In this document: one piece after another, positions 1 to 46,166 of the stretch
Layout of the letters: the number at the start of each line of letters is the position of its first letter
How positions within the stretch are numbered: the first letter of the stretch is position 1
NCBI GenBank assembly: GCA_023522315.1
Contig: JAHCSU010000240.1
Location: 1 to 46,166, forward strand
From: Nostoc sp. CCCryo 231-06
GTDB lineage: Bacteria > Cyanobacteriota > Cyanobacteriia > Cyanobacteriales > Nostocaceae
Direction: 5' to 3'
DNA length: 46,166 nt
Notes under the pieces: generated by a model
Told to the model about the DNA's origin: nothing
Seen by the model: the letters and a program-made list of their open reading frames with translations, nothing else
Databases searched by the model: none
Program-made: the position numbers and the translations under genes

Positions 1-96
1 ATTAGGAAATATTCTTGAATATCGATGTATTACATCTTGAAGTGCGGAATGTGGGGTATAAATTTTGTGTAGCCATTTATCGCAACTTTCATTGAA

Positions 97-516
97 TCAC
101 CAAGTAACTGTTTGTAGATTTTCAACCTCCTCAAAGTGAGCATCGCGTGTAACTAACGTTAAATTATATTGGAGTGTAAGTGCTGCAATCCAGATATCGT
201 TTTCAGGCAACGGTCGCCCTTTTAAACGTAACTTGTTTTTGACCTCACCATAATGTTTAGCAGTTTCTGCATCACATCCGAGTACAGTAATGTTGGCTAT
301 AAATTCGTCAATACGTTCTAAATTATCTTTTAAGCGTCCTGATTTTCTTGCGCCGTAACACAACTCGCCCACTGCAATGCTGGGGATGAATACCTCGTGC
401 GCCTGTGCAAGGCTGTGTTTGACTGCTAATTCATCCGCAAAGAGAGCAATAACAGTGTTAGTATCCAGCAAGTATCTACCATTCGTTGGTATCAACCTGC
501 TCACAGTCCTGTTCAA
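97..516 (-). CDS. vapC: VapC-like PIN-domain ribonuclease toxin
   Basis: Toxin of a type II toxin-antitoxin pair. PIN-domain VapC toxins are Mg-dependent endoribonucleases, usually cutting tRNA or rRNA. The acidic residues of the PIN site are present: Asp18 in YLLDTN, Glu51 in AVGELCYG, Asp107 in ENDIWIAA and Asp125 in VTRDAHF, so the protein looks intact. The 516 start is a TTG that reads 41 bases into the antitoxin gene. A GTG at 504 would give a shorter N-terminus (MSRLIP) and is a plausible alternative, since VapC proteins usually begin just before YLLDTN. The antitoxin lies directly upstream and overlaps, so the two are almost certainly cotranscribed and translationally coupled. RNA target unknown. 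Confidence 0.88.
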   Translation of the reverse strand: MNRTVSRLIPTNGRYLLDTNTVIALFADELAVKHSLAQAHEVFIPSIAVGELCYGARKSGRLKDNLERIDEFIANITVLGCDAETAKHYGEVKNKLRLKGRPLPENDIWIAALTLQYNLTLVTRDAHFEEVENLQTVTW

Positions 517-703
517 TTGCTTCGCGTATCAACTGTATGTCATCTGTTGGTATTGAACCTGCAAAACGTAGTAGTTGCTGACCTGGAACACCTAGAATTT
601 TGGAATCTGCCAAAGCGCGTGCAAATTCAAGCACTTGCCACTGCAAGTCTTGGGGCATAACTTTCAGTTGCTCAATTACCTTATCAAGGATAGATGTATT
701 CAT
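476..703 (-). CDS. VapB-type antitoxin (DUF2281-like)
   Basis: A 75-residue protein, the first gene of the module, whose end overlaps the VapC gene. The N-terminal half (DKVIEQLKVMPQDLQWQVLEFA) resembles the amphipathic segment of cyanobacterial DUF2281-type antitoxins. The acidic C-terminus (LIREAIEQDCEQVD) is the sort of tail that wraps and inhibits a PIN toxin. By analogy it should neutralise VapC and, with it, repress the shared promoter in the short gap upstream (704-778). Family assignment rests on pattern and context, because the sequence has few invariant residues. Confidence 0.8.
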   Translation of the reverse strand: MNTSILDKVIEQLKVMPQDLQWQVLEFARALADSKILGVPGQQLLRFAGSIPTDDIQLIREAIEQDCEQVDTNEW

Positions 704-778
704 TTTGCTCTCCTGCCCAGCATCCTAAACTTATTCTAGTTGGGCTTAGGGTTAGCTGTAGCTCTACAGTTTAACTGT

Positions 779-1345
779 TTAGATAAAGTATTTACTTTGC
801 GATCGCACCACAGATAATTCCAAAACTACGTCAATTATAAGCGATCGCATTCTGTTCAGCTTGAGAAATTTGAAAGTTGTTAAGTTCTTTGCTTGTGCTT
901 CTGCAATACATTCTCTTGCAAATGCTAAAGCTGTTGCTTCTGCTAGCTCGGCACAGAAATCTTCCAACTTACCAGAATTTTGATTATTTGGCATCAGCCA
1001 AAATCCCAGTTTCGGTTTATCTGGAAGGCTCTCAACTATTGTTCCATAAATATCAGGGATATCTGGTAATTGATAGCTATAGTGACTTAATTTACCTTTG
1101 ATACTTGCCCATCTGCCTTCGATAGAAGTATCAGCATCAAGCATTACTCCTATGACTTGAGGATATTCAGGACGTACAATCAAAGCATTCAAACGTTTTA
1201 AAAGTTTTGTATCTCCACCACACTCATATATTCCAAAAGTTTCAGGAACTTGGTGAGCAGCACACAAAGCCATTACGACATGGCAATCATCTATCCCTTC
1301 AACAAGTAATATTTTATCGGAATCTTTCTTACAGATATCACTCAT
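779..1345 (-). CDS. DUF3226-type TOPRIM protein, partner of the ATPase
   Basis: 188-residue protein with TOPRIM hallmarks: an acidic residue in ILLVEGIDDCHVV near the N-terminus and an Asp-x-Asp pair in GVMLDAD around residues 67-69. TOPRIM folds bind metal and cut or join nucleic acid. It resembles the DUF3226 family, whose members often sit beside OLD/AAA15-type ATPases. It starts 5 bases after the ATPase stop, so both are one transcript. Split ATPase-plus-TOPRIM pairs are known in anti-phage systems: PARIS uses DUF4435 instead, and Gabija GajA fuses the two parts. A defence role is inferred from that architecture, not proven. No truncation is visible. Confidence 0.78.
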   Translation of the reverse strand: MSDICKKDSDKILLVEGIDDCHVVMALCAAHQVPETFGIYECGGDTKLLKRLNALIVRPEYPQVIGVMLDADTSIEGRWASIKGKLSHYSYQLPDIPDIYGTIVESLPDKPKLGFWLMPNNQNSGKLEDFCAELAEATALAFARECIAEAQAKNLTTFKFLKLNRMRSLIIDVVLELSVVRSQSKYFI

Positions 1346-1350
1346 ATTAT

Positions 1351-2496
1351 TCAGCGTATTTCTACGTCCGTTTCAAGAGAATCGGTAAGCGTCTCGCAAG
1401 TGTATTCTGTTACCTTAATGAGATTATCTTTAGCTTCAAGTCTGAAGAAAGCACCAAGTGAAGGATACTTATTCCATGCGCTGTCAAAACCATTTACACA
1501 ATCTCGACTATGTGTTGTTGCAAATACTTGAACATTCAACCTTTCTGATAAATTAAAAACTATATCCCAAACTTTAGGCTGTACTGTCCAATGCAATCCA
1601 TTTTCAAATTCATCAATTAAAAGGATGCCATTTCGAGCATTTACGAGAGCTACAATTATATGTAATAAACGAGTCATTCCATCACCCATACTTTTTAAAG
1701 GTAATGGCTCATCTATACCTTCAATTTTTACTAATGGAATACGATTATCGCCTCCCTGACCACGATTATTGCCTCCGCGTCCTTTGCTAATATCCTCTAC
1801 AAAAGCAATTCCAGATACTTTAGGTTCAATAAGTTTAAGGGCAGAAATAACCTCTGATTCCAAATTAGTTAAACTTGTCAAATCCCAAAGAGCGGCTAAT
1901 TTCCGATTAGGCATATTTTCTGTCGAAACAAATTGCCATGTGTATTTAAATTCAGCATCTAGCCGTTCGTAAGCAACTCTAGATGTGAGCCTAGTATCTC
2001 TAAAATCACGATTTAATCTGAAGAGTCTCCGAGTTCTTTCACTTTCTTCCGCTACCAGAACAACTTCAATATCAGATAAATCCTCATGAAACTGCTCATC
2101 AGTGATGCGGATTCTTTTCGTGGTTCCTTCGTCATCAGATTTAATCTGATATGCAGCAACACCAATATGAATCTTTGCACTTGAAGAAACTTCTCCTAAA
2201 ATGATGCCTTCTTCTCTTATATCGGGTAATTTATGACCAAAAAAGAGATGGCGTATGGGATTACCAAGAAAAGTTTGAGTATGTGGTTGTGCCTCACTAA
2301 CCCAAGATTCTTGCCTCGAATCTACAAGATCAAGGAGACTCATAGGTGAGGCGTTGCTGGCATAAAGTTCTACTGCTTCGAGAAATGTACTTTTACCAGC
2401 ATTATTCCTGCCCACAATGAGGTTAACATTACCTAATCTTTTAACCTCAAGATGATCAAAAAGTCTGAAATTATGTATTTGGAAGGACTCTAGCAT
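1351..2496 (-). CDS. OLD-like/AAA15 ABC-type ATPase
   Basis: 381-residue ABC-like ATPase of the RecF/OLD/AAA15 type. The N-terminus MLESFQIHNFRLFDHL is the usual opening. Walker A is GRNNAGKST (about residues 30-38), the signature segment is KSMGDGMTRLL, Walker B with catalytic Glu is ILLIDEFENGLHW, and the switch His is in FATTHSRD. No coiled-coil arm of SMC size is present. It lacks its own TOPRIM domain; that activity is in the next gene, 5 bases downstream. Such ATPases probably sense DNA or a phage product and license the nuclease; this is inferred from related systems. A 250-base gap separates it from secA. Confidence 0.85.
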   Translation of the reverse strand: MLESFQIHNFRLFDHLEVKRLGNVNLIVGRNNAGKSTFLEAVELYASNASPMSLLDLVDSRQESWVSEAQPHTQTFLGNPIRHLFFGHKLPDIREEGIILGEVSSSAKIHIGVAAYQIKSDDEGTTKRIRITDEQFHEDLSDIEVVLVAEESERTRRLFRLNRDFRDTRLTSRVAYERLDAEFKYTWQFVSTENMPNRKLAALWDLTSLTNLESEVISALKLIEPKVSGIAFVEDISKGRGGNNRGQGGDNRIPLVKIEGIDEPLPLKSMGDGMTRLLHIIVALVNARNGILLIDEFENGLHWTVQPKVWDIVFNLSERLNVQVFATTHSRDCVNGFDSAWNKYPSLGAFFRLEAKDNLIKVTEYTCETLTDSLETDVEIR

Positions 2497-2704
2497 ATAG
2501 GCTCGACCTGATCCTTTTTGATTAACCTACAAGATACTGCAATATACAGCATCCTCAATCAAGAAAGCTGATTACTTGTGAACAAACTGGAAAAGAAATG
2601 CTTTTTCCTTGATAAAAGCAAGGGATTTGCTCTTTCAGTAACAATACTCAGATCATTCTCCTGCCAAACGAATGCACTACTAGCATAAAACAAAGACGCA
2701 AAAA

Positions 2705-2730
2705 CGCCTCTGCGCCTCTGCGTCTCTGCA
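2705..2730. repeat. CTCTGCGCCTCTGCGTCTCTGC-type dispersed repeat
   Basis: A run of CTCTGCG-like units between the secA stop and the ATPase gene. The same unit recurs at 20456-20520 inside an inverted repeat. This is a common cyanobacterial intergenic repeat. Nothing else stands out in 2497-2746. Confidence 0.6.
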
Positions 2731-2746
2731 TGAGATATGGGACTAC

Positions 2747-5539
2747 CTACACCATCTCAGACGAAGCTTGCACCATCTGCTGCGGCTGCGGCTGGAACAT
2801 GAACAACGAATACACCACATCACGGCGAATGTTAACCATCATATCCAAGAACAATTCGTAACCCTCGCTCTTATACTCAATCAGTGGGTCTTTTTGCCCA
2901 TAACCACGTAATCCTACCGATTCGCGTAAGGCATCCATTTGTTGCAGGTGTTCCCGCCACAGGGTATCAATGCGTTGCAAAATAAAGAAGCGTTCACCTT
3001 GGCGCATAAGTCCGGGTTGAACTTGGTCAATTTGCGCTTCTTTGAGATCGTAAGCAATTCGCACCTGTTCATGGAGGAAGGCTTTAATCTCGCTGACTGA
3101 CATATCCTCTAATTGATTTGGCTGCAAATCCGCTAGCAGATAGACAAATTCTTTAACTTTCTCAACCAGCTTTTCTAACTCCCACTCTTCCGAGGGCAAG
3201 TCTACGTTGATGTAGTAGTCAACGATGTCATCCATCGTTTTTTCAGCGTACTTGATTACCTGTTCTTTCAAGTCTTGACCTTCTAACACCCGACGGCGTT
3301 CAGCATAAATAGCCCGACGTTGATTGTTCATCACCTCGTCATACTCAAACACCTGCTTACGAATGTCGTAGTAGTAGGTTTCAACTTTTTTCTGTGCGCC
3401 TTCCAAACTGCGGGTGAGCATCCCAGATTCGATGGGCATATCTTCTTCCACTTGGAAGGCATTCATTAACCCAGCAACGCGATCGCCACCAAAAATCCGC
3501 AGTAGGTTATCCTCTAAACTGAGGAAGAATCTCGTGGTTCCAGGGTCGCCTTGTCTTCCTGCACGTCCGCGCAACTGGTTATCAATCCGCCGCGATTCGT
3601 GGCGTTCTGTACCAATTACGTGCAAACCGCCGATTCCCACTACCTCATCATGTTCGCGGGTAGTAAATTGTTCATATTCCTGCTTAACGCGGTTGTAAGC
3701 TTCCCGCAATTTCTGAATTACAGGGTCATCGATGGGAGCTTTTTCTGCGGCTACAGCTACCTTGTCTTCTGCTTCCAGTTCCGATAAACTGCGATCGCCA
3801 TACTCACGCACCGCAATTTCTACAGCTTCTTTGATTAGTTTTTCTGTTTCTTTTGTCAACTGGGTGGGGAAAATTTCTGGCGAAGCCCGCCAAGTTTTGA
3901 CTTTTATACCGGGGGCAAAGCCTTGACCACTGCCGTGTCCTGTTGGTAATCCGGCTGGTCTTTGAACGCCAAAGCTATCTTCTGACTCTGGCATGACGAT
4001 CCGGGGCATGAAGTATTCCCGCAGCTTCAGACGTGCCATGTATTCGGAGTTACCACCCAAGATGATGTCTGTACCTCTACCAGCCATGTTGGTAGCAATA
4101 GTAACAGCACCTTTTCGTCCAGCTTGGGCGACAATTTCCGCCTCACGCTCGACGTTTTCGGGACGGGCGTTGAGTAATTCGTGGGGAATCTTCAGATCCT
4201 TTAGCAGTCGGCTGAGAAGTTCAGATTTTTCTACACTAGTGGTTCCTACTAATACAGGTCTGCCGAGTTCGTGCATTTCGGCACATTCTCTAGCGATCGC
4301 ACCCCACTTGCCCGGTTCTGTCTTAAAGACCATATCAGACAAATCTTCGCGTCTGCGATCGCGGTTAGTAGGAATTACCGCAACTTCGATTTTGTAAATT
4401 TTTTCAAATTCCGGTTCTTCCGTTTTTGCCGTTCCTGTCATTCCACCCAGTTTTGGATACAGCAAGAACATATTTTGATAAGTAATTGTCGCTAGAGTTT
4501 GAGTTTCTGGCTGAATTTCTACGTGTTCTTTGGCTTCAATCGCCTGGTGTAATCCATCACTCCAACGCCGTCCAGGTAGCACCCGACCGGTAAATTCATC
4601 CACAATTACCACTTCGTCATTACGGACGATGTAATTTACATCCTTGAGAAAAAGTTCTTTGGCTTTAATTGCATTGAAAACGAAGTGCGCCCAAGGATCT
4701 TCTGGATCAAATAAATCTGTGACTCCCAAAAGATTTTCCGATTCAGCAAAGCCTTCATCTGTCAATAGCACGTTACGAGCTTTTTCATCCACATCGTAAT
4801 GCTCGTCTTTCTTGAGTGTGAATGCGATTTCGGCGGCTTGCAGATACTTTTCTGTAGGTCTTTCCACCTGCCCAGAAATAATTAGCGGTGTCCGCGCTTC
4901 ATCAACTAAAATCGAGTCTACCTCGTCAATCACACAATAATTGAACGGGCGTTGCACCACATCTGCCATTGATGTCGCCATGTTATCCCGCAGGTAGTCA
5001 AACCCGATCTCACTGTTAGTGACATAGGTAATATCGCAGTCGTAATTTTTCTGGCGTTCGCTGGGAGTCATGCTTGCCTGGATTAACCCCACACTCAGCC
5101 CCAAAAATCGATGCACCTGTCCCATCCATTCCGCATCCCGACGAGCCAGGTAATCGTTCACGGTGATGACGTGTACACCTTTACCAGTGAGGGCATTCAG
5201 ATAACTGGGCAAGGTGGCGACCAATGTTTTACCCTCGCCGGTTTTCATTTCGGCAATTTGCCCTATATGCAAAATGATCCCGCCAAGGAGTTGGACATCA
5301 AAGTGCCGCAAGCCTAAGACTCGCCGTCCTGCTTCCCGGACAACAGCGTAAGCTTCGGGCAACAGATCATCCAGAGTTTCGCCTTTGGCAAACCGTTGTT
5401 TAAATTCGACGGTTTTACCTTTTAACTCCTCATCGGAGAGAACCTTAATTTCTTCCTCTAAAAGGTTAATTTCAGTAACAGAAGGTTGGTATTTTTTAAG
5501 CTTACGAGCGTTGGGGTCGCCCAACAAAAGTTTTAGCAT
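2747..5539 (-). CDS. secA: Preprotein translocase motor SecA
   Basis: 930-residue ATP-driven motor that pushes unfolded preproteins through SecYEG in the plasma and thylakoid membranes. Visible motifs: Walker A MKTGEGKT (about residue 100), DEAD-like [15 protein letters not shown], helicase motifs [14 protein letters not shown] and [10 protein letters not shown], and the helical scaffold near [14 protein letters not shown]. Residues around 510-590 form an extra segment ([12 protein letters not shown]... to about EYGDRS) typical of cyanobacterial and plastid SecA. The C-terminal zinc-binding tail of enterobacterial SecA is missing; it ends in a Gln-rich stretch, normal for this lineage. The ATG start gives the usual [10 protein letters not shown] opening. 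It appears monocistronic. Confidence 0.98.
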
Positions 5540-5779
5540 GGCAGATTATAGAACTGAATCAAGGGGGATGGGGATTAAAGGTTTGGCATTGATTATAAAC
5601 ATTTAACCCAACCCAACCTTCTTGGTTGTGGATGGGTGTCAAATGAGAATTAACTCAAAAACAGGAGAAAAACTAGCCAATCATTTAAGAAACTAATTGG
5701 TTTTAACTCTTATCTTATATTTCGTCTTTCCTCATAGTATCATTTTGCCCCCAGATGGGGCCAGAGAAGGAATAGAGTT

Positions 5780-5818
5780 AGGAGTTAGGAGTTATGAATT
5801 TTTCAACTCCTAACTCCT
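5780..5818 (-). terminator. 14-bp perfect inverted repeat after the cytochrome gene
   Basis: AGGAGTTAGGAGTT and AACTCCTAACTCCT form a perfect 14-bp stem round an 11-base loop, 31 bases downstream of the cytochrome stop codon. It could act as a transcription terminator or be a passive repeat. Each arm is itself a GGAGTTA tandem. Confidence 0.5.
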
Positions 5819-5822
5819 GTAC

Positions 5823-5842
5823 AGACGCGATTAATCGCGTCT
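5823..5842. repeat. 20-bp perfect palindrome
   Basis: AGACGCGATTAATCGCGTCT is a perfect palindrome just after the cytochrome stop codon. It looks like a dispersed cyanobacterial palindrome and may add to the terminator beside it. Confidence 0.6.
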
Positions 5843-5849
5843 CTACTCC

Positions 5850-6443
5850 TCACTTCCATTCTGCTGTCAGGCGGCGGAAATTGTAATCGCTAGCGCCTTG
5901 ATGACAGCTGACACAGCTACCAAGCTGGACGGGACGTGGTAACTTAACTCCTGGATGCAAAGCTTTGAAATAACGTGAGTCATTAAGGCGATATGGTGTT
6001 TCTTCGTCGTCTAACTGGACACGGGAGAAAGTCGAAAGATATTTCCACACCAAGATGCGCGGCGGATCGACTAAAAGCTTTAGTTGTGCGCCGTAGTGCT
6101 GCGAGTCTTGCAGGAGGTTTTTCCAAGTTTGGGTGGGTAAAACGGCTGGTGGTAAGCCGATGTGGCATGTAGAGCAGTTTTCCAAATACAACTCTTGTCC
6201 TAATTGATACTGTGCAGGCACTACGTCAACAGTGCCAATTTCGGCGGTGGGAGTAGCACTTTGGGCGTTAGTTGCCAAGGCTAGAAGCCAGCCCATAGCT
6301 AGGCTCCAGGTTACAATTACCAGAAGTAAACCGAAAAATTGGCGTTTGAATTGGCGTTCGGCGCTTTGCTGTAGTGCTTGAGGATCATTGTAAGGCGATC
6401 GCTTTTCGCGATCGCGGATTTTGCGCTTAACAAAAATTGACAT
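5850..6443 (-). CDS. Membrane-anchored dihaem cytochrome c
   Basis: 197-residue protein with two c-type haem attachment motifs, CSTCH (residues 90-94) and CVSCH (177-181). A basic N-terminus (residues 1-35) precedes one hydrophobic segment (about 37-58), so the haem part should face the lumen or periplasm with the N-terminus as anchor. The spacing and the final motif near the C-terminus match dihaem cytochrome c (DHC) proteins common in cyanobacteria. Axial ligands beyond the CxxCH His are not obvious. It presumably carries electrons, but its partner is unknown and neighbours give no clue. It is not PsbV or cytochrome c6, which have one haem. Confidence 0.85.
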   Translation of the reverse strand: MSIFVKRKIRDREKRSPYNDPQALQQSAERQFKRQFFGLLLVIVTWSLAMGWLLALATNAQSATPTAEIGTVDVVPAQYQLGQELYLENCSTCHIGLPPAVLPTQTWKNLLQDSQHYGAQLKLLVDPPRILVWKYLSTFSRVQLDDEETPYRLNDSRYFKALHPGVKLPRPVQLGSCVSCHQGASDYNFRRLTAEWK

Positions 6444-6745
6444 CCCTCACATTCCCAGATATTTAGAAGTGGCGCTTGTGCTAATCATAGAACTTACGCA
6501 GTATTGGCAGTGTTTGAGATTTTGCGTAAATATTTTCGGTGAGCAACGCATCTTTCACATCCACAACAGTAATATAAATGTCTATTCAGCGCACTACTGA
6601 CCATACAAATAAAAATATCCTGGCAGTTTTAACCTAACTCACTAGAAAAATTAGCTAAAATATTTCAGATTTCATTTACACCAATATCTTCTCGGTCAGA
6701 TTTGAAATAAATCGTTAGTAGCAAAATACTTGTAGGTGACTCAAC
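6444..6745. other. Gap with no recognised feature
   Basis: 302 AT-rich bases between the cytochrome start and the end of the RelE-like gene. I see no gene, RNA or strong repeat; the cytochrome promoter should lie here. Confidence 0.5.
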
Positions 6746-7033
6746 TTAATTAATCAATCGGTATCCAGCACTCTTACCTTTTTGGATACTACTGTTGCGA
6801 ACTCTTCCCTTGTAAACAATATAATCTTCACCAATGTCCGCAATGCGTAGGCGTAGCCCGCCGTAGGCATCGCCTACAAAATTTCTTTGTTGTAATTGCT
6901 CAATAATCGGTTGAATATCAGAGCTAATATTGCGAAATCTCTTTGATAGTCTGTAAAGTTCCTGCTCAAACTCATCGGAAAATCGAATCGAAACCGCATT
7001 ATCACTCTGCATCAATCCTGTCCCATAGCTCAC
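6746..7033 (-). pseudogene. RelE/ParE-like toxin gene, altered and shortened
   Basis: 95 codons resembling cyanobacterial RelE-type mRNA-interferase toxins: VSIRFSDEFEQELYRLSKRFRNI at the N-terminus and YIVYKGRVRNSSIQKGKSAGYRLI at the C-terminus. Two oddities suggest loss of function. A palindromic intergenic repeat (6845-6877) is inserted in frame and encodes the extra residues AYGGLRLRIAD between GD and IGEDY. The protein also stops right after GYRLIN, whereas relatives run on for another beta strand with catalytic residues. It overlaps the antitoxin gene by 32 bases, keeping the ancestral operon layout. It may be a dead or weakened toxin kept beside a live antitoxin. Confidence 0.65.
6845..6877. 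repeat. Palindromic repeat inserted in the toxin frame
   Basis: The unit GCCGTAGGCATCGC and its flanks form a GC-rich imperfect palindrome of a kind scattered in cyanobacterial genomes. Related pieces lie at 17703-17715 and 17814-17827. Here it is read in frame as part of the RelE-like gene. Confidence 0.7.
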
Positions 7034-7259
7034 TAAGTGGTCTAGTTTGCCCCGCTTTTGCTTGCTGCAAGGCTCTTCTCAAGCTAGCTTTAATCTCCTC
7101 AATGGGTGTATCATCAGGGTCAACCTTTTCTGCTTCTGCTGGTTCTGGAACCAACACAATTACCCGAACCTGATGAGGATAAGTGCTTCCCTGAATCGGC
7201 TCATCTAAAACTAGGTTTCCTTGAGAGTCAATCCTGCCGGTAACTTCGATCGCTTTCAT
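7002..7259 (-). CDS. Antitoxin of the RelE-type module (RelN-like)
   Basis: 85-residue protein opening with MKAIEVTGRIDSQGNLVLDEPI, the beta-strand start common to cyanobacterial antitoxins of this type. An acidic middle (EPAEAEKVDPDD) and a helical C-terminus (IEEIKASLRRALQQAKAG) that could bind the toxin follow. It precedes and overlaps the toxin gene, the normal order for such modules. It looks intact although the toxin does not. Likely self-repressing from the gap upstream. The exact family name is uncertain. Confidence 0.72.
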   Translation of the reverse strand: MKAIEVTGRIDSQGNLVLDEPIQGSTYPHQVRVIVLVPEPAEAEKVDPDDTPIEEIKASLRRALQQAKAGQTRPLSELWDRIDAE

Positions 7260-7439
7260 TTGTTGTCTACCTTATTTTGTAGGAGATCCTAACATTTGAA
7301 ATCCAAGCAAGATAAGGGAATTTAAGTTTACCCTTACTTTAGTACAGGGTTGCATTGGATTTCAGATTCTGTTAGTAGTATTTCAAGAGAAAGCAATTAG
7401 GTAAAAAATTAAAAGCAACAGTTATCTACCTTTTTTACC

Positions 7440-8348
7440 TTAAGGAATAGAAACCGATCGCAATAATCGCTCAACAACAGTTCTTGCATTCCGTCCTCCT
7501 CTTGGGATAAGGCGATGGCAAAGAACGTGAGGGACGAGAAATTTCACATCATCAGGAATGGCATAATCACGCCCTAATAGAAAAGCTAGGGCTTGGGTAG
7601 CCCGTTGTAATGCTAGTGTGCCACGCGGACTAACACCAAGGGCTATTTCCTCATCTTGCCGTGTTACTCGTACCAATTCGAGGATGTACTGTTGCAAGGA
7701 AGTTGCCACTTTTACTCGAGAGCAGAGGTAACGCAATTCCTGTACTTCTGCCAAGGTAATACAAGGCTGCAAATCAGCAACCTTCACACCATTTTGGAGA
7801 TTTTGCAGCATCTGGAGTTCTTCTAACTCGGAAGGATAGCCCAAACTCAGCGACAACATGAACCGATCCATTTGCGCTTCCGGCAGGGGAAAAGTACCTT
7901 GATACTCAATAGGGTTTTGAGTGGCAATGACAAAAAAGGGCTGAGGAACTGCACGAGAGACACCATCGACTGTTACCTGATGTTCTTCCATGACTTCCAG
8001 TAAAGCTGACTGAGTGCGGGGTGTAGCGCGGTTAATTTCGTCAGCTAGGAGGATATTGGTAAAAATTGGCCCAGTAAGATAAGTAAATTCGCCTGTTTTT
8101 GGGTTCCAGATGTTAGTGCCAGTAATGTCAGTTGGCAGTAAATCGGGGGTACATTGTAGCCGTTGAAACTTACCATCCAGTGAACGAGCTAGAGATTTAG
8201 CCAGTAGGGTTTTACCAACACCAGGGACATCTTCTAGCAGGGCATGACCACCACCTAGCAAGGCTACTAGCACTAAGCGTATTGCTTCAGCTTTGCCAAC
8301 GATGGTAAGAGCCAGATTTTGTGTTAAAGCGTCAATTTTTTCTCTCAT
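7440..8348 (-). CDS. MoxR-family AAA+ ATPase
   Basis: AAA+ ATPase of the MoxR family, chaperone-like motors that often work with VWA-domain proteins on complex assembly. Walker A is PGVGKTLLAKSLA, Walker B ILLADEINRA, sensor 1 VIATQNPIEYQGTFPLPEAQMDRF, and a C-terminal lid carries ALGVSPRGTLALQRA. I start it at the ATG at 8348 (MREKIDALTQ; 302 residues, normal length). A longer frame reaches 8483, but its extra residues are a CSP/YSP repeat encoded by intergenic tandem repeats and a dispersed repeat, so that extension is almost surely not protein. No VWA or DUF58 partner is adjacent. Confidence 0.9.
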   Translation of the reverse strand: MREKIDALTQNLALTIVGKAEAIRLVLVALLGGGHALLEDVPGVGKTLLAKSLARSLDGKFQRLQCTPDLLPTDITGTNIWNPKTGEFTYLTGPIFTNILLADEINRATPRTQSALLEVMEEHQVTVDGVSRAVPQPFFVIATQNPIEYQGTFPLPEAQMDRFMLSLSLGYPSELEELQMLQNLQNGVKVADLQPCITLAEVQELRYLCSRVKVATSLQQYILELVRVTRQDEEIALGVSPRGTLALQRATQALAFLLGRDYAIPDDVKFLVPHVLCHRLIPRGGRNARTVVERLLRSVSIP

Positions 8349-8425
8349 GCGGTGCGGGGAGTAGGGGGAGTAGGGGGAGTAGGGGGAGCAGGGGGAGCAG
8401 GGGGAGCAGGGGGAGCAGGGGGGAC
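8349..8425. repeat. 9-bp tandem repeat
   Basis: About eight copies of GGGGGAGTA or GGGGGAGCA directly upstream of the moxR-type gene. The copies divide into a block with T and a block with C at one position. They sit between promoter and start codon and may affect expression. Confidence 0.85.
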
Positions 8426-8468
8426 AAGAGGTGAGAACTTGCAAGAAGTCTTTCCTCTTGTCCCCAAT

Positions 8469-8498
8469 TAAGCTAATGAGCATTTAAGTTGCATAAAA
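8469..8498. repeat. 30-bp dispersed repeat, copy 1
   Basis: Matches 30681-30710 at 29 of 30 positions in the same orientation (TAAGCTAAT, one variable base, then AGCATTTAAGTTGCATAAAA). No function recognised. Confidence 0.8.
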
Positions 8499-8635
8499 CC
8501 AGGGCTGGAGCCGCTTACTACAAGCGAATCAGTCTGGAAAAATGAATGACGATTAGCTTATCCTTGTCCTCTTCCCCATGCCCAATGCCCAATGCCCCAT
8601 ACCGAATTTCCCTAAATACATTGTTCCCACTTAGA

Positions 8636-8683
8636 ACTCCAAACTCCAAACTCCAAACTCCAAACTCCAAACTCCAAACTCCT
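8636..8683. repeat. 7-bp tandem repeat (CCAAACT)
   Basis: About six tandem copies of CCAAACT ending at the stop codon of ribF. This is a short tandemly repeated repetitive sequence of the type frequent in Nostocales. Confidence 0.85.
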
Positions 8684-9761
8684 AACTTTGCGCTTTAGCA
8701 CTCAAAATTTCTTTAGCAACAACACAGTCAAGTTGAATTTGTGTTTTCAGGGCTTCTAGAGAAGCAAATTTTTGTTCAGGGCGCAAAAATTTCACTAGTT
8801 CCACAGCCAGTTTTTTGCCATACAAATCACCAGACCAATCGAACAGATGTACTTCCGCAGATGAATAAGTACCATTTACAGTTGGGCGATTACCGATGTT
8901 CATTACGCCCAAGTTCTCACTATGAGCGACATCTGATGTTTCACTGAGAGTGAAAACGCGGACAGCATAGACTCCTTGGCGGGGCAAAAACTTTTCTTTT
9001 GGTAGTTGGAGGTTGGCGGTGGGAAAGCCAATTGTTCTGCCCAATTGCTGACCTTGAACGACAACACCAAGGAGAGTGTAGGGGCGTCCTAGTAGTAGAT
9101 TTGCATTTTCGATGTCGCCTTGCTCAAGGGTTTGGCGGATCAATGAAGTGCTAATGCGGGCATCCTGAGTCGGATTAGTACTGACGCAACTGCTTTCGGT
9201 GGGCGAGTTACCTGTATAAGTTTGTAAGGGAACGATGGTAACGGGGATATTGTGCTTGGCGGCGATTAATTGTAAATCTTTGGCAGTACCACTGCGCTTT
9301 TCGCCAAAACAAAAATCCTGCCCGATGCTAATTTGCTGGCATTGCAGTTGTTGCACAAGAATTTTTTCGACGAATTCTTCGGGGGTCAAAGCAGATAGTT
9401 CTTTGTCAAAGGGTAGTAGTACCAGTTGTTCTACCCCAAGCGATCGCAATTGTTGGACTTTTTCATCCAGTGGCGTTAACAAAGTCCGGGGCTGCCCCGT
9501 AAAAAATTCCTGTGGATGGGGGTCAAAGGTAACAACTGTTGAGTAAATATATTCTTGATTTGCTAGTTGTTGATTTTCCTTTGACTGCGGACTACTGGCT
9601 AATGATAAGTTAGCACCAGCGTGCAAGACTGGTTGAATTACCCTTTGATGACCAAGATGAACACCATCAAACTTGCCAAGGGCAACAGCAGTCGGCGTTA
9701 GCAGCCCTTCGCTCGAAGAAGCAACCCACACAGAACACCCATTTTTAGACAAATTTAGCAC
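8682..9761 (-). CDS. ribF: Bifunctional riboflavin kinase / FAD synthetase
   Basis: Makes FMN from riboflavin and ATP, then FAD from FMN. The N-terminal nucleotidyltransferase half shows ALGKFDGVHLGHQ (about residues 27-39), TFDPHP and ISTSLIRQTLEQGD. The C-terminal flavokinase half shows GRTIGFPTANL, GVYAV, GNRPTVNG and EVHLFDW. The 359 residues include a loose stretch before TVVTFDPHP (about residues 53-75), a little longer than usual. The start gives a short N-terminal extension before the fold; a later start is possible. No FMN riboswitch is visible upstream. Confidence 0.95.
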   Translation of the reverse strand: MLNLSKNGCSVWVASSSEGLLTPTAVALGKFDGVHLGHQRVIQPVLHAGANLSLASSPQSKENQQLANQEYIYSTVVTFDPHPQEFFTGQPRTLLTPLDEKVQQLRSLGVEQLVLLPFDKELSALTPEEFVEKILVQQLQCQQISIGQDFCFGEKRSGTAKDLQLIAAKHNIPVTIVPLQTYTGNSPTESSCVSTNPTQDARISTSLIRQTLEQGDIENANLLLGRPYTLLGVVVQGQQLGRTIGFPTANLQLPKEKFLPRQGVYAVRVFTLSETSDVAHSENLGVMNIGNRPTVNGTYSSAEVHLFDWSGDLYGKKLAVELVKFLRPEQKFASLEALKTQIQLDCVVAKEILSAKAQS

Positions 9762-10285
9762 GTGGATTCTGAGATTTTAGGTTTATTTTAGCTATCAGGA
9801 GGAAGCTACCTTATGGTAAACCGCCTTGAGGAGGACAGCTTTTATAGATGGTCTGAACTTTCACCAACTGCCCATGAGGTCTTGTGCGATCAGCCAGGGT
9901 GTTGATGCTACCCCTTTTAGTTATCAGCCAAAAGCCTAACCCACGGGAAGTTGCCCAAGCTGCTATCTTGTGCTATTAGCTTGACAGCTAATTACTAAGT
10001 CCAGAGAACCCCAAATACCAGAGCTAAAAAGGCTCCAGTCCTTGTTGAAACTGCAACGAAGGTTTTACCCTCTGATCAGCCGCAAGAGAGGACGTCTGTG
10101 GGTGTCTGGGCTGTGTTGGTGAATCTATAAAGTATGTCCTCCTGTTGTCGCCCTTATCCTGTGGTTGGCACTGCGACAACTCTGGGCAGCGCTGTCTCAG
10201 CGTACAGCCAACAGGTACGCTCTCGCGCTGAAAGCTTCTGATCACCAATCTAATCTAAAATCTCTAATTCCTCCGATCGCAATCT
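9762..10285. ncRNA. 520-base gap; possible structured RNA, identity unknown
   Basis: No convincing protein gene lies here; the only frame (minus strand, 10024-10248, starting at GTG) looks accidental. The stretch is more GC-rich than other gaps and has RNA-like structure. There is a perfect 7-bp hairpin with a 4-base loop at 9975-9992 (ATTAGCT/AGCTAAT). CTTTT (9839-9843) could pair with AAAAG (10027-10031), with GGAG (9830-9833) pairing CTCC (10033-10036) outside it, enclosing about 200 bases. That shape recalls 6S RNA, but I cannot confirm it. I compared it by eye with what I know of RNase P RNA and tmRNA and found no match. Confidence 0.3.
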
Positions 10286-11182
10286 TTAGGTAGAAAACTT
10301 ACTAACAGGAAAAGATTCTGATAAGACAACTGAGGTGGGAATCTGAAGTACCAATCCTTCCCGTGCCATGATTGCCCCAGGAAATTTTGCAGATGCTTGT
10401 TTGCCTACACGATCCAGAAAGTCGTCATCGTGCGCGGGGTCGTGGTGGTAAATCACCAGAGTTTTGACGTTAGCAGCTTGTGCCACTTTCACCGCTTCTT
10501 GCCAGGTAGAATGTCCCCAGCCAATTTTTGGGGTTTTTGAGCAATGGTATTCTTCGTCTGTGTAGGTAGAATCGTAAACCAGAATGTCGGCATTACGAGC
10601 TAGCCACAGCACATTGTCATCGAGCCTGTCAGCAAAATGTTCGGTATCAGTGATATAAGCAGCAGCACCACCACGCCAGTTGACGCGGTATCCTATAGCT
10701 TCACCTGGATGGTTTAAAGGTGCTGTTTCTACGATAACGTCATCAATTTGGATTGGTTGCCCCGGTCGAATGTCGTAAAAACTTAAATTGGCTTGCATAA
10801 TTTGCAAGGGTACGGGAAAGTTCGGGTGCAACATCTGATCATTGAGGCGCTGTTCTATGGTAGAACCATCAGGTGCGATCGCGCCGTAGATATGAAAGTC
10901 ATTCCCCTTCACAAATCCTGGGGTAAAGAAGGGAAAACCCTGCATGTGATCCCAGTGAGAATGGGTAAAAAATATATGAGCTTCTAACGGCATTTGGGGC
11001 AACAAAGATTGCCCCAAAACATGTAGTCCCGTGCCTGCATCGAAAATTAAGCGTTTATCGCCCGCTTGCATTGAGATGCAAGGGGTATTACCGCCGTAAC
11101 GAACGGTGTTTGGCCCTGGGCTGGGGATGCTGCCGCGAACGCCCCAAAATTGTACGGTAAATTGGTTCTCTATCCTAGACAT
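10286..11182 (-). CDS. MBL-fold metal-dependent hydrolase
   Basis: 298-residue metallo-beta-lactamase-fold hydrolase. The metal-binding motif is THSHWDHMQGFPFF (about residues 73-86). Further ligands are likely the His of APLNHPGEA, Asp in YITDTEH and the late His in VIYHHDPAHDD. The opening VQFWGVRGSIPSPGPNTVRYGGNTPC is typical of the PhnP / cyclic-nucleotide-phosphodiesterase-like subgroup related to RNase Z. Substrate unknown; phosphodiesters are most likely. It has its own promoter region (gap to surE about 290 bases, nothing recognised). Confidence 0.88.
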   Translation of the reverse strand: MSRIENQFTVQFWGVRGSIPSPGPNTVRYGGNTPCISMQAGDKRLIFDAGTGLHVLGQSLLPQMPLEAHIFFTHSHWDHMQGFPFFTPGFVKGNDFHIYGAIAPDGSTIEQRLNDQMLHPNFPVPLQIMQANLSFYDIRPGQPIQIDDVIVETAPLNHPGEAIGYRVNWRGGAAAYITDTEHFADRLDDNVLWLARNADILVYDSTYTDEEYHCSKTPKIGWGHSTWQEAVKVAQAANVKTLVIYHHDPAHDDDFLDRVGKQASAKFPGAIMAREGLVLQIPTSVVLSESFPVSKFST

Positions 11183-11468
11183 GGGTATTGCTTGCTGGAC
11201 TGAGCGGGCGATAAGTGGAAAATTGCTACTTATTTTGTCTAAGTTTATGCTGTCTCACCGATTTGGCTAGGGGAAGGATTTCTTGGTAAAACAGCATACC
11301 CTGTTTCTGGCTGATTGTGTAAATATGAATCAGATACTCTTAAGTAGACTTTTCCAGTTTTTCGGGTGGATGTGTATCGGTTATTTCAAGAGTGCCCCTA
11401 CGTTATAGCCTACATTTTTCTCTGATGCATTTAAATAATTCTAGTTTTATCCTGATATATCAAATGAT

Positions 11469-12266
11469 TCATGGAAAATTGAATTCCCAATCAGATAATT
11501 TATCTAGCCCATCTGCGTAAGTGAGATTGTATTGTAACGGAGTTATACTGATGTGGTTTTTACGTACAACATGCACATCTAACGGTACATTTTGAAGCAG
11601 ATTTAATCCGGTTGGGGGTTCCACATCCTCAATTACCTCTCCAGTTAACCAGTAGTACGTTTTTCCACGAGGATCAACTCGTTTATCAAACACATCAATG
11701 TAACGCCGCACTCCTTGACGGGTGAGAGTAACTCCGGCAATTTCTTCCCACTTCAGGGCAGGAATATTGACGTTGAGCAACATTAAATCTGGTAGAGGTT
11801 TTTGGGCTAACTGGTCTACGAGAATTTTGGCAAACTTAGCAGCAGGTTGAAAGTCTTTAGAGGTGTGACTAATAAGACTCAGCGCTACGCTGGGAATGCC
11901 TTCAATCAAACCTTCCATTGCCGCCGAAACAGTGCCGGAATACAAGATTTCAGTTCCCAAATTCGCACCTTGATTAATGCCAGAGAGAACCAAATCGGGG
12001 GGAGTATCTAGCAAAGCCCACAGCGCCAATTTGACGCAATCTGAAGGCGTACCATCGCAAGCCCAAGCTTTGACAGCAGGATGAAAAATCTCTTCAACAA
12101 TTTCGGCGCGAATGGGTTGGTGGAGAGTTAATCCGTGTCCAGTTGCCGATCGCTCTCGATCTGGGCAAACTACACTAACATCATGACCTGCCTCTGCCAA
12201 GTAGTTGGCTAGGGTACGAATCCCCAAGGCAGAAACGCCGTCATCGTTGCTAATTAGTAATTTCAT
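11469..12266 (-). CDS. surE: 5'/3'-nucleotidase SurE
   Basis: Removes phosphate from nucleoside 5'- and 3'-monophosphates and short polyphosphates; linked to stationary-phase survival in other bacteria. Motifs: [17 protein letters not shown] with the metal-binding Asp pair, [30 protein letters not shown] and [13 protein letters not shown] followed by [11 protein letters not shown]. 265 residues from the ATG at 12266. An ATG two codons earlier (12272) is also possible, but [10 protein letters not shown] is the family's usual start. Divergent from pheS. Confidence 0.95.
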
Positions 12267-12272
12267 AGTCAT

Positions 12273-12740
12273 TGGTCATTGGTCATTAGTTATTTGTTAT
12301 TTGTTATTTGTTATTTGTCAATGTCGCAAATCACAGGCAGCAAAAAAACATACATACTCACTAGTACATCGTGGCGAAAGTTTGCCTACCTTTAACAAGG
12401 GGCTTTAAGCTGGCTCCTTGTCTGGTTAATTGAGATGTTAGCTAGATATTGATGTGTATGTTAGCTGGATATTAAAATGTTACCTGGATTTGTGCCAAGT
12501 TGTACTATTACCGCAAGGCAGAGTTCAAAATTAAAAATTCGTCTTGGAAAGTTCTGATGGTCTAAAACCTCTCATCATACTTTCGGCAAAATTCAAACAG
12601 GTATACAGCGTAAACGTTTTATTGATTTGGAATGGGTGGTTTATTGGCTGATGTTAATGGCATAGCTGTAAGTTGACTTATCGAGCAGCTTACAGCTTTT
12701 GACTATAGACTAATGACTAATGACCAATGACTAATAACTA
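12273..12740. repeat. Divergent surE/pheS gap with tandem repeats
   Basis: 468 bases, no gene seen. 12269-12320 holds ATTGGTC and TTGTTAT heptamer repeats. 12430-12478 holds three imperfect copies of an ATGTTAGCTGGATATT-like unit. 12705-12740 holds TAATGAC-type heptamers right up to the pheS start. Promoters for both genes must be here. Confidence 0.7.
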
Positions 12741-13733
12741 ATGACTAGCAATTTAGAAGCTCAACTTTTAGCACTGCGGCAAGAAGGAGAGAAAGCGATC
12801 GCAGCCGCCGACACCCTAGAACGTCTGGAGGAACTCAGAGTTAACTATCTGGGTAAGAAAGGGGAACTGGGGGCACTGTTGCGAAGTATGGGGCAGATGA
12901 GTGCAGAGGAACGGCCAAAAATTGGAGCGATCGCCAATACAGTCAAAGAATCTTTGCAAACTAGTCTAGACCAGCAACGTGCTGCCTTAGAAACTGCACA
13001 AATTCAGGTACAGCTAGAGGCGGAAACTCTGGATGTAACTATGCCGGGAATTTACAGCCCCCAAGGTCGCATTCATCCCCTCAATGGAATTATTGACCGG
13101 GCACTGGATATTTTTGTCGGTATGGGCTACACCGTGGCTCAAGGGCCAGAGATGGAAACAGATTACTATAATTTCGAGGCTCTTAATACTCCGCCTGACC
13201 ACCCCGCCCGTGATATGCAGGATACCTTCTACCTGCCAGATGGTAATCTTTTACGCACTCATACCTCGTCAGTGCAAATTCGTTACATGGAAAGAGAAGA
13301 ACCACCGATTCGGGTTGTTGCTCCAGGGCGAGTTTATCGGCGAGATAATGTAGATGCGACTCACTCGGCTGTTTTCCATCAAATAGAACTTTTAGCCATT
13401 GACGAGGGACTAACTTTTACAGACCTCAAAGGCACAATTAAGGTATTTTTACAAGCAATATTTGGTGATTTACCTATTCGTTTCCGCGCCAGTTATTTTC
13501 CGTTTACTGAACCATCTGCTGAGGTAGATTTGCGGTGGAATGGGCGCTGGCTAGAGGTGATGGGCTGCGGTATGGTCGATCCAAATGTCCTTAAGTCTGT
13601 GGGTTATGACCCAGAAGTTTATACAGGGTTTGCTGCGGGTTTTGGTGTAGAACGCTTTGCAATGGTGTTACACCAAATCGATGATATTCGTCGCTTGTAT
13701 GCTAGTGATTTGCGATTTTTGCAGCAATTTTAG
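12741..13733 (+). CDS. pheS: Phenylalanyl-tRNA synthetase alpha subunit
   Basis: Charges tRNA-Phe with phenylalanine as part of an alpha2-beta2 enzyme. 330 residues, the usual length. An N-terminal coiled coil (residues 1-85, [17 protein letters not shown]) binds tRNA. The class II core follows: motif 1 region [14 protein letters not shown], motif 2 [21 protein letters not shown] and motif 3 [34 protein letters not shown] builds the Phe pocket. The beta subunit gene pheT is not in this window, which is common in cyanobacteria. No leader peptide or attenuator recognised; heptamer repeats lie just before the start. Confidence 0.97.
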
Positions 13734-13805
13734 GGAAGCGATCGCTTTAAATAATCAAGCGTTTACGAAATCTCTTGCAAAAGTCAAACAATTTTGGATT
13801 TTCAA

Positions 13806-13841
13806 TTTTGAATTTTGGATTTAATAATTCAAAATTCAAAA
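13806..13841. terminator. AT-rich 12-bp inverted repeat after pheS
   Basis: TTTTGAATTTTG and CAAAATTCAAAA pair perfectly round a 12-base loop, about 70 bases after the pheS stop. It could serve as a weak terminator; this AAAATTCAAA type is also a common dispersed repeat. Confidence 0.45.
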
Positions 13842-13860
13842 TTTAGCACGGTGTCAACTG

Positions 13861-14136
13861 ATGTAATTCACTTGGGATGAAAGTAAGCGGCAATCAAATT
13901 TAAGCAAACACGGGTTTGATTTCGTAGATGCTTCTCAGGTTTTTGAAAGTGCAACATTCACGTTTGAAGATGAGCGCTATGCTTATGGAGAACAGCGCTT
14001 TATTACACTAGGACTATTGCGCGGGCGAGTGGTGGTAATTGCCCATACAGAAGTTGGGGATGAAATTCGTGTCATTTCGATGAGGGAGGGAACTAAACGT
14101 GAGCAATTCATTTTCTTTCAAAGCCTCTCAAACTGA
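13861..14136 (+). pseudogene. brnT: brnT toxin gene with stop at codon 2
   Basis: From 13867 the frame reads FTWDESKRQSNLSKHGFDF, then VFESATFTFEDERYAYGEQR, LGLLRGRVVVIAHTE and [14 protein letters not shown], clearly a BrnT-type ribonuclease toxin. But the expected ATG at 13861 is followed at once by TAA (13864-13866) where relatives have Gln or Glu. No other in-frame ATG, GTG or TTG lies near the N-terminus and the frame is closed upstream. The rest has no stop until TGA at 14134. So the toxin is probably silenced by one recent change (CAA or GAA to TAA). It overlaps the antitoxin gene by 38 bases, the usual brnTA layout. Confidence 0.8.
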
Positions 14137-14425
14137 TTGGGAGAGAATTGATGCAATGCAAGATGAGGACATTGATCTTTCTGACATTCCAGAAGTGACT
14201 GAAGAACAGATGAAGCAAGCGGTACTGCGGGTTGGCGGAAAACCTGTTGAACAGGGTCAACAACATGTCGATCTCCTCCTAGATGTTTTCATTGTGGAAT
14301 ACTTCAAGACAAAGGCAGGTGAACAAGGATATCAAGTGTTAATTAATCAGGCATTGGCAGAGTATATCCTAGCAAAAACAGTGGATTTATCAGTTTTAGA
14401 AGTCAAAGAGACTATACCAGATTGA
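14099..14425 (+). CDS. brnA: BrnA-like antitoxin
   Basis: 108-residue antitoxin starting at GTG 14099, with a good ribosome-binding site (GGGAGGG) about 7 bases before. BrnA proteins carry a C-terminal ribbon-helix-helix that dimerises and binds the operator. Here [35 protein letters not shown] (about residues 60-94) fits that fold. The acidic N-terminal half ([16 protein letters not shown]) should face the toxin. It looks intact, unlike its partner brnT, so it may persist as an orphan repressor. Confidence 0.78.
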
Positions 14426-14462
14426 AGTAAACTATTCAGTACATAACTACCCTTTACGCGAT

Positions 14463-14652
14463 ATGACTGCAATCACAGGCAAACGTCTAACGCTTGAGGA
14501 ATATTTGAAGTATGACGATGGCACCGATAACCAATATGAATTGGTGGCAGGTGAGTTAGTTGAAATGCCACCCGAATGAAGAAACCAGATTTACAGGAAA
14601 TACTGCGATCGCTTCTACTATCTTCCCCAATTTACAATTAACAGCACAGTAA
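14463..14652 (+). pseudogene. Uma2-family nuclease remnant
   Basis: Two ends of a DUF820/Uma2 gene with the middle lost. 14463-14579 encodes the N-terminus ([19 protein letters not shown]... ending [15 protein letters not shown], stop). In the +1 frame, 14581-14652 encodes a piece like the family's C-terminus (RFTGNTAIASTIFPNLQLTAQ, stop). Uma2 proteins have a PD-(D/E)XK fold and about 190-200 residues; the catalytic core is absent. An internal deletion explains it. Confidence 0.65.
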
Positions 14653-14754
14653 TTATTCCAATTTTGGAAAGTCAGATAATTACCGAATAAGCCAAAAGCA
14701 AAAAGTTAGCTGTAAACAAAAAAAATATAACTATTTTTTATCGCTATCTTTAAC

Positions 14755-15963
14755 CTATAATATGTGTGAAACAAATCCGATTGCTCCTCCTGCCAGTACT
14801 AACCAGGCAGAATTTATTTTGAATTGGAACACAGCGAGCGCACTCACAATTGCTACGATAATTGTTAACCAATCCACTAGCGCGGCTCGCCCTAATGTGT
14901 AAGTAACTGCTGCCATTAATCCGAGAGAAGCCGCATTCACACCATCCAGAAATCCACTTGCCCAGGAAGATTGACGTAACTTAGGAACCCAAGGATTAAC
15001 CACCCAAACCAGCACAAAAGCTGGCAAGAAAATGCCAATTGTAGCAGCGATCGCCCCAGCATTTCCTGCTAGCAAATACCCAATAAATGTTGCAGTGGTG
15101 AAAACAGGCCCCGGTGTAAACTGTCCGATCGCTACAGCATCTAAAAGCTGTTGTGATGTCAGCCACTGGTTGCGCTCGACCAAATCCCGTTGCAGAAATG
15201 CTAGCAATACATAACCACTGCCATAGAGAACACATCCAATTTTGAGAAAAAAGACAAAGACGCTAATCCAACTGACTGATGTAACTGCTGCTGTTGTACT
15301 ACCAACCTGCGCCAGAATACCTGAAATAGGTAACAGGAATGCTGCACTTGTGTGTCCTCTAGCTTGCCAATTCTTCACTAGCATGACAGCGATACCTAGT
15401 AAAATCAGCACCAAAATTTCGTTCAATCCAGCTAAATACGCTGCGATTCCTACCATCCCTGCAATGATCGTCGGCACGTCTTTAGCTGCCTTTTTCCCCA
15501 GATTCCACACAGCCTGAATCACGATCGCAATTATTACAGGTTTAATTCCATAGAGTAACCATTCCACTTGGGGGACTGTTTGATAGCGAGCATAAATGGC
15601 GGCTAATCCCCAAACGATCAGCATCGCAGGTAGAATAAAGCAGCTGCCCGCAACCAGTAAACCACGCCATCCGCCTCGTTCGTAGCCAATGTGAATCGCT
15701 AATTCCGTCGAGTTGGGGCCTGGAATCAAATTCGTAATTCCTAGCAAATCTAGCAGTTTCTCTCGGCTCATCCACTGACGGCGATTCACCACTTCATTGT
15801 CCATCATGGCGATGTGGGCAGCAGGGCCACCAAAAGCGATCGCCCCCAGTCGTAAAAATACCGTTGCCAGTTCTGTTAATCGCTGCTTCTGTTCTCTGGG
15901 AGTCAAAGCCTTATAGGAAACCACTTCTTGCTCTTTCTGGATATCCTCAGCTTCTTGTGTCAC
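14755..15963 (-). CDS. chrA: ChrA chromate-type transporter
   Basis: 402-residue membrane protein of the CHR family, which exports chromate (possibly with sulfate exchange). It is the long two-domain form: both halves carry the same motifs. Half 1 has LRLGAIAFGGPAAHIAMM, QWMSREKLLDLLGITNLIPGPNSTELA and IGYERGGWRG. Half 2 has FLKIGCVLYGSGYVLLAFL, QWLTSQQLLDAVAIGQFTPGPVFTTA and IGYLLAG. About ten hydrophobic segments are visible. A cytoplasmic N-terminus of about 35 charged residues precedes the first. It stands alone with no resistance regulator beside it. Confidence 0.93.
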   Translation of the reverse strand: MTQEAEDIQKEQEVVSYKALTPREQKQRLTELATVFLRLGAIAFGGPAAHIAMMDNEVVNRRQWMSREKLLDLLGITNLIPGPNSTELAIHIGYERGGWRGLLVAGSCFILPAMLIVWGLAAIYARYQTVPQVEWLLYGIKPVIIAIVIQAVWNLGKKAAKDVPTIIAGMVGIAAYLAGLNEILVLILLGIAVMLVKNWQARGHTSAAFLLPISGILAQVGSTTAAVTSVSWISVFVFFLKIGCVLYGSGYVLLAFLQRDLVERNQWLTSQQLLDAVAIGQFTPGPVFTTATFIGYLLAGNAGAIAATIGIFLPAFVLVWVVNPWVPKLRQSSWASGFLDGVNAASLGLMAAVTYTLGRAALVDWLTIIVAIVSALAVFQFKINSAWLVLAGGAIGFVSHIL

Positions 15964-16044
15964 TATAGTTTTCCTGATTAATGATGATGACCGAATTAAG
16001 ATATTAAGTCACGCACAATCTTAGATTAAAAAGAACATGGCGGT

Positions 16045-17505
16045 TTAGCAGCAATTGTCACAATGTCCGCAACGCCAGTTAGCTGCTTCTTTATCAAAAC
16101 CAAAGGCGTTTAATAAAAACTGCCAACGACACTGCTTTGTAGTCAGGTATTGATGCATCTGTTTAGCAGCGTGTAATTGTGTTGGTGGCTGAGTTACCGC
16201 TTTTTGCCCAATGCTGTAATGGAAAGGATCAAGCCAGTTTAGCTGACCATTGCTATGGAGTAAAGCTAGCGCCCTAGCACCATCAGGGAATTGTCGGGTT
16301 ACTGCATTCACTTCTCCCTGTTTTGGTAATTTTTTCACAAGTTGCTGCGCTATTTGTTGTTGCGATCGCATTTGTTCTTGAAAAAACTGCTGTCTTTGCT
16401 TATCCTCTGGATCTAACCACCCCGTAGGTTCACTTACTAATGTCAGTGCTTCGGCCGGTTTCCCATCCCTTCCAGCTCGGCCAATTTCTTGCACATATTC
16501 AGATAACAAATGTGGCGCGTGAAAATGGGCTACCCAACGGACATCACTTTTATTTATCCCCATACCAAACGCACAGGTACACACAACAAAGGGAATTTTG
16601 CCCCCTAACCAGCTTGCTTCTACTTCACGGCGTTCGGTTGCACCCAATCCCGCATGATAACTAGCTGTGGCATAACCCATCTCTGCTAACCATTGGGCTA
16701 AATCTTCGCTATCTCGTCTGGTGCGAACATAAACTAACCCCGATTGTTGCGGTCTATTTTGAATAAACTTTAATAGTTGTTGTTTCCTACCTCGTGGTGT
16801 CCAAGCGATGCGAATGCTGGGATGCAAATTAGGACGGTAGGGATTCAACCGGAAAATCTCTGGTTGCTGTAATTGTAAAACTGTTTGAATAATTTTTTGC
16901 GCTAACGGGTCAGCAGTCGCGGTAAAAGCGGCGATGCTGATTTTTGTTCCTGGTGGTTTTGATTTTAGTAACGCAGGACGCACCGCCCCTAATCTGCGAT
17001 AAGCTGGGCGAAACGTGTCTCCCCACTGCACTAAACAATGGGCCTCATCCAAAATTAAGCCATTAATTTGCAATTGCGGCTGACATAATCTTTCCCACAC
17101 TGGCGCACTTAGCAAAGTTTCTGGCGATAAATAAAGCAATCTTAGCTGTTGACGTTCTAAAGCTTGCAGAGTTGCACGGCGTTGAGATGAAGGTAATTCA
17201 CTATGCAAAAGTGCTGCTTTTTGATTGCTTTGTAATAGTTCCTGAACTTGATTTTCCATCAATGCCACCAAGGGCGAAACTACCAGAGTTAATCCTGTTT
17301 GTAGTAGCGCGGGAAGTTGAAAACAAATCGATTTTCCTCCACCTGTGGGCATAATAATCAGCGCATCTTTTTGTGCCAATAAACTGCTGACAATTTCTCC
17401 TTGTGGCGGGCGGAAATCTTCATAACCCCAGATTTTTTTAAACGTAGCGAGAACTTCTTGCCAAGATTTTATTGTAGGCTGATTCATAATCAATAGTAGA
17501 TACAC
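16045..17505 (-). CDS. RecQ-type ATP-dependent DNA helicase (short form)
   Basis: 3'-5' superfamily 2 helicase for DNA repair and recombination. Motifs: Walker A IMPTGGGKSICFQLPAL, Walker B LILDEAHCLVQWGDTFRPAYRRLG, motif III AAFTATADP, motif V VVCTCAFGMGINKSDVRWV and motif VI QEIGRAGRDGKP. The C-terminus ends in WRCGHCDNCC, a zinc-binding cysteine cluster, right at the stop. The 486 residues lack the winged-helix and HRDC domains of full RecQ (about 600 residues), like other short cyanobacterial RecQ-like proteins. The first residues MYLLLI may not be translated; an ATG seven codons on (MNQPTIKSWQ) is possible. Confidence 0.9.
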   Translation of the reverse strand: MYLLLIMNQPTIKSWQEVLATFKKIWGYEDFRPPQGEIVSSLLAQKDALIIMPTGGGKSICFQLPALLQTGLTLVVSPLVALMENQVQELLQSNQKAALLHSELPSSQRRATLQALERQQLRLLYLSPETLLSAPVWERLCQPQLQINGLILDEAHCLVQWGDTFRPAYRRLGAVRPALLKSKPPGTKISIAAFTATADPLAQKIIQTVLQLQQPEIFRLNPYRPNLHPSIRIAWTPRGRKQQLLKFIQNRPQQSGLVYVRTRRDSEDLAQWLAEMGYATASYHAGLGATERREVEASWLGGKIPFVVCTCAFGMGINKSDVRWVAHFHAPHLLSEYVQEIGRAGRDGKPAEALTLVSEPTGWLDPEDKQRQQFFQEQMRSQQQIAQQLVKKLPKQGEVNAVTRQFPDGARALALLHSNGQLNWLDPFHYSIGQKAVTQPPTQLHAAKQMHQYLTTKQCRWQFLLNAFGFDKEAANWRCGHCDNCC

Positions 17506-17839
17506 CTATATCCTTGAAAATTGAATATAGCCTCTGTTATCCAGCTAATGGTTCAGTAATTTTATCATCTCAATTTGCAATCTACTGACTACAAGAATGA
17601 ATTAACGCCTCCAGGACGTACAACGATTAGATTCCTACAACTGAGGGGGCGACGAACGACTAGCTCAACGCCGGAGATTGCGCTGAATAATTGTCTATCA
17701 CACCTGCCGTAGGCATTCACCCGCAAAGTTAGAATGATGTCAAGGAAACTTTTTAGCAGAACATAACAATGCTGAGAATTAGCCTAAAAATATCTTATGG
17801 TGCGTAGTTTACCGCCGTAGGCATCGCAGGAGGCAAAAA
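17506..17839. other. Divergent gap with palindrome fragments
   Basis: 334 bases, no gene seen. It holds two pieces of the GCCGTAGGCATCGC palindrome family (17703-17715, 17814-17827). The second abuts the ribosome-binding site (AGGAGG, 17829-17834) of the methyltransferase gene. Confidence 0.6.
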
Positions 17840-18580
17840 ATGGGCTTGGCTGGATTAAGAATTGTGTTGGTAGAGCCGGCTGGGGCGATAAATATCGGAG
17901 CGATCGCCAGGGTAATGAAAAATTTCGGGCTATATAATTTAGTATTAGTGAACCCCCAATGCGATCCGCTATCGACGGAAGCTTTGATGATGGCTGTTCA
18001 TGCTCAGGAAATTATAGAATCTGCGGTATTAGTGCCGACTTTACCAGAAGCATTGCATGGATGTGTACGGGCGATCGCTACCACTGGTCGCGTTCGGAGT
18101 TGGGAAACACCCTTAGAAACTCCCCGGACTGCACTACCCTGGTTACTGGAGGAACCAGAAGAACCCGCAGCACTGATTTTTGGCAGGGAAGACCGAGGAT
18201 TAAGCAATGAAGAATTAAATTATGCACAGAGGTTTGTTGGCATTCCCACGAGTCCAGATTATGTAGCCCTAAATTTGGCTACTGCCGTAGCAATCTGCTG
18301 TTATGAATTGTCACAATGTACCCAGCAACCTGACACTAAAACCTTAACCCAAACTGAACTCGCCCCCTTAGATGTTGTGGAAGGATACTACCAGCAATTA
18401 GAATCATTATTATTAAAAATTGGTTATGTATATCCCCATACGGCAGCTAGTCGGATGGAAAAATTCCGCCAAATATATAATCGCGCTCACCTAAAAACAG
18501 GGGAAGTATACATGCTGCGAGGGATTTTGCAGCAGGTAGAATGGGCCCTTAAAAACCAGAGGGATGGTGAAAACTTGTAA
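17840..18580 (+). CDS. trmJ: TrmJ-like RNA 2'-O-methyltransferase
   Basis: 246-residue SPOUT-class methyltransferase of the TrmJ/YfhQ group, which puts 2'-O-methyl groups on the tRNA anticodon loop from S-adenosylmethionine. The trefoil-knot motifs are clear: LVEPAGAINIGAIARVMKNFG (N-terminal), ALIFGREDRGLSNEEL (motif 2, about residues 114-129) and YVALNLATAVAICCYEL (motif 3). A C-terminal helical extension (residues 175-240) follows as in TrmJ. A strong AGGAGG site 5-6 bases before ATG sets the start. Which nucleotide it modifies cannot be told. Confidence 0.88.
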   Translation: MGLAGLRIVLVEPAGAINIGAIARVMKNFGLYNLVLVNPQCDPLSTEALMMAVHAQEIIESAVLVPTLPEALHGCVRAIATTGRVRSWETPLETPRTALPWLLEEPEEPAALIFGREDRGLSNEELNYAQRFVGIPTSPDYVALNLATAVAICCYELSQCTQQPDTKTLTQTELAPLDVVEGYYQQLESLLLKIGYVYPHTAASRMEKFRQIYNRAHLKTGEVYMLRGILQQVEWALKNQRDGENL

Positions 18581-18754
18581 TTATTTGTTTAATATATACG
18601 CAATCATCTCCCAAAATATTTAATATGGCTTAAACTAAACACAAAAATGCTACTTAGTGGCAAAGTGGAATTTGAGTATTAATATTTGCTTAAAGATTAA
18701 GTTTTGGGTTAGGAGTCTGCAAGAAAACAGCCAAGTCGGTCACAAGGAGTAACT

Positions 18755-20320
18755 GTGTCAGAGTCAAGTGACGAACTAACAGCTTTCTCGCGGCGTCAAC
18801 CCTTAAATCGCCGCCAGCCGCCACAAAAAGTTCAAAAAGTGGTAAAGAAGAAAGTTAAAGCTAACAACCAGCAGCAACCTGCGAATGGACGAGAAGCGGC
18901 GCTAACACGCCCAAAAAATCCGATCAGTCCTCCCCCAATCCCCGGTGCTACACGTAGGGTAAAATCGGGGTTAGTCATGCCAACCACAGTCAAACCAATA
19001 CCTAGTGTCAAGGGCAAAATTCCTCCCTTTCGACCAGGTGCTGTGATGGTGAAAACAGTGCGGATGGAAAGGCCAAAAAGAGGACTGCGTTCATCGCGGA
19101 AGACACGGTTAAAACCAATGGCCAAAACCTTGTTGTATGTTGTGCGATTGTTGATTGTGGGTGTTGGCATGGGTGCAATTGTTGGCACAGCATTGTCAGT
19201 ATTAGACCCCGCTAATCGCATCAGCACAACTTCTGCGCCGCAATCTAATAGTAATGTGACGCGGGAGCAGCCACAACCAACCCAAACTCCCCCGGTTGCA
19301 GCTTCGAGCTTATACTTATCCCAAGAAATTAGCTCTTTGAAAAGTGCCGTGCAAAATTTGGCGACGGCCAACCCAAATCTTACACCCGGTGTTTTCTTAG
19401 TAGATTTAGATACTGGTAATTATGTAGATGTCAATGCTTCTACCAGTTTTCCGGCCGCTAGCACAATTAAAGTACCGATTTTGATTGCCTTTTTCCAGGA
19501 TGTGGACGCGGGGAAAATTCGCCTTGATGAAATGCTGACCATGCAACAGGATATGCTTGCTGGCGGTTCGGGAACCCTGCAACGCCAACCAGCCGGAACC
19601 CAGTACGCTGCTCTGGAAGTCGCCACAAAAATGATTACCGTCAGCGATAATACGGCGACAAATATGCTGATTGCGCGACTGGGAGGAATAGACGCCTTAA
19701 ACCAGCGTTTCCGCACTTGGGGATTAACAACCACAACAATTCGTAATCAACTCCCCGATTTGCAAGGGACAAACACCACTACTCCGAGGGAATTGGGGAA
19801 TTTGATGGCTATTGTGAGTCAGGGAAATTTAGTGAGTATGACATCACGCGATTTTATGCTCGATATCTTGCGTCGCACCCAGAGAGACACTCTGCTACCA
19901 TCCGGTTTGGGAACAGGCGCAAGAGTATACCACAAAACGGGCGATATTGGTACTATGCTGGCAGATGCAGGTTTAATTATTGTTCCAACTGGCAAACGCT
20001 ACATAGCCTCAGTCATGGTACAACGTCCCAATAATGACCCTCGCGCCGAAAAATTGATTAGCTCAATCTCTAGTGTTAGCTACCAAGAATTTAGCCAAAA
20101 TGCTGTCACACCCAACACTAGCACAAGCATAATACCCGCAAATGGTTATCAGCCACCTGTTGTAAGTCCTGCTTTACCCAACGGTACAACGGGCACTGTA
20201 CCCATGAGCATTTATCAGCCCCCTATTGTGAATCCTGTACCCAACAGTATGGGAAGTACAGTACCCCCAAACGGTTATCAATCTCCAGTTATGAATCCGC
20301 AGTATTATCCCCCAAGATAA
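18755..20320 (+). CDS. Membrane-anchored class A beta-lactamase-fold serine hydrolase
   Basis: 521 residues starting at GTG, with GGAG just upstream. Residues 1-120 are basic, Pro-rich and disordered; 124-150 is one membrane segment; the catalytic domain spans about 190-450. The beta-lactamase/transpeptidase motifs are present: nucleophile Ser236 in S-T-I-K, SDN at 297-299, likely omega-loop Glu346 in PRELGNL and KTG at 394-396. So it may hydrolyse beta-lactams or act on peptidoglycan. The C-terminus (about 455-521) has Pro-rich repeats with NGYQPPV/IYQPPIVNP units. The long cytoplasmic basic tail is unusual for a secreted beta-lactamase and hints at a cell-wall role. Substrate unknown. Confidence 0.88.
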   Translation: MSESSDELTAFSRRQPLNRRQPPQKVQKVVKKKVKANNQQQPANGREAALTRPKNPISPPPIPGATRRVKSGLVMPTTVKPIPSVKGKIPPFRPGAVMVKTVRMERPKRGLRSSRKTRLKPMAKTLLYVVRLLIVGVGMGAIVGTALSVLDPANRISTTSAPQSNSNVTREQPQPTQTPPVAASSLYLSQEISSLKSAVQNLATANPNLTPGVFLVDLDTGNYVDVNASTSFPAASTIKVPILIAFFQDVDAGKIRLDEMLTMQQDMLAGGSGTLQRQPAGTQYAALEVATKMITVSDNTATNMLIARLGGIDALNQRFRTWGLTTTTIRNQLPDLQGTNTTTPRELGNLMAIVSQGNLVSMTSRDFMLDILRRTQRDTLLPSGLGTGARVYHKTGDIGTMLADAGLIIVPTGKRYIASVMVQRPNNDPRAEKLISSISSVSYQEFSQNAVTPNTSTSIIPANGYQPPVVSPALPNGTTGTVPMSIYQPPIVNPVPNSMGSTVPPNGYQSPVMNPQYYPPR

Positions 20321-20455
20321 TTCATAATTAAAAATAGTTTTATTCCTCCTTCTAATGACGGCAGTTTCATTTTAAGTTGGCTTTAAATCCCTACTTGAAA
20401 AATAATTAGGAATTAGGACTAGCCCTTTCAAGGTGACTTGTAAAATCTCTTTCTT

Positions 20456-20520
20456 CTCTCTGCGCCCTCTGCGTCTCTGCGGTTAAAAAATCTTTTATTT
20501 AACCACAGAGGCACAGAGAA
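20456..20520. terminator. Inverted CTCTGCG repeat between convergent genes
   Basis: CTCTCTGCG-type repeats followed by GCGGTTAAA on the left pair with TTTAACCACAGAGG and CACAGAG on the right, forming a long imperfect hairpin. It sits between two convergent genes and may end transcription from both sides. Confidence 0.55.
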
Positions 20521-20610
20521 ACCAGAGTCAAATTGTATTTTTATATTGCCATAAATCTGATAATGAAATTGCTAAAAACAAAGCTAAACAATGTTGTTGT
20601 CTTTTAACTC

Positions 20611-21726
20611 TTAACTTTTTTGATACCGCATTCCTGGTAATTGCGAAATTAAACCCATAAGTTCTAACTGTAACAACGCACCGGAAACTGAACCAGCAGC
20701 CATGCCGGTTTGTTGGACAATAAAATCGAAAGGTAAAGCTTCACTTGTGAACGCATTGATTACCGTTTGCAATTCTGGCGATAAAGTTGGCATTAACTGT
20801 TCTGGTGCTGTGGAAGCCTCGACTCCATCAATTTGTGGTATTGCTCCCAGCATTGTTAACAGTTCATCTAATTCTTTAAGGATGAAAGAAGCTCCTTGAT
20901 TCAGTAACTTTAAGCACCCTTGAGATGGGTAATCATCTACTCTACCAGGCAGTGCATAGACATCTCTACCAAATTCATTTGCGTAGGTAGCAGTAATTAA
21001 AGCACCAGATTTTATCGGCGCTTCCATTACCAGGATGGCGCGGCTTAAACCTGCAATAATCCGGTTGCGCTTGGGAAAGTGTTTGCGATCGGGTGGGGTT
21101 TTCGTGGGGTACTCACTCACGACTAACCCAGCCGTCAAAATCTGCTTGTACAAATCCCGATTTTTATGTGGATAGATAACATCTACACCAGTTCCCAAAA
21201 CTGCGATCGTGCGTCCACCTGCTTTCATCGCGGCGATGTGGCTTTCTGTGTCAATTCCCTCTGCCATCCCAGAAACAACTGTAAAGCCATTTTTAGCCAA
21301 AGCTGTACTAATTTGGCGAGTCCAACGGATACCGTATTCTGAGGGTTGGCGGGTTCCGACAATTCCAACCATCGGTTTTTGTCCGAGATTTTCTTGGAGT
21401 TCGACTTCACCGCGATAATACAAAATCGGCGGTGGACTCGGAGTTTCTAGCAGTAAGCGGGGATAATCTGCATCTGCTGGTGTCCAGAAATGGGAATTTT
21501 CCTGCTGGTGCTTGATGAATAGTTGTTCTGGGTGCAAACGCGATCGCTGTTGTACTACTTTTTCTAGTGTCTGAAAACCAAAACCCTCCACTTCTCCTAA
21601 CTGTACCTTGGTAGCGTTCCAAGCTGTTGCCAACGTGCCAAAATGCTGTTGCAGCCGCCGCAGTAATACCGGCCCAATTCCCGAAATTTGCGCCCAAGCT
21701 AGCCAATATGCGCCTTCTTCTACCAC
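20611..21726 (-). CDS. dprA: DNA-processing protein DprA
   Basis: Loads RecA on incoming single-stranded DNA during natural transformation. 371 residues: a helix-hairpin-helix N-terminal region (WAQISGIGPVLLRRL, then LGEVEGFGFQTLEKV) precedes the Rossmann-type core. Core motifs are VGIVGTRQPSEYG, TVVSGMAEGIDTESHIAAM, AVLGTGVDVIYPHKNRDLY, HFPKRNRIIAGLSRAILVMEA and SGALITATYANEFGRDVYALPG. The C-terminal winged-helix part (residues 310-371) is present. Transformation genes are not nearby; in cyanobacteria dprA is usually isolated. Confidence 0.96.
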   Translation of the reverse strand: MVEEGAYWLAWAQISGIGPVLLRRLQQHFGTLATAWNATKVQLGEVEGFGFQTLEKVVQQRSRLHPEQLFIKHQQENSHFWTPADADYPRLLLETPSPPPILYYRGEVELQENLGQKPMVGIVGTRQPSEYGIRWTRQISTALAKNGFTVVSGMAEGIDTESHIAAMKAGGRTIAVLGTGVDVIYPHKNRDLYKQILTAGLVVSEYPTKTPPDRKHFPKRNRIIAGLSRAILVMEAPIKSGALITATYANEFGRDVYALPGRVDDYPSQGCLKLLNQGASFILKELDELLTMLGAIPQIDGVEASTAPEQLMPTLSPELQTVINAFTSEALPFDFIVQQTGMAAGSVSGALLQLELMGLISQLPGMRYQKS

Positions 21727-21788
21727 CGTACCATCCTCACGCCTACTGGATTAAGTATTCCCAAATTAGCCTTGGCTGTTGATGTGGC

Positions 21789-22217
21789 TTACACGCTGAA
21801 GTAGATAAAAGCTGCGCGGATCGCAATGAACCACACTGCGAGGGTGGCGAATAGGTAGAGGTAGAAGCGAAGCATGATTAGATTGAATGTACAATGGACG
21901 ATGCTATGCAATGCTCGAAATCCAACAAAAACCCATGCGGCATTCACATAGATTGCATCCACCTGCTTGGTGATGAAGAGGTATAGCACAAGCACATAAA
22001 AAAGTACTGGAATCTCGAATAGGTTCTTTAGGTTATCTGATGGATTGGATACGCTAGGTGGCCATATATGCACGAGTGTGCCAGGTGCAGCTAGGTCTTG
22101 CGGGCGGATCTTTTGACTTGTAATGAACCCAATCCGGCGGATGTACATATATACCCAGACAAGGAGTGTCAAAAAAACTGTTGCGAAGAAGGGGCCAAAG
22201 ACTTCATTTTGTGTCAT
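21789..22217 (-). CDS. MAPEG-family membrane protein
   Basis: 142 residues with four hydrophobic segments (about 8-27, 70-85, 92-112, 118-140). The motif NLKNLFEIPVLFYVL followed by FVGFRALHSIVHCTFN matches the MAPEG family (microsomal glutathione transferase / leukotriene synthase type). Members form trimers and use glutathione; bacterial substrates are mostly unknown. It is divergent from a LuxR-type regulator 100 bases away, which may control it. Confidence 0.85.
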   Translation of the reverse strand: MTQNEVFGPFFATVFLTLLVWVYMYIRRIGFITSQKIRPQDLAAPGTLVHIWPPSVSNPSDNLKNLFEIPVLFYVLVLYLFITKQVDAIYVNAAWVFVGFRALHSIVHCTFNLIMLRFYLYLFATLAVWFIAIRAAFIYFSV

Positions 22218-22317
22218 TTCTACCTCTTTAACTTGCTCATTTTGCTGATGCTAATATTAGGCTGAGTACTTTAATGCTTCTAGACCTCGATCGGGTACAC
22301 TTCAGACCACTTAACCT

Positions 22318-23079
22318 ATGACAAGTTCTTTGGAGCTTCTGTTTGAAGCCATCAACCAAGCCGATAGCGAACGTGACATGCGATCGCAAATTGTGCCAAA
22401 AATTGGTGAGTATTTTGCAGCAAAACGATGGGGAATTTTTTTCTTCGCTCAACTCCCCTTTGGATATCCAAATCTTCAGAAAATCCTGAAAATTGCCCTC
22501 TCAATCGAACATAATCCTGTAGCGCGTTATTTAGTGGAGCGTCATGCTCCTGTCCACGAAGCATTAGTAACATCACCTAAAGCTTGGAAATTAATCTGTC
22601 CCCGTCTGGATCATTGGCATGTGATGGCGGGGCCTATCATCAATCGCGGTCAATTAGTGGGTGTAGTAGGCTGTACGCGAGAAAAGTCAATGCCTCCCTT
22701 TGATACCGAAAACTTAGTCGATTTAAGTGCCATCTGTTTGCACTTATCTGTTTGGGCGGCGACAGTGAGTTCACGAAATGTTTCCGTTGGCGAATCCCAT
22801 CCAACGGGTATAGGAAAGTCGCAACATCCCCCTTCTAAAAACAATCGCTTAACGCTTCGTGAATTAGAGATTGCAAAGTTGGTTGCTTTGGGGCGAACTA
22901 ATGCAGAAATTGGGAGTGAACTTTGGATTACTGAAAATTCTGTGAAGCAAGCCTTAAAGCGAATGTTCCGTAAGCTTGAGGTTTCATCGCGTGCAGAAAT
23001 GGTTGCACAACTTTTAGCTCCGAGACATAATTCACCAGAAAGAAACTTAGTTTCCTTGCAAAGAGACAAAATACCCTAA
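22318..23079 (+). CDS. LuxR-family transcription regulator
   Basis: 253 residues. The C-terminal HTH (about 178-240) is standard LuxR/FixJ type: LTLRELEIAKLVALGRTNAEIGSEL, ITENSVKQALKRMFRKLEVSSRAEMVAQL. The N-terminal 150 residues look like a GAF-type sensory domain (GEYFAAKRWGIFFF, VGVVGCTREKSMPPFD), ligand unknown. It lacks a phosphoacceptor receiver domain. Divergent from the MAPEG gene across a 100-base shared promoter region, so it is a likely regulator of that gene and itself. Confidence 0.87.
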   Translation: MTSSLELLFEAINQADSERDMRSQIVPKIGEYFAAKRWGIFFFAQLPFGYPNLQKILKIALSIEHNPVARYLVERHAPVHEALVTSPKAWKLICPRLDHWHVMAGPIINRGQLVGVVGCTREKSMPPFDTENLVDLSAICLHLSVWAATVSSRNVSVGESHPTGIGKSQHPPSKNNRLTLRELEIAKLVALGRTNAEIGSELWITENSVKQALKRMFRKLEVSSRAEMVAQLLAPRHNSPERNLVSLQRDKIP

Positions 23080-23099
23080 AGATAAATTCCCAATTACCC

Positions 23100-23147
23100 T
23101 TGACTTTTGACTCTTGACTCTTGACTATTAACTATTGACTATCTTCT
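23100..23147. repeat. TTGACTC/TTGACTA heptamer tandem repeat
   Basis: About six imperfect copies of TTGACTN with spacer changes just upstream of the next gene, a typical short cyanobacterial tandem repeat. Confidence 0.7.
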
Positions 23148-23162
23148 TATCTATCTTCTGTG

Positions 23163-24299
23163 ATGAAATATTTCTATCGTCTTTTAATATGTCTATCTGG
23201 GTGCTTAATATTTTTACTAGTGCATAGTGGACTTGGTTTGTTACCGAGTTTGGCTGCTGAGAAAGTTACTGTCAGATACGGATTATTTGAGCAATCGATC
23301 CCTGTGGCAGATATACGCAACTATGCCGACAACCAAAAGGCTTCTGCTGATCTGCAATCTTTCCTAGATTACCTCAGCGCGAAGGAGAAACAGAAGTTCC
23401 AAGATGCCCTTCAGGTAAAAATGTCTCTTGATATTGTGGCTTTAGATAAGCTGATAAATACAGGAATGGGCAAGCAAATTTTATCTTTTGCATCCGTTGC
23501 GATCGCCCGTCGCGATCAAGCCAGTATACAAGCCCTAAGATCTGCCATTATCATAGGAGCAAAATCACCAGAAGGTCTAGGATTAGTCAGCTTTCTAGCA
23601 GCCTACCCCAGTAATCAACTAGTTGTTGATGTATCAAAAATTTCTAAGCTAGTCGGCATGGCAAATTCTTCTTCTAGTTCTGCTGATGCACCACCAAAGG
23701 ACAATGTAAGTTCTTCCCCCTTAGGAAAAATTGCACTGCAATATCAAATACTTGCCGCCCAAGATAAACAATTCTCAGGTTGCTTATTTGGCGATTCTAT
23801 TTCGGCTGGACTTGGTAATACTCTCGGTGAAGGCACTTTTAATTTTGGGTTAAATGGCTTGAGTACAATCTCATTACTAGAACAACTGAAAAGTTTAATT
23901 CCTACCAAGGTTACATGCGAAAAAGCTATTATTGCCATAGGTAGAAATGATGCTTGGTATGGAATTAGTGATGAGTTGTTTAGCAAGAATCTGCAAGAGG
24001 CGATCGCACTTATTCGGACAATGGGAAATAAAGAGATTTTTCTCATTCCGGCTTTTTATTCAACAGTTGCAGCAAGCTCAGATCCAACTGTATCAGCCCC
24101 ACTTTCTAGAGTTGAAAAAATTAATGCTCTGATTAATCAAGTTGCTGAAATAGAAAAAGTGCCAGTTGCAGCAGCAGGAGTAGCACCATTGTATGAGAAT
24201 AATGTTCTTAAAGAGAATTTGACGAGCGATGGTGATCATCTGAACGCAGAAGGACTTAAGATTTATCGGCAAACATTATTACAAATCCTGCAAAAGTAA
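23163..24299 (+). CDS. Secreted DUF1400-SGNH hydrolase fusion
   Basis: 378 residues from the ATG at 23163 (a GTG one codon earlier is possible). A signal peptide covers about residues 1-33. Residues 35-165 look like DUF1400 (VTVRYGLFEQSIPVADIRNYA, LSAKEKQKFQDALQ), a segment usually found before alpha/beta hydrolases in cyanobacteria. After a Ser/Pro linker comes a GDSL/SGNH esterase: block I FGDSISAGLG, block III GRND and the C-terminal DGDHLN supplying Asp and His. Block II (Gly) is probably LNGLST. All catalytic groups are present, so it may be an extracellular esterase or acyl hydrolase. The pairing of DUF1400 with an SGNH domain is uncommon as far as I know. Confidence 0.82.
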   Translation: MKYFYRLLICLSGCLIFLLVHSGLGLLPSLAAEKVTVRYGLFEQSIPVADIRNYADNQKASADLQSFLDYLSAKEKQKFQDALQVKMSLDIVALDKLINTGMGKQILSFASVAIARRDQASIQALRSAIIIGAKSPEGLGLVSFLAAYPSNQLVVDVSKISKLVGMANSSSSSADAPPKDNVSSSPLGKIALQYQILAAQDKQFSGCLFGDSISAGLGNTLGEGTFNFGLNGLSTISLLEQLKSLIPTKVTCEKAIIAIGRNDAWYGISDELFSKNLQEAIALIRTMGNKEIFLIPAFYSTVAASSDPTVSAPLSRVEKINALINQVAEIEKVPVAAAGVAPLYENNVLKENLTSDGDHLNAEGLKIYRQTLLQILQK

Positions 24300-24360
24300 T
24301 ATGATGTCGTCAAATTGCCCATAGTAAAAGCACCTCACCAAAGTTACGTTGATCTAAGAT

Positions 24361-24399
24361 AATTCGTAGTTCGTAACTCAAAATTACGAATTACGAATT
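24361..24399. terminator. 16-bp inverted repeat between convergent genes
   Basis: AATTCGTAGTTCGTAA and TTACGAATTACGAATT pair with one mismatch round a 7-base loop, 60 bases after the SGNH gene and 90 after the YdcF-like gene end. Possible two-way terminator. A GC-rich repeat follows at 24400-24480 with small palindromes (CCCTACGGGG). Confidence 0.55.
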
Positions 24400-24491
24400 A
24401 CGTTAGCGACACGAGAAAGCGAGTCCGCGTATCCCTACGGGGATCTTGCTACGCAAGGCATCTCGCAAGAGAGCGTCATTACAAATTATTA

Positions 24492-25181
24492 TTAGGATTT
24501 CCAATTAAAAAACCGCGCATAAATGTAAGCTATGCCTTCATCAATAATTGTCCGTACACCTTGGCTATAATCCCACCATTTGTTTGGATCATAATCTTGT
24601 GTTTTGGCAGCGATCGCACCAACTTTGATATTAGGGCTAAGTAGTTTTTTGAACAGGAACCAACTTCTACGGGTGTGAACATCCAAAGAAAAAACATTAA
24701 CTGATTGTAGCTTTAAATTTGAATCGGATAGCCAGCGATTAAATTCGGCAGCAGATGCATAACTACGATCCTTGATTACCACAGGTGTCGGCACAGCTAC
24801 CACCTTCTCTGATTCTAAACCGAGTTTTTTGAAAGTGGCGGCTGACACTTCTGCAAAATTCTTGTATTCGCTAAGATAATTTCCTTTTTCTATTGAGCCT
24901 CCCGTGGTAATTACTAGACTATAAGAACCGTTTTTAAATTCAGTTAAAGCTTGTTGTATGGCATAATCTGGTAGCCATCCTTCAACAACTAATACTTCTG
25001 CTGATTTGATCGGGGAAGTCACGGCGAGAAATGAGTGTACATGAGTAATAGTGAAAAATATTAAATAAGCAATCAAAGCGATTGTAATCGCCCACCCCTG
25101 ATCCGTAAGTGTCCACATTTCTTGGCATTTTATTAGTTTGATTTTTGGAAATTTTTGACGCCGACGATTTTTTGTCTGCAT
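24492..25181 (-). CDS. YdcF/ElyC-like DUF218 membrane-anchored protein
   Basis: 229 residues. One membrane segment near the N-terminus (about 31-52) follows a basic cytoplasmic stretch. The outer domain has DUF218/YdcF features: AEVLVVEGWLPDYAIQQAL, YSLVITTGGSIEKGNYLSEYKNFA, RSYASAAEFNRWL and VNVFSLDVHTRRSWFLFKKLL. ElyC/SanA relatives act in envelope polysaccharide metabolism, but no reaction is proven for most. Its ATG overlaps the stop of the gene before by one base (TAATG), implying coupled translation with the DUF2301 protein. Confidence 0.8.
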   Translation of the reverse strand: MQTKNRRRQKFPKIKLIKCQEMWTLTDQGWAITIALIAYLIFFTITHVHSFLAVTSPIKSAEVLVVEGWLPDYAIQQALTEFKNGSYSLVITTGGSIEKGNYLSEYKNFAEVSAATFKKLGLESEKVVAVPTPVVIKDRSYASAAEFNRWLSDSNLKLQSVNVFSLDVHTRRSWFLFKKLLSPNIKVGAIAAKTQDYDPNKWWDYSQGVRTIIDEGIAYIYARFFNWKS

Positions 25182-25837
25182 TAAACCTTAGCTAAACGTT
25201 GTTCTTTCAAGTAAGTAAATACAGACTTATCTCCGATATCAGCAGGAATTGCTTGCACTGTCTTTCGCAGAGCAAATACCAAAAACAACATTGCCCAAAT
25301 TCCTAATAAAACACTTTCCCCCTGAGTTGGTAAAATTCCTACCAAATGTCCTAACAATAGTAGCGGTACTGTTAGGGTTAATACTTTGGTTTCCAGGCGA
25401 TTGAAGCAAAAAGCCTCTTTAAAATAAATACCTGTCAAAGCAACGAAGATAAAACCAACTCCAAATAAAGTAACAGGCTGATTGTAAACAGCCAGAGCTA
25501 AAGGTTCACTACTAGAGATTGCCAGAATCACTGATGCTATACTACCGATCGCCCAAAAAATTTGCAATATACGGTGCAGTGATGGCATATAAATATGAAT
25601 GGTAAATAAACTTACACCAAGAGCGAGAATAAAACAAGTATATAGAGGTGTAAGTGCGGTAAAAATAGTTGGGTTATTGTTGAACAAAACCAAAGCACTG
25701 CCTATAGCAAAGCTCAGTGCTGCTACCATTAGCCCAGCGCGGTAGATAATTACGCCAGTGCGATCGCTCTGAGTAATTGTAAATTCCCCAAACTGACCTT
25801 GATAAACTTCTGTTGGAGGTAGTGTTTGCGTAGTCAT
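25181..25837 (-). CDS. DUF2301 integral membrane protein
   Basis: 218 residues with about seven hydrophobic segments from residue 28 to 192 and a soluble start (EVYQGQFGEFTITQSDRTGVIIYRAG). The pattern, including FGVGFIFVALTGIYFKEAFCFNRLETK, fits DUF2301, a membrane family widespread in cyanobacteria and without known function. First gene of a two-gene unit with the YdcF-like gene. Confidence 0.82.
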   Translation of the reverse strand: MTTQTLPPTEVYQGQFGEFTITQSDRTGVIIYRAGLMVAALSFAIGSALVLFNNNPTIFTALTPLYTCFILALGVSLFTIHIYMPSLHRILQIFWAIGSIASVILAISSSEPLALAVYNQPVTLFGVGFIFVALTGIYFKEAFCFNRLETKVLTLTVPLLLLGHLVGILPTQGESVLLGIWAMLFLVFALRKTVQAIPADIGDKSVFTYLKEQRLAKV

Positions 25838-26389
25838 AGTTAAAAATATAGTTATGAATTACTAATAGAGTACAACAGGAAATTGCTGAAGAGTTACTTT
25901 TATTATTATGGGCAATCAGACAAACTAAGTGTCACAATCCCTGAACTTTTAAGCCATTTTTGTAGTATTAGTTGACTTGACAGACGCGGTATCGTGAATT
26001 ATCTCTACCGTTTGACCAGATTTCCTTCGAGAGGGAAAGACATAGCAACACTAAAGCACGGCGTAAATCCAGCTACCATCTCAATTAACCAGACTAACAC
26101 GGGGATTTTGCCCCCTGTTAAAGGTAGGGAAACTTCCGCAATATTATACTAGTAATTAGCAATGGTTTGTATAGTCTCTAGTTTAACTGAGTACTTGATT
26201 CTAATATTAGACTTTAGCTATACACAGTAGATATTGACAAATTTAAAATTTAGTGGATATAAAACTTTGGCAATCAGATAACCTCATAACTAGTTGATAT
26301 AGGAAGGTGAGATGAGCGATGGCGCAAGCGCCCACCGTAGGTGATCGCATTTATCTAAAGAATTGCAAAAGTGGAGACCCTTCCTCGGT
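25838..26389. other. Long gap with a palindromic repeat
   Basis: No gene seen. 26316-26348 holds a 33-bp HIP1-related repeat (GCGATGGCG ... CCACCGTAGGTGATCGC) whose second copy is at 30599-30631 (29 of 33 identical). 26101-26140 contains a CCTACCTTTAACA-like stretch (reverse strand) resembling 12385-12400. Confidence 0.6.
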
Positions 26390-26599
26390 TTATCGTCCGA
26401 TATTGCTCTTTGTAGAGGATGTGCGATCGCTAAATTTTTCGTTCGTAATATTTTGATAAGCTACATTTGCTAATGCAGATGAGGCATCACGTAAACCTAA
26501 ATAAGAATACACCAGAGCTAAACACACTGAAGCTTTCTCTGCCCAGCGATGATGCTCGGTATAGACAAATGAGTGCCATCCATTTAATCCACATAGTAC
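26390..26599 (-). pseudogene. Open remnant, TPR-like
   Basis: 69 open codons between two stops with no good start. The translation contains FVYTEHHRWAEKASVCLALVY followed by SYLGLRDASSALANVAYQ, which resembles one alpha-helical TPR-like repeat. It looks like the 3' end of a lost repeat-protein gene; no intact relative lies beside it. Confidence 0.35.
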
Positions 26600-26673
26600 T
26601 TACCTGTTTTATGGATTGCTTAAGAATCCCCACCGCATAGGCGGATGGGGAGTATCAATCAGTATTTAGATTC

Positions 26674-27129
26674 TTAACGACTGCTAACTCCATCAGTGGT
26701 TCGTCCAGCCATCTCTGTAGGATGGATACAATAGAGCGCCATCTCCTCCGCACGACCCCAGGCATCAATCCAGGTTCGATTAATCGCGGGTGAAAGCGTT
26801 GGATTTTGGGTTTTGACAAATTGCATCACGCGATCTATCTCTTCCCCAAGAGTGATGTGTTCGGCAAGACCTGTCACAGTAACGCTGCGCCAATGCTTTT
26901 GATCATTGACTTCTTCAACTTGCAAACAAACTTCTGGATTCGCATCCATATACTTGGTCTTCATCCCAACTGTAGTGAAGATATAGATGTTTGGCTCTTC
27001 AAAATAATAGCGCATAGGCACAACATAGGGATGTCCTTCAATAGCACAACCTAAGTGCCCATATCCTACTTTCTGCAAGAGTTCATGTATCTCTTTTGTG
27101 CTCATCTCATCGATATCTAACATTGTCAT
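26674..27129 (-). CDS. Pyridoxamine 5'-phosphate oxidase-like flavin-binding protein
   Basis: 151 residues with the split-barrel FMN-binding fold: IHELLQKVGYGHLGCAIEGHPYVVPMRY, then YIFTTVGMKTKYMDANPEVCLQVEEV and WRSVTVTGLAEHI. This is the small NimA/PNPOx-like group, often reductases of unknown substrate. The start MTMLDIDEMS has an alternative ATG two codons in. It is the only intact gene in a stretch of remnants (25840-29710). Confidence 0.85.
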   Translation of the reverse strand: MTMLDIDEMSTKEIHELLQKVGYGHLGCAIEGHPYVVPMRYYFEEPNIYIFTTVGMKTKYMDANPEVCLQVEEVNDQKHWRSVTVTGLAEHITLGEEIDRVMQFVKTQNPTLSPAINRTWIDAWGRAEEMALYCIHPTEMAGRTTDGVSSR

Positions 27130-27372
27130 CCTCCAGAATAAATATTTAATTGATTAATCGAGTCGCAAATGTGTTGTTGACATTTTGCCTACTTTCATCG
27201 TAACTATTCCGAGGGTGTAATTAGCAAAAAATATCCCCTTGTAAATCTACAGAACCAAATTAAATGAGTTTTTTGATAGTGTTTAAAAATGGTGGTAATA
27301 ACTGAGATATACCTTTTCTAACTGCTTTTCAAGACTTAGTTCTCCATTTCTAGAGACTTGACCCAAAATCCG

Positions 27373-27495
27373 TTAAGCGATTGCTGTCGCAGACGGCAAG
27401 CCGTTCGCAGATGATGACTGTTGGCAAATTGCTAAATAAGCAAGCACAGCAAGGAACTCATCAAAATTCAGGGGTTTGGTGAACCAAATATCCAC
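27373..27495 (-). pseudogene. Response-regulator receiver remnant
   Basis: About 40 codons read VDIWFTKPLNFDEFLAVLAYL before a stop at 27373. FTKPLNFDEFLA matches the last helix of a receiver domain (the conserved Lys-Pro and following helix). The rest of the gene is missing upstream, where a hairpin begins. Confidence 0.45.
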
Positions 27496-27525
27496 AAGAG
27501 GGCAAAAGTGCTTTTTGCCCTCTTG
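27495..27525. terminator. Perfect 13-bp hairpin
   Basis: CAAGAGGGCAAAA and TTTTGCCCTCTTG pair perfectly round a 5-base loop, followed by TTAATTTTC on the plus strand. It has the form of an intrinsic terminator, but no intact plus-strand gene ends before it. The rest of 27130-27760 is AT-rich and shows no gene. Confidence 0.55.
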
Positions 27526-27761
27526 TTAATTTTCTACACCATGACATAGTGTTGTTTGATTTATAGGGTTATTTGTTTGATTACAATATAAAAAGTAAGA
27601 AAAATGTCAGATATAAATTTACTTTTTTCTAGAATAGCAACTTTTAAAAAAATACTATATCAAAAGAATGAGATTTGATGTGATACTTTTTTAGTAAGAT
27701 ATAGCTGTTATCATAAAAATATAAAAACAGCGACAACGCTAGACGTTGCGAGGCAAAAAAT

Positions 27762-27878
27762 ATGAATGCCAATGAAGTTTTGAAGCAATATGCCGCCGGG
27801 AAAAAAATTTTTAGGCAGGCAGATTTAAATAGTAGTCAGCCTCGAACTCAATTCAAAATGACTTTGTTCGCGATCTGA
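27762..27878 (+). pseudogene. Pentapeptide-repeat protein, N-terminal stub
   Basis: 38 codons beginning MNANEVLKQYAAGKKIF, the classic start of cyanobacterial pentapeptide-repeat proteins, and QADLNSSQ where the A(D/N)LXX repeats would begin. The frame then runs into the tail of the gpmA pseudogene (opposite strand, overlap 31 bases) and stops. The repeat array was evidently removed at about 27845. Confidence 0.6.
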
Positions 27879-28543
27879 CCATCAGCATCAATATCATAGA
27901 TAATTGGAATTGCTGTCCCTAATTCAACATTGACAATCTCCTCTTGGGATAGGTTTTCCAGGTGCTTAATGATGGCACGGAGTGAGTTTACATGCGCTGC
28001 AACCAAGACATTATCTCCTGTGATTAAGTGCTACAAAATGCGATCGCGAAAAAATGGAACAGTGCGCTTCACGGTATCTACCAAACTTTCGCCACCCGGC
28101 GGAGTCACAGCATATTATCGTCGCCAGAGTTGCACTTGCTCTTGGCCAAATTTTACGGCGGTTTCAGCTTTATTCAACCCTTGCAATTCGCCATAGTACC
28201 GTTCATCCAGCCTCGCTGTCAGATAAACTGGCAGTTACTGTTCGGCATCGCCCTTGTATTTATCCCAACCATGCCAGTCTTTATCATCTGCCTGATGCTT
28301 GATGATCGGAATTCTCCCGTCGCAAATATCCTCTACTTCTGTCAAGATAACGATCGCAGTTTCAATAGCTCGAAACAGCAGACTGGTAAAGCAAACTCTG
28401 ACTCGATAATTCTTCAGTTTGCAGGAGGCGATCATTGCTTCTGCTCGCCCCTGTTCGCCTAAGGGAACATCAACCCATCCTGTAAATTTATTGTCTGCAT
28501 TCCAAAGGCTCTGTCCGTGACGGATCAAAATTAATTTAGCCAT
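27848..28543 (-). pseudogene. gpmA: gpmA (phosphoglycerate mutase) with three stops
   Basis: One continuous frame encodes a cofactor-dependent phosphoglycerate mutase of about 230 codons: LILIRHGQSLWN (catalytic His), [51 protein letters not shown] and VLVAAHVNSLRAI to the end. It is broken by TAA at 28235-28237, TAA at 28115-28117 and TAG at 28031-28033, without any frameshift. Gly of the usual AHGNSLR is Val. All three stops are one C-to-T change away from a Gln codon. Only the first 102 residues can be made. It probably decayed recently; an intact glycolytic mutase should exist elsewhere. Confidence 0.88.
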
Positions 28544-28676
28544 TGTGTGTTGTGTTCAGTGTGCGATCGCATGGATTTTGAGAAAGTTAATACTTCCAGC
28601 CTTGCTCAACGCAATGTCATCCATGACTATAACGCGATCGCTCGACACAGAAGAAGCCCATACAGAGGTGATGACA

Positions 28677-29474
28677 CTAAAGCGCCAGGGTATCAAAAAT
28701 GTCACGCAGAATCTGTGCAGAATGAATAAGCTGTTGTTGCTCCGTGTCATTGAGAGTAAGGTTGACCCTCTTAATCACACCTTTTTCATTCACTACAGAG
28801 GGCAGACTGAGACAAACATCGCTAATGCCGTAGAAGTCATTCACCAGGGAGCTAACGGTAAGAATGCGCTCCTGTCCACGCAGAATAGCTTGGACAATTT
28901 CAGTTGTTGCCAGTCCAATGGCGTAGGAAGTACAGCCTTTGCGTTTGAGGATTTCGTAGCCAGCATTTTTAACCCGCTCAAAAATATCCTGTAGTGCGGC
29001 GTTGTCTAGTGCTGGACTACCCTCTCGCTCATAAAGGGGCATTCCGGCAATATTCACCTTGCTCCAAACGGGTACTTCACTGTCGCCATGTTCACCAATG
29101 ATGTAAGCATGAACACTACGTGCGTCAATGCCCATTTTCTGCGCTAGCAGGGTACGAAAACGGGCAGAATCAAGCACTGTTCCAGAGCCAATTACCCTAG
29201 CAGCAGGAAAACCGGAGAGTTTTAGCGTCACGTAAGTCATAATGTCTACGGGATTGCTGACAATTAGCAAGGTGGCATTGGGACAATATTTGACGATATC
29301 TGCAATTAAGCTCTTAAAGATGGCAACGTTGCGTCCAACCAGATCCAGGCGGGTCTCTCCCGGCTTCTGACTGGCTCCAGCAGTAATAATCACCATGTCT
29401 GCGTTCTGTCCGACATCAGCAACAGTGCCAGCTTTAATCTCAATAGGCTCGACAAAAGGAATGCCGTGCGCTAA
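28677..29474 (-). pseudogene. L-lactate dehydrogenase lacking its NAD-binding N-terminus
   Basis: From GIPFVEP to the end the frame is a good L-lactate/malate dehydrogenase: [59 protein letters not shown], the catalytic [12 protein letters not shown] and [15 protein letters not shown]. The Rossmann GxGxxG start (about 60 residues) is absent. An open frame continues upstream to an ATG at 29582, but those codons overlap a nitroreductase fragment in another frame and are not LDH-like. So a deletion joined two genes and left this one without cofactor binding. Confidence 0.82.
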
Positions 29475-29481
29475 GTAATAA

Positions 29482-29706
29482 TTACGCGATTGAGCGATCG
29501 CTGAAGCGACCACTTGATCGCGGCGTTTCAGTGCCATATCCAAAACGAACAACCAAGTCTGGTCTGCGATCGCCAATACCAAGATATGAAGCGAACTGTG
29601 GACGCAATGCCGAAACTTCGACAGGCTGGTTCAAGAAGGTGTTTTTGATGCCTAGTGCAGTAGCTTGTAAACTTTCAAGCGAGGAAATTTCAAGCTGTGG
29701 CTGGGA
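29482..29706 (-). pseudogene. Nitroreductase C-terminal fragment
   Basis: 74 codons open between stops read [37 protein letters not shown] and [10 protein letters not shown], the C-terminal part of a nitroreductase-like flavoprotein. The start and FMN-binding N-terminus are missing. Its last codons run into the LDH pseudogene at 29474-29490, which marks the deletion joint. Confidence 0.65.
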
Positions 29707-29807
29707 CTATCCCGTGCAGCGCCTTGAAGGGAATTTGAAGTAGGTGGAGAGCGATCGCTCTTTTTCAGATGTAAGCTAAAAGGACAAAAGATATGAGTTA
29801 ATATCCT

Positions 29808-30596
29808 ATGCAGCAGTCTAACTCTGGCAATTACCGGGATTTTTGGCGGCAGCTTGCTACTTTGGCTGCAATCTTTGGTGCTTTCGCGATCAACGTAGTA
29901 TCGAACGTTTTTCCACTCAATGGACTGAGCATAGGGGAAATTTCCAATACTTTGTTTAAAAATGTCCTGATTATCCCTGCCAATTACGCATTTGCTATCT
30001 GGGGACTGATTTACGTTGGGTTGTTTGCTTTTGGGGTATACCAAGCTTTACCTAACCAACGAGATGAACCTGATTTACGTAAGACAGGTTATCTGTTGGT
30101 GATTGCCTGTGTTGCTCAAAGTATTTGGGTATATCTATTTTTGTCTAGGCTTTTTGCTCTTTCTATAATTGCAATGCTCTTGATTCTGTTGCCGCTAATT
30201 GCTGTCTATGTGCAGTTAGAAATTGGCAAATCGCGTGTACCTCGGCTCAAGAAATGGTGTATTCACTTTCCTGTCAGCATTTATCTAGGCTGGATTAGCG
30301 TGGCGACCATTGTCAACGTAGCGTGTGCCTTGTATTTTCAGGGGTGGAACGGTTGGGAGATTTCTGCCGAAATTTGGACTCTCATCATGTTATTGATCGC
30401 AACAGCACTTGCAGCAGTTATTGTTATCCAGCGTCGAGACATCGCTTATACAGGCGTAACACTCTGGGCATTAGTAGCGATCGCACTCAAGCACTCTGAT
30501 AACTCAATGCTCAGAAATACCGTGTTGGTTTTGGCAATTGTCCTAGTTTTGACCACTATGATTAACATTAGGAGAACCCAACAAGAACGTATTTAA
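29808..30596 (+). CDS. TspO/MBR-like tryptophan-rich membrane protein
   Basis: 262 residues with about seven to eight hydrophobic segments. LIIPANYAFAIWGLIYVGL and QSIWVYLF are the features of the TspO/MBR group, which binds porphyrins or sterols and takes part in stress responses. It is longer than classic TspO (about 160 residues) and has extra C-terminal helices, like other tryptophan-rich sensory proteins of cyanobacteria. It stands alone just beyond the remnant block. Confidence 0.78.
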   Translation: MQQSNSGNYRDFWRQLATLAAIFGAFAINVVSNVFPLNGLSIGEISNTLFKNVLIIPANYAFAIWGLIYVGLFAFGVYQALPNQRDEPDLRKTGYLLVIACVAQSIWVYLFLSRLFALSIIAMLLILLPLIAVYVQLEIGKSRVPRLKKWCIHFPVSIYLGWISVATIVNVACALYFQGWNGWEISAEIWTLIMLLIATALAAVIVIQRRDIAYTGVTLWALVAIALKHSDNSMLRNTVLVLAIVLVLTTMINIRRTQQERI

Positions 30597-30598
30597 GT

Positions 30599-30631
30599 GC
30601 GATGGCGTACCCGCCCACCATAGGTGATCGC
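30599..30631. repeat. 33-bp HIP1-related repeat
   Basis: Second copy of the repeat at 26316-26348, starting GCGATGGCG and ending GTGATCGC. It lies directly after the stop codon of the TspO-like gene. Confidence 0.75.
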
Positions 30632-30680
30632 CCCAAAATTAACATTTATTGATGATGTCCTCACCAGCATCCTATTGGCG

Positions 30681-30710
30681 TAAGCTAATCAGCATTTAAG
30701 TTGCATAAAA
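30681..30710. repeat. 30-bp dispersed repeat, copy 2
   Basis: Partner of 8469-8498, 29 of 30 bases equal. The remainder of the gap 30597-30921 is AT-rich with no gene seen. Confidence 0.8.
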
Positions 30711-30921
30711 GCAACGTATCAAAAGCACTCGCAGCCTTTAAAGTCTGAAATTTTAAGGCAGGATAAACAATTAAAAATCAGCTTTAATCTTGTTTTCATC
30801 CTGCTAACAATTATTTTGTTATCCGGTCTAATTATCTTTGACAATCTACGCTTCAACTATCGAATAATTAAACCCACTCACAGATATTTTATAGACCCAA
30901 ATACTTATTTAGAAGTACCCA

Positions 30922-31551
30922 ATGACTCAGCAATCAACCAGACTCAAAAACCACGTAGCACCTAAAGGTAAAAGGCTGTCCCAAGCTCTAAACTCTAAGT
31001 TTGGTGTAACCCTTGCAGATTTTGATAATGCGATTAATGGTGATGTTGCCACAGCACAGAAAATAGGTGAATTAGCCCGTCAAGGCAGACTATCAAGTGA
31101 ATTAGCTCCAAGATTGGCCCAAGCTTATTTAGAAATTATCAATGGCAGTGAGGCTTACAACAAAGCTACTGCTGATATTTTAGTACAAGCTGGTAAGAGT
31201 GCGATCGCTATTGACAAGGCAGTATCTCAAACGATGCTGGCTAATTCCCGATATGGGCATGAGCGTAAAGAATTGGCTCAACAATTTGGAATTGCGCGAA
31301 ATGTAGAGAATAATCGTCACAATTATCAAATTAACTACACCGAAATTAAGGGATACATTGATGCTCAGTTGGTTGGAGTTGATCAAGAAGCTGGAATTCT
31401 TGACCAATCTAATAGACCAGAAGTAAAAAAAATTGCAGCTAATGAACAATTACAGCAACGGCAAATTAATGTTCACTTTCTCAACCCAGACAAATTATTT
31501 GGCGATCGCCAAATAATACTCAAATCGCTCCCGGAGTTTTTCAACCGTTAG
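30922..31551 (+). CDS. Unknown cyanobacterial protein
   Basis: 209 residues, not recognised. It is soluble, rich in Ala, Gln and Asn, and mostly helical in appearance (ATAQKIGELARQGRLSSELAPRLAQAYLEII). No membrane segment, signal peptide or known motif. The last 57 bases overlap the end of the GTPase gene on the other strand; the final residues (FGDRQIILKSLPEFFNR) come from that shared DNA, so the original C-terminus may have been lost or extended. Confidence 0.65.
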   Translation: MTQQSTRLKNHVAPKGKRLSQALNSKFGVTLADFDNAINGDVATAQKIGELARQGRLSSELAPRLAQAYLEIINGSEAYNKATADILVQAGKSAIAIDKAVSQTMLANSRYGHERKELAQQFGIARNVENNRHNYQINYTEIKGYIDAQLVGVDQEAGILDQSNRPEVKKIAANEQLQQRQINVHFLNPDKLFGDRQIILKSLPEFFNR

Positions 31552-33408
31552 ATTCTGAGTCCAGTATTCCACTAGGGCGTGACCAAATGCCCAGGCGTTG
31601 CGATCGGGTGAAGCGGAGTTTTCTAGCAGTAGCGGCCAGAGGGATAGTAATTCAAAGTTGAGCGGGTTAGGGTTAGCTGTATTCAAGAGCGAGAAAAGCT
31701 CATATCCCATTTGGAGTTTGCCAATCACAATCGGTAACTGTTCCACGGGAATTTGCTCTGCCAACATATATGCTAGGGCTGGAGATCCGGTTGAGAGCGT
31801 AGAAACAAACTGGAGGACGGGACTTTTGAGCAATGAGGTTAGTCCCTGTGTTGTCGCCATTTGGAAGGTATAGTGGTCGATGATTTTGGCTGCGGCGACG
31901 GTGCGGACTTCGAGGTTACGCAAAAAGCGGGCGAGACGGAGTTGCTTGGTAGGTGCGATCGCATCCACTAATCCTAAGGATAGCGCCTCTACTCCCCAAG
32001 CAACTCGACCCGTTTTGCTGTCACCTGTAACCACAGGCACAACTAGATTACAGAAGTTTCCCAGCAGTTTGGCCCGATACTCAGTAGCTTCTCGAATGGC
32101 AATTTCTTTTGGACGATTACCCCATTCCCAATCATAAGGCGGTTGCCATTCGCGGATGGGACGCAGACGATCTACTTGAGTGACGATCGCGATCGCAGGT
32201 AAATCTGCAACTTCTGCTTTTATGTCTTGCAGAAAGTCCACATCCATTTGCAGGGCAGGATCGAGGGCAGGGGTGACTAACAGCAGCAAATCTGCATTAA
32301 TGGCATAATCAAGCACTAGGTTTCGGAGATCGGCACGGTTGACTTGTTCGTAACCAGGTGTATCCAAAATCGTCAAAGTTTCCCCACTTTCAGTCTGCCA
32401 TTGATAATTTTGAATGCGATCAGTACTGGGTAAAACATCAACGGCTGCTAAATCTGCCTGAAATAGCGTGTTAATCAGGCTACTTTTTCCCGACCCCGTG
32501 CGCCCCACCAGCAGAATATTCACGGGTTTTTGCTCAACGGCCTCGGTGGGTTGAGCTTGAGCCAGGATTTCTCGGAGTGTTTGGGTTTTTGCCTTGGGTA
32601 AAGTCGTAGAAGCTACGGTTGCTGAAACTGGTAATGTGCTACGCCCGTAAAGTGCGATCGCCTGCCGACATAAGTTTCTCAGGGCAGCTTCCCGGAATAA
32701 CTGGCTCAAATTCCCCAATAATTGCTGAGTTGCCTGGTTACTAGAACCCTTGCTGGCTTGTTTTGCCACCGCCGCCACCGGATTTAATACCCACTGTGCC
32801 CAGTTCCAAGCTTTCCAGAATTTTCGAGCCGATGGTTCCAACTTCCGATAGACTTCGTATCCTTGGTATGCTTGGCCAACCGTCACCTGATTGAGGACAG
32901 GGGATAACTTTTGCATCCACTGATCCATATCATCCACTGTTCCGCGAATCAGCCCGTAAGCTTGGGGGACGTAAATGTTCAGTAGAGGATATTGAATTTG
33001 AGGATTGTAGATATGAGCGATCGCTACAACCAAATCTTGGCATCGCGTCCAAAAAGTTTGCCAATCTTCCCAAATCGGGCGATCGCTTTGTGCCGCTTGC
33101 AAAATCTCTTGAAGTGCGGTTTCTGCAAGCTTTGTGACATCACTTCCCACTGTTCGTAGAGTATCCTCTACTGTCGATTCTAGTTCTTCTTGGACTTGGG
33201 CTAATACAGCTTCTACTTGGTTGACAGCTGGTTGAGTCCATTTCACCAATAGCCAACGCCAACCAACAAATAAAAGGGTGAATACACCCCAAATCCAACT
33301 AATACCCCACGCATGAATTTGTGAACCGGCGGATACCAGTATGAAAATTATGATAAACGCGATCGGGATTGCTAAGACGACCCACTGCCACGGTTTTAAT
33401 CGCACCAT
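31495..33408 (-). CDS. Membrane-anchored Era/dynamin-like GTPase
   Basis: 637 residues. Two membrane segments lie at the N-terminus (about 9-27 and 33-53), then a long helical region. The G domain starts near residue 295 with G1 VGRTGSGKSSLIN, switch regions with DVLPSTDR, G3 LDTPGYEQ and G4 TQVD. The C-terminal 150 residues are helical and partly hydrophobic. Related cyanobacterial proteins are annotated as HSR1-type GTP-binding proteins; a role at membranes or in division is possible but unproven. It converges on and overlaps the unknown gene by 57 bases. Confidence 0.82.
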   Translation of the reverse strand: MVRLKPWQWVVLAIPIAFIIIFILVSAGSQIHAWGISWIWGVFTLLFVGWRWLLVKWTQPAVNQVEAVLAQVQEELESTVEDTLRTVGSDVTKLAETALQEILQAAQSDRPIWEDWQTFWTRCQDLVVAIAHIYNPQIQYPLLNIYVPQAYGLIRGTVDDMDQWMQKLSPVLNQVTVGQAYQGYEVYRKLEPSARKFWKAWNWAQWVLNPVAAVAKQASKGSSNQATQQLLGNLSQLFREAALRNLCRQAIALYGRSTLPVSATVASTTLPKAKTQTLREILAQAQPTEAVEQKPVNILLVGRTGSGKSSLINTLFQADLAAVDVLPSTDRIQNYQWQTESGETLTILDTPGYEQVNRADLRNLVLDYAINADLLLLVTPALDPALQMDVDFLQDIKAEVADLPAIAIVTQVDRLRPIREWQPPYDWEWGNRPKEIAIREATEYRAKLLGNFCNLVVPVVTGDSKTGRVAWGVEALSLGLVDAIAPTKQLRLARFLRNLEVRTVAAAKIIDHYTFQMATTQGLTSLLKSPVLQFVSTLSTGSPALAYMLAEQIPVEQLPIVIGKLQMGYELFSLLNTANPNPLNFELLSLWPLLLENSASPDRNAWAFGHALVEYWTQNLTVEKLRERFEYYLAIAK

Positions 33409-33636
33409 TGCCCCATACCTGCCTTGGTTAGACTTCTTATATTTCTATTGTCGATCTAATTATCTTGTGGTGAGTTCTGGATTACTGCATGTATTAAAGT
33501 GTAATAATTTGCTGATAACAGCTTACACTGACTGCTAGTCAATATGATGTGTTGTGGTAAAAGTGGAGATTTGCTTACCTTTAAGATAAGATTTACGTGA
33601 ATAAATCACAAAAAACTGCCTTGTGCGCGTTGAATT

Positions 33637-34947
33637 ATGCTTGTAGATTTTACAGTCGAAAACTACCGTTCAATTAAAGAACCTGTAACCCTAAGTGCAG
33701 TTGCTCAAAAACAAAGCGATCGTCAGACAAGCCAAAGCAGTAAACGTAAACGGGTGAAGTCAGATCATGAAATTGCACCTGGATATCATGTTGAAGGGTG
33801 GGACATTGAGCTTTTACCTGTCCTGGCAATTTTTGGAGCTAACGCATCAGGCAAGAGTAATGTTATCCAAGCTTTGGATTATTTATTGCTTATGATGTCT
33901 CAAGGCATTCAGGAAGTGGTGAAATTCCAGAGAATCTTTAAATATGCAAAACTAGACCCTTTCAAATTAGATAGTATCTCTGCCCACACTCCGACCAAAT
34001 TTGAGTTAAGAACTATATTTGGTAACACCATCTATACTTATTATTTAGTAATTAATCAAAATCATGTAATTTCAGAAAACTTAGACTATGCTTTAAACAC
34101 GACTAAGCGAACTCGTCGTTTATTCCATCGTAAATGGGATGAAGCTAGTAAAAAGCTTATATGGAAAACTGGTGATGATTTTGTTGGGCCTCATAATCAA
34201 CTACAGCATAATATTAGAGAAAATGATTTATTCATTACTACATTATTAAAGCTAAAAATAGATAAAATCGAGTCTTTTTTAACCTGGCTAAGAACTGGCT
34301 GGCGAGGACTAAATCTGGGAAATGAAGATTTAGATATAGCTGCAATTACGTCTATAGAGAATGCTTCCGTATTTAAGGAATTACTTGAAAAAACATTAGA
34401 TATTGTACGAAAATTTGATACGGGACTGTCTAGGATAGAGTTAAAAAAGAAATCTGATGCTCAGGTTGACTATAACATATATGCTGTACATAATACTAAT
34501 GATGGTAACGAAATACAGTGGCTTTTCCATGAAGAGTCTCTTGGCACTCAGCGTTTATTTAACTTGGCATTCCGCATAGTAGTATCTTTAAAAATAGGCG
34601 GATTGATAATTGTTGATGAATTAGGCACAAATATTCATCCTAATATTGTAAAAAGTATTATTAGAATATTTCAAAATCCTAAAACTAATCCCAGAAATGC
34701 TCAACTGATTTTGACAAGTCATGATAATACCTTACAAAGAAATAACTTATTACGCCGCGACCAAATTTGGTTTACACAAAAGCGCCCTGACCAAAGCACT
34801 GAGTTGTATCCTTTGACTGATTTCCATGTGCGAAATGATTTGGCCATTGACAAAGCTTATTTAGATGGTCGTTTTGGAGCCGTTCCGTTTATCCCATCTG
34901 ATGAGGAAATGATTTTACAGGGTGATGAGCAGTGCCAAGAAAGTTAA
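33637..34947 (+). CDS. RloA/AbiL-type AAA ATPase
   Basis: 436-residue AAA15-type ATPase. MLVDFTVENYRSIKEPVTLSAVA opens the fold; Walker A is GANASGKSN (about residues 69-77), the signature SLGTQRLFNLAF, Walker B LIIVDELGTNIHP and switch His ILTSHDN. The 16-base overlap with the next gene, an RloB protein, marks this as the ATPase half of an RloA/RloB unit, like Lactococcus AbiL (AbiLi/AbiLii), which aborts phage infection. Related to but clearly different from the ATPase at 1351-2496. Confidence 0.87.
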   Translation: MLVDFTVENYRSIKEPVTLSAVAQKQSDRQTSQSSKRKRVKSDHEIAPGYHVEGWDIELLPVLAIFGANASGKSNVIQALDYLLLMMSQGIQEVVKFQRIFKYAKLDPFKLDSISAHTPTKFELRTIFGNTIYTYYLVINQNHVISENLDYALNTTKRTRRLFHRKWDEASKKLIWKTGDDFVGPHNQLQHNIRENDLFITTLLKLKIDKIESFLTWLRTGWRGLNLGNEDLDIAAITSIENASVFKELLEKTLDIVRKFDTGLSRIELKKKSDAQVDYNIYAVHNTNDGNEIQWLFHEESLGTQRLFNLAFRIVVSLKIGGLIIVDELGTNIHPNIVKSIIRIFQNPKTNPRNAQLILTSHDNTLQRNNLLRRDQIWFTQKRPDQSTELYPLTDFHVRNDLAIDKAYLDGRFGAVPFIPSDEEMILQGDEQCQES

Positions 34948-35564
34948 ATCGTCATTCACCTAGCAGAAATATTGCTCAGAAAATACTAATTGCTTGTGAA
35001 GGAAGTAAAACAGAACCAATTTATTTCAATAGTATCCGCAATGAATTACGTTCGCCAACTTTAGATATTATTGTATTGCCTCATCAAAACAAAACTGATC
35101 CACGTAGCATTATTGAAAGACTCATCGAAGAACGACAGCAGAGGAAAGATAACCAGCAATGGAGTAAAGAAGATAAGGCTTGGGCTGTTTTTGACGGAGA
35201 TGAGCATATTGAAAAAAGTTTGGCAAATTGGCAAAGTGCAATAAATCGAGCTAAAAGCCAAAAAATTAATCTGGCAATTACAAATCCTTGTTTTGAACTC
35301 TGGTATCTAATTCACTTTCAAGACCATTTTGCACAAATCACTCGTGATAGGTTAGTTAATTTGCTTGAAATGCATATACCAGACTATGACAAATCAATGT
35401 GCTTGTATCCAAAACCATTGAAATCGTTAACAGAACAAGCGATTCAACGTGCTGAGAAGATTGCAAAGCAGATAGAACGTAATGAATTATCTGAGCATTC
35501 AAATCCCTGCTGTAGTGGCTTGTCTAAATTGATTAGTAGTTTATTAAATTTAAAGAATAGTTAG
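34932..35564 (+). CDS. rloB: RloB-type TOPRIM protein (AbiLii-like)
   Basis: 210 residues of the RloB family. The TOPRIM-like acidic motif ILIACEGSKTEPIYF (about residues 18-32), the Asp-x-Asp of WAVFDGDEH and the family hallmark NPCFELWYLIHF are all present. It is probably a metal-dependent nuclease or effector controlled by its ATPase partner. Translation is coupled to rloA by overlapping ends. A hairpin at 35646-35670 follows. Defence role inferred from AbiL and from rlo genes found in restriction loci. Confidence 0.86.
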   Translation: MPRKLNRHSPSRNIAQKILIACEGSKTEPIYFNSIRNELRSPTLDIIVLPHQNKTDPRSIIERLIEERQQRKDNQQWSKEDKAWAVFDGDEHIEKSLANWQSAINRAKSQKINLAITNPCFELWYLIHFQDHFAQITRDRLVNLLEMHIPDYDKSMCLYPKPLKSLTEQAIQRAEKIAKQIERNELSEHSNPCCSGLSKLISSLLNLKNS

Positions 35565-35645
35565 AGAAACTGCTCTGAATTACTTTTTGTAGCCCAATAT
35601 ACAATTCAGGTATAATCGCTATTATAATTCAGTTAAAAAGGAACA

Positions 35646-35670
35646 AGCCGAACTTGTAAAAAGTCCGGCT
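35646..35670. terminator. Two-way terminator hairpin
   Basis: AGCCGAACTT and AAGTCCGGCT pair with one mismatch round a 5-base loop. T-rich stretches follow on both strands (GTTTT on plus; CTTTTT reading minus). It separates rloB from the convergent unknown gene. Confidence 0.7.
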
Positions 35671-35678
35671 GAGTTTTA

Positions 35679-36068
35679 TCAATCGTCTATTCGCAGTAGT
35701 TTGCGGTAAAACGGTTGTGAAAAATCGGTCGCACGATGACGTTTATGGTTATCCATAAGTTCAATTAAAAAATTAATAAACTCGAAACTAGCCATCATCA
35801 GTTCGTAACTCAGGTCAGCGTTACCATCAAACTGGATTCTGCAACGAGTTAAGTCTGAGGGTAAAGTCCCAACATTCCAGGAGGCGACAAAGGGAACATG
35901 TTCACTGGCTTCTATCTTCCGCTGTCCCTCCAAGACCCCTTTTTGATAGAGGCTGATGGCATAGGGTAAGAAATTGCGCCTAGCGCCCTGAACATAAGGT
36001 AAATAAACACTGGCTTGTTGTTGAGTGGCAGGCTGGAGTTGGTCAATAGACATTGTTAAATATGCCAA
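35679..36068 (-). CDS. Unknown small protein
   Basis: 129 residues, not recognised. No membrane segment. The middle has SLYQKGVLEGQRKIEASEHVPFVASWNVGTL and the end FINFLIELMDNHKRHRATDFSQPFYRKLL. A later ATG (MSIDQLQP, 5 codons in) may be the true start. It ends at a shared terminator with rloB, so it is a separate transcription unit. Codon use looks like its neighbours. Confidence 0.6.
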   Translation of the reverse strand: MAYLTMSIDQLQPATQQQASVYLPYVQGARRNFLPYAISLYQKGVLEGQRKIEASEHVPFVASWNVGTLPSDLTRCRIQFDGNADLSYELMMASFEFINFLIELMDNHKRHRATDFSQPFYRKLLRIDD

Positions 36069-36270
36069 CTGGGGATATTAGTGGATGTTAGTAGTATTCC
36101 CAAAAGATGTGTCTAAAGCACATAGTGGTGAGTGGGGAGTGGAGGGAGCAGTGAGCAAGGGAGAAAAGTTTTACCCTCAGCAAGAGCATCACCCCGCTCC
36201 TCTGCCTCTTTTCAATGCCCAATGCCCCAAAAATGAAGTTACTGCTAAGAAATATTAAAATTTCGGTTAG
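36069..36270. other. Gap with G-rich repeat units
   Basis: Holds GTGGGGAG/GGAGGGAGCAG-type units (36125-36165) and a CAATGCCC repeat (36213-36230). No gene seen. Confidence 0.5.
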
Positions 36271-36483
36271 AATAAGGCTGCATTAACTTTTATCGAAGCA
36301 GGGCGCAATAACACTAAAAATCCCCACTGTAAAGTTGTGGATGTTATTATTGCTGTTTCTCCCAACAACGAGCTGCTGCTACCTTGCTATTACTTTGCCC
36401 AAACCGGAGTTCTCATTGAAGAAAGTCCTACTCTACAAGCTTCCTGCCTAAATGGCTATCAAAGGAATCAAGCCTCTGTCTAA
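36271..36483 (+). pseudogene. Open remnant, possibly a radical-SAM gene end
   Basis: 70 codons open between stops, without a start codon at the right place. AGRNNTKNPHCKVVDVIIAV, then SPNNELLLPCYYFAQTGVLI looks like real protein and resembles the Cys-containing C-terminal region of some radical-SAM proteins. That assignment is weak. The following 200 bases before mgdA show no clear gene. Confidence 0.35.
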
Positions 36484-36686
36484 GAGTAGTAAACGTGGTT
36501 AATGCGAGGTAATTACGCAGAGTGGCGGTAACAACAAAGATAGTCCCAGCGGCTTTTGGCTTAGGGATAGCGGGTATTGCAGTTTGCCCATTCCGATTAA
36601 TATCGGGAAAAGTAGCTTAGGGATATTTGTCCGTAAAATTACTAACTGTAGACAAATACTGGTTTTTGAATCAAGCAACCTAACCT

Positions 36687-38093
36687 ATGCCAGCGAATTC
36701 CTGGCCCGAAGAAGATTCTTATCAAGAGCTTGATCCGCTCAACTCCTTATTGTCTGACCTATCAGCAGATGAGGAGTCAGTGTTAGAGACACAGGATCTG
36801 TCTCTAACACCCCGGTTTCAAGGTCGTAGACGCAAAGCGGCTCTAGTCTTGACTGTTGTCTGGAGTGGAACGATCGCTCTACATTTAGTTTCTTGGGCTT
36901 CCATATTTATTCTAGGACTGACCACCATTCTAGGATTTCATGCTTTGGTGGTAGTGTTTACTAAATCCCGTCGCTATCCAAAAGAAATACAGGGAGATTT
37001 GCCTTTTGTATCTGTATTAGTGGCTGCGAAAAATGAGGAAGCGGTAATCGCTAAATTAGCCCAAAATCTTTGTAATCTGGAATATCCAGGTGGGCAGTAC
37101 GAAGTATGGATAATTGACGATCACAGCAGTGATAGCACGCCACGTTTATTAGCCGAACTCCAACAGAAACATGAGCAACTGAAAGTGCTAAGGCGTTCAG
37201 CAGAAGCTAGTGGTGGCAAATCGGGGGCGTTGAATCAGGTACTGCCTCTGACAAAGGGCGACATTATAGCAGTATTTGATGCTGATGCCCAAGTGACACC
37301 AGACTTGTTACTACAGGTAATACCTTTATTTCAAAGAGAAAAGGTGGGGGCGGTGCAGGTGCGAAAAGCGATCGCCAACGCTAAAGAAAACTTTTGGACT
37401 AAGGGTCAAATGGCAGAAATGGCACTTGATACCTGGTTTCAGCAACAGAGGACTGCCCTTGGTGGCATTGGCGAACTGCGCGGCAATGGTCAATTTGTCC
37501 GGCGTTCAGCCTTGGAAAACTGCGGTGGCTGGAATGAAGAAACCATTACCGATGATTTGGATTTGACAATCCGCTTACATTTGGATAAATGGGATATTGA
37601 GTGTGTTTTCCATCCAGCCGTGCAAGAAGAAGGGGTGACAAGTGCGATCGCACTTTGGCATCAGCGCAACCGTTGGGCAGAAGGCGGTTATCAACGCTAT
37701 TTGGATTATTGGGATTTAATTCTCAAAAACCGCATGGGATGGCGCAAAAGCTGGGATTTGCTGATTTTTATGCTGATTATGTATATCTTACCCACAGCAG
37801 CAGTCCCAGATTTATTAATGGCGATCGCTCGTCATCGTCCGCCAATGTTAAGTCCCATCACAGGCTTGTCAATTTCTATGTCGATGGTAGGGATGTTTAC
37901 AGGTCTAAGGCGCATACGTCAAGATCCGAAATTCCCACTTTCTACATATTTTCTGATGCTGGTGCAAACCCTGCGTGGCAGTTTATATATGTTGCACTGG
38001 TTAGTCGTCATGAGCAGTACTACTGCCCGCATGTCGGTAAGACCAAAGCGCTTAAAATGGGTGAAAACTTTGCATACTGGGGATGGGGAATAG
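36687..38093 (+). CDS. mgdA: Beta-monoglucosyldiacylglycerol synthase
   Basis: 468-residue GT2 glycosyltransferase moving glucose from UDP-glucose to diacylglycerol, the first step of thylakoid galactolipid synthesis in cyanobacteria. Two membrane segments (about 52-92) precede the GT-A domain: VSVLVAAKNEEAV, WIIDDHSSDST, VFDADAQV (metal-binding DxD), ELRGNGQFVRR, ETITDDLDLTIRLHL and HQRNRWAEGG (QxxRW type). Further membrane segments follow (about 345-440). Start MPANSWPEEDSYQELDPLNSLL and end LKWVKTLHTGDGE match what I remember of Synechocystis Sll1377. Confidence 0.85.
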   Translation: MPANSWPEEDSYQELDPLNSLLSDLSADEESVLETQDLSLTPRFQGRRRKAALVLTVVWSGTIALHLVSWASIFILGLTTILGFHALVVVFTKSRRYPKEIQGDLPFVSVLVAAKNEEAVIAKLAQNLCNLEYPGGQYEVWIIDDHSSDSTPRLLAELQQKHEQLKVLRRSAEASGGKSGALNQVLPLTKGDIIAVFDADAQVTPDLLLQVIPLFQREKVGAVQVRKAIANAKENFWTKGQMAEMALDTWFQQQRTALGGIGELRGNGQFVRRSALENCGGWNEETITDDLDLTIRLHLDKWDIECVFHPAVQEEGVTSAIALWHQRNRWAEGGYQRYLDYWDLILKNRMGWRKSWDLLIFMLIMYILPTAAVPDLLMAIARHRPPMLSPITGLSISMSMVGMFTGLRRIRQDPKFPLSTYFLMLVQTLRGSLYMLHWLVVMSSTTARMSVRPKRLKWVKTLHTGDGE

Positions 38094-38129
38094 GGCATGG
38101 GGCATGGGGCATGGGGCATGGGGCATGGG
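38093..38129. repeat. 9-bp tandem repeat (GGGGCATGG)
   Basis: About four copies beginning at the mgdA stop codon. Related in style to the GGGGGAGCA repeat at 8349. Confidence 0.85.
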
Positions 38130-38198
38130 AAATAAAGAGATGATGGAGTAGAGGAGTAGAAGGGCAGAGGAGAACTTTCTCAGGGTCTTTCCCCTCTA

Positions 38199-38232
38199 CC
38201 CAATGCCCAATACCCAATGCCCAATGCCCAAT
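38199..38232. repeat. 8-bp tandem repeat (CCCAATGC)
   Basis: About four copies of CCCAATGC/CCCAATAC directly after the dnaX stop codon, facing the mgdA repeat of complementary motif (GCATTGGG versus GGGGCATGG). Possibly a weak hairpin between convergent genes. Confidence 0.75.
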
Positions 38233-38234
38233 TT

Positions 38235-40877
38235 TTATTCATCATCTACGTCTGCTTCCTCTACCCATTCTGGTGTAGTTATGGAATCGGATAATTCTGG
38301 GAAATCATCTGCAAAACGAATAATTTGTCCGTTGAAAAATTCTGCTAGACGTTGAGCTGCGATCGCTACTTCGTCAGGTTCCCAATCAGGTGCGGGTGTT
38401 TGTTTTGGCGGTGGAGGCAAAGCTTGCATCCCATTTCTATTTCCCCCATTTCCATTTGTCCCATTTCCATTTGTCCCATTTCCATTTACCCCATTTCCAT
38501 TTCTTACCGTCGGCTCAGTTTTTAGTGGTGCTGGTGTCGTTGCTGGTGGTGGATTGCTTGCCTGTGGTGCTGGTGCTGGAGACGGAATTTGCTGGTTGTA
38601 ACTGGGAGTTGGTGGTTGCTGAGGGCGAGTAGAGTCTTTTGGGGGAGAATTTTTTTTGGCTGAGGTAGAGTTTGAAGAAGTTCCTTTTTCTATATTTATC
38701 TGGATTTCACGCTGGAAAGTCTGCTGGAAAGCTGCCGTAATCATCGGTAGATAAGATTTCCCTTTGTCATACCATGCCTGTTTGATAGCAATTCGAGCCA
38801 CAACACCATCGAACTCGATGAGTTGGCTCATTTGACGCAGCATTTCTTGCCTTGATTTTGGCTGGAGGTTGGCAAGCACTTGTTGCCAAATCTGAGTTAA
38901 GTCATATTGTGCTTCCTCAACAACTTCTGAAGTTACTGGTTCAATATTCACCGATGGCACAGGAATAGCAACAGGTTCTGGAGTTGGTGGTGAAACTGAG
39001 TTAGCAGCAGAATTGTGATTTGTTTGCCGTTCAACTGGGGGAGATGAAGTGACGGGCTGATTTGGGGCAGCCGCTACATGATCGTTTGCAGAATTATGAT
39101 TTTTTTGCGGTTCAGCTACCGGTAAAGAAGAGACTGCATGATTTTGGGCAACTGCTGGAGAATAGCTTGGAGATACAGCAGGTGTATTAACTCGCTGCGT
39201 GACACTTGGGGCTTGTGGCTGAATATTCGTCGCACTGGGTAACAATCCTAGTAATGTTACTTCCAACCACAAACGCGGCTGGGTGGTATTTTTAATTTGC
39301 ACTTCAGCTTCTCGCAAGTGTTTTTGTCCTGCCAAAATCACGCTCATATCGAAGTATTGAGCAAACTCAACCAACGCTGTCCAGGTTTGCTGAGTACAAG
39401 CAACCAAATCGTGGCGATTAGGTGCAGTTTTGGCAATGAGTAAATCGCGGTAGAAGGCGGCGAGATTTTGCAGAAGAGTTAGGGGTTCTCGACCACGATC
39501 TAGAATGTAGTGAGTACAGTCTAGAACTGCTTCGGGTTTATCTTGAGCGATCGCATTTAAAAGCGCCAGCAAGTCCTGTTCGCTTACTGTCCCAACTAAA
39601 TCCCAGACTCTATCGGGTGTCACTTCACCGGCTAATAAACCCAATTGATCAAGTAGACTTTCGGCATCTCGTAACCCTCCCTGAGCAAGTTGCCCTACCA
39701 GGGTTACAGCGTCGGGTGAAATATGAATATTTTCTTTAGATGCGATCGCACTTAAATGCTTCACCATCGCCTCTAACTGAATGCGTCTAAAATCAAACCT
39801 TTGACAGCGCGAAATAATTGTTGGTAACACCCGTTGGGGGTCTGTTGTCGCCAACACAAAAACTACGTGTCTCGGTGGTTCTTCTAATGTCTTTAGTAGC
39901 GCGTTGAATGCCTGGGTACTGAGCATGTGGCAATTATGCACCAAAAGCCCGTTTGCCACAAAGTTATGATTATCTGCCACTTCAATGTCATAGACTCGCT
40001 CAACCCCAGCGAGGTGAACAGATTCGACTGTCTCGAAACTTGTAATCCATGAGGATGCCGCATCTACATTAACCTGACTTTTCACCTCATCTGAAAAAGC
40101 TAAGGCCAAACCTAACCCCCCAACCCCCTTCCTTACTAGGGAATAGGAAGAATTCAAAGCCTCTCCCCTAGAAGGGGAGAGGTTTGGAGAGAGGTTTTCC
40201 AGATCCCTATTCACAGGTGATAGTATCTTCACTCCTTCTTTTACGTCCAATGCTTGTAGCCATCCCCGATCTGTCCTAATTAAATGATTACCCGTACATC
40301 TAATTTCTCGATTAGTTGTCTTGATAACCAGGGTTTGCCGTTCCCCTTGATCTAACCACCTAACAACTTTCTTGAATTCCCACTTACTTAATAAGTCGTT
40401 GTAGCTCAGAACCTTCTTATCTTTAATTTTGGGATCATCAATTCTTTGAAATCCCTCATCAGTCAAAACCAGAGAATCTCCAGTTAAGCATTCATCGATT
40501 ACATAAACCTTGTAGCGACACTGCACAGGAGCAAACTGGGCTTTTTCAATCAACTCGCGGATATTATCAACACCAGTATTACTGGCGGCGTCGATTTCAA
40601 TTACGTCTAAGGCGTAGCCCTTGCTGATCCCCTGACAAACATCACACACGCCGCAGGGTTCCGCAGTGGGCTTGTCACTTTTGAGACAATTAAGAGATTT
40701 AGCCAGAATCCGGGCACTAGAAGTTTTCCCCGTACCTCTAGGCCCAGTGAATAAATAGGCGGGGGCGATTTTGGATGTGCCGATCGCGTTCGTGAGGGTG
40801 GTAGCGATCGCCTCTTGGCCCACTAGTTCAGCAAAACTCTTGGGGCGATATTTGTGGTGCAGGGGTTCGTAAGACAT
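38235..40877 (-). CDS. dnaX: DNA polymerase III tau/gamma subunit with intein
   Basis: Clamp-loader ATPase of the replicase. The ATG at 40877 gives MSYEPLHHKYRPKSF, the family start; a frame open to 40904 adds nine unlikely residues. Walker A is TGPRGTGKTS, zinc ligands lie in PCGVCDVCQG, Walker B is YKVYVIDE|CHMLS, sensor 1 VLATTDP and the arginine-finger region ISRCQRF. The precursor is 880 residues; removing the 186-residue intein (130-315) leaves 694. The C-terminal half is Pro/Gln-rich and ends in an Asn-Gly repeat (nt 38430-38510) and an acidic tail. The intein interrupts the Walker B/sensor stretch, so the clamp loader cannot work until splicing. Confidence 0.96.
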   Translation of the reverse strand: MSYEPLHHKYRPKSFAELVGQEAIATTLTNAIGTSKIAPAYLFTGPRGTGKTSSARILAKSLNCLKSDKPTAEPCGVCDVCQGISKGYALDVIEIDAASNTGVDNIRELIEKAQFAPVQCRYKVYVIDECLTGDSLVLTDEGFQRIDDPKIKDKKVLSYNDLLSKWEFKKVVRWLDQGERQTLVIKTTNREIRCTGNHLIRTDRGWLQALDVKEGVKILSPVNRDLENLSPNLSPSRGEALNSSYSLVRKGVGGLGLALAFSDEVKSQVNVDAASSWITSFETVESVHLAGVERVYDIEVADNHNFVANGLLVHNCHMLSTQAFNALLKTLEEPPRHVVFVLATTDPQRVLPTIISRCQRFDFRRIQLEAMVKHLSAIASKENIHISPDAVTLVGQLAQGGLRDAESLLDQLGLLAGEVTPDRVWDLVGTVSEQDLLALLNAIAQDKPEAVLDCTHYILDRGREPLTLLQNLAAFYRDLLIAKTAPNRHDLVACTQQTWTALVEFAQYFDMSVILAGQKHLREAEVQIKNTTQPRLWLEVTLLGLLPSATNIQPQAPSVTQRVNTPAVSPSYSPAVAQNHAVSSLPVAEPQKNHNSANDHVAAAPNQPVTSSPPVERQTNHNSAANSVSPPTPEPVAIPVPSVNIEPVTSEVVEEAQYDLTQIWQQVLANLQPKSRQEMLRQMSQLIEFDGVVARIAIKQAWYDKGKSYLPMITAAFQQTFQREIQINIEKGTSSNSTSAKKNSPPKDSTRPQQPPTPSYNQQIPSPAPAPQASNPPPATTPAPLKTEPTVRNGNGVNGNGTNGNGTNGNGGNRNGMQALPPPPKQTPAPDWEPDEVAIAAQRLAEFFNGQIIRFADDFPELSDSITTPEWVEEADVDDE
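39933..40490 (-). other. DnaX mini-intein
   Basis: 186-residue intein between Glu of VIDE and Cys of CHML. Block A is CLTGDSLVLTDEGF (nucleophile Cys1), block B GNHLIRTDRGW with its His, block F VYDIEVADNHNFVAN, and block G ends LLVHN|C (penultimate His, terminal Asn, Cys+1). All splicing residues are present, so it should be active. No LAGLIDADG or HNH endonuclease remains; the central linker is instead encoded by a dispersed repeat. Inteins in DnaX are known in Synechocystis, there with an endonuclease. Confidence 0.95.
40096..40199. repeat. Dispersed repeat inside the intein
   Basis: About 100 bases of the CTCTCCCC...GGGGAGAGG / AACCCCCTTCC-type intergenic repeat, read in frame as about 35 residues (ENLSPNLSPSRGEAL ... 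GVGGLGLALAF). Contains a 9-bp perfect stem (40160-40168 with 40174-40182). A related stem lies at 46121-46143. Confidence 0.85.
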
Positions 40878-40904
40878 AGAAATATAGACTTCAATGCCTT
40901 TCAA

Positions 40905-41253
40905 AGGTAATTAGTAGCACCGAGTCGAGTTTAGGATTCAATTATTTTAGACTCTCGTACCTGCTTTGTTTGTCCATGTTGCCATAGCTCTTGCACTCAA
41001 CTAATGCCGTGAATTTTGGCACTCAGGAAAGCAAGTAACCAAAGCTTATCCTCTACTATGATTTCAATATCAAAGTATCGGAATTATAGCATATCATTTA
41101 GTACATTTGTTCTAGCTAGGGGAGTGGGGAGTGTGGGGAGCAGGGGAAGAATTTCTAACTCTTGACAAATGACAAATGCCCAAAGAATTTTAATGAATGA
41201 ACTAGCCCCATAGTCCAGTGCGATCGCTACAATCTTAGGATAAGCAAAACTCG
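40905..41253. other. Gap upstream of the CHAT pair
   Basis: 349 bases without a gene. It contains a G-rich GGGGAGTG-type repeat (41117-41148) and ATGACAAATG repeats (41165-41180), then the promoter of the paralogue gene. Confidence 0.55.
41228..41233 (+). promoter_or_regulatory. Candidate -10 box (TACAAT)
   Basis: GCTACAATCT with TACAAT 20 bases before the ATG. The same decamer lies 21 bases before the start of the CHAT gene. No clear -35 box. Confidence 0.45.
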
Positions 41254-41949
41254 ATGGTGCAGCAGATGCTCAAGCGGCTATTTCAATGGCTCAAAAAGCT
41301 TTTTCAGAGCTTGTTTGGTGGAAAACAGACTGCCTCAAAATCTAGGGAGAATGTGCAAAAAGAACCAGCGCCACCCTTAAGCGATACGGATCTGGAATTT
41401 CTCTTCACCGAACTGTTGCAAGGAGTACATCAAGTACGAGGGAAAGCATGGGCACAAAAGTGGCTGCATAATATTGAACATCGCATCCCAACTGAAGACT
41501 GGGTTGAGTGGTTAGGGCGCTTTGGCAAGAGATTGCTAGCATCACCTACACCCAATAATGAAATAGCTGCACGGTTAGTGCAACTGGGTGAGTTGGGCAT
41601 CGGAGAAATCGGAGATGTTGCCTATAGTATCGGGATGCAGTTGTTGACACGCAATCAAGGCGAACCAATTTGGGAATATGAAGGGCCAGATGCTGTTAGC
41701 ACGATACCATCTGAGCCAATCGCCCCCATATCCGAGTCGGTAGATGCGCCAGAGAACCCCCCGGAGGGAGAATACCAAACTGTCACCATAGAAGAGTTGT
41801 TTGTGATGTTGCAGGAGGATGAAAACTTACGCCAGCAGATTGCTCAACAGCTTGCCGTTGAGACAGATGATCCAGAACTGCTTGTCCAGGCATTGATCAA
41901 TCAATTATATCCTGCCGGTCAATCGACTACAGAGCAAACAGAAAATTAA
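41254..41949 (+). CDS. Short paralogue of the CHAT protein's N-terminal module
   Basis: 231 residues. An amphipathic, basic N-terminus (MLKRLFQWLKKLFQSLFGG) may touch membrane. Residues 40-140 match the start of the next gene: SDTDLEFLFTELLQGVHQVRGKAWAQKWL, then RIPTEDWVEWLGRFGKRLLASPTPN and LVQLGELGIGEIGDVAYSIG. A WEYEGPDAV unit follows, then TIEELFVMLQEDENLRQQIAQQLAVET, also shared with the CHAT protein. It lacks TPRs and protease. It may be a partner, sensor or regulator of the CHAT protein; inference. Two possible starts (41254, or ATG four codons in). Confidence 0.8.
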   Translation: MVQQMLKRLFQWLKKLFQSLFGGKQTASKSRENVQKEPAPPLSDTDLEFLFTELLQGVHQVRGKAWAQKWLHNIEHRIPTEDWVEWLGRFGKRLLASPTPNNEIAARLVQLGELGIGEIGDVAYSIGMQLLTRNQGEPIWEYEGPDAVSTIPSEPIAPISESVDAPENPPEGEYQTVTIEELFVMLQEDENLRQQIAQQLAVETDDPELLVQALINQLYPAGQSTTEQTEN

Positions 41950-42104
41950 CGACTTCGCAAAGTTAAGAGTCGAATCTGAGAATTGTAACGTTGTAATGCT
42001 CTACTCTTGAAGTTTTGTATATTTTTTGCTAACGTGCGACGGAAGCCCTGTCCCGATCTAATGGATTTTTACGTAATTGATGATTTTTTTAACACAACGA
42101 TGGC

Positions 42105-42110
42105 TACAAT
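42105..42110 (+). promoter_or_regulatory. Candidate -10 box (TACAAT)
   Basis: Same GCTACAATCT decamer as before the paralogue gene, at nearly the same distance from the start. It suggests the promoter was duplicated with the gene. Confidence 0.45.
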
Positions 42111-42131
42111 CTAGAAAAACAAAATCCAATA

Positions 42132-45100
42132 GTGTGGCAGATGCTCAGGCGGATATCGCAGTCGCTTAGAAGGTTTTTAAAGCGCCTCATTGAAAGTAAG
42201 CAGGCTAGTTCTCTCAAAGGTGCGAGAGGACACAATCTGGTGGAGATGCTACCAGAACTAACCAATGCGGATCTGGAACAATTGTTTATCCAATTGTTAG
42301 AAGGCGTGCATCAAGCACGAGGACGACAGTGGGCATTGAGGTATCTGCAACGGGTAGAAAATCGCATTCCGGCTGAACGCTGGGTAGATTGGTTGGTGAT
42401 GTTTGGCGAAAGCTTGCTAGCTTCACCGGCACCGAATCCTCTTTTAGCAACAAAGATGGTGCAATTGGGGGAACTTGGTGTTGGCAGAATTGGAGATGTT
42501 GCTTATGACATTGGCATCCGGCTGATGCAAAACTTATCCACACAAATAGAGGATTTAGAAATCACTCCTGGGGAAGAACTAATCCGCAATTTAGGCGAAC
42601 AGTTATGGGAGTATGATGAAGCTGATGTAATAGAAAGTACTCCTGGGCAAGAACTGATCCGCAATTTAGGCGAGCAGTTATGGGAGTATGATGAACCTGA
42701 TGTGGTAGAAATCACAACCGATGAAGAAATTATCCCAACTTCGCCTGGGCAAGAGTTAATTCGCAGCTTAGGTGAGCAGTTATGGGAATATGATGTGCCA
42801 GATGTTGAACCAATAACGTCAGCGCCTGAAAATGCCTCCTTTGAGCAAACATTCACCGAGAATTTAGAGGAACTGGTATTGGAGTATGAAAGGGAAGATG
42901 CCCAAACCACAATACCCGAAAATTTCCCTCTCCCCGCAGCGGAAGATTCAATCACCTCATTAGCCCAACTGAGGTTCGATGATCATGAAGAAGTTGTTCA
43001 AAGTACAACAGGAGCAAATCTCCTTTCTACTAGACAAAGAACTGAATTAACAACTTCTCCCTCAGTGGAAACTTGGGATAACTCTTTAACAAATTTAGAG
43101 CCAAATGTGGCTAATACATTAGATGAGTTGTGGGTGAGATTGGATCAAAGTACCAATTTAGTCCAGCAACTTGCTTCTAATTTGGCAGTTCAAAGCAGCA
43201 ATTCCCCTGGTATAATTGAGCGACATAGCGATGATCCTGTTACTCAGGCTCAAGGGTGGTTTTACCAAGGTCTAAGCCAAGCGAAAACAGGTGATTTGTT
43301 AGGCGCGATCGCATCTTATGACCAAGCCATCGCACTTCAACCAGAATTCTCAGAATATTGGTTTAACCGAGGCTTGACGCTGTTCCATTTAGAACGTTTT
43401 GATGAAGCGATCGCATCTTACGAAACCGCCATACAACTGAAACCCGACTTCTACAAAGCTTGGTACAACCGGGGTGGAACTCTCGGAGAATTAGGATATT
43501 TTGAAGAAGCGATCGCTTCTTTTGACAAAGCCATAGAAATCAAGCCAGACTACCAAGAAGCTTGGTCTAGCAAGGGTTTGGCACTGCTAAAATTAGGTTG
43601 GCTACCAGAAGCTATTTCTAGTTATGACCAAGCGCTACATTTGGAACCAGAAGATCAAGAAAACTGGTATCACCGTGGCATAGCCCTAGCTGTAGGCGAA
43701 CAATTTGCAGAAGCGATTATATCTTATGACAAAGCGCTAGAAATTAACCCAGAGTATCACGAAGTTTGGATAGATCGGGGTGTAGTGCTGTTTAATTTGG
43801 GAAGATGGTCAGAAGCGATCGCCTCCTGGGATAAAGCATTGTCAGTTCAATCCGACTTTTACTTAGCTTGGTACAACCGCGGTATAGCGTTAGACAACTT
43901 AGGACGTAGACAAGAAGCGATCGCCTCCTATCAACAAACGATCGCCATTAAACCCGACTTCCACTTAGCTTGGTATAATCAGGCAGTAGCACTGTTTTAT
44001 TTAGAACAATTTGTTGAAGCGATCGCCTGTTATGACAAGGCTTTGCAAATTAAACAAGATTATTGGGAAGCTTGGATTGGTCGGGGAACTGCGATCGGTA
44101 ATTTAGTCAATGCTGAGGCATTGCTGATGTCGAGTAGTATAACAGCCATAAATCCCGCCTTACGACAGGGCGGCTACGAAGGAAAACTAGCCAGCTATGA
44201 GGAAGGGTTAAAGCATCTGCGGACAGATACCCACCCAGAAGGTTGGGGTAGATTGCATTTTGCGATCGCTAATACTTACTACGACCAAGGCAAAAAAAAT
44301 ACTAATCCCCGCGATTATTGGCGCAAAGCTGCATCTGAGTACCATCAGTCCCTGTTAACCCTCACACTAGAATATTTTCCCCAGTTGCATCTAGAGGTTT
44401 TGCAATCTCTAAGCAAAGTGCTGATGGGTTTGGGGCAAACAACACAAGTTCAAGAATTGCTGCAACGCGGTACAGATTTATTGCAACAATTACTCAGTGA
44501 AGAAACTCGCTCAGACGAAAGTAAAAAACAGTTAGCTCTAAAATTTGCAGGCTTTGACCAATTGGCAGTTGATTTAGCCGTAGAATCTGGTGATTTAGTT
44601 GAAGCCTGGGAAATTGCCGAACAAGGTAAAAATGCTTGTTTAAACTGGCTGCTTTCTGGCTGGAATGATAATATTTACTCTCCTCATTATGGCGCAATTC
44701 AACAACTATTCAATCCCACAACAGCAATTATTTACTGGCATATTAGTCCAGTCGCCCTACACACATTTATTCTCAAAGACCAAGCGCCATCACCCATCCT
44801 CCTATTTACACCCATGCAAGATACTGGGGCAATACCTCTAGGAGAAGACGCTATTCGTCTCAATGAATTACCTCTACCCGAAGCAGTACAACGCCTAATT
44901 GAATTTGAAAGTTGGCTAGAAGATTGGCATCAACAATACCTAGAATATCGCAGCACGGCCCAAGACAAAGAAAGTAAAAGCCAGCATTCTTGGCGAGTTG
45001 ATATGGAACAAAAGCTGTTGCAACTGTATGAAATTCTGAATATTTCTACAATTGCACAGGAACTTGAAGGCATTACCCAACTGGTTTTAATTCCTCACCG

Positions 45101-45971
45101 TGATTTGTACATATTGCCTATTCATACCCTTTTCCATCTTTCTTCCCCATCGCCGGAAGAGTTACCGAATGTGGAGTCAAATTTCACCGTTACCTATCTC
45201 CCTAGTGCCCAAATAGGTTTATCAATAAGAACTGAAGATATCTGGCAGTGGCAAAATCAATTATTGCTCAGTGTTGAACATCCTGACAATACAGGTTATC
45301 CCACAATGAAATTTGCCAAACTTGAGTCTGAAGTTGTTAGCCAGATGTTCAATAATATCCAACGAATTCAGGGGTCAGAAGCTACAAAAAATATTGTTGA
45401 AAACGCCTTATTTGATAATTATAACATCTTTCATTTTACTGGTCATGTGACTAATAATTTAATTGAACCCAAAAAGTCAGTATTAGCATTAGCAGGTGAA
45501 GACCAACTTACTCTAGATGAAATCTGCCAACAAAATCTAGGAAGTTACAATCTTATTACTCTATCTGCTTGTGAAAATTTAAGTACTAGCAACCACACTA
45601 TCAGCAGCGAATATGTGAGTTTAGTGACTGGTTTTGTGAGTCAGGGCGTTCCTCATGTAGTGAGTACTCTCTGGAGTGTAGAATCTTCAGCTAGTGCCTT
45701 GGTAATGATAGAGTTTTACCGACGATTGCAGCCCAATAAATCAGCAGTTACTGCCTTAGCTGAAGCAACCCGATGGTTGAAAGAACTAACTGCTGGAGAA
45801 TTGACAAGATGGTATGAAGATGTCTTGAATAATCTGCATCCTGAAGAATTACGAATTCAAACTTATTTAGCGACGCAACTATATAGAAATAGTAAAATGG
45901 CATCAGATAAAAATCTTTATAATCATCCTTACTACTGGGGAGCATTCACGATTACAGGTAAGCCAAATTAA
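42132..45971 (+). CDS. TPR-CHAT caspase-like protease
   Basis: 1279 residues starting at GTG (or the ATG at 42141). Order: amphipathic basic N-terminus; a module shared with the previous gene (about 40-135); three near-copies of ELIRNLGEQLWEYDEPDV (about 145-225); an acidic linker; LDELWVRLDQSTNLVQQLASNLAVQ (about 335-360, shared); about eight 34-residue TPRs (372-655, WYNRGIALDNLGR... type); a helical link; and a CHAT domain (about 1000-1279). Catalytic residues are His1105 in FHFTGH and Cys1147 in LSACEN, followed by GVPHVVSTLWSVESSAS. CHAT proteases are caspase/separase relatives, some acting in anti-phage cell death. The target is not in view. Confidence 0.92.
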   Translation: MWQMLRRISQSLRRFLKRLIESKQASSLKGARGHNLVEMLPELTNADLEQLFIQLLEGVHQARGRQWALRYLQRVENRIPAERWVDWLVMFGESLLASPAPNPLLATKMVQLGELGVGRIGDVAYDIGIRLMQNLSTQIEDLEITPGEELIRNLGEQLWEYDEADVIESTPGQELIRNLGEQLWEYDEPDVVEITTDEEIIPTSPGQELIRSLGEQLWEYDVPDVEPITSAPENASFEQTFTENLEELVLEYEREDAQTTIPENFPLPAAEDSITSLAQLRFDDHEEVVQSTTGANLLSTRQRTELTTSPSVETWDNSLTNLEPNVANTLDELWVRLDQSTNLVQQLASNLAVQSSNSPGIIERHSDDPVTQAQGWFYQGLSQAKTGDLLGAIASYDQAIALQPEFSEYWFNRGLTLFHLERFDEAIASYETAIQLKPDFYKAWYNRGGTLGELGYFEEAIASFDKAIEIKPDYQEAWSSKGLALLKLGWLPEAISSYDQALHLEPEDQENWYHRGIALAVGEQFAEAIISYDKALEINPEYHEVWIDRGVVLFNLGRWSEAIASWDKALSVQSDFYLAWYNRGIALDNLGRRQEAIASYQQTIAIKPDFHLAWYNQAVALFYLEQFVEAIACYDKALQIKQDYWEAWIGRGTAIGNLVNAEALLMSSSITAINPALRQGGYEGKLASYEEGLKHLRTDTHPEGWGRLHFAIANTYYDQGKKNTNPRDYWRKAASEYHQSLLTLTLEYFPQLHLEVLQSLSKVLMGLGQTTQVQELLQRGTDLLQQLLSEETRSDESKKQLALKFAGFDQLAVDLAVESGDLVEAWEIAEQGKNACLNWLLSGWNDNIYSPHYGAIQQLFNPTTAIIYWHISPVALHTFILKDQAPSPILLFTPMQDTGAIPLGEDAIRLNELPLPEAVQRLIEFESWLEDWHQQYLEYRSTAQDKESKSQHSWRVDMEQKLLQLYEILNISTIAQELEGITQLVLIPHRDLYILPIHTLFHLSSPSPEELPNVESNFTVTYLPSAQIGLSIRTEDIWQWQNQLLLSVEHPDNTGYPTMKFAKLESEVVSQMFNNIQRIQGSEATKNIVENALFDNYNIFHFTGHVTNNLIEPKKSVLALAGEDQLTLDEICQQNLGSYNLITLSACENLSTSNHTISSEYVSLVTGFVSQGVPHVVSTLWSVESSASALVMIEFYRRLQPNKSAVTALAEATRWLKELTAGELTRWYEDVLNNLHPEELRIQTYLATQLYRNSKMASDKNLYNHPYYWGAFTITGKPN

Positions 45972-46166
45972 TCTTTTGAAACTTAGTCAAAATAATTTAT
46001 AACGTCACGAGCATCCCAAATGTGTAAAAACATAATTAAAATGAGGCAGCAGATGAGAAAGTCTTCTCCTGCTAAACCTCATCTATGTTGAGAACCGTAG
46101 TTTTTGCCCTTACCCTAAATCCCTCTCCCTACTTGGGAGAGGGACAACTTTGCGGCTCCCCTTCTC
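45972..46166. other. Window end, with repeat
   Basis: No gene seen. 46121-46143 is a perfect 9-bp stem (CCCTCTCCC/GGGAGAGGG, 5-base loop) of the repeat family found inside the intein. Confidence 0.6.

Follow-up and report, generated by a model that had tools for sequence, protein, structure and literature searches.

The window, by which we mean the whole 46,166-nucleotide stretch analysed from Nostoc sp. CCCryo 231-06 (contig JAHCSU010000240.1), raises the question of what a short gene does beside a long one that encodes the same N-terminal module followed by TPRs and a CHAT domain. In models of defence as well as of cell death, a CHAT protein is usually taken to be a protease. The preliminary description of this DNA saw in the short gene a protease-free copy beside an enzyme, suggesting an adaptor, decoy or regulator, and took the pair for a candidate signalling, defence or cell-death unit.

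Layout of the gene pair

The two genes, their promoter elements and the main parts of the long gene were located as follows.

41254..41949, + strand: short gene, 231 aa (ORF call, blastp, Pfam)
42132..45971, + strand: long gene, 1279 aa, GTG start (ORF call, blastp, Pfam)
41226..41233, + strand: promoter element GCTACAAT of the short gene, with a -10-like TACAAT
42103..42110, + strand: promoter element GCTACAAT of the long gene, within a conserved 80-base upstream block
43230..44111, + strand: TPR array, residues 367-660 of the long protein (Pfam TPR_1, 204.5 bits, 8 stretches; dN/dS 0.09)
44112..44681, + strand: conserved stretch between TPR and CHAT, residues 661-850 of the long protein
45018..45959, + strand: CHAT domain, residues 963-1276 of the long protein (Pfam PF12770, 137.8 bits, cut-off 24)

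The likely true start of the short gene is the ATG at 41266, and that of the long gene is a conserved ATG at 42141, 9 bases past the GTG. The short protein consists of an N-terminal helix, the module, a WEY motif and a tail mini-domain, with neither TPR nor CHAT, and the long protein comprises the module, WEY repeats, TPR and CHAT. The two proteins shared 77 of 175 residues in blastp (E 1e-44) and a later common segment with 13 of 29 identical residues (E 4e-4), and the DNA at both starts (about 46 bases upstream plus the first codons) could be aligned with 47 of 61 bases identical (E 1e-9). These alignments confirmed that an N-terminal domain, a later segment and a promoter element are common to both genes, as had been described, and Pfam likewise confined the TPRs and CHAT to the second gene. 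The WEY motif, found in both proteins, is a further common feature that the description had missed.

The stretch between TPR and CHAT was partly found in the CHAT-less Trichocoleus relative L108 (blastp, 40% over 111 residues).

The consensus GCTAnAAT was present about 31 bases upstream of the conserved ATG in 61/81 family shorts, where the distance to the ATG was 29 to 36 bases, and in 67/72 family longs. None of the 43 relatives outside the family had it (0/43), and among 4760 random stretches of 120 bases it turned up in 91. Being frequent at the pair and rare elsewhere, the element is a mark of the pair. Of the 80 bases that precede the long gene, 67 were invariant among 23 sequences of the genus, presumably Nostoc, compared with 36 of the 80 before the short gene among 22. 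An Rfam search around both starts gave no match at E up to 1.

The shared module and the parts around it

41257..41316, + strand: basic amphipathic helix, residues 2-21 of the short protein (helix in model; Heliquest-type score)
41362..41673, + strand: shared module, residues 37-140 of the short protein, five helices predicted (blastp, structure models)
41671..41691, + strand: WEY motif WEYEGPD, residues 140-146 of the short protein ([WF]E[YF].G.[DE] in 79/81 family shorts)
41782..41913, + strand: tail mini-domain, residues 177-220 of the short protein, about 45 residues, its most constrained part (dN/dS 0.047)
42234..42545, + strand: shared module, residues 35-138 of the long protein (sister clade to the short modules, 100/98)
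42606..42887, + strand: WEY linker of the long gene, residues 159, 184, 218 and 250 (sequence, motif list)

The shared domain proposed at residues 40-135 of each protein exists, and its limits are corrected here to about 37-140 in the short and about 35-138 in the long protein. The module has a size of about 100 residues and was modelled as five helices. The model of the short protein had a mean pLDDT of 67.7, with 75-89 in the module blocks. A module-TPR relative from Synechocystis salina was modelled with a mean pLDDT of 81.7 and 83-97 in the module blocks; its module, tail helices and TPRs were mostly above 90, and its linker was low. Database searches with the short protein gave no match in Pfam, PADLOC or NCBIfam at E up to 1. 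No convincing Pfam or PADLOC match was obtained for 32 module sequences from diverse genomes, among which the module alone gave four stray single PADLOC matches (best E 0.0075). The earlier remark that the domain is not a recognised one thus holds for Pfam, NCBIfam and PADLOC.

The WEY motif occurs once in the short protein, and the linker of the long protein carries three WEY copies and one LEY variant. Some form of [WF]E[YF] was found in 51/72 longs, and the full form [WF]E[YF].G.[DE] in 7/72. Docking of the motif on the protein's own TPR array was considered and found unsupported, with a pLDDT of about 50 at the WEY in the Synechocystis salina model. The tail helices in the same model had a pLDDT of about 93. 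The long protein matches only part of this tail segment. By eye, the tail of the short protein resembles Nif11 leaders; the short protein lacked any Pfam match at E up to 1.

The N-terminal helix reached a Heliquest-type score of at least 1.34 in 82/82 short-size proteins, 53/73 longs and 60/72 other module proteins, compared with 2 of 360 control stretches, and is likely to bind membranes, as predicted from its amphipathic pattern. The shorts reach this value more consistently than the longs and the other module proteins do.

Distribution and linkage

The short protein was matched in 214/217 genomes of the window's family, presumably Nostocaceae, and the match table gave two or more matches in 210/217; G450 had one match only. 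We looked closely at 82 family genomes picked after a module match, so that the 72 long orthologues taken from them differ from a random draw. The short gene was present in 81/82, and in the remaining genome it was broken by a contig end. Short then long, side by side on the same strand with a median gap of 242 bases, was the arrangement in 70/82 genomes. Contig ends interrupted the locus in 4/82. One or both genes were apparently missing from G005, G006, G261, G462 and G475. In the same assemblies, however, dnaX was represented only by distant relatives in G005 and G006 and was not matched at E 1e-30 in G261, G462 and G475; since a close dnaX was lacking there too, the absence of the genes may be an assembly gap. 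The pair is conserved, with the short protein matched in 214/217 genomes and the genes adjacent in 70/82, and the objection that other strains might lack it therefore fails.

Both genes were present but apart in 7/82 genomes, and G085, assembled as one contig, had the short gene without the long one. These cases favour a reading as two independent proteins with a duplicated module, in which the short protein alone would do the old job of the dnaX-side gene, the long protein would do something separate, and linkage would be inertia. The fact that each gene has its own promoter element points the same way, as do L073 and L074 from outside the family, in which TPR-less short forms lie near dnaX and the genome has no second module gene. 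The latter two also indicate that loss of the TPR part needs no long partner. However, almost every sampled family genome retained both copies, also where they are unlinked, the same promoter element was kept at both, and the loss of parts is partly complementary. We regard the independence of the two proteins as unlikely, though deserving real weight.

Outside the family, the module was found in single chains with WEY, the tail mini-domain and TPR, several of which adjoin dnaX. A phylum-wide sample of 292 genomes gave module matches in 80, of which 77 belonged to the same order. In a named scan, 43 of 44 loci had a module protein; 42 were titled as cyanobacteria or cyanobacterial bins and one as a Gracilibacteria bin. 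The module-bearing loci include Microcystis, Crocosphaera, Synechocystis and Prochloron, and a module-TPR form without CHAT was present in three reduced diatom endosymbionts (Rhopalodia, Epithemia) with chromosomes of 2.8-3.1 Mb. At least 339 residues were counted in 38 of the 43 module proteins of the named scan and none exceeded 522, a length that cannot accommodate module, TPR and CHAT in one protein; those that were aligned had TPR repeats after the module. Sixteen other module proteins were scanned for architecture and had TPR, TPR-CHAT or no partner.

The divergent neighbour of the short gene in the window is dnaX.

38235..40904, - strand: dnaX (DNA polymerase III gamma/tau, with intein; NCBIfam PRK14948, 879 bits; Pfam intein domain)

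Flank clustering returned dnaX and others as recurrent neighbours of the module gene. A dnaX relative lay near it in 17/20 genus loci. The same was true of 14 loci elsewhere, although these include at least two second copies of one locus. Besides the window, dnaX was on the strand opposite to the module gene in 29/29 loci among the matches listed. The wide distribution, the dnaX neighbour and the retention in endosymbionts are the profile of a housekeeping gene.

Selection on both genes

Most counterparts outside the family have a TPR part that is missing from the short gene, as it would be from a truncated, decaying copy. The dN/dS ratios (pairwise Nei-Gojobori, related and non-independent pairs, within the genus only) among 22 genus sequences were 0.18 overall and 0.047 in the tail for the short gene, and 0.15 overall, 0.09 in the TPR and 0.12 in the C-terminal half of CHAT for the long gene. 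A value of 0.18 indicates purifying selection, and the short gene is thus no relic. Together with the motif kept in 79/81 shorts and the matches in 214/217 genomes, these ratios refute decay under relaxed selection, which the preliminary description had named as a possible objection and to which we assign a negligible probability.

Origin of the pair

A tree of 68 modules, including 20 family shorts and 20 family longs, was built from 115 columns, a length that leaves the inner forks weak. The shorts formed one clade (100/93), the longs formed one clade (100/99), and both were joined in one clade (100/98). A topology that places the longs with other TPR-CHAT proteins was rejected (p-AU 0.001). 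As sister clades, the short and long modules derive from a single duplication at the base of the family. In contrast to its module, the long protein has a TPR-CHAT body that was most similar to other TPR-CHATs (47-48% over 938-958 residues). In a Trichocoleus protein adjoining dnaX, the TPR and some of the middle region are present without CHAT. The long gene is possibly a duplicated 5' end fused to a TPR-CHAT body, judging from these similarities, and not a plain duplicate.

The CHAT domain and its dyad

45444..45446, + strand: His1105, dyad histidine, in FTGH (intact in the window; alignment to Csx29)
45570..45572, + strand: Cys1147, dyad cysteine, in SACE (intact in the window; alignment to Csx29)

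H1105 and C1147 aligned with H585 and C627 of Csx29, which form its catalytic pair; according to excerpts of the report on that protein, C627A or C627S abolished activity (PMC9729208). With the window's own dyad intact, the predicted protease activity is possible in this strain. We compared 72 long orthologues that stand beside the short gene or are paired with it in the genome. Both dyad residues were kept in 24/72, and one or both were changed or missing in 48/72. The latter comprised 15 Tyr/Cys, 7 Gln/Cys, 4 Arg/Cys, 4 His/Ser and 9 other combinations, in addition to 9 orthologues that stop before the dyad and lack the C-terminal half of CHAT. The dyad was intact in 13/23 genus orthologues compared with 11/49 elsewhere. 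The position of His1105 was changed in 10/23 genus orthologues and changed or missing in 34/49 others, and Cys1147 was kept in 23/23 genus orthologues. The nearest sister of the window's protein, 96% identical over 737 columns, has Asn in place of His. In the control CHATs, namely the 12 alignable by profile among 24 loci supplied, both residues were kept in 11/12.

On a quick tree made with CHAT left out and with two long branches joined (L163, L165), the distribution of intact and lost dyads required at least 13 changes by parsimony, a count in which loss and regain are indistinguishable, and 11 of them were forced by starred branches. Within the genus, the dN/dS of the C-terminal half of CHAT was 0.126 in the His-less group, 0.123 in the Tyr clade and 0.116 in the intact group. 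The dyad is often lost, yet CHAT is equally constrained without the histidine, which suggests that the sequence of the domain is maintained and that catalysis can be dispensed with. The loss in 48/72 orthologues also means that a conserved role of the pair would hardly depend on proteolysis. The clade of nine C-terminally cut proteins is a sign that module and TPR may be the core of the long protein. As far as the aligned orthologues tell, Cys1147, singled out earlier for mutation, is not the decisive residue across the whole family. Our verdict is that the CHAT of the long protein is apparently being turned into a pseudoprotease.

An active TPR-CHAT protease whose protease-free paralogue is an adaptor, decoy or substrate, recruited via the shared module or WEY, would fit the dyad kept in the window and in 24/72 orthologues, the constraint on CHAT in the genus and the co-conservation of the pair. 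Csx29 provides a precedent, since excerpts of its description state that it acts on a partner protein (PMC9729208). However, the 48 orthologues that lack one or both catalytic residues stand against shorts that keep their motif (79/81), and the constraint on CHAT is alike in the His-bearing and His-less genus groups. We consider this reading improbable. The picture of a protease-free copy beside an enzyme is thus unsupported across the orthologues, and of the three roles once offered for the short protein, that of a decoy of the protease is unlikely; it may act as an adaptor or subunit.

Defence context

The pair could also be a defence or programmed-death unit in which the TPR senses an invader and CHAT executes the response, like Craspase or gasdermin systems. 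The TPR-CHAT architecture is that of Csx29 (a weak NCBIfam match, 37 bits), and the long protein gave weak PADLOC matches. These were to TPR models (E 2.4e-8, 0.0014 and 0.0041; best 31.5 bits), to BovA over the CHAT part (E 0.0055, 13 bits) and to a PrimPol model (E 0.016), and none of them covers a system. In addition, AbiL-like genes and a dynamin/LeoA-like GTPase are located 5.7-9.8 kb from the short gene in the window. However, of 23 other genomes only 1 had a close copy of the AbiL-like gene in the vicinity of the pair, and 8 had any match, so the check for nearby defence genes spoke against a link. The core-gene distribution (214/217 family genomes), the dnaX neighbour, the module-TPR form in reduced endosymbionts and the frequent loss of the dyad are also at odds with defence. 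With dnaX as the neighbour, no PADLOC match for the short protein and only TPR-type or weak ones for the long, the defence or cell-death unit first suggested finds no support, and we think it very unlikely.

A proposed non-catalytic assembly

The explanation that we favour, with a confidence just short of an even chance, is that the pair forms a non-catalytic, probably membrane-associated housekeeping assembly in which CHAT has been repurposed as a binding scaffold and whose two modules come from one duplication. An ancestral duplication in the family would have produced the sister modules of the short and long proteins. The work of a single module-WEY-tail-TPR protein may then have been divided between two chains: the short chain keeps module, WEY and tail, and the long chain module and TPR, its tail and full WEY having decayed. 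With the parts split in this way, the two proteins would be expected to meet, most simply via the module that they share. Both would be placed at the membrane by the basic amphipathic N-terminal helix, and the TPR and CHAT of the long partner would bind client proteins. The CHAT is predicted to descend from an active protease and to serve now as a binding scaffold; catalysis, if it remains in strains like this one, would not be what the pair is kept for. Against an assembly stand the short gene alone in G085, the low pLDDT of the WEY motif and the fact that the models are of single chains only.

Somewhat more tentatively, we suggest that this is an undescribed core assembly of cyanobacteria: a membrane-anchored helical module with a near-invariant WEY, present as two obligate subunits in Nostoc-type cyanobacteria, whose CHAT has repeatedly shed catalysis with its fold kept as a scaffold. 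A widely conserved TPR-CHAT protein has changed its dyad many times without relaxation of CHAT in the genus tested, and annotations of CHAT as a protease should therefore be checked at the active site. The module itself is a conserved component of cyanobacteria that has no name so far, with a range that extends from Microcystis, Crocosphaera and Synechocystis to reduced endosymbionts. Furthermore, the short and long genes offer a natural split of a module protein that is open to experiment in Nostoc or Anabaena.

Comparison with known systems

A search of the open-access literature, which left aside subscription papers and preprints, found no title on this gene pair among the matches listed, and no open-access paper that combines 'CHAT domain' and 'pseudoprotease' was found. 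A similar architecture is that of Csx29 from type III-E CRISPR (Craspase), which also has a TPR array followed by a C-terminal CHAT with aligned dyad positions. However, the long protein is not Csx29: it scored only 37.4 bits against NCBIfam NF041237 (cut-off 300), has an additional N-terminal module and belongs to a set of orthologues in which the dyad is not conserved. No Cas7-11 or Csx30 match was found by PADLOC among ten window proteins scanned, in a window that ends 195 bases past the long gene.

HetF is likewise a CHAT and TPR protein of filamentous cyanobacteria, with roles in heterocyst development and the divisome. As excerpts of one study describe it, its CHAT part is N-terminal (aa 1-555), it has TM and TPR domains in addition, and mutation of the active site leads to loss of function (PMC8406250). 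In comparison with that partial account, the CHAT of the long protein is C-terminal (963-1276) and its dyad is often lost, and the protein is not HetF.

Effector-associated domains (EADs) resemble the module in being small, non-catalytic N-terminal domains that can stand by themselves or form part of a larger effector-like protein. Those of multicellular bacteria are linked with effector domains and with ternary conflict systems, according to excerpts of their description (PMC8195603). The module, unlike the EADs as outlined in those excerpts, was observed only on its own or joined to TPR or TPR-CHAT. Its gene often adjoins dnaX, and it occurs in unicellular and endosymbiotic cyanobacteria as well.

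If the CHAT of the long protein is a scaffold, it would be the CHAT counterpart of pseudo-orthocaspases and pseudokinases. We know of no tandem partner of pseudo-orthocaspases. These proteins are of the p20 family and have neither TPR nor the N-terminal module. Peptidase_C14 (p20) was not among the 23 Pfam families obtained at E up to 1, and the long protein is thus not an orthocaspase. The available part of one survey states that the dyad of cyanobacterial pseudo-orthocaspases is most often Tyr-Ser (YS for HC), that the proteins are kept nonetheless and that in most of them no other domains were identified (PMC6426788). As far as that part goes, the likeness lies in a caspase-like protein that is conserved in cyanobacteria after loss of His-Cys, often with Tyr for His and at times with Ser for Cys. 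By analogy, the CHAT of the pair is most like the pseudo-orthocaspases in its predicted way of working, but it belongs to a different family.

Conservation of the pair

The sequence upstream of the long gene (TPR-CHAT) contains a non-coding block that is more conserved than the coding parts of the gene itself.

42061-42140, conserved non-coding block 5' of the long gene

The final 50 bases of this block were invariant at 48 positions among 23 sequences from the genus, and a search for a matching Rfam family found none. Synonymous change was also low in the first 34 codons of the long gene, with a median dS of 0.09 as opposed to 0.35 for the whole gene.

Nine of the 72 sampled long orthologues, with lengths of 753 to 992 aa, stop upstream of the CHAT dyad (His1105/Cys1147), and these form a single clade.

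Long orthologues ending before the dyad: L157, L158, L159, L162, L164, L175, L176, L230, L231

In G085, a genome of the family assembled as one contig of 3.8 Mb, the short gene (locus L174) adjoins dnaX, and no long partner was found in that contig.

38235-40904, dnaX, which carries an intein domain matching Pfam PF14890

The dnaX orthologue at locus L066 is 726 aa long and, judging from this length, appears to be free of the intein insert.

Other genes in the window

A 521-aa class A beta-lactamase-like protein is encoded at 18755-20320; it scored 145 bits, below the NCBIfam cut-off of 200, and is likely a serine hydrolase. Further genes lie upstream of the pair.

31495-33408, dynamin-type or LeoA-like GTPase (637 aa), adjoining the next two genes
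33637-35564, AAA ATPase and RloB-like gene pair, matching AbiLi and AbiLii in PADLOC

Among 24 genomes searched, the sole close copy of the AAA ATPase, the first AbiL-like gene, was observed in G007 (83% identity), ~7 kb away from the short and long genes. The PADLOC scores of the AbiL-like genes were 282 bits for AbiLi and 85 bits for AbiLii.
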